From contig CP091034.1 of the NCBI GenBank assembly GCA_039725955.1, positions 1,116,001 through 1,180,000 of the forward strand: a DNA stretch of 64,000 nt, in the 5' to 3' direction. This document shows positions 1 to 64,000 of this stretch, piece after piece. The stretch is from Sinorhizobium sp. B11. GTDB lineage: Bacteria > Pseudomonadota > Alphaproteobacteria > Rhizobiales > Rhizobiaceae. The translations under genes and the position numbers were made by a program. How positions within the stretch are numbered: position 1 is the first letter of the stretch; each line of letters begins with the position of its first letter. The notes under the pieces are model-generated. The model was not told the origin of the DNA. It was given only the letters and a program-made list of their open reading frames with translations, and did no database searches.

Positions 1-819
1 CGTTGTGCGGAAATCACATTGAAGGAACTAGGCCGATTGCCCTCGCAATATGCAACGACAGCCCGGCTAGCGCAGCAGGTCGGGTTTGGCGGTGTGCAGA
101 TTCACGCGGCACATGGATTTCTACTGAGCCAGTTTCTTTCACCGCTGTTCAACAGGCGGCGCGATGCATACGGAGGGGAGATCGCCCATCGTATGCGGAT
201 TCTGCTGGAAGTTATCGAAGCCACCCGGGTCGCTGTCGGGCCGGCTTTCCCGATCGCCGTGAAACTGAATTCTTCGGACGAACTGGAAGGAGGGTTCGAC
301 GAAGATGACGCGCTCGACGTGGTGGCGGCGCTGGACCGATCTTCGATCGACCTGATCGATATCAGCGGCGGGACTTACTTTCCTGGCGCAAAATCAGCCT
401 CCGATAGGGCGGGCCGGGGACCCTACTTCCTCGAGTTCGCGAAACGCGCACGCGCTGTCACAACCAAGCCTCTTATGCTGACAGGCGGTTTCAAGACCCG
501 CGGGCAGGCTGAAGACGCCGTGACATGCGGTGCCATTGACATTGTCGGTCTTGCGCGCGCGCTCGTCCTTGAGCCTTCTCTTCCCAATCTTTGGAAAGAA
601 GACCAGAAATCGGAGCCGTCCTTTCCCAGGTTCTCAGACGCTCCGGAGGGTGGGATCACCGCATGGTACACGATGCGGCTTGCCGAGATCGGTGCTGACA
701 ACGATCCACCCGATTCCAGCGGCCTCGAACAGGCCGTCCGCGACTATGCGGAACGGGACAAGCAACGAACAAAAGTCTGGCTGACTCACTTTGCCAACGA
801 GGCAGCCGGAAGCAGCTGA
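1..819 (+). CDS. Old Yellow Enzyme family NADH:flavin oxidoreductase (5' end outside window)
   Basis: The reading frame is open from base 1, so the start lies upstream; about 272 residues are visible. The family binds FMN in a TIM barrel and uses NAD(P)H to reduce the C=C bond of electrophilic enones, quinones or maleimides in the cytoplasm. Visible hallmarks are the His pair in VQIHAAHGF, the following RRDAYGG loop, the phosphate-binding TGGF strand and a GLARAL segment near the C-terminus. It is convergent with the TetR gene on the minus strand, an arrangement reminiscent of nemA/nemR. The family is certain; the substrate cannot be told. Confidence 0.88.
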   Translation, partial: RCAEITLKELGRLPSQYATTARLAQQVGFGGVQIHAAHGFLLSQFLSPLFNRRRDAYGGEIAHRMRILLEVIEATRVAVGPAFPIAVKLNSSDELEGGFDEDDALDVVAALDRSSIDLIDISGGTYFPGAKSASDRAGRGPYFLEFAKRARAVTTKPLMLTGGFKTRGQAEDAVTCGAIDIVGLARALVLEPSLPNLWKEDQKSEPSFPRFSDAPEGGITAWYTMRLAEIGADNDPPDSSGLEQAVRDYAERDKQRTKVWLTHFANEAAGSS

Positions 820-870
820 AGCCGACGACGCCAGCCCTATCTGGCGGATGGAGCGATTACTGGTTTCTGA

Positions 871-1440
871 CTAATCGCGTTCCATCGTCGCGAGGATAGC
901 CGCCGCCATCCGTTTCGCCTGGCGGCCGGGCTCCGCTGTGCGAACCACTTGGGCTACGGCCGTTGCTCCCTCATGAAGAATATTGATTTCGTCCGCCACA
1001 CGTCTCGGATCACGGTACCGTGCGGCATGAGCAAGTTCTTCGAAATAGGCGAGCGTCAGGCGCTTGTGCATGCTGGCGGCACGAAACACGGGATCGACGA
1101 TGTCCTTGTGTTCTCCGGTAGCGGCCATGAAGCTGCAGCCCCTGAAGTCCTTGTCCTTGAACCAGAGCTGCAGAAAGTCGAACGTCAATAAAATCCGCTC
1201 TGCCGGATCACTTGCACGCTTTTCCACAAACTCCCGCATCTCACGGCGGTCCTCCTCGTCGCGCCGCTCGAGCGCGGCAACGATCAGATCCTCCTTCGTC
1301 TCGAAGTGCCGATACAAGGTTGTTTTCGCGACGCCGCTTTCCGCAATGATCAAATCGACCCCCGTTGCCTGATAGCCCTTCTGGTTGAACAGGCGGAGGG
1401 CCGTTTCAAGAAGATGGTCCCTGATCTCTGATCGCCGCAT
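871..1440 (-). CDS. TetR/AcrR family repressor with a single cysteine
   Basis: 189-residue TetR-type repressor. The N-terminal helix-turn-helix (about residues 8-52) contains GVAKTTLYRHF, the usual recognition helix. The ligand-binding half has only one cysteine in the protein, Cys102 in the motif RGCSF, at about the place where E. coli NemR carries its redox-sensing Cys106. The ATG at 1440 is chosen because GAGGAG lies five bases upstream; an in-frame GTG at 1446 is also possible. The gene is divergent from the RclC-like gene, with palindromes of related sequence in the shared intergenic region, so autoregulation and control of the membrane genes are likely. Redox or electrophile sensing is inference. 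Confidence 0.88.
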   Translation of the reverse strand: MRRSEIRDHLLETALRLFNQKGYQATGVDLIIAESGVAKTTLYRHFETKEDLIVAALERRDEEDRREMREFVEKRASDPAERILLTFDFLQLWFKDKDFRGCSFMAATGEHKDIVDPVFRAASMHKRLTLAYFEELAHAARYRDPRRVADEINILHEGATAVAQVVRTAEPGRQAKRMAAAILATMERD

Positions 1441-1453
1441 TGTCACTCCTCAA

Positions 1454-1468
1454 ACAGAACTGATCTGT
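1454..1468. promoter_or_regulatory. Palindrome upstream of tetR gene (candidate operator 1)
   Basis: ACAGA-N5-TCTGT lies 14 bases upstream of the TetR start codon. Its ACAGAACTG core recurs in reverse complement in the palindrome at 1610-1621. Likely the autoregulatory operator. Confidence 0.5.
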
Positions 1469-1609
1469 AGCGACAATTAGGTATTCCAGCAACCAAAGGC
1501 AACGCGCAAGCGCAGGAAGATTCCTTTAGACGCCACTTCTGCCAAGGCAGCCCGCATGCCTTCACTATCGAAGGCGGTTGACGATCGCGCTTTCGTGATT
1601 TTTAAACGA

Positions 1610-1621
1610 TACAGTTCTGTA
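1610..1621. promoter_or_regulatory. Palindrome TACAG-TT-CTGTA (candidate operator 2)
   Basis: A perfect 5-bp-arm inverted repeat, 85 bases upstream of the RclC-like start codon. It shares the ACAG/CTGT arms with the palindrome beside the tetR start, as expected for sites of one dimeric repressor. Confidence 0.5.
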
Positions 1622-1634
1622 GTATTTCGTTATT

Positions 1635-1656
1635 ATCGATACAGATTTGTATCGAT
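1635..1656. promoter_or_regulatory. 22-bp palindrome (candidate operator 3)
   Basis: ATCGATACA-GATT-TGTATCGAT, perfect 9-bp arms around a 4-bp spacer. It lies 14 bases after the second palindrome and 49 bases before the RclC-like start, so a bound protein would overlap the promoter. It carries the same ATACAG element. Confidence 0.55.
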
Positions 1657-1705
1657 TTCTATGGAGGCGAGGAGCCTCTGGAGATCAATTCAATGGGAGA
1701 AGGAA

Positions 1706-2233
1706 ATGACCCAAGCTATCAATCGTCTCGGCAAGCAGCCGGCGTCCAGGAGCACCTTCGGCATCTTGCATCTGGCGGATACCTATGGCCGTTCGGCGAC
1801 AACCGCCGGCCTCTATGTCTCGATCACCGTGATTTATGCCTGGTTCGGTGGCATGAAATTTACAGCCTACGAAGCGCAGGGACTCGTCGATCTGGTCAGT
1901 AACAGCGCCCTTGTAAGCTGGATGTATGCGATCTTCAGTGTTCGAGGTTTTTCGAGCTTTCTTGGCGTCCTGGAACTGAGTATCGGCGCACTGATAGCAG
2001 CAAGGTTCATTAGCCCGGTCTACTCGCTACTGGGAGGCGTCCTGTCTTCCGGACTGTTCGCCACCACCATCAGCTTCATGGTGACGACCCCTGGCGTGAT
2101 TGTTCCCGAGCTCGGGTTCCCGGCCATTTCGGTCGCTCCTGGACAATTCCTGCTCAAGGACGTCGGGCTGCTAGCGCTATCCCTTTGGATTGCAATGGAT
2201 TCCCTTCTCGCGGTCCGGTCCGCCAGAGCCTAG
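1706..2233 (+). CDS. RclC/YkgB-like (DUF417) inner-membrane protein
   Basis: 175-residue membrane protein of the DUF417 family, whose E. coli member RclC (YkgB) is part of the reactive chlorine resistance regulon. About four transmembrane segments are visible (near residues 29-48, 73-98, 105-128 and 148-168). The reading frame is open further upstream to 1556, but ATG 1706 has GGGAGAAGGA directly before it and starts just ahead of the conserved region. The gene is divergent from tetR and followed by a terminator-like hairpin and a sulfur-transporter-like gene. The biochemical function of the family is unknown to me; a role in oxidant stress is inferred from RclC. Confidence 0.85.
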   Translation: MTQAINRLGKQPASRSTFGILHLADTYGRSATTAGLYVSITVIYAWFGGMKFTAYEAQGLVDLVSNSALVSWMYAIFSVRGFSSFLGVLELSIGALIAARFISPVYSLLGGVLSSGLFATTISFMVTTPGVIVPELGFPAISVAPGQFLLKDVGLLALSLWIAMDSLLAVRSARA

Positions 2234-2269
2234 ATCCGAGAGCCCGGCAGTTAGCCTTTGGTGCGAACG

Positions 2270-2292
2270 CCCCGATCCAGTTCGGATCGGGG
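2270..2292 (+). terminator. Hairpin after the RclC-like gene
   Basis: CCCCGATCC and GGATCGGGG form a perfect 9-bp stem with a short loop. There is no T-run, so it may act as an attenuator or mRNA-stabilising hairpin instead. Confidence 0.45.
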
Positions 2293-2370
2293 CCTTCGCC
2301 GTTCACTGAAATCGAAACTCGTGCCATTCTGCGAAGCGCGATCTTCTTTTCTGAACGGAGGATTGGTGCT

Positions 2371-3315
2371 GTGGACGGATTGCCCGGCGGTGCGGAGCCA
2401 GCAGGTTTCGAGACATGGGCGGGTTTCAGCGTTATCGGTACGCTGAGCTTCGTACTCGGCTTCGCGATGAACTACGGTTCGATCTGCACCTTCATCGCTA
2501 CGACCGAGTTGGTTTCCGAGCGCCGACCCGCACGACTTCTTGCTTTGGCCGAATGCGCGGTGTGGGCTGCCGTCGGATATATTGCCCTCGATACGTTGCC
2601 GACCATGCATGCTGGATGGTCTCCTTTGCTTCATATGGTCAGCGCAGCCATCCTCTTTGGCGTCGGCGTGTACGTGAACGGTGCCTGCATCTTTGGATCG
2701 GTCGGGCACTTTGGCAACGGGGACCTGGAGTTCGGCTTCACGTTCCTCGGTATTCTGGTCATCCTCTCCCTCGACTTTGCGCTCGAGTTCCACCCGGCAC
2801 CGATGCCGATCAGCGCCGCACCGCCGCTTGCGCTCGGAGCGTTGCTCGTGGTTCTGTCCGTATTTCTCTTTCTAAGACTGGGTGTCTCTTTCAAATCCGA
2901 GACGAACTTTCGGCGGCTGACGCTAGCAATGGGTACGATCGGCATAACTTCGGCCACCTTGTCAGAGTTTGCCCCCCGCTTCTCGATCACCACCTCGATT
3001 GGATCGATGCTTTCGATCCCAGTGACGAGTTCGCTCATTTTTGTCTGCATGTTCGGAGGCAGTCTCGTTTCGGCGAGAATTCGCGGACATCGATTTTCGC
3101 TAACCTGGCCGACAAGGGGAAGTGTGTCGCGAAGGATAACGGGCGGGATGCTTATGGGCTTTGGGGCGCTCCTTATCCCTGGTGGAAACGACACCCTGCT
3201 ACTCGTCGGCCTCCCGATGGGAGCGTGGCAGGCCCTTCTCGCCTACCTTCTTATGGTAGCGGCGCTTGCCGCGCTGATCGTTAGGTTTGGTTCGGCAGCG
3301 CGATCTTGGTCGTAA
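2371..3315 (+). CDS. YeeE/YedE-type membrane transporter (sulfur-compound transport family)
   Basis: 314-residue protein with about nine hydrophobic segments and the internal-repeat pattern of the YeeE/YedE family, known for thiosulfate or other sulfur-species uptake. The loops YGSICTF and VNGACIFGSVGH carry the family cysteines. The C-terminal repeat reads IPGGNDTLLLVGLP and lacks the third cysteine usual in thiosulfate transporters. The frame is open from 2185, but a GTG at 2371 with GGAGG about nine bases upstream gives the family length. It follows the RclC-like gene on the same strand and may share its control. Transport is a family inference; the substrate is unknown. Confidence 0.75.
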   Translation: MDGLPGGAEPAGFETWAGFSVIGTLSFVLGFAMNYGSICTFIATTELVSERRPARLLALAECAVWAAVGYIALDTLPTMHAGWSPLLHMVSAAILFGVGVYVNGACIFGSVGHFGNGDLEFGFTFLGILVILSLDFALEFHPAPMPISAAPPLALGALLVVLSVFLFLRLGVSFKSETNFRRLTLAMGTIGITSATLSEFAPRFSITTSIGSMLSIPVTSSLIFVCMFGGSLVSARIRGHRFSLTWPTRGSVSRRITGGMLMGFGALLIPGGNDTLLLVGLPMGAWQALLAYLLMVAALAALIVRFGSAARSWS

Positions 3316-3459
3316 CATCAGGCTCGCCCGTGCGGCTCAAGCTTTGTTGGTCAGTGACGCGACATTGTAGCCCGGTTGAAGGCCCGGGCGGCGCGTGTTA
3401 TCGCCCGGTTGCCGGCCCAGAGAGCCCAGGCTCAGAGAATTGCCCCAGGAGTGTTTCGC

Positions 3460-3771
3460 GTGATCCGCCATATCGTCTTCTTCACCGTGCCGGAGGAAAA
3501 CCGCGAGGCAGTACGCAGGGGGCTCTCGATATTGACGGGCATCCCGCACGCGCTGAAGCTGGAGATTGGCGAAAACGTCAAGACCGACCAGTGGGGCAAT
3601 GCTGTCGATTTTGTCGTCTACGGCGAATTCGAGAGTGAGGAAGCGCTCGCCGCCTACAAGTCGCATCCCGATTATGATCTCTCGACACGCACGGTAAAGC
3701 CGCTCCGCGATACCAGGACTGCGGCCGATTTCGATAGTGGCAAGGCAGTCACTACGCCCCTGCAGCATTGA
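3460..3771 (+). CDS. Dabb (stress-responsive alpha/beta-barrel) protein
   Basis: 103-residue cytoplasmic protein of the Dabb family, small dimeric alpha/beta-barrels of mostly unknown activity. The start IRHIVFFTV and the C-terminal YKSHPDYD stretch are typical. GTG 3460 is chosen because AGGAG sits eight bases upstream and the family begins with this first beta-strand; the open frame continues upstream to 3376 but is not conserved-looking. It is the last gene before the AT-rich palindrome. Confidence 0.8.
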   Translation: MIRHIVFFTVPEENREAVRRGLSILTGIPHALKLEIGENVKTDQWGNAVDFVVYGEFESEEALAAYKSHPDYDLSTRTVKPLRDTRTAADFDSGKAVTTPLQH

Positions 3772-3801
3772 CGATCGCGACCGCGCCGCTTCGGCGAAAG
3801 G

Positions 3802-4073
3802 CCTATCCTCTTGAAAATGAATAAGTATTTTTCAACTTCCGGCATATTTGCCGTGATTTATCGGCTAAGTCATTGATTCTGTTTAAGTGATGCATCCAAG
3901 GCCAAAACTTCTTTTTAAATTCGATTTCAGCAAAGGCTGCCTCTGATTTTGAAATTCTTTACGCGAAGTTTTGAGGTCAAGTGGATCACTTAAACAGGAT
4001 CAATGACTTAGCGCCCAAAACACCGCATTTAAGGCTCATTTTGAAAATTCTTATTCATATTCAAATGGATAGG
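3802..4073. repeat. 272-bp AT-rich imperfect palindrome, MITE-like
   Basis: The two halves pair around a centre near 3938. The ends are CCTATCC (3802-3808) and GGATAGG (4067-4073), followed inward by matching ATGAATAAG and CTTATTCAT blocks. A 26-bp block at 3866-3891 pairs with 3985-4010 with one mismatch, and AAAACTTC (3904-3911) pairs with GAAGTTTT (3965-3972). Overall arm identity is roughly 75% by eye. Composition is clearly more AT-rich than the flanking genes. No transposase and no convincing target-site duplication are seen. It could be a miniature inverted-repeat element or a long structured transcript. Confidence 0.75.
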
Positions 4074-4083
4074 GAGAAATTGG

Positions 4084-4197
4084 ATGCCGCGCCGGTTGCC
4101 GATGAATCAATCTGTAAAGAGCCGGAATCAACCATTGAGGAAAAAGCTGCAAAGGATTCAGAAGCTTAACGGATTTGCAGTCTTTGGCGCCGACTGA
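4084..4197 (+). CDS. Possible 37-residue basic peptide
   Basis: ATG 4084 follows GGGAGA by several bases and opens a 37-codon frame rich in Arg, Lys and Gln. A second overlapping frame (3981-4169) gives an acidic tail ending in AAKDSEA, so at most one is real. It sits at the right edge of the palindrome. Nothing in either peptide is recognisable; coding is doubtful. Confidence 0.2.
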   Translation: MPRRLPMNQSVKSRNQPLRKKLQRIQKLNGFAVFGAD

Positions 4198-4265
4198 CCG
4201 GGCTTCCTGCGCCGAGGGCAGGGCGCTGGTTCTCCGCTGGTTGTGGGGACATCATAATCAACGGA

Positions 4266-4299
4266 TTTAAACGGCCGGCCTTGGAAGACGAGCCGGCCG
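4266..4299 (-). terminator. Terminator of the MFS gene
   Basis: On the minus strand CGGCCGGC and GCCGGCCG form an 8-bp stem followed by TTTAAAT, starting about 30 bases after the MFS stop codon. Confidence 0.6.
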
Positions 4300-4329
4300 C
4301 CGGCAAATGGGATGGGCTTCTCCTGTCGG

Positions 4330-5544
4330 TCAGGCTGGCTGGACGCTCGGTCTTGCGCCACGCACCAGTGCCATCAGCATCAAAACGAAAACCAGGGCGA
4401 TGGCCGCAAGCACTGCGCAGATGATCAAGGTCGGACCGGCGCCGGCGCGGTCGAGAACTGCGGTGAAGATGACGGGCGCGATCGCATTGGCGAGGTTCTG
4501 CGGCATCGACAGGCGGGCTGCCTGCAGCCCGTATTCCCTGGCCGAAAAAAGGGCGAGCGGAAGCAGCGCACGCGCCACAGCCAGCACGCCGGAGCCGAAA
4601 CCGTAGAGCAGCACGAAGGTGATGAGCAGAGGCGCCGACGGCGGCACGACGAAGAGCATCAGGAAGCTGAACAGCATCAGGCTGACGCCCATGACCGATG
4701 TCAGGATCGGATTGCCGCGCTTGCCGAGCAGCATGTCGAGCGCACGCGCCGAAATACCGATCACGCCGCGGGCCGAGCCAAGCTGCAGGGCAAGGGCCGG
4801 CGATGCGCCGGACTGGCGGAAGATTTCGAGCAGAGACGGCGAGACGCCGAAGGTGATGAAGGTGCAGAGCGTGGTGGAGATGGCAATCAGCAGGAAGGCT
4901 TTGCGCCGGTCGGCCGGCGAAAGCGCCACCGGTGGCATTTCGGCGGCGGCTCCCTGTGTATGGCTTGCGACCGGTTTCGGCAGGGCGAAGAGGTGCAGCG
5001 GCAGGCAGATGAAGAATTGCAGGCCGGCGCTGACGACGAAGGTGATGCGCCAGCCGAAGTTTTCGTTGAGCAATGTCAGGATAGGCCAGAAAATGGTGGC
5101 CGAAAGACCGGTGAACAGCATGAGGATGGCGATGACGCGCTTGCCGTTCACGCCCTCGCGCTCCACGACGGCGGTGTAGCAGGGCGCCGAGAGACCGAGC
5201 GCGCCGCCGAACCCGATCACCACCCAGGCAATGGCATAAAGGATGACATTCGTGGTGGCGGCCAGCAGCAGCAACCCGATCGCAAAGGTGATCGACGAGG
5301 CGGCCAGGACCTTTGCCGCGCCATAGCGGCCGAGCCAGCGCCCGGTGGCAGGACCGGCGAAGGCGCTGATGATCATCATGATCGTCAAGCCGGCGAAGAT
5401 TGCCTCATTTGGAAGGCCCAGCGACGGCGCGATGACGCGTCCCATGACGCCGAGCATATCGAAGGTGGTTCCCCAGCTGATAAGCTGGGTGACGGCGAGC
5501 ACGCCAACCGTCTGCGCCGTACGGAGCGAAAATGATTTTTGCAT
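4330..5544 (-). CDS. MFS transporter
   Basis: 404-residue protein with about twelve hydrophobic segments and a central hydrophilic loop (about residues 192-212, ending ADRRKAF), the 6+6 helix plan of the major facilitator superfamily. The first cytoplasmic loop has a variant of the MFS motif A, GRWLGRYG. The translation begins MQKSFSLRTAQTVG and reaches the first membrane helix within about 15 residues, so the ATG at 5544 is reasonable. It is flanked by a terminator and is not in an operon. Substrate unknown; export of a small molecule is possible but not shown. Confidence 0.8.
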   Translation of the reverse strand: MQKSFSLRTAQTVGVLAVTQLISWGTTFDMLGVMGRVIAPSLGLPNEAIFAGLTIMMIISAFAGPATGRWLGRYGAAKVLAASSITFAIGLLLLAATTNVILYAIAWVVIGFGGALGLSAPCYTAVVEREGVNGKRVIAILMLFTGLSATIFWPILTLLNENFGWRITFVVSAGLQFFICLPLHLFALPKPVASHTQGAAAEMPPVALSPADRRKAFLLIAISTTLCTFITFGVSPSLLEIFRQSGASPALALQLGSARGVIGISARALDMLLGKRGNPILTSVMGVSLMLFSFLMLFVVPPSAPLLITFVLLYGFGSGVLAVARALLPLALFSAREYGLQAARLSMPQNLANAIAPVIFTAVLDRAGAGPTLIICAVLAAIALVFVLMLMALVRGARPSVQPA

Positions 5545-5758
5545 CGATTTTGAAATGAAATGAATGAAGACGCGTCAAGCGATAGCAGCTTCAACCTGCT
5601 GGTGAAAGGCTCGATCGAGCAGATCCACTACCGGTCCGACCGATGCCGGAATTTTCGTTGCGTATGAGCACATTACGACAGTTTCCGTCCATCATTCGGA
5701 AATCAGGTATATTTCGCGCAATAGTCGAGAATTGTTCTAAAAAACCTGCATAGCCGTG

Positions 5759-5775
5759 CATTCATTTGCCATTCA
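5759..5775 (+). promoter_or_regulatory. Direct repeat CATTCA-N5-CATTCA upstream of feuN (candidate FeuP site)
   Basis: Two CATTCA hexamers begin 11 bases apart, one helical turn, as is typical for OmpR-family response regulators. They lie 70 bases before the feuN start and just upstream of a CTTGAG -35-like box at 5781-5786. FeuP binding is inference. The rest of the 5545-5829 intergenic region shows nothing else I can name. Confidence 0.4.
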
Positions 5776-5829
5776 GGTCGCTTGAGTACATAGTCTGGGC
5801 AAGTTGGCATTACATTGAAAGCACAGCAC

Positions 5830-6078
5830 ATGGCCTCTCCTCTGAGCGTCGCAGCATTGGCCGCCGGCCTGGCGGTTTCGGCGCCCTCACCGGACGATAC
5901 ACACACGCTTGTCCTGCGTGTGGCGGGCGATTGCAGCGCCGCAGCCCAGCAGGTCGTGGACGAGACGGGCGGCCAGCTTCTCTCCGTGCAGCCGGTGGGC
6001 AATAGCTGCATCATAACTGTTCTCGTTCAGGGTAACGGCCAGCGTCCGCGCAAGGTGACGGTAAAGGTTCCGATGTAA
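5830..6078 (+). CDS. feuN: FeuN, small periplasmic modulator of FeuPQ
   Basis: 82-residue protein with an Ala-rich N-terminal signal-like stretch (LSVAALAAGLAV), two cysteines (in GDCSAAA and GNSCII) and a short basic C-terminus. In Sinorhizobium meliloti a small periplasmic protein, FeuN, is encoded directly upstream of feuP and restrains signalling through the FeuQ kinase; position, size and export signal agree. ATG 5830 is preferred over the upstream TTG at 5815 because it matches that size, but neither has a strong ribosome-binding site. It is 53 bases upstream of feuP. I identify it mainly by synteny and architecture. Confidence 0.75.
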   Translation: MASPLSVAALAAGLAVSAPSPDDTHTLVLRVAGDCSAAAQQVVDETGGQLLSVQPVGNSCIITVLVQGNGQRPRKVTVKVPM

Positions 6079-6131
6079 GCGGAATCGGCTTATCAAGGTT
6101 CCAGTGATTTGCAGCGGAAGAAGGCGAAGCG

Positions 6132-6803
6132 ATGCGCATTCTGGTAGTCGAAGACGACGTCAATCTGAACCGGCAGCTGAGCGACACGCTCAAAGAGGCG
6201 GGATATGTCGTCGATCAGGCGTTCGACGGCGAGGAGGGCCACTTTCTCGGCGACACCGAGCCTTATGACGCGATCATCCTCGATATCGGATTGCCCGAGA
6301 TGGATGGCGTGACTGTCCTTGAAAAATGGCGTGGCGCCGGCCGCACGACGCCGGTGCTGATCCTGACCGCCCGCGACCGCTGGAGCGACAAGGTGGCCGG
6401 CATCGACGCGGGCGCCGACGACTATGTGACCAAGCCCTTCCATGTCGAGGAAGTGCTGGCCCGCATCCGGGCGCTGATCCGCCGGGCGGCCGGCCATGCC
6501 TCCTCCGAAATCGTCTGCGGCCCGGTGCGCCTCGACACCAAGACTTCCAAGGCGATCGTCAACGGCGTCACCCTGAAACTTACCTCGCATGAGTATCGCC
6601 TGCTTGCCTATCTCATGCATCACATGGGCGAGGTGGTCTCCCGTACGGAACTGGTCGAACATATGTACGATCAGGATTTCGACCGAGATTCCAACACGAT
6701 CGAAGTCTTCGTCGGCCGCCTGCGCAAGAAGATGGGCGTCGATCTGATCGAAACGGTGCGCGGTCTCGGTTACCGCATCCAAGCGCCGACCAATGCGAAT
6801 TAA
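6132..6803 (+). CDS. feuP: FeuP, OmpR-family response regulator
   Basis: 223-residue two-domain regulator. The receiver domain (1-120) has the acidic pair EDD at 7-9, phospho-acceptor Asp51 (ILDIGLP) and Lys101 (TKPF). The C-terminal winged helix (about 125-220) ends with the OmpR-type RGLGYRI. The stop overlaps the start of the kinase gene by 11 bases, so the pair is co-translated. In S. meliloti FeuP/FeuQ responds to low osmolarity and activates cyclic beta-glucan export (ndvA), needed for nodule invasion. Adjacent feuN and cycHJKL support the assignment. Confidence 0.9.
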   Translation: MRILVVEDDVNLNRQLSDTLKEAGYVVDQAFDGEEGHFLGDTEPYDAIILDIGLPEMDGVTVLEKWRGAGRTTPVLILTARDRWSDKVAGIDAGADDYVTKPFHVEEVLARIRALIRRAAGHASSEIVCGPVRLDTKTSKAIVNGVTLKLTSHEYRLLAYLMHHMGEVVSRTELVEHMYDQDFDRDSNTIEVFVGRLRKKMGVDLIETVRGLGYRIQAPTNAN

Positions 6804-8196
6804 GTCTCTCACCGCACGCGTGCTGCTTCTGACCACGGTCTGGTCGACAGTGGCGCTGGTGGTGATCGGCCTGTTGATCTCGACGCTCTACAGGCGCAGC
6901 GCGGAGCGCGGCTTTCAGGACCTGCTGCGCGCGCAGCTCTACAACGTCATCAATTCCGTCACGATCGGCGATCAGGGCGCGCTGTCAGGCAGTCCGCAGC
7001 TCGGCGACCTGCGTTTCGCCCAGCCGAAGACAGGCTGGTACTGGGTGGTCGAGCCGCTCGGCACCTATACGACCGCGCCACTCGTCTCGCCCTCGCTGGG
7101 GTCTGCGACGATCCCGGTACTCTCTGTCGTCGAAGCACCCTTCGACAAGAACTATGAACGCTACTACCAGGTGACGGACGCTTCCGGGAACAGGGTACAG
7201 GTGGCCGAAACCGAAGTGGTGCTCGACACCGATGGCCGCGCCGCACGCTTCCGCGTGACAGGCAATGTCGATGTCGTGGAAGACGATGTCCGCAATTTCT
7301 CCCATCGTCTCTATCTTGCGCTGGCAGGCTTCGGCGTCGGCAGTCTCATCGTCAACGCTCTCGCCATTCTCTACGGCCTCAAGCCGCTGGATAAGGCGCG
7401 CGCCGCTCTCGAGCGCATCCGCGCCGGTGAAAGCGAGCAGTTGAAGGGTGATTTCCCGCGCGAAATCCTGCCGCTTGCCAATGAGGTCAATGCGCTGATC
7501 GACAGCAACCGCCGCATTGTCGAGCGGGCCCGCATGCAGGTCGGCAATCTCGCCCATTCTCTGAAGACGCCGATTGCCGTGCTGCTCAATGAAGCGCGCG
7601 TGCTGGAGCGCTCGCATGGCGACCTCGTGCGCAATCAGGCCGAGGCCATGCAGGGACAGGTGCAAACCTATCTCAACCGCGCGCGCATCGCCGCCCAACG
7701 CGAATCCGTGCTTGCGCGCACCGATGCCGAACCGGCGCTCGAACGGCTGGTGCGTGTCATGCGTCGCCTGAATGTCGAGACCGAGTTCGAGCTGATCGTC
7801 CAGCCGCCGCATCTCGCCGTCGCCATGGAACAGCAGGACCTCGAGGAGACGGTTGGCAACCTCCTCGAAAACGCCGCCCGTTTCGCCAAGAGCAAGGTGC
7901 GCCTCTCGGCAGTCGAAGCCGGTGACGACGTGAAGGGAACGGAAGCCAGCGCCCGCAAACATTGGGTGGAGCTTGCCGTCGAGGATGACGGTCCGGGGTT
8001 GGAGCCTGACCAGATCCGCGAGGCACTGAAACGCGGCCGGCGCTTGGATGAGAGCAAGCCCGGAACAGGCCTTGGTCTCTCCATCGTCACGGAAATTTCC
8101 AATGAATACCAGGGTCGGCTGGAACTCTCCCGCGGAGAGTGGGGCGGGCTCAAGGCCAAGCTTATCCTGCCGGGTGTGACAAAGGATGTTGCATGA
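6793..8196 (+). CDS. feuQ: FeuQ, sensor histidine kinase
   Basis: 467-residue inner-membrane kinase. One transmembrane helix near residues 12-32, a periplasmic sensor domain (about 33-170), a second helix near 175-195, a short HAMP-like linker, the dimerisation domain with His255 in NLAHSLKTP, and an ATP-binding domain with N-box (LLENAARFAK), DDGPGL and GTGLGLSIV. The H-box is followed by SLKTP, as in PhoQ-like kinases. It partners FeuP, and FeuN is expected to act on its periplasmic part. Start codon overlaps feuP. Confidence 0.9.
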   Translation: MRIKSLTARVLLLTTVWSTVALVVIGLLISTLYRRSAERGFQDLLRAQLYNVINSVTIGDQGALSGSPQLGDLRFAQPKTGWYWVVEPLGTYTTAPLVSPSLGSATIPVLSVVEAPFDKNYERYYQVTDASGNRVQVAETEVVLDTDGRAARFRVTGNVDVVEDDVRNFSHRLYLALAGFGVGSLIVNALAILYGLKPLDKARAALERIRAGESEQLKGDFPREILPLANEVNALIDSNRRIVERARMQVGNLAHSLKTPIAVLLNEARVLERSHGDLVRNQAEAMQGQVQTYLNRARIAAQRESVLARTDAEPALERLVRVMRRLNVETEFELIVQPPHLAVAMEQQDLEETVGNLLENAARFAKSKVRLSAVEAGDDVKGTEASARKHWVELAVEDDGPGLEPDQIREALKRGRRLDESKPGTGLGLSIVTEISNEYQGRLELSRGEWGGLKAKLILPGVTKDVA

Positions 8197-8316
8197 GCAA
8201 CTGCTTGATGTCACAAAGATAGTGGCAAATGTATAGCATGCTTTGCCTTAATGCTGACACGGGGACTCTGCACTTCGATCGGCTGTTATTTCACCCCTGA
8301 TCGTGGTTCGATTGCA

Positions 8317-8742
8317 ATGACTCTACGTTCGCAAGGCATGATCGTTTCTTCCCTTCTCGTCGCCGTTGCGCTCTCTGGCTGCACGACGACGAAGGGCGCC
8401 ACAACGCGCGGTCTCTTCGGCGGCAAGCCCCCGGCTTCCGCTGCTTTCATTTCCGCTTTGCAGGGTGGCATCGTCGGCCGCACCGGTGTGGAACTCAGCG
8501 ACAGCGACAAGCAGCGGGCGCTGGAAGCCGAATATCGCGCCCTGGAAGGAGCCGCCGTCGGCCAGCCGGTCACCTGGACCGGCCGAGACGCCAATGGCAG
8601 CGTCGTGGCCGCAGCGCCCTATCAGGTCGGTTCGCAGAACTGCCGCCAGTACACCCATACGGTCACTGCCGACGGCAAGGATACGCTGGCGCGCGGTGTC
8701 GCCTGTCGCAACGAAAACGGCACCTGGTCGCCGCTCGGTTGA
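8317..8742 (+). CDS. Surface-antigen-like outer-membrane lipoprotein
   Basis: 141-residue protein with a lipoprotein signal: a short basic start, a hydrophobic run and the lipobox LSGC. The mature part resembles the C-terminal region of the 17-kDa (RT0821/Lpp0805-type) surface antigen family, with paired cysteines in SQNCRQYTHTV and GVACRNENG and a terminal WSPLG. The frame is open from 8251; ATG 8317 gives a normal signal length, though its ribosome-binding site is weak. It lies between feuQ and cycH on the same strand; its role is unknown beyond envelope localisation. Confidence 0.75.
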   Translation: MTLRSQGMIVSSLLVAVALSGCTTTKGATTRGLFGGKPPASAAFISALQGGIVGRTGVELSDSDKQRALEAEYRALEGAAVGQPVTWTGRDANGSVVAAAPYQVGSQNCRQYTHTVTADGKDTLARGVACRNENGTWSPLG

Positions 8743-8841
8743 TCTCTTTTTCCCGCTATCCTTGCGGCCAAAAGCCTCAAATCTTCGTCAACACGGCATT
8801 GGCAGTTGGAATGAGGGCGCGCTTCAAGTATTTGGGCCAAT

Positions 8842-9984
8842 ATGCTGTTCTGGATTCTCGTGGCCGTCCTGACGGCGGCCGTTGCCGCCATTCTGCTTTA
8901 CCCTCTTTTGCGTGGAGCAAAGACGGTGGAGGATACGCACGCCGGTGAAGTGGCTGTCTATCGCGATCAGCTTCGCGAACTCGACAGGGATCTCTCGGGC
9001 GGTCTGATCAGCGCCGATGAGGCCGAATATGCGCGCGCCGAAATCGGCCGGCGGCTGATCGCCGTTTCCGGTGCTGCTCCAGCCGAACTGCGCAAGCCCG
9101 CGCGGCATCACCGCTTGACCGAAGCCTTCATCGTGCTGCTCCTGCCCGTCATCGGGCTCTGTCTTTACATGAATACCGGCAGGCCCGACCTGCCGTCGCA
9201 GCCGCTGGAGGCGCGGCTTGCCAATCCCGGCAATGATATGGCCGTCCTCGTCGCCAAGGCGGAACGGCATCTGGCGCAGAACCCTGACGACGGCAAGGGC
9301 TGGGATGTGCTGGCGCCGATCTATTTCAGCACCATGCGCGTTTCCGATGCCGAGACCGCCTATCGCAACGCTATCCGCCTGCTCGGCCCGAGCCCCGCGC
9401 GTCTCGACGGTCTTGCCGAAACGCTGATGGCGGTCTCAGAAGGCGTGGTGACGGAAGATGCGCGCAAGCTGCTCGAACAGTCGCTCTCCCTCGAGCCGAA
9501 CAATCCGCGTGCACGTTTCTACATTGCCCTGAGCATGGAGCAGGCGGGTCAGCCGGAAGAGGCGCGGAGCGCTTTCGAGACATTGGCGAAGCAATCGCCT
9601 GCCGATGCCCCCTGGCTGCCGCTGGTCAACGAGCACATCGCCAAGAATGGCGGTCAGGCGGCAGCACCCGAGGCCCAGCCCGCGGCGCCGGGCGGCCCGA
9701 CTTCCGAGGATGTGGCCGCGGCTGAGACGATGAGTAGCGGCGACCGGCAGCAGATGATCCGCGGCATGGTGGAAAGCCTCGATGCGAAGCTGTCAGCTGA
9801 TCCCAACAATTTCGAGGGCTGGATGCGTCTCGTCCGCTCTTACGCCGTATTGAACGACAAGGATCGCGCTGCAGGCGCCCTGAAGCGCGGGCTTGCAGCC
9901 TTCCCGGCATCAGGCGATGAGGGCAGGCAGCTGCTGGCGCTCGGCAAGGAGCTCGGCATCGCGACGGAGGGATTGAGCGAATGA
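8842..9984 (+). CDS. cycH: CycH (CcmI), apocytochrome c chaperone
   Basis: 380-residue membrane-anchored protein. Two transmembrane helices (about residues 2-20 and 96-112) enclose a cytoplasmic loop that begins with [12 protein letters not shown], the CcmI hallmark. The periplasmic part (120-380) is built of TPR-like helices and holds a Pro/Ala linker near 278-292. In system I cytochrome c maturation CcmI captures apocytochromes and hands them to the CcmF-CcmH lyase. First gene of cycHJKL; its end overlaps cycJ by ATGA. Confidence 0.92.
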
Positions 9985-10493
9985 CGCGCAAGCAGAAACG
10001 CATGGCGGTGATTGCCGGCGGCATGGGCTTCATTGCCGCCGCCGTGCTGCTCGTCATGTTCGCCTTCAGCCAGTCGGTCGCCTATTTTTACATGCCCGGC
10101 GATCTCGCCAGCAACCCGATCGCACCAGGCACCCGCATCCGCCTCGGCGGCCTCGTGGGCGAGGGCAGCGTCATGCGCGGCGAGGGCTCGGTCGTGCGTT
10201 TTGCCGTGACGGATCCGAGCGGTCAGATCGTCAATGTCCGCTACCAGGGCATCCTTCCCGATCTCTTCCGCGAAGGGCAGGGGGTGGTGACCGAGGGCGC
10301 GTTCGAGACAGGCAGCAATGTCTTCACCGCCGATACCGTGCTTGCCAAGCATGACGAGACCTATATGCCCAAGGAAGTCGCCGACAGGCTGAAGGCCCAG
10401 GGCCTCTGGGAAGAGGGCAAGGGGGCCGCACCGCAAGGCGAGGCGGCAAAGGGCCAGGAAGCCCAGGGACAACAGACAAGGGCAACGCCATGA
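9981..10493 (+). CDS. cycJ: CycJ (CcmE), haem chaperone
   Basis: 170-residue periplasmic OB-fold protein anchored by one N-terminal helix after the basic start MTRKQKRM. Haem attaches covalently to the His of the AKHDETYMP motif, here His124, followed by the conserved Tyr. The C-terminal tail is Gly/Gln/Ala-rich. CcmE carries haem from CcmC to CcmF. Its start overlaps the cycH stop and its stop overlaps the cycK start, each by four bases. Confidence 0.95.
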
Positions 10494-12487
10494 TCATCGA
10501 GATCGGCCACTATGCGCTGGTTCTGGCGCTCGCAACGGCAATCATCCTGTCGCTCGTGCCCGTCATCGGTGCAAGGCGCGGCGATCAGGCGATGATGGAT
10601 GTGGCGCCGCTCGGCTCGGTCCTGCTCTTTGCCCTCGTTGCCTTCTCCTTCGGCGTGCTGACCTATGCCCATGTGGTTTCCGACTTCTCCGTCCAGAATG
10701 TCTGGGAGAATTCGCATTCGCTGGTGCCGCTGATCTACAAGTACTCCGGCGTCTGGGGCAATCACGAGGGATCGATGATGCTCTGGCTTCTGATTCTGGC
10801 GCTGTTCAGCGCGCTGGTCGCGATCTTCGGCCGCAATCTGCCCGATACGTTGAAGGCCAATGTGCTTTCGGTCCAGGCCTGGATCTCGGTCGCCTTCATC
10901 CTCTTCATCCTGTTGACCTCCAATCCCTTCACCCGCCTCGATCCGGCGCCGGCCGAGGGCAAGGATCTGAACCCGGTGCTGCAGGATATCGGCCTCGCCA
11001 TCCATCCGCCGCTCCTCTATCTCGGTTATGTCGGCTTTTCCGTCTGCTTCTCCTTTGCGGTTGCTGCCCTTCTCGATGGCCGCATCGATGCCGCCTGGGC
11101 GCGCTGGGTGCGGCCCTGGACGCTCGCTGCCTGGACCTTCCTGACGCTCGGCATCGCCATGGGCTCCTACTGGGCCTATTACGAACTCGGCTGGGGCGGC
11201 TGGTGGTTCTGGGATCCGGTGGAGAACGCCTCCTTCATGCCCTGGCTTGCCGGCACCGCACTCCTCCACTCGGCCCTCGTCATGGAAAAGCGGGAAGCGC
11301 TGAAGATCTGGACGGTGCTGCTTGCCATCCTGACCTTCTCGCTGTCGCTGATGGGCACTTTCCTGGTGCGCTCCGGCGTCCTGACCTCGGTCCATGCTTT
11401 CGCGAGCGACCCGAGCCGCGGCGTCTTCATCCTCTGCATTCTGCTGATCTTCATCGGCGGGGCGCTATCGCTTTTTGCCTTCCGTGCTCCGCTTCTGTCG
11501 GCCGGCGGTCTGTTTGCGCCGATCTCGCGTGAGGGCGCGCTCGTCGTCAACAACCTGATCCTGACGGTTGCCTGCGGCACGGTGCTGACGGGTACGCTCT
11601 ATCCGCTGGTGCTGGAGACGCTGACTGGCGACAAGATCTCCGTCGGCCCGCCCTTCTTCAACCTGACATTCGGCCTGCTGATGGCGCCGCTTTTGATCAT
11701 CGTGCCCTTCGGCCCGCTGCTCGCCTGGAAACGCGGCGATCTGCTCGGCGCGTTGCAGCGCCTCTATGTCGTGGCCGGTCTCGCTTTCGTCGCAGCCCTC
11801 GTCTTCTTCTATATCGAACATGGCGGCCCGGTCATGGCAGTGATCGGCCTTGCCGCCGGCCTGTTCCTGATCCTTGGCGCGGCGGCCGACCTCTGGTATC
11901 GCGCCGGCATCGGCAAGGTGAAGGCTGATATCGCCTGGCGCCGTCTGACCGGCCTGCCGCGCTCGGCCTTCGGCGCCGCGCTTGCCCATGCCGGTCTTGG
12001 CGTCACCGTGCTCGGCATCGTCGCCGTGACCACCTTCCAGACCGAACATGTGGTCGAGATGAAGCAGGGCCAGTCGACGGAGGCCGGCGGCTACAGCATT
12101 CTCTTTGACGGCATGCGGCCGGCAACCGGCCCGAACTACACCGAGGATCGCGGCCATTTCTCGATCCGTCGTGGTGGCGCCGAGGTGGCCGATGTCTGGT
12201 CTGCCAAGCGGCTCTACACTGCCCGGCAGATGCCGACGACGGAGGCCGGTATTCTCACGTTCGGCCTCAGCCAGCTCTATGTCTCGCTGGGTGACGCGAC
12301 GAAGGACGGCGGCATCGTCGTGCGCATCTGGTGGAAACCGTTCATCCTCTGCATCTGGGGCGGGGCGCTCATCATGGCCTTCGGCGGCTTCGTCTCGCTG
12401 ACCGACCGGCGCCTGCGCGTCGGGGCTCCGAGCAGGAAGGCAAAGCCAGCAAAACCAGTGGCACCTGCCATGGAGCCGGCGGAATGA
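10490..12487 (+). CDS. cycK: CycK (CcmF), haem lyase subunit
   Basis: 665-residue polytopic inner-membrane protein with more than a dozen transmembrane segments. The haem-handling WWD motif is present ([15 protein letters not shown]), as are conserved periplasmic histidines such as in [12 protein letters not shown] large periplasmic loop (about residues 520-610) precedes the last helix. It catalyses thioether bond formation between haem and apocytochrome c together with CcmH/CycL. Third gene of the operon with ATGA overlaps at both ends; length is normal for the family. Confidence 0.95.
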
Positions 12488-12939
12488 TCAGGCGTTTCCT
12501 CCTCGTCCTGACGTTGATCCTGGCGGCCGCACCGGCCTTCGCCGTCAACCCGGACGAGATGCTCTCCGATCCGGCCCTCGAAGCGCGGGCGCGAACATTG
12601 TCGGCCGAACTGCGCTGCATGGTCTGCCAGAACCAGTCGATCGACGATTCCAATGCCGACCTCGCCAAGGATCTGCGCCTGCTGGTGCGCGAGCGCATTA
12701 CCGATGGCGACAGCGACGAGCAGGTGCTGAACTACATCGTCTCGCGCTACGGGGAATTCGTCCTGCTGAAGCCGCGCTTCAGTCTGCGCACGCTGTTGCT
12801 CTGGGGCGCCCCGGTGCTGCTGATCCTTGCCGGCGGGGTTTCGCTCATCGTCTTTGCCCGCAAGCGGGCTGGAAAGCCAACTGGCAGCAAGCTGACGGCA
12901 GAAGAGCAGGCAAGGCTTGCCGAATTGCTTGAAAAATAG
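12484..12939 (+). CDS. cycL: CycL (CcmH), thiol-reducing subunit of haem lyase
   Basis: 151-residue periplasmic protein: signal peptide (about residues 1-20), a three-helix domain with the redox motif [10 protein letters not shown] (Cys45 and Cys48), then one transmembrane helix near 100-122 and a short cytoplasmic tail. It reduces or holds the CXXCH cysteines of apocytochromes for haem ligation. ATG 12484 overlaps the cycK stop; the longer upstream frame is ignored for that reason. Last gene of cycHJKL; the next gene is on the opposite strand. Confidence 0.95.
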
Positions 12940-12977
12940 CGAACCATCCCGCCGCAGCGGCAGCGGAATGGCGATCC

Positions 12978-13367
12978 TCACGCTTTCCGGTATGGAAACA
13001 GCGCCCTGACCACGGGATCACGCAGCCACGACCCGCCCCACATGAACAGCCCGAGATAGATGCTGAACAATATATGGCTGAAGAGCGGGCTTCCGGCCCG
13101 GATCTGCGTGGCCATCGCGCCGCCGAGCAGCCCCATCATCAGCACCGCGCCGAACACGCTGGTCTGCGGGAGGAGGTAGAGCACGAGGCAGGTAAGCTCG
13201 ATCAGGCCGATCATGAGTACATAGCCATTAGGCCAGCCGAGCGCGGTCATGGTTTCCTCCGCGACCGGCAGGCCCAGAAGCTTGGGTGCGATCGATGCGC
13301 CGAACATGAAGAGTGCAAAAAGCCCGGTCAGCACGCGCCCGGTCCAGATCATGGCCTTCTTGCTCAT
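12978..13367 (-). CDS. DoxX-like small membrane protein
   Basis: 129 residues with four hydrophobic helices, beginning with a GRVLTGLFALFMFGASIAPK-type helix seen in DoxX-like (DUF-type) proteins. The conserved WPNGYV and IGLIELTC segments fit this family. It is the last gene of a four-gene minus-strand operon (ArsR, SRPBCC, VOC, DoxX); its start overlaps the VOC stop by ATGA. The function of DoxX-like proteins in such operons is not established. Confidence 0.8.
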   Translation of the reverse strand: MSKKAMIWTGRVLTGLFALFMFGASIAPKLLGLPVAEETMTALGWPNGYVLMIGLIELTCLVLYLLPQTSVFGAVLMMGLLGGAMATQIRAGSPLFSHILFSIYLGLFMWGGSWLRDPVVRALFPYRKA

Positions 13368-13780
13368 TGCCGGTCCGTCGGGATCGTATTGACCATCCAG
13401 GGCGTGCCGAAGCGATCGGTGAACATCCCGAAGCCCGGCGACCAGAAGGTCGCGTTGAAGGGCATGGTTATCTTGCCGCCTTCAGAGAGTGCGTCGTAGA
13501 CACGCTTCGTTTCCGCCGCATCCTGGCTGTGATAGGTGGCGCTGAAGCCGCCCATGTCCTCTTGATATCCGGGAGGGGCGTCACAGCCCATTAGCGACTG
13601 GTCGCCGACATCGAGCCAGGCATGCATGATCTTGTCCTTGAAGGACGGATCGATCGGCATGTCGCCGGGCGCTTCTGCGAATGTGAACATGCCGTTCAGC
13701 TTGCCGCCGAGCACTTTGGCATAGAATTCGAAGGCCTGACGGCATTCGCCTTTGAAAACGAGATTCGTCACGAGTTTCAT
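13364..13780 (-). CDS. VOC-family (PhnB/3-demethylubiquinone-like) protein
   Basis: 138-residue protein with the paired beta-alpha-beta-beta-beta modules of the vicinal oxygen chelate superfamily: an N-terminal NLVFKGECRQAFEFYAKVLG and a C-terminal WSPGFGMFTDRFGTPWM typical of the PhnB-like group. The open frame runs on upstream through the SRPBCC gene, but that part is out-of-frame noise; ATG 13780 has AGGGAG eight bases upstream. Metal binding or catalysis cannot be judged. It overlaps its neighbours tightly in the operon. Confidence 0.85.
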   Translation of the reverse strand: MKLVTNLVFKGECRQAFEFYAKVLGGKLNGMFTFAEAPGDMPIDPSFKDKIMHAWLDVGDQSLMGCDAPPGYQEDMGGFSATYHSQDAAETKRVYDALSEGGKITMPFNATFWSPGFGMFTDRFGTPWMVNTIPTDRQ

Positions 13781-13785
13781 GGTCA

Positions 13786-14262
13786 TCACTCCCTTTGATT
13801 TCCCTGATTTCCAATCCAGCTTTCCAGCCTGCCGAAGGTGCTTTCCCAGCCATGTCTGTGTCCGGCAAGGCTCTCTTCGGATTTCAGCTCCGCATGGGTG
13901 AAATCCATGCGCGTGCGGCCCTCGGCCAGTTCCTCGAAGATAACGGTCACCAGGGTTATGACCGGCTCGCCGTCCTCGTGCGAATCCTCCCATTGGAAGG
14001 TGAAGGACAGGCGCGAGGGTTCCTCGATTTCCCTGTAGACGCCGCTCTGCCACAGCAGCCGGCCATCCTCGGCGTTTTTCAGGCAAGCCCGATAGGAGCC
14101 GCCCACACGTAGATCCTGCACGACGCTGACCGCCGGCCACTCCACCGGACCAAGCCAGGCGACGACCATTTCCGGCCGGGTCCAGGCGGCCCATAAGAGG
14201 GCGCGGGGTGCATTGAATATCCGCTGCATATGCAATGTGGGGCGCGACAGCTGATCGGCCAT
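13786..14262 (-). CDS. SRPBCC (AHSA1-like) protein
   Basis: 158-residue START-like ligand-binding protein. The beginning (RIFNAPRALLWAAWTRPEMV) and the terminal HRHGWESTFGRLESWI helix are diagnostic of the Aha1-C-terminal/SRPBCC family that accompanies ArsR regulators in many proteobacteria. ATG 14262 is preceded by GGGGAA. Stop and VOC start are a few bases apart. The ligand is unknown. Confidence 0.87.
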   Translation of the reverse strand: MADQLSRPTLHMQRIFNAPRALLWAAWTRPEMVVAWLGPVEWPAVSVVQDLRVGGSYRACLKNAEDGRLLWQSGVYREIEEPSRLSFTFQWEDSHEDGEPVITLVTVIFEELAEGRTRMDFTHAELKSEESLAGHRHGWESTFGRLESWIGNQGNQRE

Positions 14263-14301
14263 GGTATTCCCCTTGTGATGATTGAAAATGCGGGTCGGCG
14301 A

Positions 14302-14649
14302 TCAGTTGCTGGGGCCGCTGTCGTCCGCCTTCTGGATATTTTGCAGGTAGCCATCCAAGCGGTCGAAACTCGATTCCCAGAAGCGCCGGTATTGCTCCAG
14401 CCAGTCGGCGATGCTTTTCATCATGTGCGGTTCGAGCCTGGCCGGTCGCCATTGGGCCTCCTTGCCCCGGCTGATGAGGCCAGCCTTTTCCAGCACCTTT
14501 AGATGCTTGGAGACGGCCGGAAGGCTCATGTCGAAGGGAGCGGCGAGTTCGTTGACCGAAGCCTCGCCTTCGGCCAGCCGTGCGATGATGGCCCGCCGCG
14601 TGGGGTCCGCAAGGGCCGCGAAAGTGGCGCTTAGAGTGTCGGTTTGCAT
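14302..14649 (-). CDS. ArsR-family regulator
   Basis: 115-residue winged-helix protein: ALADPTRRAIIARLAEGEASVNELA and the recognition helix SLPAVSKHLKVLEKAG are typical. There are no cysteines in the DNA-binding helix, so metal sensing of the ArsR/SmtB type is unlikely; ArsR proteins paired with SRPBCC genes usually lack metal sites. ATG 14649 is chosen because upstream codons (to 14757) run through the promoter. It leads the SRPBCC-VOC-DoxX operon and likely represses it through the adjacent repeats. Confidence 0.87.
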   Translation of the reverse strand: MQTDTLSATFAALADPTRRAIIARLAEGEASVNELAAPFDMSLPAVSKHLKVLEKAGLISRGKEAQWRPARLEPHMMKSIADWLEQYRRFWESSFDRLDGYLQNIQKADDSGPSN

Positions 14650-14670
14650 GAAGGGCCTCGTATGTAACTC

Positions 14671-14715
14671 TATGGTTAAATATAGGGTCCAACCTTGATT
14701 GTCAACCGATCGGTT
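14671..14715. promoter_or_regulatory. Candidate ArsR operator region
   Basis: Contains TATGGTTAAATATAG (14671-14685) and the perfect 12-bp palindrome AACCGATCGGTT (14704-14715), which continues into another TTAAATAGAG. The GGTTAAATA element thus occurs twice, 20-65 bases upstream of the arsR start. The 14716-14887 stretch up to degP shows no further clear element. Confidence 0.45.
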
Positions 14716-14887
14716 AAATAGAGAGCCGCGAGTTGACCTTGTCCGACATGCAACCAAAAGAATGTTGGTACATTACGAATTTTTCATGGGCTGGACAGTT
14801 CGTAGTAAGGTGCGGCGTCCTATATCTCGGTCCATCACTGATCCGGCATCGCCGGAAAGAGGGTCTGAAAAAAGAGAAGGAGCTCTT

Positions 14888-16448
14888 ATGCTGAAAAATT
14901 TCCGCGGACGTCCGTCCCTTAAAACGGTGCTTCAGGCATCCACCGTTGCAGGTCTGGCAGCCGCCGTTCTTGCAACCGGTATCCCTGTCGAGATTTCCCG
15001 TTCCTATGCCGAGGCTGTCAATGTCCAGTCTCCCTCGGTTCCGAGCTTCGCCAATGTCGTTGACGCCGTTTCCCCGGCCGTAGTTTCCGTTCGCGTCGAA
15101 AGCCGCGTCAAGCCGGCCTCCGACGATGGTGATGGTTTCTCTTTCGATTTCAACGGCCGCGGCTTTGACGATCTGCCCGACGCCCTGAAGCCGTTCTTCC
15201 GCCAGTTCGGCGAGCAGGGCCACCAGGGCCAGAACCAGCAGCGCCGCTTCGGCCAGCCGGGCGGCCCGGGCCGTCTGCGTCCGGTCGCTCAAGGCTCCGG
15301 CTTCTTCATTAGCGAAGACGGCTATATCGTCACCAACAACCATGTCGTTTCCGATGGCACCGCCTTCGTCGCTGTCATGAACGATGGCACCGAGCTCGAT
15401 GCCAAGCTGATCGGCAAGGACCCGCGCACCGACCTCGCCGTGCTGAAGGTCGATGGCAAGGGCCGCAAATTCACCTACGTGAACTGGGCCGATGACAACA
15501 AGGTCCGTGTCGGTGACTGGGTCGTCGCCGTCGGTAATCCCTTCGGTCTCGGCGGCACGGTCACGGCCGGCATCGTTTCGGCCCGCGGCCGCGATATCGG
15601 CTCCGGCCCCTATGACGATTACCTGCAGGTCGATGCGGCCGTGAACCGCGGTAACTCGGGTGGCCCGACCTTCAACCTCAATGGCCAGGTCGTAGGCATC
15701 AACACCGCGATCTTCTCGCCGTCGGGCGGCAGCGTCGGCATCGCCTTCGCGATCCCGGCTTCTACCGCCAAGGATGTCGTCGCCGACCTGATGAAGGACG
15801 GCACGGTTTCGCGCGGTTACCTCGGCGTGCAGATCCAGCCGGTCACCAAGGATATTGCTGACTTCCCTCGGCCTCTCCGAAGCAAACGGCGCTCTTGTCG
15901 TCTCCGCTCAGGAGGGCACGCCCGGCCAGAAGGCGGGCATGAAGACCGGTGACGTCGTCACCGCCGTCAATGGTGAGCCGGTCAAGGATGCCCGCGATCT
16001 CAGCCGCCGCATCGGTGCGATGACGCCGGGCAGCAAGGTCGAGCTTTCGGTATGGCGTTCCGGCAAGGCCCAGTCCGTAACCGTCGAACTCGGCACGCTG
16101 CCGGCCGATCAGCAGGCTTCCGCTGGTGACGACAACGACCAGCAGGAGCAGGCCCAGCCGCCGGCTTCCGAGAAGGCGCTTGCCGATCTCGGCCTGACGG
16201 TCGGCCCGTCGGATGACGGCAAGGGCCTAGCCATCACCGGCATCGATCCGAATTCGGATGCTGCCGACAAGGGCATCAAGGAAGGCGAAACGATCACCTC
16301 GGTCAACAACCAGGAGGTCTCCAGCGCCGACGATGTCGTCCGCGTCATAAACCAGGCCAAGAAGGACGGCCGCACCCGCGCGCTGTTCCAGATCCAGTCG
16401 AAGGACGGCAGCCGTTTCGTCGCCCTTCCGATCAACGGTCAGGGCTGA
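14888..16448 (+). pseudogene. degP: DegP/HtrA periplasmic serine protease, frameshifted
   Basis: Restored by deleting one base, this is a 519-residue DegP. It has a signal peptide, a trypsin-like domain with catalytic His152 (TNNHVV), Asp182 (DPRTDLAVLKV) and Ser257 (GNSGGP), then two PDZ domains separated by a Gln/Asp-rich linker. The frame breaks at 15863-15867, within GACTTCCCTCGG. The first frame then ends at 15952, and the PDZ1 sequence continues in another frame from about 15866 to 16448. Removing one T (giving DSLGL) or one C repairs it. ATG 14888 follows GAGAAGGAG. As written, only the protease domain plus an aberrant tail would be made. It precedes a two-component pair, the usual rhizobial order. 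Confidence 0.9.
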
Positions 16449-16470
16449 TCTTCCAGCCCCGGAAAGCTGA

Positions 16471-16499
16471 AGCCGCGCAGGAGCAAATGCTGCGCGGCT
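16471..16499 (+). terminator. Terminator hairpin after degP
   Basis: AGCCGCGCAG (16471-16480) and CTGCGCGGCT (16490-16499) form a perfect 10-bp stem followed by CCGTTT, 22 bases after the degP stop. Confidence 0.7.
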
Positions 16500-16581
16500 C
16501 CGTTTCACGAGCCCGCGAATTCTTCACGGCCGCCTAATTCTTCGATTATGCCAAATTCTTCAATTATGAAGGACGCCCGCA

Positions 16582-17328
16582 ATGACCTCCCCACAACAGG
16601 AAGACGCTTTGAGCCTTGCCGAAAAGCAACCGGCGGGTAATGTCGGCCGCATGAAGATTCTCATTATCGAAGACGATCTGGAAGCGGCGGTCTATCTTAC
16701 AAAAGCCTTTCGCGAGGCGGGGATCGTTGCCGACCATGCTAGCGACGGCGAAAGCGGTCTCTTCATGGGGTCGGAAAATACCTACGACGTCATCGTCATC
16801 GACCGCATGCTGCCGCGCCGCGATGGTCTCTCCGTCATCAGCGAGCTGCGCCGCAAGGGCATCCATACGCCCGTTCTCATCCTCTCGGCGCTTGGCCAGG
16901 TGGACGACCGCGTGACCGGTCTGCGCGCCGGCGGCGACGACTACCTTCCGAAGCCCTATGCCTTCAGTGAGTTGCTGGCCCGCGTCGAAGTGCTCGGCCG
17001 CCGCAAGGGCACGCCGGATCAGGATGTTGTCTATCGCGTCGGCGATCTTGAGCTCGACCGCCTGTCCCATGAAGTCCGCCGCGGCGGCAAGGAAATCCCG
17101 CTGCAGCCGCGCGAATTCCGCCTGCTGGAATATCTCATGAAGAATGCCGGCCAGGTGGTGACCCGCACCATGCTGCTCGAAAATGTCTGGGATTACCATT
17201 TCGACCCGCAGACCAATGTTATCGACGTGCATGTCTCGCGCCTGCGCTCCAAGATCGAGAAGGACTTCAGCCAGCCGCTGCTGAAGACGATCCGCGGCGC
17301 GGGTTATATGATCAAGGATGAGGGATGA
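16582..17328 (+). CDS. OmpR-family response regulator
   Basis: 248 residues: a 23-residue N-terminal extension, a receiver domain with EDD near residue 30, Asp74 (VIDRMLP), Lys conserved in LPKPYAF, and a winged helix ending RGAGYMIKD. ATG 16582 is supported by AAGGA eight bases upstream; a shorter start at 16651 would give the more usual length. Its stop overlaps the next gene (ATGA). It is the regulator of the kinase that follows. Position between degP and glnE is conserved in rhizobia, but the regulon is not known to me. Confidence 0.9.
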   Translation: MTSPQQEDALSLAEKQPAGNVGRMKILIIEDDLEAAVYLTKAFREAGIVADHASDGESGLFMGSENTYDVIVIDRMLPRRDGLSVISELRRKGIHTPVLILSALGQVDDRVTGLRAGGDDYLPKPYAFSELLARVEVLGRRKGTPDQDVVYRVGDLELDRLSHEVRRGGKEIPLQPREFRLLEYLMKNAGQVVTRTMLLENVWDYHFDPQTNVIDVHVSRLRSKIEKDFSQPLLKTIRGAGYMIKDEG

Positions 17329-18731
17329 GCCGTTTCTGGGTTCTCTTCAAGTCCACTGCAGTCCGTCTTTCGGCCCTATATATTCTGCTCTTTGCAATCT
17401 GCGCCGCAACGCTCGTCTTCTACGTGACGGCGATGTCCGAGCGGCTGCTGTCCGGTCAGATCCGCGACGCGGTCGCCCAGGAAGTGACGCAGGTACAGCG
17501 CGCCTATGATGCCGGGGGCATGAACCTTCTCCTTCGCACGATGGAACGACGCGCTCGTCAGCCTGGCGCCAATCTCTATCTGATCGCTGGTCCCTCGGGC
17601 GATATCCTTGCCGGCAATGTCGCCTCTGTGCAGCCGGGTGTGTTCGAGGAACAGGGCTGGACGTCGGTGCCCTTCTCCTATCAGCGCTACACCGATAGCG
17701 GAGTGGTCGGGCATACGGCGATTGCCAACATCTTCGTCCTCGACAATGGCCTACGGGTGCTGATCGGTCGCGACCTTGGCGAGCCGGAACGTTTCCGCGT
17801 GCTGGTGCGTCAGGCGCTGATGATCGCGCTCGCCATCATGGGCCTCGGCGCCATCATCATCTGGTTCGGCATCGGCCGGAATGCCTTGAAGCGCATCGAC
17901 CGCATGTCGGATGCCGGCAAGAAGATCATGGCCGGCGATCTCTCGCAGCGCCTGCCGGTCGGCGGTTCCGGCGATGAGTTCGACCGCCTTTCCGTCTCGC
18001 TGAACAACATGCTGGAGCGGATCGAAAAACTGAACGAGGGCTTGCGGCAGGTTTCCGACAATATCGCCCATGACCTGAAGACGCCGCTGACGCGCCTGCG
18101 CAACAAGGCCGCAGATGCGCTCGATATCGAGGATGGCGAAGTCCGCCGCAGCGCGCTGGAAGGCATCATCTCCGAATCCGACCAGCTCATCCGCACCTTC
18201 AACGCGCTGCTGATGATCTCGCGCGTGGAAGCCGGTTCCGTTGCCGCCGAAATGTCGCCGATCGAACTCTCAGCCATCGTCGCCGACAGCGCCGAACTCT
18301 ATGAGCCGGTGGCCGACGAGGCGGGCATGGCACTGAACTCCGAGATCGAGCCCGGTATCGAGATCCAGGGCAATCGCGAACTGATCGGCCAGGCGATCTT
18401 CAATCTGCTCGACAATGCGATCAAATATTCCGCCGATACCGAATGTGCGGGTTCCGTCTCGGTGAAGCTTCGCCGCCGTCCTGATGGCATCTGCCTGTCC
18501 GTCGCCGACCACGGGCCGGGTGTCCCGCCCGATCGGCGCGAGGACGTGCTGAAGCGCTTTGTGCGCCTGGACGAAAGCCGCTCGAAACCCGGCACCGGAC
18601 TTGGCCTCTCGCTGGTCGAAGCAATCATGGAGCTGCATGGCGGCACACTGGAGCTTTCCGATACCGAGCCCGGCAATGCGGAACGTCCCGGCCTCACCGT
18701 CAGCATGGTTTTCCCCGCAAGGCCTGCCTGA
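17325..18731 (+). CDS. Sensor histidine kinase
   Basis: 468-residue membrane kinase. Transmembrane helices near residues 12-34 and 160-182 enclose a periplasmic domain. A HAMP linker (RIDRMSDAGKKIMAGDL) leads to the H-box with His249 (NIAHDLKTPLTRL), then N-box (NLLDNAIKYS), G1 (DHGPGVP) and G2 (GTGLGLSLV). It is translationally coupled to the response regulator before it. The stimulus is unknown; closeness to degP suggests envelope stress, which is inference only. Confidence 0.9.
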   Translation: MSRFWVLFKSTAVRLSALYILLFAICAATLVFYVTAMSERLLSGQIRDAVAQEVTQVQRAYDAGGMNLLLRTMERRARQPGANLYLIAGPSGDILAGNVASVQPGVFEEQGWTSVPFSYQRYTDSGVVGHTAIANIFVLDNGLRVLIGRDLGEPERFRVLVRQALMIALAIMGLGAIIIWFGIGRNALKRIDRMSDAGKKIMAGDLSQRLPVGGSGDEFDRLSVSLNNMLERIEKLNEGLRQVSDNIAHDLKTPLTRLRNKAADALDIEDGEVRRSALEGIISESDQLIRTFNALLMISRVEAGSVAAEMSPIELSAIVADSAELYEPVADEAGMALNSEIEPGIEIQGNRELIGQAIFNLLDNAIKYSADTECAGSVSVKLRRRPDGICLSVADHGPGVPPDRREDVLKRFVRLDESRSKPGTGLGLSLVEAIMELHGGTLELSDTEPGNAERPGLTVSMVFPARPA

Positions 18732-18823
18732 TTTTCTTATCATTTTCATATTGGCGCTTTCGCCTTGAGGCCCTAGCTTCGACACCCTAGTTTAGTCGCA
18801 TTGCAGCGATGCAGGGAGAGCGA

Positions 18824-21781
18824 ATGCTGACGAAATCGAAGCACGGCCTCAAGGATGTCACCGAAGGCCTCTTGCGGCCGTTGAACCAGACGGAACTGAA
18901 ATCGGCGCTTGCCGACCTGCAGGATATCGGCAAGAGCGAGCCCGTCGTGGCTGAGATGCTGAAGGCCGAGGGGGCGCTGCGCGACTTTATCGCCGCCGTC
19001 CTGACGCTCTCTCCCTATCTGCGCGAAATCGCCAATCTCGATCCGGCAATCCTTGCCTCTGCCATCAGCGATCCGCTGGAGCCGCAGATCGGGGCTTTGA
19101 TTGTAGAAGCGCGCGATTGCTGGAAACCGGACGGCGAAGGAAGTACGCTTGGCGAAAGCCAGGTGATGAGCAGGCTGCGCATCGTCAAGCGCAGGGTGGC
19201 CTTCCTCGTAGCCCTTGCCGATCTCGCCCGCATCTTCGACGGCCGGGCGACAACCGGCTGGCTCAGCGAACTGGCAGAAGCGTCAGTCACCGCCGCCATC
19301 GATCACCTGCTGCTCTCAACGCATGAAAGCGGCAAGCTGAAGCTGAAGAATGTTGCGGCCCCGAGCGAAGGCTCCGGCGTGATCGTTCTCGGCATGGGCA
19401 AGCTCGGCGCTTCCGAACTCAACTATTCCTCCGATATCGACCTCGTCGTCTTCTTTGACGAAGAAGCCGGCATTGTGCCCGACCCCGATGACGCGATCGA
19501 GATCTTTCCGCGCATGATGCGGCGGCTGGTGCGCATCCTGCAGGAACGCACCGCGGATGGTTATGTCTTCCGCACCGATCTCAGGCTGCGGCCGGATCCC
19601 GGCTCCACGCCGCTCGCAATCCCCGTCGATGCCGCCATGATCTACTACGAGGGCAGGGGGCAGAACTGGGAGCGGGCCGCCTTCATCAAGGCCCGCGCGG
19701 TGGCCGGCGATCTGGCTGCCGGCGAACAGTTCCTGCGCGGTCTCGTTCCCTTCGTCTTTCGCAAATATCTCGATTATGCGGCGATATCGGATATCCACTC
19801 CATCAAGCGGCAGATCCACGCCCATAAGGGCCATGGCGCAATCGCCGTGAAAGGCCACAACGTCAAGCTCGGCCGCGGCGGTATCCGCGAAATCGAATTC
19901 TTCGTGCAGACCCAGCAGCTGATCGCCGGCGGACGCATGCCGGCACTGCGTTCGCGCGTGACCGAGGAGACGCTGGCCGAACTCACCAGGGCAAAATGGA
20001 TCGACGCGGAAACCCGCGACGAGCTGATCGAGGCCTACTGGTTCCTGCGCGATGTCGAGCACCGCATCCAGATGGTGCGCGACGAGCAGACCCATCTCCT
20101 GCCGGAGACGGACGCAGAACTGAAACGCATCGCCTTCATGATGGGCTTTACCGATACGCCCAGTTTTTCCGAGCGGCTGGTGGAGGTGTTGAAGACGGTC
20201 GAGCGGCGTTATGCCGACCTGTTCGAACAGGAAACCAAACTATCGGTGGGCACCGGCAATCTCGTCTTCACCGGCCAGGGCGACGATCCCGACACGCTGG
20301 AGACGCTGAGAAAACTCGGCTTCGAGCGTCCCTCGGATATCTCCCGCATCATCCGCACCTGGCATTACGGCCGCTACCGCGCGACGCAATCGGTCGAGGC
20401 GCGCGAGCGGCTGACGGAGCTGACGCCCGAACTTCTGCGCGTCTTCGGCGAAAGCAAGCGGGCGGACGAGGCGCTGCTGCGCTTCGACAGCTTCATTTCC
20501 GGCCTGCCGTCGGGCATCCAGCTCTTCTCGCTGCTCGGCAGCAATCCGGCGCTGCTCTCCCTCATCGTCAACATCATGTCCTCGGCGCCGAAGCTTGCGG
20601 AAGTCATCGCCGCCCGCCCGCATGTCTTCGACGGCATGCTCGATCCCGGCCTGATGGCCGAGCTGCCGACGCGTGACTATCTCGGCGAGCGGCTGAAGGC
20701 CTCGCTGGTACAGGCCCGGCATTATGAGGAGGTGCTTGACCGTCTGCGCATCTTCGCGTCGGAACAGAGCTTCCTGATCGGTATCCGCCTGCTGACCGGC
20801 GCAATCAACGGCGACATGGCCGCGCGCGCCTTCACCCATCTAGCCGATCTCATCATTGAAGCCGCCCTCGACGCCGTCATGAACGAGATACGCGTGACGC
20901 ATGGCGATTATCCCGGCGGAAGGATTGCGATTGCCGGCATGGGTAAGCTCGGCAGCTTCGAACTGACGGGAGGCTCCGATATCGACCTCATCCTGCTCTA
21001 CGACTACGACGATGCCGCCGGTGAATCCGACGGTGCAAAACCGCTCGATGCGACGCGATACTTCACCCGCATCACCCAGCGGCTGATTGCTGCCCTCTCG
21101 GCCCCCACGGCCGAAGGCGTGCTTTATGAAGTCGACATGCGGCTTCGCCCCTCCGGCAACAAGGGCCCGGTCGCAACCCGCATCAATGCTTTCGGCAAAT
21201 ACCAGCGCGAAGAGGCCTGGACCTGGGAGCATATGGCGCTGTCGCGCGCCCGGCTGATCTGCGGCGATGAAAGCCTTGTCAGTGAAGCCGAAAGCATCAT
21301 TGCCGACGTGCTCTCGGTGAAGCGCGATGTCGCCAAGGTGACCCATGATGTGGCCGAGATGCGCGAGCTGATCGAAAAGGAAAAGGCGCCGGAGAATGGC
21401 TGGGATCTGAAGCTCATTCCGGGCGGCGTGATCGATGTCGAATTCATCGCCCAGTATCTCGCCCTGATCGCGCCAGCCAAGGGTGTCGATATCAGGATCA
21501 ACGGCCTGACGACGGGTGCGGCCCTGAAGGTGCTGGGCGAGAAGTTGATGGGTTCTGCAGACCTCGATACCTGCCTTGAAGCCTTTACCCTCTATACGGA
21601 GCTGTCACAGTTGATCCGTCTCTGCATCGATGGAATGTTCGATCCGAAGGAGGCGCCCGCCGGCCTGACCGAACTCGTCTGCCGCGCCGGAGACTGCCCT
21701 GACATCAAGACGTTGGAGGGTGAGGTGAAGCGGCTGTCCAAGGCCGTCCGCAAGGTCTTCCAGACGGTGGTAAAGGCTTGA
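18824..21781 (+). CDS. glnE: GlnE, glutamine synthetase adenylyltransferase/deadenylase
   Basis: 985-residue bifunctional enzyme that adenylylates glutamine synthetase when nitrogen is plentiful and removes AMP when it is scarce, in response to PII. Two nucleotidyltransferase domains are visible: GMGKLGASELNYSSDIDLV in the N-terminal half (deadenylase) and GMGKLGSFELTGGSDIDLI in the C-terminal half (adenylylase). Each has the GxD pair for metal. ATG 18824 is preferred to 18809 because GGGAGA lies just upstream. It ends 12 bases before the convergent pleC gene. Length is normal. Confidence 0.96.
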   Translation: MLTKSKHGLKDVTEGLLRPLNQTELKSALADLQDIGKSEPVVAEMLKAEGALRDFIAAVLTLSPYLREIANLDPAILASAISDPLEPQIGALIVEARDCWKPDGEGSTLGESQVMSRLRIVKRRVAFLVALADLARIFDGRATTGWLSELAEASVTAAIDHLLLSTHESGKLKLKNVAAPSEGSGVIVLGMGKLGASELNYSSDIDLVVFFDEEAGIVPDPDDAIEIFPRMMRRLVRILQERTADGYVFRTDLRLRPDPGSTPLAIPVDAAMIYYEGRGQNWERAAFIKARAVAGDLAAGEQFLRGLVPFVFRKYLDYAAISDIHSIKRQIHAHKGHGAIAVKGHNVKLGRGGIREIEFFVQTQQLIAGGRMPALRSRVTEETLAELTRAKWIDAETRDELIEAYWFLRDVEHRIQMVRDEQTHLLPETDAELKRIAFMMGFTDTPSFSERLVEVLKTVERRYADLFEQETKLSVGTGNLVFTGQGDDPDTLETLRKLGFERPSDISRIIRTWHYGRYRATQSVEARERLTELTPELLRVFGESKRADEALLRFDSFISGLPSGIQLFSLLGSNPALLSLIVNIMSSAPKLAEVIAARPHVFDGMLDPGLMAELPTRDYLGERLKASLVQARHYEEVLDRLRIFASEQSFLIGIRLLTGAINGDMAARAFTHLADLIIEAALDAVMNEIRVTHGDYPGGRIAIAGMGKLGSFELTGGSDIDLILLYDYDDAAGESDGAKPLDATRYFTRITQRLIAALSAPTAEGVLYEVDMRLRPSGNKGPVATRINAFGKYQREEAWTWEHMALSRARLICGDESLVSEAESIIADVLSVKRDVAKVTHDVAEMRELIEKEKAPENGWDLKLIPGGVIDVEFIAQYLALIAPAKGVDIRINGLTTGAALKVLGEKLMGSADLDTCLEAFTLYTELSQLIRLCIDGMFDPKEAPAGLTELVCRAGDCPDIKTLEGEVKRLSKAVRKVFQTVVKA

Positions 21782-21793
21782 GCCTTTTCCGCG

Positions 21794-24110
21794 TCAGCCG
21801 TGATCGGGAATGCGCAGCGAAATCACCGTGCCAATAGATTCGCGCGAGCGGATCTTCATGCTGCCGCCGTGCAGGCTTGTCAGCGAACGGGAGATGGCAA
21901 GGCCAAGGCCTGAGCCGCCCTTGCTCTTGGCATACTGGCTCTGCACCTGCTCGAAGGGCTGGCCGATCTTGATAAGTGCTGCACGCGGGATACCGATGCC
22001 GGTATCGGCGATGGTGACCATGACGCCATCGGCGACGCGGCGGGTGCGCACGGCGATGCGCCCGCCCTCGTTGGTGAATTTCACCGCATTGGAGAGCAGG
22101 TTGAGCAGCACCTGCTTCATGGCGCGGCGATCGGCCATCAGCGTCATGCCCGAGGAGATGCGCTGCTGGATGACGATGTTCTTCTCGGCTGCCGGAATGG
22201 CGGTGAAACGCAGGCTTTCCTCGATCAGCGGCACGAGATCGATCCGCTCGCGCGACAGCAGCATATGGCCTGCCTCGATCTTCGACATGTCGAGAATGTC
22301 GTTGATCACGTTGAGCAGATGCTTGCCGCTGTCATGGATATCGCGGGCATATTCATTGTACTTGGCCGAGCCGAGCGGCCCGAACATCTGGTTCTGCAGG
22401 ATTTCCGAGAAGCCGAGAATGGCGTTGAGCGGCGTGCGCAGCTCATGTGACATGTTGGCGAGGAATTCCGACTTCGCCTTGTTGGCCGCTTCCGCACGCT
22501 CTTTCTCCACCAGATAGTTGGAGTTGGCGGTCGAAAGCTCGGCCTTCTGTGTTTCCAGCGTCTGGCGCGAGGCAGAGAGATCGTTGATCGTCGCCATCAG
22601 CCGGCGCTCGGAATCGCGCAGGCGCTCCTGGTGACGCTTCAGGGGCGTGATGTCGGTGCCGACGGATACGCGCCCGCCGTCTCGGGTGCGGCGCTCGTTG
22701 ATCTGCAGCCAGCGCTCGTCGGCAAGCTGCACTTCCGTCGTGCGCGAATAGCCGGAGCCGTCGGCATCGGCGATACGCCGCTCGATCACCGGGCGTGCCG
22801 CGGCCGCATGGACGACCGTACGCTCGGTACCGGGCACGAGCACGCTGTCGGGAAGACCGTAGGCCTGCTGGAAATGCGCGTTGCACATGACGAGCCGGTC
22901 GTTCTTGTCCCACAGCACGAAGGCTTCCGAGGTGCACTCGATGGCATCGGCCAGACGCTGGTCGGCCTCGGCATAACGCTGGGCCAGGCGATGCTGCTCG
23001 GTCACGTCCATGGCGATGCCGATCATGTGCACGCGGCCGGAATGGCTGCGGATCACCTGGGCGCGGGCGCGCATCCAGACATAATGACCGCTCGCGTGGC
23101 GCATGCGGAAAATCTGGTCGACCTGGCCGGAATCGCCCTTGGCGATGGCGCGGGCGATCTCATGCAACCCGTTGTCCTCGGGATGCATGAGGCGGGCTGC
23201 ATCGGCAAAGCTCATCGTCTTGTCCGAACCAGCAAGCCCGAGCATGTCGTACATCGAGCGCGACCAGAAGAATTCACGATTGTGGAAATCGAAATCCCAG
23301 AGGCCGCAGCGGCCGCGCGATAGCGCCGTCTCCACCCGGAGATTGGATTCCAGGAAGATGTCGTCGGCATCGCGCGCCCGCTTCACCTGCATGTAATAGG
23401 CATAGAGGATGACGAGCAGGATGGAGGAAATGCCGGCAAACAGCGTGACGTTGAGCGTCAGCTCTTCGCGCCAGAGACGGTTTATCTCGTTGAGCGAGGT
23501 GGCGGAAACGATATAGCCGCCCGCCGTGCCCATCAGGGAGATCTCGGCATAATGCAGCTCGCCGCCGATGCTCGTTTCGATGACGTCGGTGCGGTCGCCG
23601 AAGCGGCGGATCGCGGAGATCTCGGGGAACAGGGCCGAGACATCGGCGCCGACATAGGCGGCACCCGCCGCCGTTGCCGCAAACACCTTGCCGCTCGCCT
23701 CCACCAGCAGCACGAAGGCGCCGTTTTTCCAGCCGGTCCTGCGGCAGGAATTTCACAAGGCGCGCCTGCGCCTCTGCGGCGCTGCCGCCGTCGAAGAGAT
23801 CGGTCGCATCGGCAAAGACGGCGGCCGCGGTTGCAGCCGAGAGCGCCGTCGCGTGGCGCGCGGAAGCTTCCATGCGGCTATATTCGCTGACCATGCCGAA
23901 GAAATGCGAGGCCGCCACGACGGCAAGGAAGGCGACGATCAGAACGGGGATCGTGCGCTTCAGGAGAAGCTCTGCCTTCGGCAGGTGGCGCAGCAATGGT
24001 TCAGGAGCTTTCGCAGCGTTTCCGGACAGGCTGTCGCGCCAGGCTTTGAGCCCGCCAAAATCGACACGCAGCCGTCCTTCGGCCGCGGTTGCCCGCCGCA
24101 CGTCCATCAT
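21794..24110 (-). pseudogene. pleC: PleC-type PAS sensor histidine kinase, frameshifted
   Basis: Restored product about 771 residues. It has an N-terminal helix near residues 50-70, a periplasmic region, a second helix, at least two PAS domains, then HisKA and HATPase domains. The phospho-acceptor domain (NMSHELRTPLNAILGF, FGPLG, KYNEYARDI, INDILDMSKIEAG) is the DivK-interacting PleC/DivJ type. Position between glnE and pepN matches rhizobial pleC. The frame breaks in the run of five T at 23724-23728 (AAAAA in the gene). Removing one base joins QDRLE to NGAFVLLVE. As written, the catalytic part could start only internally. PleC acts as a DivK phosphatase controlling polar development and the CtrA pathway. 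Confidence 0.82.
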
Positions 24111-24201
24111 CTCTGAACCTAATCCCTCGTGTGATTCGCGCGCCGCTCGCTCGAACTACACACAGAGAATCATGCGTGATTCGCCTTGTCCAGAGCTGCT
24201 G

Positions 24202-24216
24202 GTAAAAATTTATTAA
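24202..24216 (-). promoter_or_regulatory. Possible CtrA box upstream of pleC
   Basis: On the minus strand TTAA-N7-TTAC, one mismatch from the CtrA consensus TTAA-N7-TTAA, about 90 bases before the pleC start codon. Confidence 0.3.
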
Positions 24217-24260
24217 CCATTTGCGATTGCTGGTATTTCGGAGGGATTCGCCGATGGCCG

Positions 24261-24294
24261 GCCTAGCTGTCCGGAGAACACAAGACAGCTAGGC
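24261..24294. terminator. Hairpin after pepN
   Basis: GCCTAGCTGTC and GACAGCTAGGC form a perfect 11-bp stem with a 12-base loop, 21 bases past the pepN stop on the minus strand. No T-run follows, so termination strength is uncertain. Confidence 0.5.
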
Positions 24295-24314
24295 GGCAAA
24301 TCATTTGTGGTAAA

Positions 24315-26963
24315 TCACCCCTTGAGGGTGCGCTCGACGATGTCGCGGACATCGGTCGAAAGGTTCGCCGCTCCTTCGATCTCGAGCAATGCCGAGCGTG
24401 CATGATCGGCACGGATCGATTCCAGCGAGCGCCAGGAGCGCATTGAGGTCAGCAACCGTGCGGCAAGCTGCGGGTTGCGCTGGTCGATGTCTAGGATCTG
24501 GCTGGCGAGGAAACGGTAGCCTTCGCCATCTGCACGACCGAAGCCGGTAGGGTTGCCGAAGGCGAACGTGCCGACCAGCGAGCGCATGCGGTTCGGGTTA
24601 GTCCGCTTGAAGAGCGGGTTTTCCATCAGCGCCTTGACGCGATCGACCGCGCCCTGTCCGGGAATGCCGGCCTGGATCGCAAACCATTTGTCCACGACGA
24701 GCGCGTTTTCCTGGAAACGGCTGCGGAAGGCTTCGAGCGCCGCCTTTGCCTCCGCGCTGTCGGGGAAGCGATGAGCGAGGATCGTCAGCGCATGGCTGAG
24801 ATCGGTCATGTTGTTGGCGCCGTCAAAGGCAGCCTTGGCGCGAACAGGAGTACCCTCGGCATAGGAAAGGTAGGTGAGGGCGGCGTTGCGCAACGCACGG
24901 CGGCCGGCACTCTTGGCATCCGGGCTGAATTCGCCGGGCGTGGTCATTGCGTCGTAGAGGGCCGCGAAGGTGGCTTTGCCGGCTTCGGCGATCTGTTTCA
25001 TGATCGCCTGGCGACCTGCATGCACGGCGTCGGGATCGATATTGCTGCCGAGTTCGCGGGCAATATCGGATTCGCTCGGCAAGGCGAGCGCCTGGGCGCG
25101 GAAGGCGGGCTCGAGGCTTTCATCGGCTGCTGCTGCGACCAGCGTATCGATGAAGGTCTGTTCGCAAACGATGGCGGCACCCTCGCGGGCATCGCGGGCC
25201 GCCTTCAGGAGGTTCGGAAGCGCCAGATCCGTCAGCGCCTGCCAGCGGGCGAAGTGATCCGTTTCATAGCGGGCAAGCAGCGCCAGATCGGCCGGGCTCT
25301 GGTCGAAATGCAGATTGATCGGCGCAGAGAAACTGCGGTTGATCGAAACCACCGGCCGCGAACCGATACCGTGGAAGACGGCGGTTTGCGTCCGCGCCGT
25401 CAGGTGCAGCACCTCGCCGGCATATTCGGCGCCCTCGACGGAGGATGGCTCAATCTTGGCCCCGTCCTCGGCAAACAGCGCGAGGCTCAGCGGAATGTGC
25501 ATCGGCTCCTTGGTCGGCTGGCCGGGTGTCGCGGGGATCATCTGTTCCAGCGACAGGCTGAACGTATTGGCGCCGGCATCATAGGTGCCGGATGCGGTCA
25601 CCAGCGGGGTCCCGGCCTGATGGTACCAGAGCGAGAACTGCGCGAGGTCGCGGCCGCTGGCGTCTTCGAAGCATTTGACGAAATCCTCGATCGTGACGGC
25701 CTGGCCGTCATGGCGATCGAAATAGAGGTCCATGCCCTTCTTGAAGGTCTCGCGGCCGAGCAGGGTCGCGATCATGCGCGTGACTTCGCTGCCCTTCTCG
25801 TAGACCGTCGTCGTATAGAAGTTGTTGATCTCGCGATATTTGGTCGGGCGCACCGGATGGGCGAGCGGGCCGCCATCTTCCGGAAACTGCTCGGATTTCA
25901 GGTGGCGCACCTCGGCGATGCGCTTGACCGGACGCGAACGCTGGTCCGACGAGAATTCGTGGTCGCGATAGACGGTCAGGCCCTCCTTGAGGCAGAGCTG
26001 GAACCAGTCGCGGCAGGTGATGCGGTTGCCCGTCCAGTTGTGAAAATATTCATGCGCGATGATCGCCTCGATATTGGCGTAGTCGGCATCCGTCGCCGTT
26101 TCAGGGTCGGCGAGCACGTATTTGTCGTTGAAGATGTTGAGACCCTTGTTCTCCATGGCCCCCATGTTGAAGTCGGAGACGGCAACGATCATGAAGATGT
26201 CGAGATCGTATTCGCGCCCGAACACTTCCTCGTCCCACTTCATCGAGCGCTTCAGCGCGTCCATGGCGTAGGCCGCGCGCGGCTCCTTGCCATGTTCGAC
26301 ATAAATCTTCAGCACGACCTCGCGACCGGACGTCGTGGTGAACGTGTCTTCGACGACGCCGAGATCACCGGCGACCAGCGCGAAGAGATAGCTCGGCTTC
26401 GGATGAGGATCGAACCATGCGGCAAAATGCTTGCCCGGGCCGTAGCCGGCACCGCCGAGGAAATTGCCGTTCGACAGCAGCAGCGGATTGGCATCCTTGT
26501 CGGCGATGATGTTGACCGTATAGGGCGCCAGCACATCCGGCCGGTCGGGGAAATAGGTGATGCGGCGGAAGCCCTCGGCCTCGCATTGCGTGCAATAGAT
26601 GCCGCTGGTGCGGTAAAGGCCCATCAGCTGCGTATTGGCTTCGGGATTGATGAGCGTGGTAACGGTGACTTCGAACGGCGCCGTTTCCGGCAGGTCGCGG
26701 ATCGTGAGGCTTTCGGGCGTTACCGTGTAGCGTTCCGGCGCCAGCTCGTTCTGATCGAAGAGAAGGCTGGAAAGATTGAGTTCGTCGCCGTCGAGAACAA
26801 GGGGAGCGGAGAGATCGGCACCTTCGCGGCGATGGAAGATCAGCCGGGCTTCTACCTTTGTTTCCGTCGGATCCAGTTCAAAGGTCAGGTCGACGCGTTC
26901 CAGCACGAAATCTGTTGGGCGGTAATCTGCCAGATTGATGACCTGGCCGGTATCTGTTCGCAT
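24315..26963 (-). CDS. pepN: PepN, aminopeptidase N (M1 family)
   Basis: 882-residue zinc metallopeptidase that removes N-terminal residues from peptides in the cytoplasm. It shows the substrate-binding GAMENKGLNIF motif, the zinc site HEYFH at residues 304-308 in AHEYFHNWTGNRITCRDW with the distal Glu in LKEGLTVYRD, and the alpha-helical C-terminal domain of E. coli-type PepN. Start ATG 26963 agrees with family length. It is upstream of pleC with 204 bases between, probably its own transcription unit. Confidence 0.96.
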   Translation of the reverse strand: MRTDTGQVINLADYRPTDFVLERVDLTFELDPTETKVEARLIFHRREGADLSAPLVLDGDELNLSSLLFDQNELAPERYTVTPESLTIRDLPETAPFEVTVTTLINPEANTQLMGLYRTSGIYCTQCEAEGFRRITYFPDRPDVLAPYTVNIIADKDANPLLLSNGNFLGGAGYGPGKHFAAWFDPHPKPSYLFALVAGDLGVVEDTFTTTSGREVVLKIYVEHGKEPRAAYAMDALKRSMKWDEEVFGREYDLDIFMIVAVSDFNMGAMENKGLNIFNDKYVLADPETATDADYANIEAIIAHEYFHNWTGNRITCRDWFQLCLKEGLTVYRDHEFSSDQRSRPVKRIAEVRHLKSEQFPEDGGPLAHPVRPTKYREINNFYTTTVYEKGSEVTRMIATLLGRETFKKGMDLYFDRHDGQAVTIEDFVKCFEDASGRDLAQFSLWYHQAGTPLVTASGTYDAGANTFSLSLEQMIPATPGQPTKEPMHIPLSLALFAEDGAKIEPSSVEGAEYAGEVLHLTARTQTAVFHGIGSRPVVSINRSFSAPINLHFDQSPADLALLARYETDHFARWQALTDLALPNLLKAARDAREGAAIVCEQTFIDTLVAAAADESLEPAFRAQALALPSESDIARELGSNIDPDAVHAGRQAIMKQIAEAGKATFAALYDAMTTPGEFSPDAKSAGRRALRNAALTYLSYAEGTPVRAKAAFDGANNMTDLSHALTILAHRFPDSAEAKAALEAFRSRFQENALVVDKWFAIQAGIPGQGAVDRVKALMENPLFKRTNPNRMRSLVGTFAFGNPTGFGRADGEGYRFLASQILDIDQRNPQLAARLLTSMRSWRSLESIRADHARSALLEIEGAANLSTDVRDIVERTLKG

Positions 26964-27147
26964 GTTGCCTGAAGACCTTTATTAGACAATGGCCGAATAC
27001 AGAGGCGGGCGCACTCTGCTGAAATTTGGCCGCCATGATTACATTAAAGTCTGAACTAAAGTTAAAGCAAATTGGCCGTGAGCGCCAAGTTCACAGCCAA
27101 TTTATTATGGTCGAATTATCGTGCATGCAGCAGAAAGGAGAAAGCTG

Positions 27148-28254
27148 CTATTTGAGATTGAGGGCGTTCTTGATCGCAACATCGCTTTCCGTCTGCTGCA
27201 CGACGACGCCGTACCAGCCAAGCCCGTCATAATCCTCGTAGCCGAGCGTGCGCGCGAAAGCGACGATCGAGCCATTGTTGTCGTAATAGCTGCCCTTTGC
27301 CTGGCCGGTGGGGTTGGCGAGAGCGAAATGGGTGAAGAGCAGAGCCTGATTGGTGCAGGCGATCACCCGGCTTGCGCCGTCGAGCAGCATGACGGTGGTC
27401 TTTTCCGCAAGCTGCGGCGGCAGGTTCGCCTCCTTCTCGACGATCGCCTGGCCCTGGTTCTGCCAGTCGAAATAAACGCCGAGCGTGCCGATCAGCTTGC
27501 CGTCGAGCTTGCCGCCTTCGCGGATGCCGGTCGCATAGACCAGCGCATGCCGCTGGTCGTGCAGAACGCTCGGCTTGACTTCATCGACGACATAGCTGTC
27601 GCCGGACGCGCAGCTGGCCGCTGCCCGGAACCAAGGATCACCGGCAAGCGATGAGCCTGATATCTTGCGCTGGAAGGTCGGGTTGGCGGACGCGATCACC
27701 CGGCCGGAGAGATCGGTCATGACGAGGTCGAGATAGACGGTATAGAAGCGGTTGATGACGCCGAGCCGTTCGCCCGCGAAGGCGATACGGTCCTTGTCCG
27801 GCTCCTGCAACGCCTGCCACAGCGCCGTATCCGTCGCCCACCAGCGCACGTCGGCAGTGCGCTCGAAGAGATTGCGCACGATGAGCTGGACCAGCGTCTG
27901 CGCGAGATCGGTCAGCCGCACGCCTTCCATTTCGGTCACGAGCGAATCCGCCATCGCGCGGCTGAGACCGATGCGTCCAAGCACATTGCTCTCGAACTTG
28001 CTGGTGATCTCGGTGGCGATCTGTGCCAGCCGCTGCACTTCATTGGCAACCACCGCAAAGCCCTTGCCGGTTTCACCGGCGCGCGCCGCCTCGATCAGTG
28101 CGTTGATGGCAAGCAGCTTGATCTGTTTGACGATGCTGGTGTTGTCGGTGCTGAAACGCTCCAGGTCCGTGCTGATGCCGTCGGTGACGACACGCATCGA
28201 GCGGGGCGTTGCATTCTGTGACTGGGATATGATCTCTGCGCTGAGCGGCTTCAT
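27148..28254 (-). CDS. Soluble chemoreceptor-like protein: MCP tip followed by Cache-like domain
   Basis: 368 residues and no transmembrane segment. Residues about 20-90 contain the chemoreceptor hairpin tip, [33 protein letters not shown], which contacts CheA and CheW. Downstream, about 150-360, is a sensor-like domain with Cache features ([45 protein letters not shown]). In ordinary receptors the sensor comes first, so the order is reversed, and the long helical bundles with methylation sites are missing. ATG 28254 follows AGGAT. Possibly a cytoplasmic signalling adaptor; function unknown. Confidence 0.7.
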
Positions 28255-28692
28255 CAAAAAGATCCTGAAAATAAGCTGACGCGACTGGCTGCGTACGAAT
28301 GCGATTCTTTTGTATGATTAATTAACTGCGAACGATGCGGGGGCATGGTTTGCAACAGGTTAACGCAAAGGGTCCGGATGCGAACATTTTCGGGCGAATA
28401 AGCGTAAAACGAGAAGTTTTTTCATCAAAAGACGAATTTGCACAGAAAAGCGGCAGATCAAAAGCAGGTAAATACTTGCTCGCTGCAGCATCTGCCCGAA
28501 AATCAGAATCGATTTTCGAAAAGCCCGATGCGTAAATTCCAAAAGTTAGAGCGTGCGAATGCACGCACGGCGTTTGGTACGCGCAGATTTTTTCCCGCCG
28601 GCGCATTTCTTCGGTTACGATGAAAAAATCATCCGCTGCGTTCGAGTCGAACGCGTCTCCCCGCTCGGCATGCCCGCATAAGAGCCAGGATC
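28255..28692. other. 438-bp intergenic region between divergent genes
   Basis: It should hold both promoters. The left half is AT-rich with TTAATTAAC near 28318. The right half holds the hairpin at 28488-28531 and a perfect palindrome GCGTGC-GAAT-GCACGC at 28551-28566. No open frame in it looks coding. Confidence 0.5.
28488..28531. repeat. Rhizobial intergenic palindrome (RIME-like)
   Basis: CGAAAATC-agaatc-GATTTTCG forms a perfect 8-bp inverted repeat, enclosed by GCATC and GATGC. The following TAAATTCCAAAAGTTAGAGCG resembles text I recall from dispersed Rhizobium intergenic elements. Copy number cannot be checked here. Confidence 0.5.
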
Positions 28693-29631
28693 ATGGAATC
28701 GGTTCTCAGAAACCCGATGAGAGGCATTGCGCTGAAAGTCTCGTCGGTCGTGGTCTTCCTGGCCATGCAGACATTCATCAAGCTGGCAGGCTCGGATATC
28801 CCGCCAGGCCAGGTGACTTTCTGTCGTTCCTTCTTCGCGCTGTTTCCGATCATGGCGTATCTCGGCTACCGGCATCAGTTGCGCTCTGCCTTCTATACTG
28901 CCAATCCGATCGGTCATCTGAAGCGCGGGACGCTCGGCATCATCTCGATGGGCTTCGGCTTTTACGGGCTGCTGCACCTGCCGCTGCCGGAGGCGATCGC
29001 GCTTGGTTATGCCATGCCGCTAATCGCCGTCATCTTCGCAGCGGTTTTCCTGGGCGAGACGGTGCGCGTATACCGCTGGAGCGCGGTCTGTTTCGGCATC
29101 GTCGGTGTCGCCATCATCTCCTGGCCGAAGCTCACGCTATTCAGGGAAGGCGGCATGGCGGCTGAACAGGCCGTCGGCGCACTCTGCGTGCTGCTGTCGG
29201 CGGTTCTCGGCGGCATGGCTATGATCCAGGTACGTCGCCTTGTCGAGGAAGAGAAGACGGCGACGATCGTGCTCTACTTCTCGATCACCGCTTCGGTCTT
29301 TTCCCTGGTCACTGTCCCCTTCGGCTGGCTTCTGCTCGACTGGACCTCGGCGCTCTTCCTGATCGCTGCCGGTTTCTGCGGCGGTGTGGCGCAGATCCTC
29401 CTGACCGAGAGCTACCGGCACGCCGATGTCTCCACCATCGCTCCGTTCGAATACAGCTCGATCCTGCTCGGCGGCATTGTCGCTTATTATGTCTTCGGTG
29501 ACGTTCCGAGCAGTACGATGCTCTTCGGCACCCTCATCGTTATCGCCGCCGGCGTCTTCATTATCTACCGCGAGCACCAGCTTGGCCTCGAGAGTCGCGA
29601 AGCGCGAAAAGCTGGCGCACCGCAATCCTGA
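28693..29631 (+). CDS. DMT-family (EamA) transporter
   Basis: 312-residue inner-membrane protein with ten hydrophobic segments in two EamA repeats. The first repeat contains FCRSFFALFP and the helix-end motif LPEAIALGYAMPLIAVIFAAVFLGE, the second TESYRHADVSTIAPFEYSS, both characteristic of the drug/metabolite transporter family. ATG 28693 follows AGGA. It is a single-gene unit. Substrate unknown; the S-adenosylmethionine-type carriers look similar, but that is only a suggestion. Confidence 0.87.
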   Translation: MESVLRNPMRGIALKVSSVVVFLAMQTFIKLAGSDIPPGQVTFCRSFFALFPIMAYLGYRHQLRSAFYTANPIGHLKRGTLGIISMGFGFYGLLHLPLPEAIALGYAMPLIAVIFAAVFLGETVRVYRWSAVCFGIVGVAIISWPKLTLFREGGMAAEQAVGALCVLLSAVLGGMAMIQVRRLVEEEKTATIVLYFSITASVFSLVTVPFGWLLLDWTSALFLIAAGFCGGVAQILLTESYRHADVSTIAPFEYSSILLGGIVAYYVFGDVPSSTMLFGTLIVIAAGVFIIYREHQLGLESREARKAGAPQS

Positions 29632-29690
29632 GTGGCAGTGCCTGTATCACAGGTGGAATTTACTATCGCAATAATTGAAAATCTATTCCG

Positions 29691-29717
29691 CCACTCCCTC
29701 AAAAGAGAAGGGGGTGG
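29691..29717 (+). terminator. Hairpin downstream of DMT gene
   Basis: CCACTCCC and GGGGGTGG pair with one mismatch around an A-rich loop, 60 bases after the stop. No strong T-run. Confidence 0.35.
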
Positions 29718-29755
29718 TGAAATCTTGGGATATCGCTTTTGTCAGAAATATGGTT

Positions 29756-29776
29756 ATGAAAGTGAATTACTTTCAT
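29756..29776. promoter_or_regulatory. Palindrome ATGAAAGT-N5-ACTTTCAT
   Basis: Perfect 8-bp arms, 103 bases before the start of the next gene, in an AT-rich promoter-like stretch. Candidate operator for that gene; the binding protein is unknown. Confidence 0.35.
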
Positions 29777-29878
29777 TTATTCAAAGCCGTGCATAATCGA
29801 TAGGCCATAGATGCCGGGGGAGTTTCGGTATCGCTGCTCCGAACGCTGGCTTTCGAGCGAGGGTTGAGGAAAAGCATT

Positions 29879-30751
29879 ATGGCGTTCACAGCGGAAGAAC
29901 TGGCGCAGACCCCCTCTTTCGTAGTGAGCATTCGCTTTCTGGCCGGGCAAATGCGCGGCATGTTTGATGCGGGGCCGCGGCTGGCGCGCCTGCTGGCCTC
30001 GCATCAACGCTGGCTCCTGACGCAGACGGCCTATGCACTGCATCTGGAATATGACCCGCGGGATGTGACCTCGGGTTTCACCGCCGTCCGGCTGACCGGC
30101 AAGATCACCGCGCACAAGATCGCCAGCCGCAATACCGTGCTTGCCTTCATCGAAGAACTCTTCACCTACCGCTTCATCGCCCATACGCCGGGTGACGAAC
30201 GCCGCCGTCCGCGCCATTTCGAGCCCGCCGAAGTCAGCCATCAGGCAATGTTCGGCTGGTTGCACTCCAACCTCGGCGCGCTTGATCTCATCGATGGTGG
30301 AAACCGGGCGGCGTTTCTGCATGAAAATCCCGTGCTTTTCCGCCAGATCCAGCCGCGTATTGCCTATAACTGCCTCGAGGATAGCAGATGGCGCGAACCG
30401 CCTGAACAGGTGGCGCTGTTCCTCTGGACGGAAGCGGGCGGCATGGTCATCGATCATTTCATGTCCCGGCTCGATCTCGAGGGAGGCGATCCGGAACGGC
30501 TCGCGATCGGCAGGGTGGAAACCCGCCCGCTCGCCGGTGATTTCATGATGTCGCGCACGCATCTCCAGCGGCTGCTCGCCAAGGGCGCCCAGCGCGGTTG
30601 TCTCGGCTGGTACGACGAGCCGAAGAAGTCGCAACTGTGGCTGTCGCGCGATTTTCTGAGGGAATATGTCGGCTGGCAGGCGATCAAATTCGCCTATGTG
30701 GACGAAGCCTTCGAATGGGCAAAGGCGAGGTTCGAATCCGAAAACTGCTGA
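29879..30751 (+). CDS. Conserved-looking rhizobial protein of unknown function
   Basis: 290-residue soluble protein, no signal peptide or membrane helix. ATG 29879 is preceded by GAGGA nine bases upstream, and codon use matches the neighbours. Residues 175-230 are acidic and aromatic (EQVALFLWTEAGGMVIDHFM). The segment RPLAGDFMMSRTHLQRLLAKGAQRGCLGW near 225-252 resembles a helix-turn-helix followed by a wing, so DNA binding is possible. I do not recognise a named family. A palindrome upstream (29756-29776) may be its operator. Confidence 0.7.
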   Translation: MAFTAEELAQTPSFVVSIRFLAGQMRGMFDAGPRLARLLASHQRWLLTQTAYALHLEYDPRDVTSGFTAVRLTGKITAHKIASRNTVLAFIEELFTYRFIAHTPGDERRRPRHFEPAEVSHQAMFGWLHSNLGALDLIDGGNRAAFLHENPVLFRQIQPRIAYNCLEDSRWREPPEQVALFLWTEAGGMVIDHFMSRLDLEGGDPERLAIGRVETRPLAGDFMMSRTHLQRLLAKGAQRGCLGWYDEPKKSQLWLSRDFLREYVGWQAIKFAYVDEAFEWAKARFESENC

Positions 30752-30774
30752 AGCAATTCCAGCAAACCATGCTC

Positions 30775-30921
30775 TCAGAGCGCGATGGCGGAAGCCGGGG
30801 TCCGGGCCTCTGACGGCGTGTCGCAAAGCTCGCGGCGATATTCGTGCGCAGCGCAGACCGCAGCACGGATATGTTCGAAAGAGTCGATATTGCTCAGCAG
30901 TGAAATCAGAATTGTGGACAT
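30775..30921 (-). CDS. Possible 48-residue protein
   Basis: Starts MSTILISLLSN and carries an HIRAAVCAAHEYRREL helix. It lies immediately after the terminator of the next small gene and has only a weak ribosome-binding site (GAAAG). Codon composition is plausible; no family recognised. Coding is uncertain. Confidence 0.35.
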   Translation of the reverse strand: MSTILISLLSNIDSFEHIRAAVCAAHEYRRELCDTPSEARTPASAIAL

Positions 30922-30948
30922 CGGTCGCTACTTTCGGAAACACGAAAA

Positions 30949-30967
30949 GGCAGGCGAACCGCCTGCC
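30949..30967 (-). terminator. Rho-independent terminator of the 63-residue gene
   Basis: On the minus strand GGCAGGCG-GTT-CGCCTGCC, a perfect 8-bp stem followed directly by TTTTCGTGTTT, 20 bases after the stop codon at 30988. Confidence 0.8.
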
Positions 30968-30987
30968 GGATCATCATTCCGGAATTT

Positions 30988-31179
30988 TCAATATTCCTGG
31001 AAGTCCGCGAAGATCATTGCCGGACGCGAGGTGCGGCTGCTGATTCCGGTACCGCGGGCGATCATCTGTTCGTTCGTGGCAAAGCCGAAACGGCTGTAGC
31101 CCTGGGTGCTGCGAACCTGATCGCTTGCTTGGCGCAGGGTTTCAAACCCGCAATGTATAGGACGAAAACTTTTGCTCAT
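30988..31179 (-). CDS. Small protein of unknown function (63 residues)
   Basis: Soluble, basic, one cysteine (HCGF), rich in Ser, Arg and Phe, ending FADFQEY. No family recognised. A strong terminator right after the stop supports a real short transcript. The start codon is uncertain: AAGG lies two bases before ATG 31179, and a stronger GGAGGA sits 22 bases further upstream. The rest of 30752-31313 holds only the weak 48-residue frame and AT-rich promoter-like sequence from 31180 to 31313. Confidence 0.55.
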   Translation of the reverse strand: MSKSFRPIHCGFETLRQASDQVRSTQGYSRFGFATNEQMIARGTGISSRTSRPAMIFADFQEY

Positions 31180-31313
31180 GGCCTTGGTTCCTGTTCATTC
31201 CTCCCAAGACACGCCCTCTATATTGCAGTGCAGCATCGATTCTTCAATGCCCCCTTGCAGGATGCAGCCATGCGTACATTGCATGGGAATATTCACAATA
31301 TTTTCAAACTTGG

Positions 31314-32204
31314 CTAATTTGTAAGCAGAGACAGTTCTTTAAGTCGAGCTTGGAAGGCCAGCAGGTCGCTCCAGGCAAGCCGCTTGTTGACGGGCGCGGT
31401 TAACAGGTCCTGGGGATGCAGGCTGGCTATGGCCGGAATGACCTGATCTGCGACGGCGATCTCCTTCCAGCGGCCACGAAGCCCGTGGATCGTGTCATTT
31501 TCGCCGAAGAAGAAGCGCGCCGTGTAGTTGCCGAGCAGCAGAATGGCACGCGGCTCGGCAAGCTCGATCTGCCGCTCGATGAAGGGACGGCAGATCTCCG
31601 TCTCGGCCGCCGACGGCATGCGGTTGCCCGGCGGACGCCAGGGAATGATCTGCGTCAGGAGAATGGCTGACCGCTCGAGCCCGATCGAAGCCAGCATTCG
31701 GTCCAGCAATTGACCTTGCCTGCCGGCAAAGGCCGCTCCCTCGCGCTCGTCATCGGCGCCTGGCGCGGGGCCGATCACCATGATGCCGCTTGCCGGATCG
31801 CCGCTCGCAAAAATGGTCGAGCGGGCGCTGTTTTTCAGATTGCAGCCATTGAAGGCTTCGAGCGCCGTTTTCAGTTCTGCAAGCGAGCGAGCGCTCTCGG
31901 CTGCAAACCGCGCCTGCTGCACGGCTTCGCCGTCAGGAATTGCCGGCTGTGGCCGCGAGGACGGAATTGACGCTGCCGTCTGCTGCGGCGCAGGGCGAGG
32001 GGACGCCGGTCTCTCCGGTGGCGCCTGTCTGTCTGGCTGCGGTTGCGCGGCCGGTGCGGCCGAACGGCGCGCGGCCTTCATCGCCTCGAACTCGGCGAAA
32101 CGGTCGACCGGCTCTTCTTCCAGCAACCAGTCCACGCCCGCCTCCGCATGGAAATGCAGAAGTGCTGCAAGTTCGGCCGGACTCAGGTCGTTTGCGGAGA
32201 TCAT
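31314..32204 (-). CDS. Family 4-type uracil-DNA glycosylase
   Basis: 296 residues. The catalytic domain (about 105-290) has the motifs IGPAPGADDE (for GEAPGxxED), the Asn-containing LLGNYTARFF strand and SLHPQDLL near the end. The first 100 residues are a Pro/Ala/Gln-rich linker preceded by a helical segment. Family 4 enzymes carry an iron-sulfur cluster with four cysteines; here the first CxxC is reduced to one cysteine (FNGCNLKN), so the cluster may be altered. The enzyme removes uracil from DNA to start base excision repair. Start ATG 32204 is the only reasonable one. Confidence 0.85.
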   Translation of the reverse strand: MISANDLSPAELAALLHFHAEAGVDWLLEEEPVDRFAEFEAMKAARRSAAPAAQPQPDRQAPPERPASPRPAPQQTAASIPSSRPQPAIPDGEAVQQARFAAESARSLAELKTALEAFNGCNLKNSARSTIFASGDPASGIMVIGPAPGADDEREGAAFAGRQGQLLDRMLASIGLERSAILLTQIIPWRPPGNRMPSAAETEICRPFIERQIELAEPRAILLLGNYTARFFFGENDTIHGLRGRWKEIAVADQVIPAIASLHPQDLLTAPVNKRLAWSDLLAFQARLKELSLLTN

Positions 32205-32235
32205 GAGCAGACTTTAGCGGAGCGAAAACGGCAAT

Positions 32236-32267
32236 GAAAGGGCGGGCATCCTTGCCCGCGCCCTTTC
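32236..32267 (-). terminator. Terminator after the yegD-like gene
   Basis: On the minus strand GAAAGGGC...GCCCTTTC with an inner GGGC/GCCC pair form a long stem, followed by GCCGTTTTCG, directly after the stop at 32273. Confidence 0.6.
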
Positions 32268-32272
32268 GGCCA

Positions 32273-33568
32273 CTATTGCACAGTCCACTGGTTGATATCG
32301 TCGCGTTCGCCGATCAGCGCCAGACCGTGCGCGATCGAAAGCAACTCGCCGCCGGTTTCGATCTTGTCGCTGTCGAAGCGCTCGGTGAAGATGCGCCGCA
32401 CGGCCGGTACGAAGGATGTGCCGCCGGTCAGAAACACCTTGTCGATGCCGGATGCATCGGTGTTGGTCTTTTCCAGCACCTCGTCCAGCGCCCCCTCGAT
32501 CCGGGCGAGGTCATCGACGATCCAGCTTTCGAAATCGCTGCGCTTGATCGTGCGGTGACCGCCACGGCCGAGCGGGGCAAAATCGAAGGGCGCCTCTTCG
32601 GCGGCCGAAAGCGCCATTTTCGTTGCCGAGACGGCCTGATAGAGCGGATAGCCCTCGTCGTGATCGATAAGGTCGACGAAGATTTCCAGCTTCTCGGGCT
32701 CCAGCGCTGTGCGCACCAGCTTCTTGAGGTCTTCGAATTCCCTCGAACTCTTGAAGATCGACAGCTGGTTCCACCGGCTGAAGCTCGCATAGTAGTTTGA
32801 CGGTACCTCGAGGATCTTGTCGAAACTCTTGAAATGGCTGCCTTTGCCGATCTGCGGCGCAACGATGTTGTCGATCATGCGCGCATCGAAATGGTCGCCG
32901 GCGACACCGACACCGGAATGGCCGATCGGCGTTGCCGTCAGTTTGCCGGCTCTGGTCTCGAAGCGGATCAGCGAATAGTCCGTCGTACCGCCGCCAAAGT
33001 CGGCGACGAGCACGGTCGCATCGGCTTTCAGGTTCTGCGCGAAGTAGAAAGCGGCCGCGACCGGTTCGTAGACATAATGGATTTCCGGAAAGCCGAAGCG
33101 CGTCAGCGCCTCGTTGTATCGCTGCACCGCCAGCACCGGGTCCGGATTGGCGCCGGCAAAATGAACGGGACGGCCGGCTATGATGCGGTTCACGTCGCCT
33201 GGCCAGTTCTCGCCGGCATAGTGGCGCAGACGCCGGATGAAGATTTCCATCAGGTCTTCGAAGCTCTGCCGCTTGCCGAAAATGATCGTGCCCTGGAAAA
33301 GCGCGCTTGCCGCAAAGGTCTTGATCGACTGCAGGAAGCGGCAATCGCCGGGATTGTCGATGAACTGCTGGATTGCCGCATGTCCGGCCTCCACCTTCAA
33401 CGCCGAAGCGCCAAGCTGCGCGTCCTTCATGAAGGACAGCGCAGTGCGCATGCTGTCGGCCGTGCCGGCGCTGCTGGTCAGTGATATGGAATGCGTGTCG
33501 GCGCCGCCGTCTGCCAGCGCCAGAACAGTATTGGTCGTGCCGAAGTCAAGCCCGAGCGCCCGTGCCAT
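32273..33568 (-). CDS. yegD: YegD-type Hsp70-family protein
   Basis: 431-residue actin-fold ATPase lacking the substrate-binding domain of DnaK. N-terminal phosphate-1 motif LGLDFGTTNTV, phosphate-2 VADFGGGTTDYS and the adenosine motif VFLTGGTSFVP are clear. The frame is open upstream to 33703, but homology begins at MARALGLDFG (ATG 33568). YegD proteins are distant Hsp70 relatives; their clients are unknown. Monocistronic, between two terminators. Confidence 0.87.
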   Translation of the reverse strand: MARALGLDFGTTNTVLALADGGADTHSISLTSSAGTADSMRTALSFMKDAQLGASALKVEAGHAAIQQFIDNPGDCRFLQSIKTFAASALFQGTIIFGKRQSFEDLMEIFIRRLRHYAGENWPGDVNRIIAGRPVHFAGANPDPVLAVQRYNEALTRFGFPEIHYVYEPVAAAFYFAQNLKADATVLVADFGGGTTDYSLIRFETRAGKLTATPIGHSGVGVAGDHFDARMIDNIVAPQIGKGSHFKSFDKILEVPSNYYASFSRWNQLSIFKSSREFEDLKKLVRTALEPEKLEIFVDLIDHDEGYPLYQAVSATKMALSAAEEAPFDFAPLGRGGHRTIKRSDFESWIVDDLARIEGALDEVLEKTNTDASGIDKVFLTGGTSFVPAVRRIFTERFDSDKIETGGELLSIAHGLALIGERDDINQWTVQ

Positions 33569-33633
33569 GGCCGTGCTCCCTGTCAAATATGTCGAAAATC
33601 TATGAGCCGGGGCGGATACCCCGAAATGCGAAA

Positions 33634-33653
33634 GGGCGCCTTGTTGTGCGCCC
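33634..33653 (-). terminator. Terminator of the ampR-like gene
   Basis: Minus-strand stem GGGCGC/GCGCCC with an 8-base loop followed by TTTCGCATTTC, 60 bases after the stop. Confidence 0.55.
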
Positions 33654-33713
33654 CTGATATCTTGTGAGAGGCGCGTGATCGCATAGGAGCAGGCGGAAAG
33701 CAACCCATGCCGC

Positions 33714-34604
33714 TTAGTTTCCGAGTTGCACGCGTGTCCCTTCTGCCATCTTGCCGATCCACTTGCGAAACATCTCCATGGCGGGCGTAACAGAGCGGGA
33801 TTTGAGCCGCGTCAGCCAGTAGCTGCCCTTCGAGATCCAGACCGGAAAGGGCTGTTCCAGCTCGCCGGCAGCTAGCTGGCGGGAGAACATCAAGGGCGGT
33901 GCGAGCGCTACGCCCGCGCCCTGCAGTGCCGCCTCGATCATCAGCACGGAGGAATCGAAGACCATGCCGCGGATCGGTGGGGAGGTGACGTTAGCCTTCT
34001 CGAACCAGCCCGGCCATTCGTCGGCGCGGTAGGAGCGCAGCAGCGTCTGATGGGCGACGTCTTCGGGGGAGGAGAGCTGGCGGGCGATCGAGGGAATGCA
34101 GAGCACCGAGAGTGGCGCTTCGAACAGGGCTTCGGCCTCTATGTCGTGCCAGGCGCCGTTGCCGAACTTGATCGTATAGTCGAGCCCTTCGGCAGCAATA
34201 TCGACGCGGTTGTTGTTGGTCGAAAGCCTGAGATCGATAAAGGGATATTGCTCGCGGAAATCGGCAAGCCGCGGCAGGAGCCAGCCGACGGCAAGCGTGC
34301 CGACCGCGCCGAGCTTCAGCACTTCACGCATATGACCGCCTTCGAAACGCTCCAGCATGTCGGCCATGCGGTCGAAGGAATCCTGCAGGGCAGGAAGCAG
34401 CGCAAGCCCTTCCTCCGTGATCATCAGCCCGCGCGGCAGGCGGCGAAACAGGCTGACGCCGAGCCGTTGCTCCAGGAGTTTCACCTGATGACTGACGGCC
34501 GCCTGCGTAACGCAGAGTTCGATCGCCGCCCGGGTGAAGGAAAGATGGCGCGCCGCTGCCTCGAAGGCGCGCAGCGAATTCAGCGGCAAATATGGTCGAA
34601 CCAT
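33714..34604 (-). CDS. ampR: AmpR-like LysR-family regulator
   Basis: 296-residue LysR-type activator/repressor. The start MVRPYLPLNSLRAFEAAARH and the helix-turn-helix LSFTRAAIELCVTQAAVSHQV are nearly those of AmpR. The effector domain keeps VGTLAVGWLLP, STNNNRVDIAAEGLDYTIKFG and VFDSSVLMIEAALQGAGVA. These include the loops where AmpR responds to cell-wall muropeptides. It is divergent from the class D beta-lactamase gene with 104 bases between, the standard layout of AmpR with its target. Induction by beta-lactams through peptidoglycan fragments is therefore expected. Confidence 0.88.
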   Translation of the reverse strand: MVRPYLPLNSLRAFEAAARHLSFTRAAIELCVTQAAVSHQVKLLEQRLGVSLFRRLPRGLMITEEGLALLPALQDSFDRMADMLERFEGGHMREVLKLGAVGTLAVGWLLPRLADFREQYPFIDLRLSTNNNRVDIAAEGLDYTIKFGNGAWHDIEAEALFEAPLSVLCIPSIARQLSSPEDVAHQTLLRSYRADEWPGWFEKANVTSPPIRGMVFDSSVLMIEAALQGAGVALAPPLMFSRQLAAGELEQPFPVWISKGSYWLTRLKSRSVTPAMEMFRKWIGKMAEGTRVQLGN

Positions 34605-34708
34605 GGCAATGGCCTAATCTGATTTATACCTGACCGGAAATATCGTCGTTTGATTGGGCCTCGCAAGCCAGCCTAGAAAGCCCAGGTCGAACCATATGGA
34701 GAGAGAAA
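34605..34708. promoter_or_regulatory. Shared ampR/beta-lactamase promoter region
   Basis: 104 bases between the divergent starts. AmpR should bind here near the middle; AATCTGATTT at 34616-34625 is a plausible half of the LysR-type site. No firm -35/-10 pair is claimed. Confidence 0.4.
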
Positions 34709-35533
34709 GTGGCTTTCGAAAGACTTGTTCTTCTGGCATTTTCCATAAGTATTGCAGTGATTTCCATGAAACCGGCGCCGGCATATGCCGCCGATCCCAT
34801 CCGCTGCACCGTCATCATTGATGAGAAGAGCGGCGAGACGATTTACCGTAAGGGCAATTGTGATCAGGGCTTCTATCCGCAGTCGACCTTCAAATTGCCT
34901 TTGGCCATGATGGGCTATGATTCCGGCATTCTGGTCGATGAGCACAATCCGCTCTGGACATATGATCCGAAGCTCAAGCGACCGCAGCGCGAGCAGAAGG
35001 ATACCGACCCGACCATCTGGGAGCGGGATTCCATCGTCTGGTACTCACAGGCGCTGACCCGCAAGCTCGGCAAACGTGCCTTTGCCGATTACGTCAGGCG
35101 CTTCGGCTACGGCAATGAGGATGTCTCGGGCGGTCCTGGCAATACGGATGGGCTAACCGAATCCTGGCTGATGTCATCGCTCAGGATCTCCGCCGAGGAC
35201 CAGGTGCAGTTCCTCCGCCGGTTCCGAACCGGCCGCCTGCCGATATCGCAGCGCGCGCGGCAGATGACGGAGGCGATCATCCCGCATTTTGAAGCGGCCG
35301 ACGGTTGGGATATCCAGGGCAAGACCGGCGCCGGCTGGTTGCGCAACGCGGCCGGCAAGACCAATTATGAACGGCCGCTCGGCTGGTTCGTCGGCTGGGC
35401 GACAAAGGGCGACAGACGGCTGATTTTCGCGAGGCTCTACATCGCCAATCATCGCTACGCCGACAATCCGATCAGCTTCGAGACGCGCGATACGCTGGTT
35501 GCGGACTTCCCCGGATTGGTCGAAGACCGCTGA
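34709..35533 (+). CDS. Class D (OXA-type) beta-lactamase
   Basis: 274 residues with a signal peptide ending near AYA-AD (residues 26-29). All class D motifs are present: Ser59-Thr-Phe-Lys62 (nucleophile and carbamylated Lys), Ser108-Ile-Val110, Tyr134-Gly-Asn136 and Lys205-Thr-Gly207, followed by WFVGWA. The GTG start at 34709 follows GGAGAG. Periplasmic hydrolysis of penicillins is the expected activity; spectrum cannot be read from sequence. Divergent from the ampR-like gene and closed by a strong terminator, so it is an inducible single-gene unit. Confidence 0.93.
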   Translation: MAFERLVLLAFSISIAVISMKPAPAYAADPIRCTVIIDEKSGETIYRKGNCDQGFYPQSTFKLPLAMMGYDSGILVDEHNPLWTYDPKLKRPQREQKDTDPTIWERDSIVWYSQALTRKLGKRAFADYVRRFGYGNEDVSGGPGNTDGLTESWLMSSLRISAEDQVQFLRRFRTGRLPISQRARQMTEAIIPHFEAADGWDIQGKTGAGWLRNAAGKTNYERPLGWFVGWATKGDRRLIFARLYIANHRYADNPISFETRDTLVADFPGLVEDR

Positions 35534-35540
35534 AAGGAAG

Positions 35541-35561
35541 AGGGCGCCGGAAGGGCGCCCT
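35541..35561 (+). terminator. Terminator of the beta-lactamase gene
   Basis: AGGGCGCC-ggaag-GGCGCCCT, perfect 8-bp stem followed by TTCTGTCTCTCT. Confidence 0.85.
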
Positions 35562-35571
35562 TTCTGTCTCT

Positions 35572-38500
35572 CTATTCGGCGGCCATCGCCTGTGGTTCCT
35601 CTGCGACGTGCTCCTCCGTCTTCCCGCGGCTGAGCAAGCGGTGGAGGAAATTCCCGAAGCGATCCATCTCGACGAAGATGACCGGGGTGATGAACAGCGT
35701 CAGCATCTGCGAAACGATGAGACCGCCGACGACGGCAATGCCGAGCGGCTGGCGCAATTCCGAGCTCGCACCCGTGCCGAGCGCGATCGGCAGGGCGCCG
35801 AGCAGGGCGCAGAAGGTCGTCATCATGATCGGGCGGAAGCGTCGCACGCAGGCCTCGTGGATCGCCGCCGTCGCCTTCTCGCCCGTCGTTCGCATGGTCT
35901 CGACAGCCACGTCGATCATCATGATCGCGTTCTTCTTGACGATGCCGATCAGCATCAGCAGGCCGATCAGGGCAATGATCGAAAGATCGAAGCCCATGAT
36001 CTTCAGCGCCAGCAGCGCGCCGAAGGCCGCCGCCGGCAGGCCCGACAGGATGGTCAGCGGGTGGATGAAGCTTTCATAGAGCACCCCGAGCACGACATAG
36101 ATGGTCAGCACCGCTGCCAGGATCAGATAGGGCGTATTGCCCTGCGATTGCTGGAAGATCTCTGCCGTTCCGCCATAGGACGTAAAGACGTCGGCCGGCA
36201 TGTTGAGATCCTTCTTAATCTGGTCGATCCGGGCCGTCGCGTCGCTGAGCGATACGCCCTCCGGCAGGTTGAAGGAAACGGTGGTCGAGACGAGCTGGCC
36301 CGTCTGGTTGATGGTGACCGGCCCGAGCGTGCGCTCGACATGCGCGAAGTTCGACAGCGGCACCAGGCTGCCATTGGAAGAGGCGACGCGGATTTCAGAG
36401 AGCTTCTGGTCGTCCCAGGGTTTGCTCGTGTCATATTCGACGATGACGTCGTAGCTGTCGCCGGTCGACTGGATTTCCGCAGCCGCAAAGCCGCTGAAGG
36501 ATTCCTGCAGCGTCGTGCGCAGCGCGTCATTGTCGATCCCGTAGGCGGCTGCCCGCTCGGTGTCGATAACGATATTGGCCTGCAGGGCATTGTTCTGCGC
36601 ATCCGAGGTCACGTCCGTGAACAGGCGGTCGCCGCGCATGGCCTGCTGGATCTTGCCGGCCCACAGATTGGTCTGGTCGGCGTTCAGCGCCTGGATGACC
36701 AGCTGATATTGGCTGGCGGTCTGGCGCCCCCCGAAGCGCAGGCTCTGGTTGGGCGTCACGAAGGCCTGCAGGCCGGGGATCTTGTTGATCGCCGTTCGCA
36801 GTTCGCGCAGCGTCTGCTCAAGCGGTTCACGCTGATCCTTGTCCTTCAGTTCGACGAACATCGAGCCGTTGTTCTGGGGCTTGTTGGGGTTGCCGCCGAC
36901 GGTCGACATGACGTGATTGACCGCCGGGTTCGCCTTGACGACGGCCGCGGCCTGTTGCTGCAGGGCTTCCATCGCCGAATAGGAAATATCCTGCCGGGCC
37001 TGGGTACTGATCGTCAGGCGCCCGATATCCTCCTGCGGGAAGAAGCTCGTCGGCAGCGTCATGAAGAAATAGACGGTCAGCGCGACGGAAGCGAGGAAGA
37101 CTCCAAGGATGAAGGGCCGGTGGCGAAGGCACCAGCCGACCGCATTGTCGTAACCGCGCAGCGTCCGCTCGAAACCGGCATCGAAGATGCGGATGAGCAG
37201 TGGCGGACGGCTGTGATTGTTGGAAAGGCGCGAACCGAGCATCGGCGTGACCGTCAGCGAGACGATCGCCGAAGCGATGATGGCGATCGCAACAACCATG
37301 CCGAATTCGTTGAACACGCGGCCGACGACACCGCCCATCAACAGGATCGGGATGAAGACCGCGATCAGCGACACCGACATGGAGATGATGGTGTAGCTGA
37401 CTTCGCCGGCACCCTTGATCGCCGCCTCGCGCACCGGCATGCCTTCCTCGACATGGCGCAGGATGTTTTCGAGCATGACGATCGCGTCGTCGACGACGAG
37501 ACCCACCGCGAGCGTCAGCCCGAGCAGCGAGATGTTGTCGATACTGTAGCCGAGCACATACATCATGCCGAAGGTCGAGATCAGCGACAGCGGAACGGCA
37601 AGGCCCGGAATGATCGTTGCCGTCGCATGGCCCGTGAAGAGATAGATGACGAGAACGACGAGGCCGATCGTCAGGAGCAGCGTGAACTTCACGTCGGCGA
37701 TGGCATCGCGGATCGGCTTTGCGGCATCGTTCATGATGACCGTGTTGACCGATGGCGGGATTTCGGCGTGAAGCTGCGGCAGCTTGGCGTTGATCGCATC
37801 GACGACGTCGACGGTGTTGGCATCCGGCTGGCGCTGGATGGCCAGGATAATGCCGCGCTGGCCGTCATACCAGCTGCCTGTATACTGGTTCTCGACGCTG
37901 TCCTGGACATCGGCGATATCGCCGAGATGGATCGGCGCGCCGTTCGGATTGGCGATGACGAGCGAGCGGAACTGCTCGGCATTGGTACGCTGCGTATTGG
38001 CCGTGATCGTCATGGCCTGCGAATTGTTCTGCAGCGTGCCCACCGGCTGTTGGCTGTTGGCAGCCGCAAGCGCCTTGTTGACGGTGTCGATGCCGATGCC
38101 GCGAGTAAGTAGCTTGTTGGGATCGACCTCGACGCGCACGGCATAGGTCTGCGCACCGAAGACACTGACCTGGGCAACACCCGGAAGCGTCGACAGCGAC
38201 GGCGAGATGATGTCTTCGGCGATCTCGTCAAGCTTGCTGCGCGGCATGGTATTGCTTTGCACCGAAAGCAGCATGATTGGCGCATCGGCCGGGTTCGTCT
38301 TGCGGTAGCTCGGCGGCGTCGTCATGTTGTCGGGCAGCTGCCGCGTCGCATGCGAAATGGCCGCCTGCACGTCGGCGGCGGCCGCATCGATATCGCGGTT
38401 CAGGTCGAATTGCAGCACGATACTGGTGCTGCCGAGCGAACTCGACGCGCTGATCTCGCTGATGCCGGGGATCGTCTCGAACTGCTTGATCAGAGGGGTC

Positions 38501-38688
38501 GCGACCGAAGTCGCCATCGTCTGCGGCGAGGCGCCGCTCAGCTGCGCCGAGACGTTGATGGTCGGAAAGTCGACCTGCGGCAGAGCCGCGACCGGCACGC
38601 GCTGGTAGCCCGCAAGACCCGCGAGAATGACGCCGATCGCAAGCAGGGTCGTCGCGACCGGTCGCTGAATACAGAAATTCGGGATCAT
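35572..38688 (-). CDS. RND multidrug efflux permease (MdtB/MdtC-like)
   Basis: 1038-residue inner-membrane proton antiporter with two repeats of six transmembrane helices and two large periplasmic loops. The TM4 proton-relay motif LAVGLVVDDAIVMLEN is intact. The start MIPNFCIQRPVATTLLAIGVIL and the second-half FGALLALKIMGFDLSIIALIGLLMLIGIVKKNAIMMID are typical of hydrophobe/amphiphile efflux pumps. It forms a tripartite pump with the adaptor encoded just upstream (ATGA overlap); no outer-membrane channel is in the window, so a TolC encoded elsewhere is presumably used. Substrates unknown. Confidence 0.93.
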   Translation of the reverse strand: MIPNFCIQRPVATTLLAIGVILAGLAGYQRVPVAALPQVDFPTINVSAQLSGASPQTMATSVATPLIKQFETIPGISEISASSSLGSTSIVLQFDLNRDIDAAAADVQAAISHATRQLPDNMTTPPSYRKTNPADAPIMLLSVQSNTMPRSKLDEIAEDIISPSLSTLPGVAQVSVFGAQTYAVRVEVDPNKLLTRGIGIDTVNKALAAANSQQPVGTLQNNSQAMTITANTQRTNAEQFRSLVIANPNGAPIHLGDIADVQDSVENQYTGSWYDGQRGIILAIQRQPDANTVDVVDAINAKLPQLHAEIPPSVNTVIMNDAAKPIRDAIADVKFTLLLTIGLVVLVIYLFTGHATATIIPGLAVPLSLISTFGMMYVLGYSIDNISLLGLTLAVGLVVDDAIVMLENILRHVEEGMPVREAAIKGAGEVSYTIISMSVSLIAVFIPILLMGGVVGRVFNEFGMVVAIAIIASAIVSLTVTPMLGSRLSNNHSRPPLLIRIFDAGFERTLRGYDNAVGWCLRHRPFILGVFLASVALTVYFFMTLPTSFFPQEDIGRLTISTQARQDISYSAMEALQQQAAAVVKANPAVNHVMSTVGGNPNKPQNNGSMFVELKDKDQREPLEQTLRELRTAINKIPGLQAFVTPNQSLRFGGRQTASQYQLVIQALNADQTNLWAGKIQQAMRGDRLFTDVTSDAQNNALQANIVIDTERAAAYGIDNDALRTTLQESFSGFAAAEIQSTGDSYDVIVEYDTSKPWDDQKLSEIRVASSNGSLVPLSNFAHVERTLGPVTINQTGQLVSTTVSFNLPEGVSLSDATARIDQIKKDLNMPADVFTSYGGTAEIFQQSQGNTPYLILAAVLTIYVVLGVLYESFIHPLTILSGLPAAAFGALLALKIMGFDLSIIALIGLLMLIGIVKKNAIMMIDVAVETMRTTGEKATAAIHEACVRRFRPIMMTTFCALLGALPIALGTGASSELRQPLGIAVVGGLIVSQMLTLFITPVIFVEMDRFGNFLHRLLSRGKTEEHVAEEPQAMAAE

Positions 38689-39998
38689 TGCTCAGTCCCC
38701 ACCGCGATCGTTTCGGCCTGCTGCTGTTGCCGAGGCGCGTCGGCGGAAGCGACGTTCAGGGTCTTGTCGTCGAATTGCTCGCTGACCGCCTGCTGGTCGT
38801 TGAGCTGGCCCTGGCCTTCGACGACCACGTGGTCGCCCTCCGAAAGGCCGGATGCGATGGCCGTGAAGCCGCCGTTGGCACGGGCGACGGTAACGGGCGT
38901 CAGATGCGATTTGCCGTCCTTGGCCACGAAGGCAAAGAAGCCGTCGGGGCCGGGGCTGACGGCAACCGTCGGCACGACCACCTGCTGCTCGTCATTGTTG
39001 AAATGCACGATGATATTGATCGACTGGCCGGGCCACAGCGCACCCGAGGCGTTTTCGAACTTCGCCTTGGCAAGGATCGTGCCCGATGCCGTGTCTACCG
39101 TGTTGTCGTAAAAGCTGATCTCGCCCTTGCGCACTCTTCCCTTGGTGGAATTGGGCGCCGTGCTGACTTCGACCGGACCGACGGCCAGCGCTTTCTTCAG
39201 TTCACGCAGGTAACGCTCCTGCAGGTGGAACTTCACATAGATCGGATCGTATTTGGCGATGGTGACGATGGCCGCACCGGCATTGACGAAGGCACCCTTG
39301 CTGGGAGCAATATCGCCGAGCCTGCCATCGAAAGGCGCGCGAATATCGGTATGCTCGAGGATAACCTGGTCCGAAGCGAGCGTGGCCTTGTCGGCTTCGA
39401 CGGTTGCGGCAGCGGTATCGCGGGCGGCTCTCGCCTGGTCGAGGCTCTGTTGCGTGCCGGCCTTCTGGTTGAAGAGGTCCTGCGCCCTTGTCAGCGCCGT
39501 CTCGGATTCTGCGAGCGTCGCTGCATCACGCACGATCATCGCATTGTCCTTGTCGACGGCAGCCTTGGCCGTCCGGTCGTCCAGTTTGGCGATCAGGTCG
39601 CCCTCCTTGACCGTGGCGCCGTCATTGGCCTCGATGCTGACGATGAGGCCCTGTTCCTGGGCGGCAATCGTCGTATTGTCGTCGGCATCTGCCCAGCCGG
39701 TTGCCGTGACGTCGGTGGGCAAAGCGGCCTTCACGGCTGCTACGGTCTTGACCATTGTGGGACCGTTTGCGCCGCGCCGGCGCCCACCGCCCTGTTGTTG
39801 ACCACCCTGCTGTCCGCCGCCGCTCTGGGCCTGGTCGGCCTGAGCCTGCTGATGATTGCCGTTCTGGCTCCCGTCGGGCTTCTTGATGAACTGTGACAGA
39901 TAAGGAATATCAGAAGCGTAGGGGATCTTGTTCCCGAACTGCCAGAAGCCAACAGCGGCCACGGCTACAATGCTGACGGTGATCCAAAATTTCTTCAT
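38685..39998 (-). CDS. RND efflux periplasmic adaptor (membrane fusion protein)
   Basis: 437 residues. One N-terminal helix anchors the protein, followed by a Gln/Gly-rich low-complexity stretch (about residues 50-80), the biotinyl-lipoyl halves (IVSIEANDGATVKEGDLIAKLDD and DIRAPFDGRLG) around a helical hairpin, a beta-barrel and a membrane-proximal domain. The frame is open to 40100, but MKKFWITVSIV at 39998 is the signal-anchor start. It links the RND permease to an outer-membrane channel and is first in the operon. Confidence 0.92.
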   Translation of the reverse strand: MKKFWITVSIVAVAAVGFWQFGNKIPYASDIPYLSQFIKKPDGSQNGNHQQAQADQAQSGGGQQGGQQQGGGRRRGANGPTMVKTVAAVKAALPTDVTATGWADADDNTTIAAQEQGLIVSIEANDGATVKEGDLIAKLDDRTAKAAVDKDNAMIVRDAATLAESETALTRAQDLFNQKAGTQQSLDQARAARDTAAATVEADKATLASDQVILEHTDIRAPFDGRLGDIAPSKGAFVNAGAAIVTIAKYDPIYVKFHLQERYLRELKKALAVGPVEVSTAPNSTKGRVRKGEISFYDNTVDTASGTILAKAKFENASGALWPGQSINIIVHFNNDEQQVVVPTVAVSPGPDGFFAFVAKDGKSHLTPVTVARANGGFTAIASGLSEGDHVVVEGQGQLNDQQAVSEQFDDKTLNVASADAPRQQQQAETIAVGTEQ

Positions 39999-40152
39999 AA
40001 GCGAAACCGGTTTTGTTGGGCAGATTGCGTGATTTTCTACGGTGATTGAGCCGCCTATATTGCGGCGCAAAAAAGACATAATCACCCCGGCAATGATCAC
40101 TAAGCAGTTATAACGGCTTAAATTTTCGTAATGAACATTCCGTAATATTCAA

Positions 40153-40170
40153 ACTATACTAATATATAGT
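40153..40170. promoter_or_regulatory. AT-rich palindrome ACTATA-N6-TATAGT
   Basis: Lies in the 296-bp region between the divergent efflux operon and the phosphotransferase gene, close to TTCGTAAT repeats at about 40127-40146. It could be an operator for the pump. No regulator gene is adjacent. Confidence 0.3.
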
Positions 40171-40294
40171 CGTTTAGGCAGCGTTCTCCGCCTTGGCGAG
40201 CTGCCAGCGCAGGCTGTACCGGCGAAACACTATTTGGTCCGCATTGCAGGTTTTTGCGCGGGATGGAACCTGGGAAATGCGGAGGCAGACTGTC

Positions 40295-41173
40295 ATGGCC
40301 GAGTTGAACGCCGGTGATTTTCGCGAGCTTATCACCAACATCTTTCCGGAGTTGACGGGCTCCGTTTTCAAGCTCGCGACGAAGGGCTGGGATTCGACGG
40401 CCATCGATGTCGATGACCGTCTGATCTTCAAGTTTCCGCGCAATCCGGCCGCCGAGAGGGCGCTGATCAGGGAAGCCGCTCTTCTCGGCATCATCAGGCC
40501 GTCGCTGTCGATGGCGGTTCCCGATATGCGCATTCATGACGGCCCTCCGATTTTCTCCAGCCATGCCAAGATCCAGGGCGAACACCTCATCACCGACGAT
40601 TACGAGCTTCTGCCGGATGTGGCCCGCCAGCGCCTCGGCGACGATCTCGCCCGCTTCTATGCCGAACTGCATGATCTCGATGACGACCGCATGCGCGCGC
40701 TCGGCGCCGGTCCGATCCTGCGCTGGCAATCGCCTGATAAGGTGCAGGAAATGGCGCTGCCGTTGTTGTCGACCGAACTCGCCAGCTATGCAGAGAAAGT
40801 CATCTGGGATTTCCAGGCTTTGCCGCCGGATCCTTGCGGGGTCACTTACGGCTTCTTCGATGGCCATGGCTGGAATATGGCCTTCGACCATGCCGAGGGC
40901 AGGTTGAACGGCCTCTATGATTTCGCCGATTCAGGCTTCGGCCCGCTGCATCAGGAATTCATCTATTCGAACTTCATCTCGCCCGATCTGACATCACGCA
41001 TCGTCTCTGGCTACGAGACGTTGACGGGCCGCCGGCTGGACCACCGGCGCATTGCCATTCTCACCGGTTTCCACCGCCTGTCCGAGTTGGCCGAACTTGC
41101 AGACGATCCCACCTATGTCGGCACGAAAATCGACAGCGTAGCGGCATGGGCCGCTGCGGACCGTGCCGGATGA
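40295..41173 (+). CDS. Aminoglycoside phosphotransferase-fold protein
   Basis: 292-residue kinase-fold protein of the APH/choline-kinase superfamily. ATP-lobe features include DDRLIFKFPRNPAAERALIREAALLG. The catalytic region reads YGFFDGHGWNMAF, where the usual HGD is altered to FDGHGWN, then LYDFADSGFGPLHQEF for the metal-binding DxD-like loop. ATG 40295 has GGAGG nine bases upstream. These proteins phosphorylate small molecules, not only antibiotics; the substrate is unknown, and the modified catalytic loop makes resistance function unproven. Confidence 0.8.
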   Translation: MAELNAGDFRELITNIFPELTGSVFKLATKGWDSTAIDVDDRLIFKFPRNPAAERALIREAALLGIIRPSLSMAVPDMRIHDGPPIFSSHAKIQGEHLITDDYELLPDVARQRLGDDLARFYAELHDLDDDRMRALGAGPILRWQSPDKVQEMALPLLSTELASYAEKVIWDFQALPPDPCGVTYGFFDGHGWNMAFDHAEGRLNGLYDFADSGFGPLHQEFIYSNFISPDLTSRIVSGYETLTGRRLDHRRIAILTGFHRLSELAELADDPTYVGTKIDSVAAWAAADRAG

Positions 41174-41183
41174 GGGGCAGGGG

Positions 41184-41972
41184 TCAGAGGGAGCGCGCAG
41201 CACCTCCGTCACAGCGGATCAGCGAACCGGTGATGTAGCTCGCCGGCTGGCTGCAGAGGAAGGCCGCCGTTGCGGCAAATTCTTCGACCTTGCCGTACCG
41301 CCCGACCGGGATACGCGCCTCCTTCTCCACGCGAATCTGCTCGACGCTCTTGCCGGTCCGTTTGGCCGCAGCTCCGTCGAGATCGTCGAGCCGTGCTGTG
41401 AGGATGCTGCCGGGCAGAAGCATGTTCGTGGTGATGCCATGGCCGGCGACTTCCGATGCCAGCGTCTTGCTCCAGCCGGCAAGGGCCGGGCGCAGCGTGT
41501 TCGACAGGGCGAGGTTGGCGATCGGCTCGATCACTCCCGACGAGGCAACCGTCAGGATGCGGCCCCAGCCCTGCGCCTTCATGCCGGGCAGCAGCGCATT
41601 GGTGAGCGTGATGACGCGCGCGACCATGGAGAGGAAATAGGTTTCGAGCTTCTCCGGCGTCATGTCCTCGGTCGTGCCGGGCGTCGGGCCGCCGGTATTG
41701 TTGACGAGGATATCGAGCCCGCCGAATTTCTCCTGCAAGGCACCCGTAACGGTCTGGACGAAATTGTCATCCGCAAGGTCGGCCCAGATCCAGTCGGCCT
41801 TGCCATTGCGCTGCCCGTTGATCGCCTTGCAATTGGCTTCCAGCTGCTCGCCGCTGCGCCCGCAGAGAAGAACATTTGCCCCTTCCTGCGCCAGCGCCTT
41901 GGCGATGCCGAGCCCGAGACCGCGTGAGGAGGCGAGTACGAGTGCGCGTTTGCCCTTGATGCCGAGATCCAT
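41184..41972 (-). CDS. Atypical short-chain dehydrogenase/reductase lacking the catalytic tyrosine
   Basis: 262-residue Rossmann-fold protein. The dinucleotide site LASSRGLGLGIAKAL, NNTGG and the C-terminal YITGSLIRCDGGAARSL show the SDR family. After the catalytic-serine region (VASSGVIEPIANLALSN) the YxxxK pair is missing: SNTLR stands where Tyr and Lys are expected. This matches the BKR-like subgroup of SDR proteins with degenerate active sites. ATG 41972 follows GGAGGA directly. It is convergent with the phosphotransferase gene (10-base gap). Enzymatic activity is doubtful. Confidence 0.85.
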   Translation of the reverse strand: MDLGIKGKRALVLASSRGLGLGIAKALAQEGANVLLCGRSGEQLEANCKAINGQRNGKADWIWADLADDNFVQTVTGALQEKFGGLDILVNNTGGPTPGTTEDMTPEKLETYFLSMVARVITLTNALLPGMKAQGWGRILTVASSGVIEPIANLALSNTLRPALAGWSKTLASEVAGHGITTNMLLPGSILTARLDDLDGAAAKRTGKSVEQIRVEKEARIPVGRYGKVEEFAATAAFLCSQPASYITGSLIRCDGGAARSL

Positions 41973-42226
41973 GATTTCCTCCATTTCCGGTGGCCCATCT
42001 ATAGGGCGCAAGTCCCGTGAAAGAAAAGGACGAAGAGCGCTTTACGGGTACTCCAATAATTGACGTTAACGTAAGCGTTATATAATCTTCTGTGCGGATG
42101 AACGTCATTGTGCGAATTGGAGGATTGGCTGTCGCTTCCCGGCTCGACAATGTTTTCCGGTTTTGACAAGAGAATACCCCATAATGGGGATGAACGGTCG
42201 CGAGACGGCCGAGTGGAGACGGATGG

Positions 42227-43891
42227 ATGACCGAAATGACCGAGCTGCCGGAACGCGAAAGCATGGAATTCGACGTGGTGATCGTCGGCGCCGGTCCGGC
42301 CGGCCTTTCGGCCGCCATTCGCTTGAAGCAGATCGATCCGGAACTCTCGGTCGTCGTGCTGGAGAAGGGCGCTGAAGTCGGCGCCCATATCCTCTCCGGC
42401 GCCGTCGTCGACCCTGTCGGCATCGACCGCCTGCTGCCCGGCTGGCGCAGCGAAAGCGACCATCCTTTCAAGACCGAAGTCAAGGACGACCACTTCCTGC
42501 TGCTCGGCCCCGCCGGCTCCATCCGCCTGCCGAACATCATGATGCCGCCGCTGATGAGCAATCACGGCAATTACATCGTATCGCTTGGGCTTGTCTGTCG
42601 TTGGCTGGCGACTAAGGCGGAAGAACTCGGCGTCGAGATCTATCCGGGCTTTGCCGCCACCGAGGTGCTCTACAACGACGAGGGCGCCGTCATCGGCGTC
42701 GCGACCGGCGACATGGGCATCGAGAAGAATGGCGAGCCCGGCCCGAGCTACGCGCGCGGCATGGCGCTCATGGGCAAATATGTGCTGATCGGCGAAGGTG
42801 TGCGCGGTTCGCTCGCCAAGCAGCTGATCGCCAAGTTCGACCTGCAGAAGGATCGCGAGCCCCAGAAATTCGGCATCGGCATCAAGGAACTCTGGGAGGT
42901 CAAGCCGGAGAACCATCGCCGCGGCCTTGTCCAGCATTCCTTTGGCTGGCCGCTCGGCATGTCGACCGGTGGCGGCTCCTTCCTCTATCACCTCGAAGAC
43001 AATCTCGTCGCCGTCGGCTTCGTCATCCATCTCAACTACAAGAACCCCTGGCTCTACCCCTTCGAGGAATTCCAGCGCTTCAAGACGCATCCGGCGATCC
43101 GCGGCACGTTCGAGGGCGGCAAGCGCCTCTCCTATGGCGCGCGCGCCATCACCGAAGGCGGATACCAGTCGGTGCCGAAGCTCTCCTTCCCGGGCGGTGC
43201 TCTGATCGGCTGTTCGGCAGGCTTCGTCAACGTGCCGCGCATCAAGGGCAGCCACAATGCGGTGCTCTCGGGCATGATAGCCGCCGACCGCATCGCCGCG
43301 GCGATTGCCGCCGGCCGAGCCAATGACGAAGTGGTCGAGATCGAAAACGACTGGCGCAAGAGCGATATCGGCAAGGACCTGAAGCGCGTGCGCAACGTCA
43401 AGCCGCTCTGGTCGAAGTTCGGCACGGCCCTCGGTGTCGCACTCGGTGGTCTCGACATGTGGACCAACCAGCTCTTCGGCTTCTCCTTCTTCGGCACGCT
43501 CGGTCACGGCAAGACCGATGCAGCCTCGCTGGAACCGGCGTCACAGCACAAGAAGATCGACTATCCGAAGCCCGACGGTGTGCTCACCTTCGACCGTCTC
43601 TCCTCCGTCTTCCTGTCGAACACCAATCACGAGGAAGATCAGCCGGTCCATCTTCAGGTCAAGGACATGGCGCTGCAGAAATCGTCCGAATTCGGCATCT
43701 ACGGCGGTCCGTCGACACGCTACTGTCCGGCCGGCGTCTACGAATGGGTGGAGAAGGACGGCGAAGAGACTTTCGTCATCAACGCCCAGAACTGCGTGCA
43801 CTGCAAGACCTGCGATATCAAGGATCCCAACCAGAACATCAACTGGGTGCCGCCGCAGGGCGGCGAGGGGCCCGTCTATCCAAACATGTGA
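42227..43891 (+). CDS. etfQO: Electron transfer flavoprotein-ubiquinone oxidoreductase
   Basis: 554-residue inner-membrane-associated enzyme that passes electrons from ETF (fatty acid and amino acid dehydrogenases) to ubiquinone. N-terminal FAD site DVVIVGAGPAGLSAAIRL, a central quinone-binding region, and a C-terminal [4Fe-4S] ferredoxin-like domain with cysteines in YCPAGVYEW and NCVHCKTCDIKDP, ending PEGG-type GGEGPVYPNM. ATG 42227 is the start of the homologous region. Length is normal. It stands alone, with a perfect hairpin after it. Confidence 0.95.
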   Translation: MTEMTELPERESMEFDVVIVGAGPAGLSAAIRLKQIDPELSVVVLEKGAEVGAHILSGAVVDPVGIDRLLPGWRSESDHPFKTEVKDDHFLLLGPAGSIRLPNIMMPPLMSNHGNYIVSLGLVCRWLATKAEELGVEIYPGFAATEVLYNDEGAVIGVATGDMGIEKNGEPGPSYARGMALMGKYVLIGEGVRGSLAKQLIAKFDLQKDREPQKFGIGIKELWEVKPENHRRGLVQHSFGWPLGMSTGGGSFLYHLEDNLVAVGFVIHLNYKNPWLYPFEEFQRFKTHPAIRGTFEGGKRLSYGARAITEGGYQSVPKLSFPGGALIGCSAGFVNVPRIKGSHNAVLSGMIAADRIAAAIAAGRANDEVVEIENDWRKSDIGKDLKRVRNVKPLWSKFGTALGVALGGLDMWTNQLFGFSFFGTLGHGKTDAASLEPASQHKKIDYPKPDGVLTFDRLSSVFLSNTNHEEDQPVHLQVKDMALQKSSEFGIYGGPSTRYCPAGVYEWVEKDGEETFVINAQNCVHCKTCDIKDPNQNINWVPPQGGEGPVYPNM

Positions 43892-43904
43892 TGCCGGTCG
43901 GTTG

Positions 43905-43930
43905 TTCGGCGCCGTAAATGCGGCGCCGAA
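43905..43930 (+). terminator. Hairpin after etfQO
   Basis: TTCGGCGCCG-taaatg-CGGCGCCGAA, perfect 10-bp stem 13 bases past the stop; no T-run. Confidence 0.6.
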
Positions 43931-44117
43931 GTGCTCCTGGAAAAAGCGTGCCGCTGATCAATATCGCGGGTGAATAGTATTGACGCCTCAGCCGAGTAAC
44001 GCGCGCCCTATACCTGATAACACATTCGTTATCACTTTGCGCCGGGCCTATTTAGCATTTCATTAACCATAATCTCCTTAGCTTGCGACATCTTCTTGAC
44101 GCACTAAGGACATGTTC

Positions 44118-44738
44118 ATGACGATCTCGCGCCGGGGCTTCCTGATCGCTCTTCCCCTCTTTGTCGCCGGTTGCTCCTCGACCACTCTGAACAGCCAGAC
44201 GAATTATGCCGCACTTCCCGATGAGAAATTTCCGCTGAGGCAGGTGCCGATCGATCAGATCAAACCGGAGCTTCGCCGCACCGAAGTCGCCTATGAGGGC
44301 AGCTATGCGCCGGGAACCGTCGTCGTCGATACACCGGCGCGGCGCGCCTATTATATCCTCGGCGACGGCAGGGCGATGCGTTATGGCGTCGGTGTCGGTC
44401 GCGAGGGTCTGGCCCTTGCCGGCAACGCCTATGTCGGCCGCAAGGCGGAATGGCCGAGCTGGACGCCGACGGAGAACATGCAGCGCCGTGAGGAGCGATA
44501 CCGCAAGCTCGCCGGCGGCATGCCGGGCGGCCCGAACAATCCGCTCGGTGCGCGCGCCATGTATCTCTATCGCGGCGGTGGTGACACGCATTTCCGCATC
44601 CACGGCACCAACCAGCCGCAATCGATCGGTCTTGCCATGTCGAGCGGCTGCATCCGCATGATGAACCACGACGTCATCGATCTTTACAATCGCGTCGAAG
44701 TCGGCGCCAGGGTCGTTGTCATCCAGGCGACGGCTTGA
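44118..44738 (+). CDS. L,D-transpeptidase (YkuD family)
   Basis: 206-residue exported protein. The N-terminus MTISRRGFLIALPLFVAGCSS combines a twin-arginine-like SRRGFL start with a lipobox (VAGC). The YkuD catalytic region is complete: FRIHGTNQPQSIGLAMSSGCIRMMNHDVIDLY, with catalytic Cys in SSGC and His in IHGT. ATG 44118 is chosen over 44112 because AAGGA is seven bases upstream. These enzymes make 3-3 crosslinks in peptidoglycan or attach outer-membrane proteins to it. Monocistronic. Confidence 0.93.
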   Translation: MTISRRGFLIALPLFVAGCSSTTLNSQTNYAALPDEKFPLRQVPIDQIKPELRRTEVAYEGSYAPGTVVVDTPARRAYYILGDGRAMRYGVGVGREGLALAGNAYVGRKAEWPSWTPTENMQRREERYRKLAGGMPGGPNNPLGARAMYLYRGGGDTHFRIHGTNQPQSIGLAMSSGCIRMMNHDVIDLYNRVEVGARVVVIQATA

Positions 44739-44867
44739 GCATTGGTTGCCCCGGGAAAGCAACGCGGTGCTATTGGAGATCAAGGCGAGCGTCATCGATA
44801 GAAGTGAATTGACGGACGAGGCAAGTGCGCTCAATCTCCTGCTGTCTATTCAGGAGGGGAGAGCGAA

Positions 44868-45098
44868 ATGCGCAGTATAAGTCTAGTAACTTCTATTGTG
44901 GTTATTTCTGCATTTGCCAGTACTCTGCCTGCGTTGGCGGCGATCAAGACTGTTACACAGAGGCCGACAATTCAGTCATTGCCGGCTGGGCATGCCGTGC
45001 TCTTTAATAATGGTCAGTGTCCTTCAGGGCAGATTGCCAAATTCGTCCACAAAGAAAAGTCGGGTCAACTTAAAAAATCCTGCGTTCATTCGAACTGA
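44868..45098 (+). CDS. Small exported protein (76 residues)
   Basis: A clear signal peptide (residues 1-24, ending ALA) precedes a 52-residue mature part with two cysteines (GQCPSG, SCVHSN) that could form a disulfide, and the segment LPAGHAVLFNN. GGAGGGGAGAG precedes ATG 44868, and a strong terminator lies 46 bases after the stop, so it is a real gene. It resembles other small periplasmic proteins of rhizobia that I cannot name with certainty. Confidence 0.75.
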   Translation: MRSISLVTSIVVISAFASTLPALAAIKTVTQRPTIQSLPAGHAVLFNNGQCPSGQIAKFVHKEKSGQLKKSCVHSN

Positions 45099-45143
45099 AG
45101 AACATCAGTCGATCAAGCCGGTATAAGGTGATTGAGGCGCCCG

Positions 45144-45177
45144 AAAGCCGCCGCAGCGGATCGCTGTCGGCGGCTTT
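45144..45177 (+). terminator. Terminator between convergent genes
   Basis: AAAGCCGCCG and CGGCGGCTTT form a perfect 10-bp stem followed by TGTTTTG. It serves the 76-residue gene and possibly also the convergent DMT gene. Confidence 0.82.
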
Positions 45178-45193
45178 TGTTTTGGGCGAATGT

Positions 45194-46099
45194 TCAGCGG
45201 CGCTTGGCGGCAATGCCGGTCGAGAGCGCCACGCCGATGCCGGTGATCACGGCGGCGCTGATTTCGGCAAGGCCCATCTGCTCGCCGAGCAGGAAGCCGC
45301 CGCCGAGCGTGGCCAGCACCGGTGTCAGCGCCGTGAAGGCCGCCGCCTGTGTTCCGCCGAGGGTGCGCACCGCCGTGCCATAGGCGACCATGGCGACAAG
45401 ACCGGAAAGAATGCCCTGGCTCAGCACCTGCAGGCCGATTTCCGGAAGAGGGGCCTGCGGCAGCGAGATGCCGAACACCAGCGCGAGGGCGGCCATGATC
45501 AGGAAGGACCAGATGGCAATCAGCGCGCTCGCCTGGATGGCCGAAAGACCGGAGCGGCGGAAGGCATGCGTATAGCTTGCCCAGAGAACGGCGCCAGCCG
45601 GCAGCAGCACGAAACTCGTCCAGGGCAGGGAGGCATCGGCAAGGCTGCGCACGAGCAGGATCAGCACACCGGCGACGATCGCCGCCAGCCCGGCAATGCG
45701 CGTCGCATCCGGTCGTTCGCGAAAAAGCAGGATCCCGATCAGTGCGGTGGCGAGCGGCATGGAACCGCCGAGCAGGATGCCCGACGAGGCCGCCGGTGTG
45801 GAATGAATGGCAAGCGTTGTCACCAGAAAGAAGATCGCACCGCAGCCGGCGACCATGATCGCCAGCAGATGCAGCGGCAGGCCTTTTGGCATGAGCCCGA
45901 TGCGCAGCCAGATCGGTGAGAGAACGAGGGCCGGAATGCCGAAGCGGATGAGGCCGATATCGATCGAACCGAGCGGCGTTGCAGCACTGTGGCGCGTCGC
46001 CAGAAACCATGTCGACCAGATCAGCACCGTCACGGTGCCGGCGGCATAACCCAGTCCTTGCGAAGGCGACTTCTCGTTTGAAAATGCGATCGTGCTCAT
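45194..46099 (-). CDS. DMT-family (EamA) transporter
   Basis: 301-residue membrane protein with ten helices in two EamA repeats (ending TLGGGFLLGEQMG in the second). ATG 46099 is preceded by AGGACG. It is divergent from an Lrp-type regulator with 143 bases between, an arrangement common for amino-acid exporters controlled by Lrp homologues. Amino-acid export is inferred only from that context. Confidence 0.87.
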   Translation of the reverse strand: MSTIAFSNEKSPSQGLGYAAGTVTVLIWSTWFLATRHSAATPLGSIDIGLIRFGIPALVLSPIWLRIGLMPKGLPLHLLAIMVAGCGAIFFLVTTLAIHSTPAASSGILLGGSMPLATALIGILLFRERPDATRIAGLAAIVAGVLILLVRSLADASLPWTSFVLLPAGAVLWASYTHAFRRSGLSAIQASALIAIWSFLIMAALALVFGISLPQAPLPEIGLQVLSQGILSGLVAMVAYGTAVRTLGGTQAAAFTALTPVLATLGGGFLLGEQMGLAEISAAVITGIGVALSTGIAAKRR

Positions 46100-46242
46100 C
46101 GTCCCGTCCTTTCCTCCGTCCGGATCTCATCCGGTTGAAAGAACATTAGCGCCAAGCGCCGAGGCATGTCCTTGCTATCTCTGGCTCAGAGAACGTGATA
46201 TGCGCAATGATCTGCCAATTTATACTGATGGATTTCGCAATT

Positions 46243-46716
46243 ATGCCAAATCTCGATAAATTCGATATTGCCATCCTGAAATGCCTGCAGGAGGATGCGC
46301 GCGCCACCAATGTCGAGATCGCCGAGAAGGTGAATCTTTCGCCATCACCCTGTCTGCGCCGCATCCGCAATCTCGAAAAGCTCGGCGTCATCCGCCGCTA
46401 TACCGCCGATATCGACCGCAAGGAGGTTGGCCTTGGTCTCACCGTCTTCGTGGAATTCAAGGTTGCCCATCACAGCCGGGAAAATTCCGAAGCGCAGCAG
46501 GCGGCCTTGCTCGCTATTCCCGAGATCGTCTCCTGCTTCCTGATTTCGGGTACGGCCGATTTCCTGGCGGAGGTCGTCGTCGAAGACCTTTCGGCCTATG
46601 AGCGGTTGCTGACGGAGACGCTGCTGACCCTGCCGAACGTCACCGATATCAGGTCGAATTTCGCGATCCGCAGTATCAAGACACATGGACCGCTGAAGCT
46701 GCCAGAGCGCAACTGA
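46243..46716 (+). CDS. Lrp/AsnC-family regulator
   Basis: 157 residues: N-terminal helix-turn-helix (FDIAILKCLQEDARATNVEIAEKVNLSPSPCLRRIRNLEK) and a C-terminal RAM ligand-binding domain (FLISGTADFLAEVVVEDL). The frame is open to 46195; ATG 46243 gives the family start, 46228 is an alternative, and neither has a good ribosome-binding site. It is divergent from the DMT exporter, which it likely controls in response to an amino acid. Confidence 0.88.
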   Translation: MPNLDKFDIAILKCLQEDARATNVEIAEKVNLSPSPCLRRIRNLEKLGVIRRYTADIDRKEVGLGLTVFVEFKVAHHSRENSEAQQAALLAIPEIVSCFLISGTADFLAEVVVEDLSAYERLLTETLLTLPNVTDIRSNFAIRSIKTHGPLKLPERN

Positions 46717-46758
46717 CGCACCATCTCCATTAATATGACTGCAATTGTAAACTTTACT

Positions 46759-46774
46759 TGAAAAAAGCGCTTCA
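46759..46774. promoter_or_regulatory. Palindrome TGAA-N8-TTCA before the iron-uptake operon
   Basis: Close in form to the rhizobial iron-responsive operator (TGA-N9-TCA) recognised by RirA, but spacing differs by one. It is about 67 bases upstream of the fecB-like start. Only suggestive. Confidence 0.25.
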
Positions 46775-46840
46775 CTTCTGTAGCCGGTGTCTCGGCCGGC
46801 GAGAGGGCCGGCCCATCATTTCAGCATGAAGGATTTTGCC

Positions 46841-47774
46841 GTGAGCGTTTTTGATACTCCGCTGTCGCGCCGCCAGTTCGGCCTGTTGCTCTCGGCTGGC
46901 GTGGCAGCTGCCGTACCGGGCATTGTCCTTGCCGACAACGACAAGCGAACCATCAAGCACGAGCTCGGCACCACCGAAATTTCCGGCAAGCCGCAGCGTG
47001 TCGTCGCCCTTGAATTCTCCTTCGTGCAGGCGCTGAATGCCGTCGACGTCGTGCCGGTTGGTATTACCGACGACAACCAGCCGAAGCGTATCGAACAGCT
47101 GCTCGGCAAGAAAATCGACTACAGCTCGGTCGGCACACGGCTGGAGCCCAATCTCGAGCTCGTCGCTGCGCTGACGCCCGATCTCATCATTGCCGATGAA
47201 CTCCGCCATTCGGCGATTTACGAGCAATTGAGTGCCATTGCGCCGACCATCGTGCTGAACAGCTGGGAGGGCAACTACGAGACCATCAAATCTTCGGTCG
47301 TCACCATCGCCGATGCCTTGGGCGAAAAGGCGAAGGGTGAACAAGCGCTGGCCGCCCATGAAGCCGTCATCGCCGGACTGGTCGCAAAGATCCCGGCTGG
47401 CGAAAAGCGCCGCTTCCTGCTCGCCGTCGCCAATCCGGATTCGATGAGCCTGCATAGCTCCTCCTCCTTCACCGGTTCCGTCTTCAAGGCCATGGGCCTG
47501 ACGCCGGCGATCGATTCCAGCGATGCCGTGGAAAGCGGGGCAGGGATCGAGCGCCTTGTCGCCGTCAATCCGGACGTATTCCTGGTTGCGACCGACACCG
47601 GCGCCACCGTATTCGACCAGTGGAAAAGCAATGCCGCCTTCAACAATATTGCGGCGGTGAAGGCCGGCATGGTCTTTCAGGTCGACCGCAACCAGTTTTC
47701 CCCGTTTCCGCGGATTGACGACAGCAGAGATGATCGCCCGCGAAATCCTCGCCAAGGTCTATCAGGCGGGATAA
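46841..47774 (+). pseudogene. fecB: FecB-like iron(III)-chelate binding protein, frameshifted
   Basis: Restored length 310 residues. An export signal with SRRQFG (twin-arginine-like) precedes a type III periplasmic binding protein fold resembling E. coli FecB across LTPDLIIADELRHSAIYEQL, IAPTIVLNSW and LHSSSSFTGSVFKAMG. The frame breaks in CCCC at 47700-47703. Removing one C continues QFSRFRGLTTAEMIAREIL to a stop at 47774; as written, the frame runs to 47815 with an unrelated tail. GTG 46841 has AAGGA seven bases upstream; ATG 46826 is an alternative. It should deliver a ferric siderophore or citrate complex to the FecCD-like channel. Confidence 0.8.
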
Positions 47775-47780
47775 GCGTCG

Positions 47781-48795
47781 ATGACGACAAGAGGCGGCGC
47801 AGCCACGCGGCATGAAACCGGCAGCGCCGCGCTGCTGGCATTCTGCCTGTTGCTGGCGCTCGCTGCGACTGTCCTGGCCGGCATTTCCTTCGGCGTTTCC
47901 GCGCTAACCGGTCGCCCGTGCGCTTCATCTCCTTTTTGTGCCCGATGGCTCGCCTGACAGCGCCCTGGTCTGGGACGTGCGCCTGCCGCGGGCAATGCTC
48001 GCCACGCTGGTCGGCGCCAACCTCGCCGTTGCCGGCGTGTTGATCCAGACGCTGACCCGCAATTCGCTCGCTTCACCGCAGACCTTCGGCATCAATGCCG
48101 GGGCCTCGCTGGTCATCGTGATTTCACTGATCGCCATGCCGGGCCTGAGCGCCGGAGGCACCGTCTGGCCGGCTTTCATCGGTGCGGCTGCCGTAGGTCT
48201 CGCCATGTGGGCGCTGTCGGTATCGGGCGCGATGAACGAGATGAAGCTGGCGCTTGCCGGCATCTCCATCCAGCTCGTGCTCGCCGCCCTCGTGCAGGCG
48301 ATCCTGATTGCCAACAATGCCGGCCAGGATATCGTCTACTGGCTCGCCGGTTCCATCAATGGCGCGCAATGGAGCAAGGTCTGGATCATACTGCCTTTCA
48401 CGCTTCTCGGCGGCGGAATCGCTTTGATCGCCGGTCGTCATTTCGGCGTGCTCGCGCTTGATGAGACCACCGGTATTTCGCTTGGCCAGAATGCCAGACG
48501 TGTCGGCGGCCTTGCAGCCACGCTCATCGTCGTCCTTGCCGGGTCGGCCGTCGCCGTCAGCGGACCGATCGGCTTCATCGGCTTGCTCGTGCCGCATATC
48601 GTGCGGCGTCTTGCCGGCAACGACCAGCTGACAGTGATCGCGCTGAGCGCTATCACCGGCCCCTTGCTGTTGACTGCCGCCGATCTCTTGGGCCGCGTCG
48701 CCGCCTTTCCGGCCGAAACCCCTGTCGGCATCGTGACGGCTCTGATCGGAGCACCGGCTTTCGTCGCCATCCTCTGGCGGCAGAGGGCAAAATGA
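47781..48795 (+). pseudogene. fecC: FecC-like iron(III)-siderophore permease, frameshifted
   Basis: Restored length 337 residues, nine to ten transmembrane helices of the BtuC/FecCD family. The first 46 codons from ATG 47781 encode the first helix and run into a stop at 47951. The rest (RALHLLF, LVWDVRLPRAMLATLVGANLAVAGVLIQ, SLGQNARRVGG, IVRRLAGNDQ) is in another frame from about 47917. One extra C in CCC at 47915-47917 explains it. Its end overlaps the next gene by ATGA. Forms a heterodimeric channel with the FecD-like protein. Confidence 0.82.
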
Positions 48796-49799
48796 CGAGT
48801 GCGGCCCTGCCATCGAAGAGCCTGCGTGCTGCAAGCGTCTGCCTTGCCATCGCGGTCCTCATCCTCGTCATTGCCGTGCTCGGCATGACGATCGGCGCCG
48901 TCACGCTCTCGGTCGGCCAAGTGCTGGAAGGCATTGCCGGCGGCAAGAGCGCCTTCATCGTCATGCAGTACCGCGCCCCGCGCGTCATCGTGTCCATCCT
49001 CGCCGGCGCCTCGCTCGGCATTGCCGGCGCCTTTCTGCAAGGCGCGCTGCGAAACCCGCTGGCCTCGCCCGATGTCGTCGGCATCACCAAATGGGCCGGC
49101 CTCGGCGCCTTCCTTGCCGGTCTCTTCGCGCCGCCGGCCTGGGCCGTCTGGGCCATTCCCGCTGGTGTCATCGCCGGTGCGGTTGCGGGCGCGCTGGTGC
49201 TGCTTGCCATCGGCCGCAGCTTCGGCGGCGGCATCGCGGCCCTGGCGCTTGTGGGCGTCGCCCTTGGCATGTTGGCCCAAGCGCTGATGCAATATGTCAT
49301 GGTGCTCTTCCCGACGCGCGCCGACCAGTCGATGGTCTGGCTTGCCGGCAGCGTCTATGGCTCGACGATGACCGATGTGGTCGCTCTCTCACTCTGGCTC
49401 ATCGCCTGCCTGCCTTTCGTGTTGATCGCCACTATCAGGCTCGATGCCGGCGGTTTTGGCGACGATACGTTGACGAGCCTCGGCATTTCGCCTGGCCTCT
49501 TGCGCGGCGGCCTCATCGTCGTCTCGGTGCTGCTCTGCGCCGGCAGCGTCGCCGCCGTCGGCAGCATGGGCTTCCTCGGCCTGCTGTCGCCTCATGCCGC
49601 CCGCCTGCTCGTCGGTCCACGTGCCCGGCATATGGTTCCGGCAAGCGCGCTGATCGGCGCCCTGACGCTTTCCGCTGCCGATCTGATCGGTCGGCTCGTG
49701 GCCCTGCCGAACGAGATCCCCGCGGGCATCGTGGCTGCCGTGATCGGCGGTCCCTATCTCATTTTCCTGCTGATCAAGGAGGCGGGTCGCCATGACTGA
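48792..49799 (+). CDS. fecD: FecD-like iron(III)-siderophore permease
   Basis: 335-residue inner-membrane permease with about nine helices of the FecCD/BtuC type: VMQYRAPRVIVSILAGASLGIAGAFLQ, the NPLASPDVVGI loop, and the EAA-like cytoplasmic loop SLGISPGLLRGGLI contacting the ATPase. Coupled to the fecC-like gene by a 4-base overlap and to the ATPase by an 8-base overlap. Intact reading frame, unlike its two upstream neighbours. Confidence 0.88.
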   Translation: MTSAALPSKSLRAASVCLAIAVLILVIAVLGMTIGAVTLSVGQVLEGIAGGKSAFIVMQYRAPRVIVSILAGASLGIAGAFLQGALRNPLASPDVVGITKWAGLGAFLAGLFAPPAWAVWAIPAGVIAGAVAGALVLLAIGRSFGGGIAALALVGVALGMLAQALMQYVMVLFPTRADQSMVWLAGSVYGSTMTDVVALSLWLIACLPFVLIATIRLDAGGFGDDTLTSLGISPGLLRGGLIVVSVLLCAGSVAAVGSMGFLGLLSPHAARLLVGPRARHMVPASALIGALTLSAADLIGRLVALPNEIPAGIVAAVIGGPYLIFLLIKEAGRHD

Positions 49800-50604
49800 T
49801 GCAGGCAAGACTGACGCCGGCCATTCACGCCTCTCCGCCGAGGATCTGACGCTCGGCTATGCTGCAATCAAAGTGCTCGATCATGTCGATGTCACGATCC
49901 CCGACGGCAGGATCACTGCCCTGATCGGCGCTAACGGCTCCGGCAAATCGACGCTGCTGCGTGCTCTCGGCCGTATCATCCAGCCGCTCGGCGGCACCGT
50001 GACGCTGGACGGCAAGGCGATCGCTTCCATGCCTGGCAAGGCGATCGCCCAGACCCTGGCACTCCTGCCGCAAAGCCCGGTTTCGCCCGATGGCCTGACC
50101 GTGCGCCAGCTCTGCCGCTTCGGCCGTCACCCGCACAAAGGCATGCTGTCGCGCACGAGCCGTCACGACGAGGCGATCATAGAGGCGTCGCTCGCTGCCA
50201 CCGGGCTGGCGGATCTTGCCGAACGCCCGCTCGACCGCCTATCCGGCGGCCAGCGCCAGCGTGCCTGGATTGCCATGGCGCTGGCGCAGGAAACGCCGAT
50301 CCTGCTGCTCGACGAGCCGACGACCTATCTCGATATCGCCCATCAGCTGGAAGTTCTGGAACTGTTGAAGGAATTGAACGAGAAGAGTGGACGCACCATC
50401 GTCATGGTCGTCCACGATCTCAATCACGCCGCCCAATATGCCGACCACATCATCGCGGTCGCCGATGGCGGCATCCATGCTGCAGGCAGCCCCGGAGACT
50501 TGCTGAAGCCGGAGCTGATCCGCAGCGTCTTCGGCATCGATGCCGTGGTGATATCCCATCCGGTTGATGGGACACCACTCTGCCTGCCGTTCGTTGGGCG
50601 CTAA
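49792..50604 (+). CDS. fecE: FecE-like iron(III)-siderophore ABC ATPase
   Basis: 270-residue ABC ATPase of the FepC/FecE group: Walker A GANGSGKST, Q-loop LLPQSP, signature LSGGQRQRAW, Walker B ILLLDEPTTYLD and H-loop VVHDLNHAA. It energises uptake through the FecCD-like channel. Its stop codon overlaps the convergent mgtE stop by four bases. No TonB-dependent receptor for this operon is in the window. Confidence 0.92.
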   Translation: MTDAGKTDAGHSRLSAEDLTLGYAAIKVLDHVDVTIPDGRITALIGANGSGKSTLLRALGRIIQPLGGTVTLDGKAIASMPGKAIAQTLALLPQSPVSPDGLTVRQLCRFGRHPHKGMLSRTSRHDEAIIEASLAATGLADLAERPLDRLSGGQRQRAWIAMALAQETPILLLDEPTTYLDIAHQLEVLELLKELNEKSGRTIVMVVHDLNHAAQYADHIIAVADGGIHAAGSPGDLLKPELIRSVFGIDAVVISHPVDGTPLCLPFVGR

Positions 50605-51974
50605 AGCAGCGTTCCGCTGAGGATCAGCAGCGCCACCGAGAAGTAGATGACGAGCCCGGTCACGTCGACCAGCGTGGCAACGAAGGGAGCCGATGCTGTT
50701 GCCGGATCGAGCCGAAGTTTCTGCAGCAGGAAGGGCAGCATCGAACCCGACATGGAGCCGAAGGTGACGATACCGACCAATGCGGCAAAGACCGTCAGGC
50801 CGACCAGCTGCCAGTGCGGGCCGTAATCATAGAGCCCGGCCGTCTGCCAGAAGATCACGCGCAGCATGCCGACCAGCCCGAGAATGGCGCCGAGCACGAC
50901 GCCCGTCGGCAGTTCACGCAGCAGCACCCGCCACCAGTCGGTCAGCTTCAACTCGCCGACAGCCAGCGCCCGGATGATGAGCGAGGTTGCCTGCGAACCG
51001 GAGTTACCGCCGGAGCTCATGATCAGCGGAATGAAGAGCGTCAGAACGACCGCCTTTTCCAGCTCGCCTTCGAAATGCTGCATGGCGCTTGCCGTCAGCA
51101 TTTCGCCCAGAAAGAGGGCACAGAGCCAGCCTGCACGCTTGCGGATCATGCCGCCGAAGCTGATCTTCATGTAGGGTTTGCCGAGCGCTTCCATACCGCC
51201 GAATTTCTGGGCGGCCTCGGTCGTGTCTGATATCATCGTGTCGATGACGTCATCGACCGTGACGATGCCGAGCACCATGCCGTGGTCGTCGACGATGGGC
51301 ATGGCCAGGAGGTCGTGCTTGCGGATCAGCCGTGCGACGTCTTCCTGCTTCATCAGCGCATTGGCCGAAACCGGCGTACCCTTCTGCGCGACGGACAGGA
51401 TCGAGGCGTCAGGCTCGCCGGTGATGAGGCGGCGCAGTGTGACGACATGCATGAGCGCGCCGGAATTGTGATCCAGCACATAGATGGCATAGACGGTTTC
51501 GCGGGAGCGTTCGACCTGCCGCACATGGTCCAGTGTCTGGGCGATGGTCCAGTCGTCGGGCACGCTGACGAATTCCGTCGTCATGATGCTGCCGGCCGTG
51601 CGCGGCGGATAGCCCATCAGATGCTGGATGGCGATGCGGACGGGTTCTTCCAGGCTGGAGAATAGGCGTACGCGATCATCGACATCGAGTTCCAGCAGAA
51701 CGTCGGCGACGCGGTCGTTCGACATGCCATGCAGCAGCCGGGCCGAATCTGCGCTGTCCATCAGCGCCAGAATGGCCGGTGCGTTGCGCAGTTCCGGACG
51801 GTCGAGAATGTTGACGGCATAGTCCTGCGGCATCCGAGAGAGGATGCGGCCGGCTTCAGCCGGGGCAAGTCCGTTCAACGACTCCACGCGCTCGGCAATG
51901 GTCGCGACACGGCTGTTATTCATGAAGGCACGGGCAGCATAGCCGGCCCGCAGGGGGAAGCGATTGATATTCAT
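50601..51974 (-). CDS. mgtE: MgtE-type magnesium channel
   Basis: 457 residues with the MgtE plan: cytoplasmic N domain (superhelical, about 20-130), tandem CBS domains (about 140-265), a connecting helix and five transmembrane helices (about 285-457). The pore segment SSGGNSGSQATSLIIRALA is conserved. Mg2+ bound between N and CBS domains closes the channel in known MgtE proteins. ATG 51974 gives a slightly long N-terminus; a second Met at residue 18 is possible. Monocistronic, with a long upstream region. Confidence 0.92.
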   Translation of the reverse strand: MNINRFPLRAGYAARAFMNNSRVATIAERVESLNGLAPAEAGRILSRMPQDYAVNILDRPELRNAPAILALMDSADSARLLHGMSNDRVADVLLELDVDDRVRLFSSLEEPVRIAIQHLMGYPPRTAGSIMTTEFVSVPDDWTIAQTLDHVRQVERSRETVYAIYVLDHNSGALMHVVTLRRLITGEPDASILSVAQKGTPVSANALMKQEDVARLIRKHDLLAMPIVDDHGMVLGIVTVDDVIDTMISDTTEAAQKFGGMEALGKPYMKISFGGMIRKRAGWLCALFLGEMLTASAMQHFEGELEKAVVLTLFIPLIMSSGGNSGSQATSLIIRALAVGELKLTDWWRVLLRELPTGVVLGAILGLVGMLRVIFWQTAGLYDYGPHWQLVGLTVFAALVGIVTFGSMSGSMLPFLLQKLRLDPATASAPFVATLVDVTGLVIYFSVALLILSGTLL

Positions 51975-52290
51975 TGGCTCGCCTTTCCGTCGATCCGCCG
52001 TAGCGTCCGAACGGGCGAGCCTGGAGCGTCCAGGTCAGCGCACGACGGCCGCGTACGGCAAAGGCAATCGACTGCTACTGTCGCTTGGCATCGTGATGAT
52101 GGCTCCGTTGATATCCGTGCAAGACATGCGTCATCCACGTGTCACACTAGGTGGTCTCGAATGCGGAAAAAGTCAAGCTGCCTAGATGCTTAACGCCAGA
52201 ATGCCGCACCCTCGGCGCGGCATTATAGGTCAGCATCCTTTACGCAATATTTCGGGCGTCGAAAAAGGCGGATTTTCGGTCCTGAAAACC
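51975..52290. other. Intergenic region containing the mgtE leader
   Basis: 316 bases between mgtE and the next minus-strand gene. Several short GC-rich inverted segments occur near the mgtE start (for example GCCTGGAGCGTCCAGGT at 52018-52034, containing CCTGGA/TCCAGG), which could form leader structure. I recognise no known riboswitch. 52190-52260 contains GGCGCGGC, probably the end of the neighbouring unit. Confidence 0.35.
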
Positions 52291-53304
52291 TCAGAATCCG
52301 GCGAGAACAACCTTGCCCTTCATCTTGCCGCTCTCGACCATGGCATGCGCCTTTTTCAGGTTCGCGGCATTGATCGCACCCACGGTTTCCGACAGCGTCG
52401 TGCGGATTTTGCCGGCATCGACGAGCTCGGAAATCCTGTTGAGGATCTTGTGCTGCTCGATCATGTCAGGCGTGCCAAAGAGCGGACGGGTGAACATCAG
52501 TTCCCAGTGAACCGAAGCGGCCTTGCGCTTGAAGGGAACGATATCGAAGGTCTTGGGATCGTCGATCAGTGCGAAGCGGCCCTGCGGTGCGAGCGCCTCG
52601 ACAATATCGGCAACATGCTTGTCGGTATTCGTCGTCGAGAAGATGAAGCCCGGTGCGCCGATACCGAGTGCTGCGACTTGCGGTGCGATCGGCTTGGAAT
52701 GGTCGATCACATGATGCGCTCCATGTGCCTTGACCCATTCCTGGGTTTCCGGTCTAGAGGCGGTGGCGATCACGGTGAGGTCGGTCAACATTCGGGCGAT
52801 CTGTACGGCAATCGAGCCGACGCCGCCGGCGCCACCGATGATGAGCACCGCAGGCGCGGCGCCCGGCACCGGATCGGTGACACGCAGACGGTCGAACAGT
52901 GCTTCATAGGCGGTGATCGAGGTGAGCGGCAGGGCGGCCGCAGCGGCAAAATCGAGGCTCTTGGGTTTGCGCCCGACAATGCGCTCGTCGACGAGCTGGA
53001 ATTCGGCATTGGAGCCGGGGCGATTGATCACGCCCGAATAGAAGACCTCGTCGCCCGGCTTGAACAGCGTGACATCCGAACCGACAGCCTTGACGATGCC
53101 GGCCGCATCATAGCCGAGCACCTTCAGTTCATCGGCAGGCGGCGCCATGCTGGCACGGACTTTCACATCGACGGGGTTGACCGAGACTGCCTTGATCTCG
53201 ACGAGCAGGTCGTGGCCGTTGGCCTCGGGTGTTGGCAGCTCGACATCGATCAGCGAGGTTTCGGCGGCGATTGGCTGTGGGGTCTTGTAGGCGACGGCGC
53301 GCAT
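52291..53304 (-). CDS. Zinc-independent MDR-type quinone/enone reductase
   Basis: 337-residue medium-chain dehydrogenase/reductase: GroES-like N-terminus (VNPVDVKVR, LGYDAAGIV) and nucleotide site IIGGAGGVGSIAVQIAR. No catalytic zinc cysteines are present, placing it with the zinc-binding-dehydrogenase-like/quinone oxidoreductase proteins annotated YhdH/QorA-like. It reduces quinones or other electrophiles with NADPH. It is divergent from an HxlR regulator, the classic arrangement for qorA-type genes induced by electrophiles. Confidence 0.88.
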   Translation of the reverse strand: MRAVAYKTPQPIAAETSLIDVELPTPEANGHDLLVEIKAVSVNPVDVKVRASMAPPADELKVLGYDAAGIVKAVGSDVTLFKPGDEVFYSGVINRPGSNAEFQLVDERIVGRKPKSLDFAAAAALPLTSITAYEALFDRLRVTDPVPGAAPAVLIIGGAGGVGSIAVQIARMLTDLTVIATASRPETQEWVKAHGAHHVIDHSKPIAPQVAALGIGAPGFIFSTTNTDKHVADIVEALAPQGRFALIDDPKTFDIVPFKRKAASVHWELMFTRPLFGTPDMIEQHKILNRISELVDAGKIRTTLSETVGAINAANLKKAHAMVESGKMKGKVVLAGF

Positions 53305-53381
53305 CTTGGGAAACTCCTGTGTTCATTGCACGAGAGCTAGATGCGACCTATGTTCCGGCAACGCAAGAATGCACAAATTCT

Positions 53382-53405
53382 GTACGTAGTACCAAAAAGG
53401 ATACT
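53382..53405. promoter_or_regulatory. Candidate HxlR operator
   Basis: GTACGTAGTAC (53382-53392) and AGTA-N10-TACT (53388-53405) form overlapping inverted repeats within the 105-bp divergent promoter, ending five bases before the HxlR start codon. Confidence 0.4.
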
Positions 53406-53409
53406 GTAG

Positions 53410-53811
53410 ATGTCACTGCCGCGCGCCAAATTGGTCACGAATTTTCCCGGTTGCCCGGTCGAGGCGACGCTGAGCTATCTCGATGGAAAGTGGAAAGGAG
53501 TGATCCTTTTCCACCTGATGGACAGGACTTTGCGCTTCAACGAGCTGAGGCGCCATCTGCCTGCCATCACCCAGCGCATGCTGACGAAGCAGCTGCGCGA
53601 GCTGGAGGAATCCGGCGTGATCTCACGAACTGTTTACCCGGTCGTGCCGCCGCGTGTTGAATATGCGCTGACACCGCTCGGCTCCACGCTGAAGCCGGTC
53701 ATCCGGGCGCTTGCCGCCTGGGGCGATGAATTCGTCTTCTGCAGCCCCGAGGGACGGGAGCTGCGTATCGCAAAGGCCTTAGGCAGTTCGGCTGCGGAGC
53801 TCCAGGCGTAG
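53410..53811 (+). CDS. HxlR-family regulator
   Basis: 133-residue winged-helix protein: CPVEATLSYLDGKWKGVILFHL, LRFNELRRHLPAITQRMLTKQLRELEE and YALTPLG are the family signature. The only N-terminal cysteine, Cys15 in FPGC, is the redox or electrophile sensor in HxlR/QorR-type repressors. It likely controls the divergent reductase gene and itself. Its 3' end overlaps the convergent MFS gene by 33 bases. Confidence 0.9.
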   Translation: MSLPRAKLVTNFPGCPVEATLSYLDGKWKGVILFHLMDRTLRFNELRRHLPAITQRMLTKQLRELEESGVISRTVYPVVPPRVEYALTPLGSTLKPVIRALAAWGDEFVFCSPEGRELRIAKALGSSAAELQA

Positions 53812-55026
53812 CGACGCGGCAAAGACGAAGAGGCCGAGGAACGACAGGACGGCGCCGACATAGCCGGTCGCTGCAAAACCGTAACCCCAGGCAATGACGA
53901 GGCCGCCGAGCCATGCGCCGAGCGCGTTGGCAATGTTGAAGGCCGAGTGATTGGAGGCGGCAGCCAGCGTCTGCGCATCGGCTGCGACATCCATCAGGCG
54001 CGTCTGCAGCGCCGGGCCTGCCGCAAAGCCGCAGCCGACGAGGAAGACGCAGAGCCCGAGCATGTAGGGGTTGGCGGCGGTCAGCGAGAACATCGTCAGC
54101 ACGACGATATTGTAGACCAGCGAGCCGCCGATCGTGCCGAGCAGCGATTTGTCCGCAAGCCATGAACCGATGACATTGCCGGCATTCATGCCGACGCCGA
54201 AGAGCACGAGCATCAGCGCAACGGCCGTTTCCGGCAGCATCGCCACCTGCGTCGTCGTCGAGGCGATGTAGCTGAACATCGCGAACATGCCGCCGTAGCC
54301 GACTGCGGCAATGCCGAGCGTCAGCAGGATCTGCGGACGGCGGAAGGCGCCGAGTTCACGCAATGCGCTTGCCCCTTCAGCAACCTTGTCATGCGGCACG
54401 TAGAACCAGATGAGCGCAACAGTCACGAGACCGATAATGCCGACGGTGAGGAAGGCCACCTGCCAGTCGAGCGCCTGGCCGAAAAAGGTCGTTAGCGGCG
54501 TGCCGAGCAGGGTTGCGACCGTGAGGCCGAGCATGACGCGGCCGACGGCTCGCGCGCGGCGATGCGCCGGCACCATGGAGGCGGCAACGAGGGCTGCCAC
54601 GCCGAAATAGGCGCCATGCGGCAGGCCGGTAATGAAGCGCAGCACCGCAAAGCTTTCGAAGGTCGGCGCGATGGCGCTCAGAATATTGCCGACGGCAAAG
54701 AGCAGCATCAGGCAGAGCAGCAGCGTGCGCCGCGCCATCTTGGCGGCAAGCACGGCGATGACGGGTGCGCCGATGACGACGCCGAGCGCATAGGCGCTGA
54801 TAACATAACCAGCCTGTGGGGTCGTGACCGAAAAAGTGTCCGCCACATTGGGCAGGAGACCCATGATGGCGAACTCACCCGTACCGATGCCGAAGCCGCC
54901 TGCGGCGAGCGCCAGTTGCACGAGCGCGACCGTCATGGCCGAGGGAAGAGCTGCCTCCGGCCCGGAATCGGTAGAATCATCATCGATGGAATCATTGATG
55001 GAATCGTTGACGGCAACCTGGCTCAC
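53779..55026 (-). CDS. MFS transporter, DHA1/AraJ-like
   Basis: 415-residue carrier with twelve helices; GIGTGEFAIMGLLPNVA in helix 1 and RFITGLPHGAYFGVAALVAASM in helix 4 are typical of AraJ/NepI-like exporters of sugars or nucleosides. The N-terminal 28 residues are acidic, with NDSINDSIDD encoded by 12-bp tandem repeats. Its 3' end overlaps HxlR. Substrate unknown. Confidence 0.88.
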   Translation of the reverse strand: MSQVAVNDSINDSIDDDSTDSGPEAALPSAMTVALVQLALAAGGFGIGTGEFAIMGLLPNVADTFSVTTPQAGYVISAYALGVVIGAPVIAVLAAKMARRTLLLCLMLLFAVGNILSAIAPTFESFAVLRFITGLPHGAYFGVAALVAASMVPAHRRARAVGRVMLGLTVATLLGTPLTTFFGQALDWQVAFLTVGIIGLVTVALIWFYVPHDKVAEGASALRELGAFRRPQILLTLGIAAVGYGGMFAMFSYIASTTTQVAMLPETAVALMLVLFGVGMNAGNVIGSWLADKSLLGTIGGSLVYNIVVLTMFSLTAANPYMLGLCVFLVGCGFAAGPALQTRLMDVAADAQTLAAASNHSAFNIANALGAWLGGLVIAWGYGFAATGYVGAVLSFLGLFVFAASLRLELRSRTA

Positions 55027-55321
55027 GGGCGGTCCTCGGAGGATCTGTGCTTGGATAACGGCCGCTGGCGGGACACGCAGGACCGGTCATTCAGAAATGG
55101 CGGGAGGCGGAGATGGGATCTCCATTCTTCTATCTATCAAATGGCAAGCCGAAGGCGTCGAGTGCTTTTTTTGCAGTGCAGCGTCCTGCTATCTGCATAC
55201 GTCCATTGCAATATTTGCGCTTCAGTGATGTGTCCGGAAAAATCGTCCGGCTTGAAATCACAGGTGTATCGACCATTTCTTGAGGTCAGGCATCACAGCG
55301 AGGACAGGGAATAGGCACCTC

Positions 55322-56267
55322 ATGAAGCTCGTCGGTTTTTTTCAATCGCGACGGCGGTACTTTCAGAACGACAGACATGCAGGCTTATGAGAAGCGCGCG
55401 GAGGAGGTCTTCCGCGATGCCGGGCATGATTTCGAAGCGATCGTCTTTTCCGGCGGCGAGATCGTTCCCGCCATGGAGCGCGCCGCACGGCGCGACGATA
55501 TAGACGGCATCGTCGCCGGTGGTGGCGACGGCACGATCTCGGCAGCCGCTTCCATCGCCTGGAAGAACGGGGTCGCGCTTGGCGTCGTGCCGGCCGGTAC
55601 CATGAATCTCTTTGCCCGCTCGCTGAAAGTGCCGCTCGATATCTGGCAGGCGCTCGATGTGCTCGCTTTCGGCGAGCTCGACAATGTCGATATCGCCAGT
55701 GCCAACGGCAGGCCCTTCATTCACCAGTTCTCCGCCGGACTGCACGCACGCATGGTGCGATACCGCAATTCCTACAGCTACCGCTCCCGCCTCGGCAAGA
55801 TGCGCGCCAGCACGCGTGCTGCCTTCGGCGTCGTCTTCAACCCGCCGGAATTCGAGGTCGCGTTCGAGGCGGCGGGCATGAAGGAGACCCGGCGCGTCTC
55901 GGCGATATCGGTCTCAAACAATCCCTTCGGCGAAAACGCGCTGCTCTATGCAGACAATCTGCGCAGCGGCGAACTCGGCTTCTATACGGCAAAGCCGCTG
56001 AGGCCGCTCGGCGTCGCACGATTGGCGATCGACATGCTGCGGGGCAAGTTCCGCGAAAACGACGCTGTCATGGTCATGCATCCGGCCGAGGTGTATCTGC
56101 ATTTCCCGAAGCTGCGCGCCAAGGCGAATTGCGTCATGGACGGCGAACTTCTGCCGCTGGCGCGCGATATCACGGTGAAGCTTCATCCGGGCGAACTGAA
56201 GGTACTGGTCAGGCAGGGATTGGCTGCCCAGGAGGGAGAGGGTGACCGGCGCGAGCCGGCGGCCTGA
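55322..56267 (+). pseudogene. Diacylglycerol-kinase/LCB5-like lipid kinase, frameshifted
   Basis: Restored length 314 residues. The frame from ATG 55322 encodes MKLVGFF and breaks in a run of seven T at 55336-55342. Removing one gives NRDGGTFRTTDMQAYEKR, joining the 297-residue frame that starts at 55377. The kinase core GIVAGGGDGTISAAAS is the DGK catalytic motif, and DGELLPLARD is a conserved C-terminal element. Family members phosphorylate diacylglycerol or sphingoid-like lipids. As written, translation could only begin at internal codons. It is convergent with the diguanylate cyclase gene. Confidence 0.85.
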
Positions 56268-56270
56268 TGC

Positions 56271-58049
56271 TCAGAAAGAAGCGGCGCGCCTGGCCCTGAA
56301 AGGAATGAGGGCGCTTTCGACGATATCCCGGTTCGCCTCGTCGCCGAACACACAGGTGCGATTGCGTCCCTTCTTCTTGGCGCAGTAAAGCGCCTCGTCG
56401 GCCGATGCGATGAGCTGGCGCCAGCCGCTTGCACCGCATAGACCGGAGGCGACGCCGATGCTGACGGTAATGGAAAGATCGATGCCGGTTTCCCCGTCAC
56501 GGATCACATGCGCCTGAATGCGGCTGCGAAGTTCCTCTGCAAAATCGATGGTATTCGCAAGATCCGGTGTCGAAACGAGAACGGCGAATTCCTCGCCGCC
56601 ATAACGTGCGACGACGTCGGTGGGACGCATCGCACCTTGCAAAAGGGTGGCCATTTCGATCAGCACGGCATCGCCGGTGAGGTGGCCATAGGTGTCGTTG
56701 ACCGTCTTGAAGTGATCGATATCGATCAGCATCAGGCAGACATCTTCCTCGCGTTCCGAAGGCGCGTTGCCGAAGCCTTCCAGCGCCCGGCGGTTCCATA
56801 CGCCGGTCAGCCCGTCCTTTTCGGCCTGCATCTTCAGCCGAGCCTCGTACTCGGCCCGCTCGTCAAGCTTGCCGCGCAGCAATTCCAGCGCGTCGAACAG
56901 GCTGCGCATTTCCGGCGCCTTTGATCCGGTCCCAAGGTTCGTCATGGCGCCGCCCTCGGCAAGCGCGATGATCTGTCGGCGGGCCGTCAGTAACGGATCG
57001 AGCATGTGAAGGCGGATGGAGCGGAATAGCATGAACAGCACCGCGAGAGCGGAGGCGGTGATCACAGCGATGACCGCCAGGCGATAGGACGCGGCATAGT
57101 GTTGGGTTCGGTAGCGCTTCACCACGTCGTCGAGAAATACCGTGCGCAGCCTTTCGAGTGGCTGCAGCGTCGGAACGTAGTCGCGCGTCAGATCGACTGC
57201 GGAAACCGAATAATCGCCGGAGATCTTGCCCTGCTCGATCAATATCTTAACGAGCTCGACGCCGGATCCGAAAAAGATCGTATCGATATCCTTCATGAGC
57301 TGCTGGGACAGCGCATCGCGATCGCTGACGATTTTCTGGCCCTGCATCAGCTTGCGCAACTCCAGGAGCCGGCCAATTGTGCGGCTTGCATCGGTGATAT
57401 GGCTGTCACGCAGCGGCTGGCGCGTGGCAATCGGACCCATGATCTGTGAGGCAGCCCGGCCGCCATATTCGCGCATGTCACTGATCATCCGCCCCGTCAG
57501 GAATGGTGCGGTCAGTTCCGACCGGCGGGCGGTGAAGGCGGCTATGTGCCAGTCGACAACATGCTGGAAAGTTTCGATCACCTCGATCATCTCGCCGATC
57601 GCGTTCTGCACATCGTCCGGCTGGCGGTCGGCAAGCGGTGTTGCGGCAACGCGGTCGACGGCTTCGCGAGCCCTGCTAAGCTGCGTTCGTGTCTCGGCAA
57701 GCGCGGCCCTGAGATCGGGAAGGGAGGAGGATACGTCGACTTCAGGCGGCTCATCGAGCGCCTCGAGCGAGATATCGCTGATGCGCCGGAAGACCTTCAA
57801 ACGCTCTGTTGCAGGCGCGCTGCTGTTCGGCTCGATCGCCATGATGTCGTTGGCTGGTCCGCGTTCCGCCGACATGCGGCTCGCCGCTTCCAGGACCTGG
57901 CGGAAACGCTCCACCGCCCGCAGATTGTCATTGGTCGAACGATAGCTTTCGTAGGTCGGAATGAGAGCGCTGGCTGTCAGAACGAGGGTAAGAAATGCCA
58001 CGATGACAGTTGCAAAAAGCAGCTTTCCCTCAAGAGTGATGCGGTTCAT
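56271..58049 (-). CDS. Membrane diguanylate cyclase (GGDEF)
   Basis: 592 residues: helix near 10-28, a long periplasmic helical domain (30-330), second helix near 332-352, HAMP-like linker and a C-terminal GGDEF domain. The active site is GGEEF at residues 484-488, and the inhibitory I-site RPTD begins at Arg475, so feedback by c-di-GMP is likely. Substrate motif DIDHFKTVNDTYGH is intact. ATG 58049 follows AAAGGG; the frame is open to 58067. It makes c-di-GMP in response to a periplasmic signal. Confidence 0.9.
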   Translation of the reverse strand: MNRITLEGKLLFATVIVAFLTLVLTASALIPTYESYRSTNDNLRAVERFRQVLEAASRMSAERGPANDIMAIEPNSSAPATERLKVFRRISDISLEALDEPPEVDVSSSLPDLRAALAETRTQLSRAREAVDRVAATPLADRQPDDVQNAIGEMIEVIETFQHVVDWHIAAFTARRSELTAPFLTGRMISDMREYGGRAASQIMGPIATRQPLRDSHITDASRTIGRLLELRKLMQGQKIVSDRDALSQQLMKDIDTIFFGSGVELVKILIEQGKISGDYSVSAVDLTRDYVPTLQPLERLRTVFLDDVVKRYRTQHYAASYRLAVIAVITASALAVLFMLFRSIRLHMLDPLLTARRQIIALAEGGAMTNLGTGSKAPEMRSLFDALELLRGKLDERAEYEARLKMQAEKDGLTGVWNRRALEGFGNAPSEREEDVCLMLIDIDHFKTVNDTYGHLTGDAVLIEMATLLQGAMRPTDVVARYGGEEFAVLVSTPDLANTIDFAEELRSRIQAHVIRDGETGIDLSITVSIGVASGLCGASGWRQLIASADEALYCAKKKGRNRTCVFGDEANRDIVESALIPFRARRAASF

Positions 58050-58104
58050 CAAACCGAACCCTTTCAACCTGTCATCCGATCCGGCTCCGTTGCCGGTTTG
58101 CTGA

Positions 58105-58125
58105 ATATGCTGATATCAGGCATAT
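58105..58125. promoter_or_regulatory. Palindrome around TGATATCA
   Basis: ATATGC-TGATATCA-GGCATAT forms a near-perfect inverted repeat in the 163-bp promoter region of the cyclase gene. Confidence 0.3.
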
Positions 58126-58212
58126 ATTACCGATTTCGAGTATAGATAATCGATAATGCCCAACAGGGTTAAGAAAAGCGTGCAGGTGAAAGTTATGTGA
58201 CCGCTCTATTAA

Positions 58213-59559
58213 CTAGAGGCGCGCAAGATATGTGCGATAATCGAAATCCGATACGGTGCGAAGGTAGGCTATTGCTTCCTTGTACTTTGTGTCGCCATAC
58301 AACTTTCGATACCTATCGCCGAAGATATTGGCGATAAAGGCTGACTGCCGGAAGGCTTCGACCGCCGTAAGGAAATCATGCGTGAGCCGTTTTGCGTCCG
58401 TTGGTGTGTAAGCGGGCGTCGTTTCCTCGCCCGGATCGAGATCTCCGTCGAGGCCGAGCAACATGCCGCCGAGGATCGCCGCCAGCAGAAGATAGGGATT
58501 GGCATCCGCACCCGCCACCCGGTGCTCAATGCGCGCCGCCGGTCCATCGGTATCGGGAATCCGGATTGCCGTGCCGCGATGTCCGCTGCCCCAGGTCAGA
58601 TCGGTCGGCGCGAAGGAACCTGGCTGGAAGCGGCGATAGGAATTGGCAAAGGGCGCGAAGACCAGCTGGGCCTCCTGCATGGTCTGCAGCAGGCCCGCCG
58701 TCACCGATTTCAAAAGCCTCGGTTCGCCGCCCTTGGCATCGAGAATATTGTTGCCATCCCGGTCGATGATGCTCGCATGCACATGCAGCCCCGAGCCTGC
58801 ATGCTCGGAATAGGGCTTGGCCATGCAGGTCGCTTTTAGCCCGTGCCTGCGTGCGGCCTGTTCGGCAACGCGCTTCAGATAAAGGCAGTCGTCGGCCGCA
58901 GCCAGCGCATCGGGCCGGTGCAGCAGGTTTACTTCGAACTGGCCAGGCCCGAATTCCGCCGTCGTCGCCTCCGCCGGCAGGCTCATCGCCTTGGCGTAGG
59001 CGCGCAGCGTCTGGAGATAGCCGTCGAGCGCATCGACCGCACTCATGTCATAAAGCTGGAAACCGTTCGGATCGCCGCGATAGGTAAGGCTTGCGGGCGG
59101 AGAGGGAATGCCCGTCTCGCGCCAGTTCTCCTCGACCACATAGAATTCCAGCTCGGTCGCCACCACAGGAGTCAGCCCGCGCTCGGCATAACGTTCAAGC
59201 ACGGAGGCGAGAATACCGCGCGGATCCATGAAGCTCCGGCTGCCGTCGAATTCGTGCATCGTGGCAAGCACCTGCATCGATCCCTCGGGCGCCCAAGGCA
59301 TTGGCGTCAGGCTGCGCCTATCGGGAATGACATTGCCGTCGGGGTCGCCGATCGTCAGCGACAGGCCCGTAATATCGTCATTGTCGTCGCCCCAGATATC
59401 GAGCGATTGCGTGGAGGTCGGCAGGCGGATGTCGCCGGCCCAGACCTTCTTTTCGGCCGATAGCGGCAGCTGCTTGCCGCGCAGATCGCCATTCATGCCG
59501 ACGATCAGGATCTCGGAACGCGGATCACCCGCTTCAGTCTCTTTACCCTTGCTCGCCAT
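58213..59559 (-). CDS. Glutamine-synthetase-family ligase (PuuA-like)
   Basis: 448 residues of the type I glutamine synthetase fold. Metal and glutamate residues appear in ATELEFYVVEE, EFGPGQFEVNL, GSGLHVHASI and the C-terminal RIEHRVAGADANPYL. It resembles gamma-glutamylpolyamine or -amine synthetases rather than GlnA; the GlnE-modified Tyr region is absent. ATG 59559 (MASKGKE) is chosen over the upstream in-frame start at 59589. Divergent from a polyamine-type aminotransferase, it probably works in polyamine or amine catabolism. Confidence 0.85.
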   Translation of the reverse strand: MASKGKETEAGDPRSEILIVGMNGDLRGKQLPLSAEKKVWAGDIRLPTSTQSLDIWGDDNDDITGLSLTIGDPDGNVIPDRRSLTPMPWAPEGSMQVLATMHEFDGSRSFMDPRGILASVLERYAERGLTPVVATELEFYVVEENWRETGIPSPPASLTYRGDPNGFQLYDMSAVDALDGYLQTLRAYAKAMSLPAEATTAEFGPGQFEVNLLHRPDALAAADDCLYLKRVAEQAARRHGLKATCMAKPYSEHAGSGLHVHASIIDRDGNNILDAKGGEPRLLKSVTAGLLQTMQEAQLVFAPFANSYRRFQPGSFAPTDLTWGSGHRGTAIRIPDTDGPAARIEHRVAGADANPYLLLAAILGGMLLGLDGDLDPGEETTPAYTPTDAKRLTHDFLTAVEAFRQSAFIANIFGDRYRKLYGDTKYKEAIAYLRTVSDFDYRTYLARL

Positions 59560-59634
59560 GACCTTGAAAATCCTCTCGCAGAAGGCCAAGATCGTAAACC
59601 ATCAGTCAAAGCCTTTCAATCCGAAGGTCTAATC

Positions 59635-61002
59635 ATGTCCGATACTTACCCGCTGTCAAACCTTGCCGCGATCGATGCCGCACATCATCTGCATCCCTTC
59701 TCCGACATGAAGAAGCTGAACGCCGATGGCACCCGCATCATCCAGCGCGGCGAGGGTGTGCATATTTTCGACAGTCACGGCAAAAAGTACCTCGATGGCT
59801 TCGCCGGTCTCTGGTGCGTCAATATCGGCTATGGCCGCAAGGAAATCGCCGACGCTGTCGCGCGTCAGATGAACGAACTTCCCTATTACAACACCTTCTT
59901 CGGCACGACCTCGCCGCCGACGACCCTGCTGGCGGAGAAGGTGACGTCCAAGGCTGGCCCGCGCTTCAACCATATCTTCTTCACCGGTTCAGGCTCGGAA
60001 GCGAACGACACCTGGTTTCGCATGGCCCGCGTCTATTGGGCAGCCGTTGGCAGGCCCTCGAAGAAGACGGTCATTGCACGCCGCAACGGCTATCACGGCT
60101 CGACGGTTGCAGGCGCCAGCCTCGGCGGCATGAAATACATGCACGAGCAGGGCGATCTGCCCATTCCGGGCATCGTCCATATCGGCCAGCCCTACTGGTA
60201 CGGGGAGGGCGAAGATCTCTCGCCCGCCGAATTCGGGCTGAAGGTCGCCCGCGAGCTCGAAGCCAAGATCGATGAGCTCGGCGAGGAGAACGTCGCCGCC
60301 TTCGTCGCCGAGCCGATCCAGGGCGCGGCCGGCGTCATCGTCCCGCCGGAGACCTACTGGCCGGAGATTGACCGCATCTGCAGGGCACGCAATATCCTGC
60401 TTGTGAGCGACGAGGTCATCTGTGGTTTCGGGCGGCTGGGCGAATGGTTCGGCCATCAATATTTCGGCGTCGAGCCGGATTTCGCGCCGATCGCCAAGGG
60501 CCTGTCTTCAGGCTATCTGCCGATCGGCGGAGTGCTCGTCAGCGATCGCATTGCCGAAGTGCTGATCAACGACGTCGGCGATTTCAATCACGGCTTTACC
60601 TATTCCGGTCATCCGGTCTGCGCCGCCGCAGCGCTCGAAAACCTGCGCATCATCGAGGAGGAGAAGCTCGTCGAGCGCGTGCGCGACGACATCGGCCCCT
60701 ATTTCGCAAAGAAGTGGGGCGCCCTTGCCGAGCATGATTTCGTCGGTGAGGCGCAAAGTGTCGGCCTGATGGGCGGCTTGCAGCTTGCCGCCGACAAGAA
60801 GACCCGCAGCCGTTTCGAAAAGCCCGATCCGATCGGGGCGCTGGTGCGCAATCACGCGCTGGCAAATGGCCTCGTGCTGCGCGCCACCGGCGACCGCATG
60901 CTGGCCTCGCCACCGCTCGTCATCAGCCATGAGGAGGTCGACGAGATGGCGCGGATCGCCAAACTGGCGCTCGATGCGGCCTGGAAGGAACTGCGCGCTT
61001 AA
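59635..61002 (+). CDS. Class III PLP aminotransferase (polyamine/omega-amino acid type)
   Basis: 455-residue omega-aminotransferase using pyridoxal phosphate; the Schiff-base lysine is Lys288 in APIAKGLSSGYLPIG. N-terminal LHPFSDMKKLNADGTRII and FTGSGSEANDT are typical of the putrescine/beta-alanine:pyruvate group (SpuC-like). It is 75 bases from the divergent glutamine-synthetase-like gene. Conversion of putrescine or another diamine to an aldehyde is the likely role. Confidence 0.9.
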   Translation: MSDTYPLSNLAAIDAAHHLHPFSDMKKLNADGTRIIQRGEGVHIFDSHGKKYLDGFAGLWCVNIGYGRKEIADAVARQMNELPYYNTFFGTTSPPTTLLAEKVTSKAGPRFNHIFFTGSGSEANDTWFRMARVYWAAVGRPSKKTVIARRNGYHGSTVAGASLGGMKYMHEQGDLPIPGIVHIGQPYWYGEGEDLSPAEFGLKVARELEAKIDELGEENVAAFVAEPIQGAAGVIVPPETYWPEIDRICRARNILLVSDEVICGFGRLGEWFGHQYFGVEPDFAPIAKGLSSGYLPIGGVLVSDRIAEVLINDVGDFNHGFTYSGHPVCAAAALENLRIIEEEKLVERVRDDIGPYFAKKWGALAEHDFVGEAQSVGLMGGLQLAADKKTRSRFEKPDPIGALVRNHALANGLVLRATGDRMLASPPLVISHEEVDEMARIAKLALDAAWKELRA

Positions 61003-61057
61003 AGCAATTCCGGCAAGAGTGCATTGCGGTTTTGCGTCGAAGAAAGAGGGAAATACT

Positions 61058-62548
61058 CTAGGGATAGGCGACCGCATAGGCGAATTGATAGGTGTCACCC
61101 GGCCGGCCGTAGATGTAGGGCAAGGTGACGACATGCGTCTCCGGCTGCTTCAAACCGTTCTGCGCCAGCACATCCCCGAAATAGTCGTTCGGCCAGGCGG
61201 GCGGCGGTCCGCCCTTGTCATCGCGCCAGACGAAAACGACGGGATGTTTTGCATCCAGTCGAAACGTCGGCTTGAAGTCCGGATAGAAATAGGTCTGCAC
61301 CGGTGTGTCGGGCATCAGCAGCCGCATGTTACCGTCGAGATGCGGATCGTAGCCGACGATCAGCCCCGGTTCGCCGCCGATATCCTTGCGGATAATCTCG
61401 GCAAAGCCGGAATAGGGAATGTTCAGCCGCTGATATTTGCCGAAAAGCGGACCCCAATAGGCTCGCATGGCAAGCACGGCCAGCACCGCAACCATGATGA
61501 CGCCGCCGACAGCAAGCGATGCCCGCAAGGGCACGCCTGCATCGACTTCGGCACTGTCTGCCTTCATGCAGATATAAAGCGGCAGGATGAGAAAGAGTGG
61601 CGTCAGCCACCGGTCGGCGACGTTGTCGACCCCGGCGAGCAGGATCATCAGTGCAATGGCGCCGATCTCGATCAGCAGGATGCGACCGGCAATTCTTGTC
61701 CAGCGGCTGGAAGCGCGCCACATGGCCGGCAACGATCTGGCAAAGAGCGCCAGGAAGATGGCGACCGATACGCCGGCTATGCCGACCATCGCGGAGATGA
61801 AGCGGAAAACGCCGGTCGACACCTGCGCCAGAAAGCTTTCCCCGTCACCGGTCATCTTGTGCAGCGTGCGGTCGACGGCAACGTCGAAGTGCTGCAGGAA
61901 CCAGAGTGCGTGTGGCAACACGATAGCGATCGACACGACGATCGTCAGCGCCAGCCGCCAGTCTAGAATCCGCTTGCGAAAATCCGCGTCGATGAGGGCC
62001 GCGATCAGAGCGGCGGCCGGGAGGAGCGCGAAATTATACTTCGATATCATCCCGATGCCGGTCGCAATGCCGACAATGGTGTAGGAGATCGCCGAAGGCG
62101 CCTTCAGCGTGCGGAAAAAACCGTAGAGGAACAGCGATCCGGCAAAGATGGTTGCGACCGAATGCGTCAGGTCCCGCTGTGCCTCGAAGACGATCTGCGG
62201 CACGGTGAGCAAGCCAAGCGTTGCCATCACCACCAGGCTGCTGTTCCTCAACGTCAGACGCGCCGCCAGCCAATAGAAGACGTAGGACAGGAACAGCATG
62301 GTGCATTTGAGGAATGACAGCGAAAACAGCGACACGCCGATCAGCGATGTCACGCCATACTGCACCCAGTTGTAGAAGGGCGGCTGCGAATTATAGCCGA
62401 AGGCGAACCACTGCGAGAGCAGCATCTGCTCCGCCTCGTCCAGCTCCAGCGCATTGGGGATGCTGAGCCGCACGATCAGGTGGAGCAGAAAATAGGTTCC
62501 GAGCACCGCCAGGATCAGATGTGGCCGGCGGCTGAAAAGGCCCTGCAC
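61058..62548 (-). CDS. GT39/ArnT-like polyprenyl-phosphate-sugar glycosyltransferase
   Basis: 496-residue integral membrane protein with about eleven to twelve helices and the first-loop acidic motif ALELDEAEQM that coordinates the lipid-linked donor in ArnT/PMT-type enzymes. A C-terminal periplasmic domain (about 390-496) follows. It starts one base after the GT2 stop, so the two act in one pathway: the GT2 makes a lipid-phosphate sugar, this enzyme transfers it to an envelope acceptor. Lipid A or LPS core modification, as by rhizobial Rgt enzymes, is inference. Confidence 0.85.
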   Translation of the reverse strand: MQGLFSRRPHLILAVLGTYFLLHLIVRLSIPNALELDEAEQMLLSQWFAFGYNSQPPFYNWVQYGVTSLIGVSLFSLSFLKCTMLFLSYVFYWLAARLTLRNSSLVVMATLGLLTVPQIVFEAQRDLTHSVATIFAGSLFLYGFFRTLKAPSAISYTIVGIATGIGMISKYNFALLPAAALIAALIDADFRKRILDWRLALTIVVSIAIVLPHALWFLQHFDVAVDRTLHKMTGDGESFLAQVSTGVFRFISAMVGIAGVSVAIFLALFARSLPAMWRASSRWTRIAGRILLIEIGAIALMILLAGVDNVADRWLTPLFLILPLYICMKADSAEVDAGVPLRASLAVGGVIMVAVLAVLAMRAYWGPLFGKYQRLNIPYSGFAEIIRKDIGGEPGLIVGYDPHLDGNMRLLMPDTPVQTYFYPDFKPTFRLDAKHPVVFVWRDDKGGPPPAWPNDYFGDVLAQNGLKQPETHVVTLPYIYGRPGDTYQFAYAVAYP

Positions 62549-62549
62549 G

Positions 62550-63560
62550 TCAGCTTTCTCGAGAGAAGATCTGGCGTACGATATAGTTCGGCGAGGCGTC
62601 GTCGCGGTAATAGGTTCGGGCGATCATCTCCGCCAGGATGCCGGTCGTGATCATCTGCACCGACGACAGCAGCAGCACGACGCCGACCATAAGCATCGGT
62701 CGCGTGCCGATATCATTGCCCATGATGAACTTGTCGACGCCAAGATAGAGGAGGATCAGCGCAGCAAGGCCGCCGAGGCCGAGGCCGAGCGAGCCGAAGA
62801 AATGGCCCGGGCGGGCCTTGTAGCGCATGAAGAACATCACCGACAGCAGGTCGAGGATCACGCGGAAGGTGCGCGAGATGCCGTATTTCGAGGTGCCGTG
62901 CTGGCGTGCGTGATGGGTGACGGCCATTTCGCCGATGCGCGAGCTTGGCACGACGCCGGCAACCCAGGCTGGGATGAAGCGGTGCATCTCGCCCATCAGC
63001 TTCACCTGCTTGATGATCGAGGCGCGGTAGATCTTCAGGCTGCAGCCATAGTCATGCAGCTTCACGCCGGTGATGCGGCCGATCAGGTAATTCGCGCACC
63101 AGGAAGGGATCTTGCGCAGCAGCAGGCCGTCCTGGCGGTTCTTGCGCCAGCCGACGAGCAGGTCGAGTTCGCGCCGTTCCAGCTCCGAGACCATCGAAGG
63201 GATATCCTTCGGGTCGTTTTGCAGGTCGCCGTCCATGGTGGCGATCAGCCGGCCCTGGGCCGTGTCGATACCAGCCTGCATGGCGGCGGTCTGGCCGAAA
63301 TTGCGCTGCAGTTCGACGATGCGCAGCGTCAGCCCGTCGCGGTTGACGAATTTACGGGCGTTGACGAGTGTTGCGTCCGTGCTGCCGTCGTCGACGAGGA
63401 TCAGTTCCCAGCGATGCGGATAGTCGGCCATGGCCGCGACGATGCGCTCGATGAGCGGGCCGATGCTTTCTTCCTCGTTGAAAACAGGGACGACCAGCGA
63501 CAATTCGAGCGGTTGCATCTGATCATTCGCATCGCGAATGGACTCTACCGTTGTCTGCAA
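62550..63560 (-). CDS. GT2 glycosyltransferase (polyprenyl-phosphate sugar synthase type)
   Basis: 336 residues: GT-A domain with LSLVVPVFNEEESI, DDGST, MDGDLQNDP (DxD) and a C-terminal pair of transmembrane helices (about 255-280 and 292-318). This is the DPM1/ArnC/Dod-P-GalA synthase plan: a nucleotide sugar is loaded on a polyprenyl phosphate at the cytoplasmic face. It is followed by the GT39-like gene on the same strand and divergent from a flippase-like gene. The rhizobial RgtE-type function is plausible but the donor sugar is unknown. Confidence 0.88.
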   Translation of the reverse strand: MQTTVESIRDANDQMQPLELSLVVPVFNEEESIGPLIERIVAAMADYPHRWELILVDDGSTDATLVNARKFVNRDGLTLRIVELQRNFGQTAAMQAGIDTAQGRLIATMDGDLQNDPKDIPSMVSELERRELDLLVGWRKNRQDGLLLRKIPSWCANYLIGRITGVKLHDYGCSLKIYRASIIKQVKLMGEMHRFIPAWVAGVVPSSRIGEMAVTHHARQHGTSKYGISRTFRVILDLLSVMFFMRYKARPGHFFGSLGLGLGGLAALILLYLGVDKFIMGNDIGTRPMLMVGVVLLLSSVQMITTGILAEMIARTYYRDDASPNYIVRQIFSRES

Positions 63561-63641
63561 GTTTCATTTCTCCTAAAAGGCGCGGCAATGAAGGACCAAT
63601 GGAATACCAGCCGCCGCAGCCAAACTTAGGAAGCCTGATAC

Positions 63642-64000
63642 ATGAAGACCCCGAGTGTTGAAAGCGGGCAATCCTGGTTTCTGCGCAATCGCATGAGCCT
63701 GCTGACGGTCGCAATCGTCGCAGCCTATGCACTTTTCATCGAATGGTTCTGGGGCTGGTCGGTCATATTGGAACAATGGGCCGCCGTCGGAGCACGTCCG
63801 GTCATCGGCGCACTGATACTCCTGACCAGCACCTATTTCCTGCGTACATGGCGCATCTACGATTATTTTCCACGGGAGACGGCAGGCCGTTTCGTGGCAC
63901 TCTTCCGCGTCACGCAGATCCATAACCTCCTGAACATCATGCTGCCCTTCCGCGCCGGCGAGACGAGTTTTCCGGTGCTGATGCGCACGGAATTCGGCAT
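63642..64000 (+). CDS. Lysylphosphatidylglycerol-synthase-TM/flippase-like membrane protein (3' end outside window)
   Basis: The first 119 residues: a helix near 17-37, another near 50-66, then NLLNIMLPFRAGETSFPVLMR, the conserved segment of the UPF0104/LPG synthase transmembrane domain family. ATG 63642 is the only start. It is divergent from the GT2/GT39 pair, 81 bases away. Family members include membrane-integral aminoacyl-lipid enzymes and putative lipid-linked-sugar translocases; the latter would fit these neighbours. Confidence 0.8.
   Translation, partial: MKTPSVESGQSWFLRNRMSLLTVAIVAAYALFIEWFWGWSVILEQWAAVGARPVIGALILLTSTYFLRTWRIYDYFPRETAGRFVALFRVTQIHNLLNIMLPFRAGETSFPVLMRTEFG

Follow-up and report, generated by a model that had tools for sequence, protein, structure and literature searches.

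Flanked by genes that Pfam assigns to Dabb and MFS, the palindrome at positions 3802-4073 of the window, by which is meant the whole stretch of 64,000 nucleotides that was analysed (G000:C2:1116001-1180000), is, judged from its sequence, probably an array of DNA sites of epsilon15-like podovirus origin that would represent a pac-type packaging-initiation site recognised by TerS. The best reading is that the array either serves, or is left from, a GTA-like system. That a podovirus-derived GTA in Rhizobium still starts packaging at two fixed pac sites, the copies A and B described below, is a more tentative proposal, which we hold to be possible rather than probable. A MITE it is not, and the evidence at present speaks against an RNA.

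Architecture of the palindrome

The segment folds as a single end-to-end hairpin with an MFE of -108 kcal/mol, which is equalled by none of 200 dinucleotide shuffles (average -53.35, sd 4.42; z -12.4). The palindrome described in an earlier, sequence-only reading is thus real, with pairing over its whole length that is far better than that of shuffled sequence. The complementarity of the arms amounts to 87% for 3802-3831/4044-4073 and to 72% for 3829-3911/3965-4047, and the inner block that had been said to carry one mismatch is borne out, with a single mismatch in DNA over the 28 positions of 3864-3891 and 3985-4012, which becomes a G-U pair in the RNA fold. The remark that the annotated genes do not explain the palindrome was also right, and of the three possibilities then offered, a MITE, a remnant of an inverted duplication or a long double-stranded RNA, none included a phage packaging site.

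The palindrome is made up of four sites of ~27 bp in the order > > < <, each of which can be read by eye as an imperfect dyad with 12-bp halves and a 3-bp spacer. The outer two are weaker and stand 61-62 bp outside the inner pair. The suggested inverted duplication fits this geometry, in which a site-spacer-site module is repeated in inverted order. By eye, the sites also resemble IHF sites. The features of the array are as follows.

3802-4073, minus strand (the orientation of the element): copy A, the whole pac-like array
3803-3831, plus strand: outer left site, CTATCCTCTTGAAAATGAATAAGTATTTT
3865-3890, plus strand: inner left site, CTAAGTCATTGATTCTGTTTAAGTGA
3891-3985, no strand: AT-rich asymmetric centre with the conserved GAAATTCTTTACGCG inside, less conserved than the sites
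3986-4011, minus strand: inner right site, CTAAGTCATTGATCCTGTTTAAGTGA, which runs on as TCCACTT
4044-4072, minus strand: outer right site, CTATCCATTTGAATATGAATAAGAATTTT

Only a single arm extends as GATCCACTT, and the element therefore has an orientation. This arm is on the right in copy A, and in copy B and the related phage it faces away from terS. The centre is a possible candidate for the region of cleavage.

What are the ends of the element? At the exact place of copy A, 13 of 15 element-less relatives (G130 not counted) have the small palindrome TTCCATTGAAATTTCAAATGGAT or one that closely resembles it, the other two, G102 and G052, not being alignable there. Copy A lies in the middle of this small palindrome, of which G130 retains the right half only. 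The CCTATCC/GGATAGG ends that had been assigned to the palindrome are indeed present; the outermost CTATCC/GGATAG is probably host sequence outside the element, and the CTATCC..TTGAA part of the outer left site probably belongs to the older small palindrome. No clear target duplication is seen around the element.

Next to the array, a small conserved segment (4074-4200) contains two competing short frames, one acidic and one basic, and is also present in element-less species. A small open reading frame within it (4102-4197) was considered as part of the element and rejected, since several species have the frame interrupted and the segment occurs without the element too.

Two copies at mostly shared loci

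The palindrome is not single-copy. The genome of the window (G000) contains a diverged copy B at C2:2508597-2508805, 1.4 Mb from copy A and beside phage terS-terL genes, and the array is kept in other species. With up to 3 mismatches the site pattern is found in G000 only at the A locus and at C2:2508658-2508804, a slightly shorter pattern revealing a third, outer, site of copy B. Among 148 genomes of the genus, inverted site pairs are present in 14, in each at two loci, and the starts of the paired sites are 120-125 bp apart (121-123 in 24 of the 28 pairs). The sole other match in the 148 is a lone site in G035, and a control with the reversed pattern gave 0 matches over the same genomes. The pattern has no match in 393 other sampled genomes of the family, and an exact-pattern scan of GTDB contigs returned 20 stretches, all titled Rhizobium or Rhizobiales; contigs of Rhizobium mesosinicum HU56 are among those that bear the arrays. 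At the DNA level neither A nor B matches any of 72,556 plasmids, and B, the only copy used in that search, matches none of 50,697 phage records.

In 13 of the 14 genomes the Dabb-MFS locus is where copy A is found, with extra DNA on the Dabb side in G096, and copy B lies within about 7 kb of terS-terL in all 14. The exception is G130, in which the A locus is without the element, a point that counts against the pac reading, and the second copy is elsewhere, near what by eye are rlmE-, VOC- and MFS-like genes; both arrays of this genome are ordered > < > <. The neighbours of the arrays vary (G147, G123, G096, G130).

The lone site of G035 (L034, G035:C1:960998-961022) corresponds to the right half of an element like copy B. 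This genome has no match to TerL, portal or tail, and the site is possibly a trace of transfer. In G109 (L174, G109:C1:2014000-2032000) additional terS and terL 3' fragments flank the intact pair, which suggests repeated duplication at the terS-terL locus. Two other roles for the palindrome were considered and rejected. A terminator is at odds with the inconstant directions of the flanking genes, and for a chromosome site placed symmetrically about the origin the distances do not agree: parS-like sites are at 4.556-4.602 Mb, with A ~1.2 Mb and B ~2.1 Mb away (2.6 Mb the other way), GC-skew samples being too noisy for placing ori or ter.

A dispersed phage gene set in the same genomes

The phage genes were compared with those of a phage contig of 42 kb (G534), in which terS is followed by TerL, head-tail adaptor (portal), protease, major head protein and tail genes. 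Stop-free TerL homologues, 90-100% identical to that of G000, occur in the same 14 genomes that bear the element; elsewhere TerL is found at 74% in five other genomes and at 28-32% in three. Likewise, homologues of the phage portal are present at 79-81% in the same 14, at 67-68% in the same five and at 34% in one, and those of the phage tail protein at 81-83% in the 14, at 70-71% in the five and at 27-41% in six more. The portal match of G134, over residues 1-549 of 561, contains one flagged TGA. Each tail match in the 14 has 1-3 flagged stops, and as a frame of 699 residues is open in 14/14 these stops probably lie before its start, in an overlong part of the query. In the five genomes for which TerL was compared with that of the phage, the identity is 80-83% in G000, G147, G130 and G101 and 72% in G081. 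TerS has a match to Pfam Terminase_2. In G000 the homologous genes are placed as follows, all on C2.

2.510 Mb: terS-terL
2.564-2.569 Mb: head genes
2.634-2.641 Mb: tail genes and an endolysin-like gene
2.642 Mb: fibre
2.650-2.657 Mb: internal virion protein pieces
C2:2685215-2685835 (2.685 Mb): repressor-like gene, 63% to the phage regulator
2.687 Mb: primase-like genes (by eye)

These genes retain the order of the phage and span C2:2509854-2685799, ~176 kb as against 42 kb for the related phage contig, and the genes in between look, by eye, like those of the host. Such dispersal is what is looked for in a GTA. The wider region G000:C2:2509854-2689645 (L064, L263-L265, L293-L296) holds a dispersed, colinear, epsilon15-like gene set, and between its head and tail clusters two proteins that look by eye like calcium-binding-repeat proteins (2572846-2576390) are encoded, along with a third one of KTSC type (2579708-2580025), also by eye. 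In 7 of the 14 genomes TerL, portal and tail share a contig, in constant order, with 27-68 kb from TerL to portal and 44-77 kb from portal to tail. The five other genomes are compact, with corresponding distances of 2.5-4.5 kb and 8-11 kb. This compact cluster (G080, G081, G085, G110, G146; L169-L173, L302-L303) is a relative at 67-74% with a different TerS, and represents either a prophage or a second GTA-like lineage; in G081 it has a regulator 64% identical to that of the phage, and its major head gene matches in two pieces.

The terS-terL, portal and tail genes are present in all 14 genomes, and the head, fibre, endolysin-like and repressor genes in inspected genomes, which for the head genes were G000, G147, G130, G101 and G098. 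The protease/scaffold-type head gene (L263:13260-13980) is split over two frames in G000, while G117, a genome of the same species, and the other inspected genomes have it as one frame. Like the flagged TGA in the portal match of G134, the split weighs against the main reading; it is either a break or a sequence error.

Sites 5' of terS and the protein that probably reads them

Within the IMG/VR collection one stretch matches the site pattern (L145/L181), where an inverted pair lies ~120 bp 5' of terS in the G534 contig with its virion genes, as would be expected of a pac-type site. By eye, the orientation of copy B relative to terS in G000 is that of the G534 phage. Four of five phage records have one pair each at 0-2 mismatches, a count to be read with the facts that three of those four are fragments, that only one record of the five is as long as 30 kb and that further single matches at 2-3 mismatches occur, also in the reversed control.

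Of 71 related phage loci, the 42 in which terS could be placed and enough upstream sequence was present were tested. On the 5' side of terS, 19 of these have an inverted pair with a score higher than any of 20 mononucleotide shuffles gave, where ~2 would be expected. The other 23 are not above their shuffles, 21 of them being without any scoring pair. A gap of 97-101 bp between the sites recurs in 11 of the 42 loci despite differing site sequences, a figure that includes two near-identical sets.

Which protein, then, reads the sites? In 16 phage loci, site similarity tracks the similarity of the 58 N-terminal residues of TerS, its DNA-binding part, here called TerS N58 (rho 0.41, p 0.0016), and continues to do so given TerL (0.43, p 0.002) or given the remaining TerS (0.41, p 0.003). 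The remaining TerS shows no such relation over the same loci (rho 0.14, p 0.17), and TerL shows a lesser one (rho 0.26, p 0.03; given TerS N58 0.30, p 0.015). These 16 are what is left of the 42 after setting aside the 21 loci without a scoring pair, L197 and L240, which nearly duplicate other loci, and L202, L214 and L236, where the pair is weak or has another spacing; L209 is retained though it merely equals its shuffles. For instance, L195 and L209 are similar in their sites and in the N-termini of TerS (66%) and not in the C-termini (29%). The five genomes with a TerL at 74% have another TerS, 36-38% identical to that of G000, and neither such sites nor a comparable array 5' of terS. The covariation with TerS N58, together with these five site-less genomes, suggests that TerS is what reads the sites and that the array is where it would start packaging.

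The N-terminus of TerS is kept in 12 of the 14 genomes. Its HTH region is missing in G129 (L178) and G130 (L114), where the frame is open and the rest conserved, and both genomes retain two arrays despite the HTH-less TerS, which runs counter to the pac reading. An HTH-less TerS is a trait reported for known GTAs, not one that defines them, and since the clade as a whole does not have it the gene set is described here as GTA-like and not as a proven GTA.

A different protein could in principle bind the same sites. The interval 5' of terS in epsilon15 has an annotated repressor site, and an operator array is therefore conceivable, at which a phage-derived regulator, such as the repressor-like product of C2:2685215-2685835, would control the genes beside A and B. 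The dyad form of the sites as read by eye and the retention of the regulator homologue in G000 (63%) agree with this explanation. It is nevertheless unlikely, as in G000 the sites occur at up to 3 mismatches at A and B only, and even at up to 8 mismatches there is none in 2553-2613 kb, the location of the head genes. Moreover, G081 has the same regulator (64%) with a differing TerS (34-36%) and has no such sites near its cluster, the neighbours of the arrays are inconstant, and in phages the type of site goes with the N-terminus of TerS.

Selection, inheritance and the possibility of decay

An alternative is that A and B are the packaging sites of a dead prophage, functionless, whose likeness reflects slow decay or gene conversion between the copies. 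The evidence that would accord with a relic consists of the loss of the HTH in two genomes, the head gene in two frames in G000, the lone half-element in G035 with no TerL, portal or tail, and the similarity of A and B, which is slightly greater within a genome than between genomes (0.719 vs 0.699, p 0.00015, 12 genomes) and fits gene conversion as well as the main reading, for which it also counts. Against this, the centre of the array diverges and the sites remain near-identical: mean pairwise identity over 12 genomes is 0.93/0.87 for the inner sites of A vs 0.65 for its centre, and 0.96/0.87 vs 0.79 for B. The core is present in both arms in 25 of 26 elements, and the conservation of the element is mainly one of sequence.

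Two loci are moreover kept in all 14 genomes, and the phage genes are under purifying selection at a level like that of a host gene. Median dN/dS is 0.108 for TerL, 0.086 for the tail gene and 0.106 for the host MFS gene (14 genomes, 90 pairs each), 0.068 for the portal (8 of the 14 genomes, 27 pairs) and 0.225 for TerS, while partial capsid sequences from 6 of 8 genomes give 0.023 with a dS of 0.227. With TerL, portal and tail thus at 0.07-0.11, the chance that the arrays are functionless is, in our judgement, small. The dS of TerL, TerS, tail and portal (0.37-0.42) is close to that of the host MFS gene (0.42), as expected if they are inherited with the chromosome. The genes are therefore kept and inherited in the manner of a GTA, the split head gene of G000 and the portal stop of G134 being exceptions.

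The 14 genomes cluster together against the few outgroups used, but their internal branching is not the same in the MFS, TerL and tail trees. G129 and G130 branch off first in the trees of TerL, of the tail gene and of the combined data, and not in that of MFS. Given this disagreement, and since dS correlates weakly from gene to gene (-0.29 to 0.58), there has likely been exchange among members of the clade.

RNA and mobile-element explanations

The stability of the fold invites a structured non-coding RNA or an RNase III substrate, in line with the long double-stranded RNA of the earlier proposal. In an alignment (A4) that omits G096, which is without a left outer arm, all five pairing measures are above all 500 shuffles, with for example 10 pairs changed on both sides vs 5.0, and slid controls score lower; shuffles of this kind can, however, be exceeded by related sequences without structure. 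RNAalifold gives unfavourable terms for covariation (+1.1 and +0.64), 29 of 61 pairs are invariant, the pairs that vary most are broken in up to 4 of 12 sequences, and Rfam at gathering thresholds has no match in the window, so that a role as RNA is very improbable and the dsRNA proposal is not favoured. A further alignment (A3) omits G109, for which the similarity search gave no locus of the B copy, and G130.

The MITE of the same reading, or any other mobile repeat, can be dismissed as hardly credible: the inverted repeats, the second copy, the element-less locus of relatives and the other locus in G130 are in keeping with it, but not the occurrence at two loci in 14/14 genomes, the same ones in 13/14, nor the lack of matches in the 393 other family genomes, the plasmids (A, B) and the phage records (B) or of a clear target duplication.

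Relation to known systems

Among phages, the epsilon15-type podoviruses (Uetakevirus) have a similar terminase: the TerL of G000 shares 54% identity with its epsilon15 counterpart and 53% with the one from phiV10, and its TerS 39% with that of epsilon15. The joined ends of epsilon15 and of Tyrion are without an inverted pair of this kind. The record of the epsilon15 TerS notes a similarity to that of Bacillus phage SF6, and the pac region of SPP1/SF6, as described in the text cited, offers a likeness in that a region by the start of terS is recognised by an HTH-bearing TerS (PMC4737164). The boxes of SPP1 are there given as direct repeats (PMC4737164), whereas the Rhizobium array has inverted sites of ~27 bp with a ~98-bp gap, and, unlike SPP1/SF6, there is a second chromosomal copy of the array without terminase genes.

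Among GTAs, RcGTA of Rhodobacter capsulatus is alike in having phage-derived genes that are kept by the host at several scattered loci, in the account drawn on here (PMC9662315), and its gp1 is stated to be without an HTH (PMC6854486), like the TerS of G129 and G130. Its architecture is described as siphovirus-like (PMC11409702), whereas the Rhizobium genes are of podovirus type, and unlike RcGTA the Rhizobium clade has two conserved candidate sites. BaGTA of Bartonella is another alphaproteobacterial GTA, with packaged DNA biased around a discrete locus, a bias which the cited text ascribes to a run-off replication origin and not to a packaging site (PMC11841831). More generally, the TerS proteins of GTAs are characterised as lacking an HTH domain (PMC6854486, PMC11841831). 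A podovirus-like GTA, FpGTA, is reported for Faecalibacterium prausnitzii (PMC12946183); this is a gut bacterium with two operons, in contrast to the several dispersed clusters and pac-like arrays of an alphaproteobacterium. In the literature on GTAs of Rhizobium or of podovirus origin, the present system is not reported among the matches listed.

A proposed mechanism and its significance

In the phage, the N-terminal HTH of TerS would grip the inverted sites, ~98 bp apart and just 5' of terS, and TerS would bring TerL to cut between or near the paired sites. In G000 the phage genes extend over ~176 kb with other genes between them, so that a head for a phage genome of ~40 kb could not hold them all. 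Upon induction, packaging of chromosomal DNA would start at A and at B. The order of genes in phages such as P22 and lambda provides an analogy for direction, by which packaging from B would run rightwards through terS; copy A is inverted, and packaging from it would thus run leftwards through the Dabb gene. Recognition by TerS is inferred from its covariation with the sites, and the later steps, the production of particles and any benefit to the host included, are conjectural.

How a phage that packages itself turns into a machine that packages the DNA of its host is an open question. Discrete packaging start sites had been shown for no GTA, nor found for RcGTA, according to the statements cited from 2019 and 2021 (PMC6854486, PMC7947584). 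If functional, the arrays would belong to a GTA-like system that begins packaging at fixed places in the chromosome, of a sort said in those same statements not to have been found before (PMC6854486, PMC7947584), and defined regions of the Rhizobium chromosome would be exported preferentially. The clade would then represent GTA evolution in progress, two genomes having lost the DNA-binding domain of TerS and the other twelve retaining it. Within one clade there are phage genes under purifying selection, sites specific in sequence, and TerS with and without an HTH, and this combination makes the switch testable.
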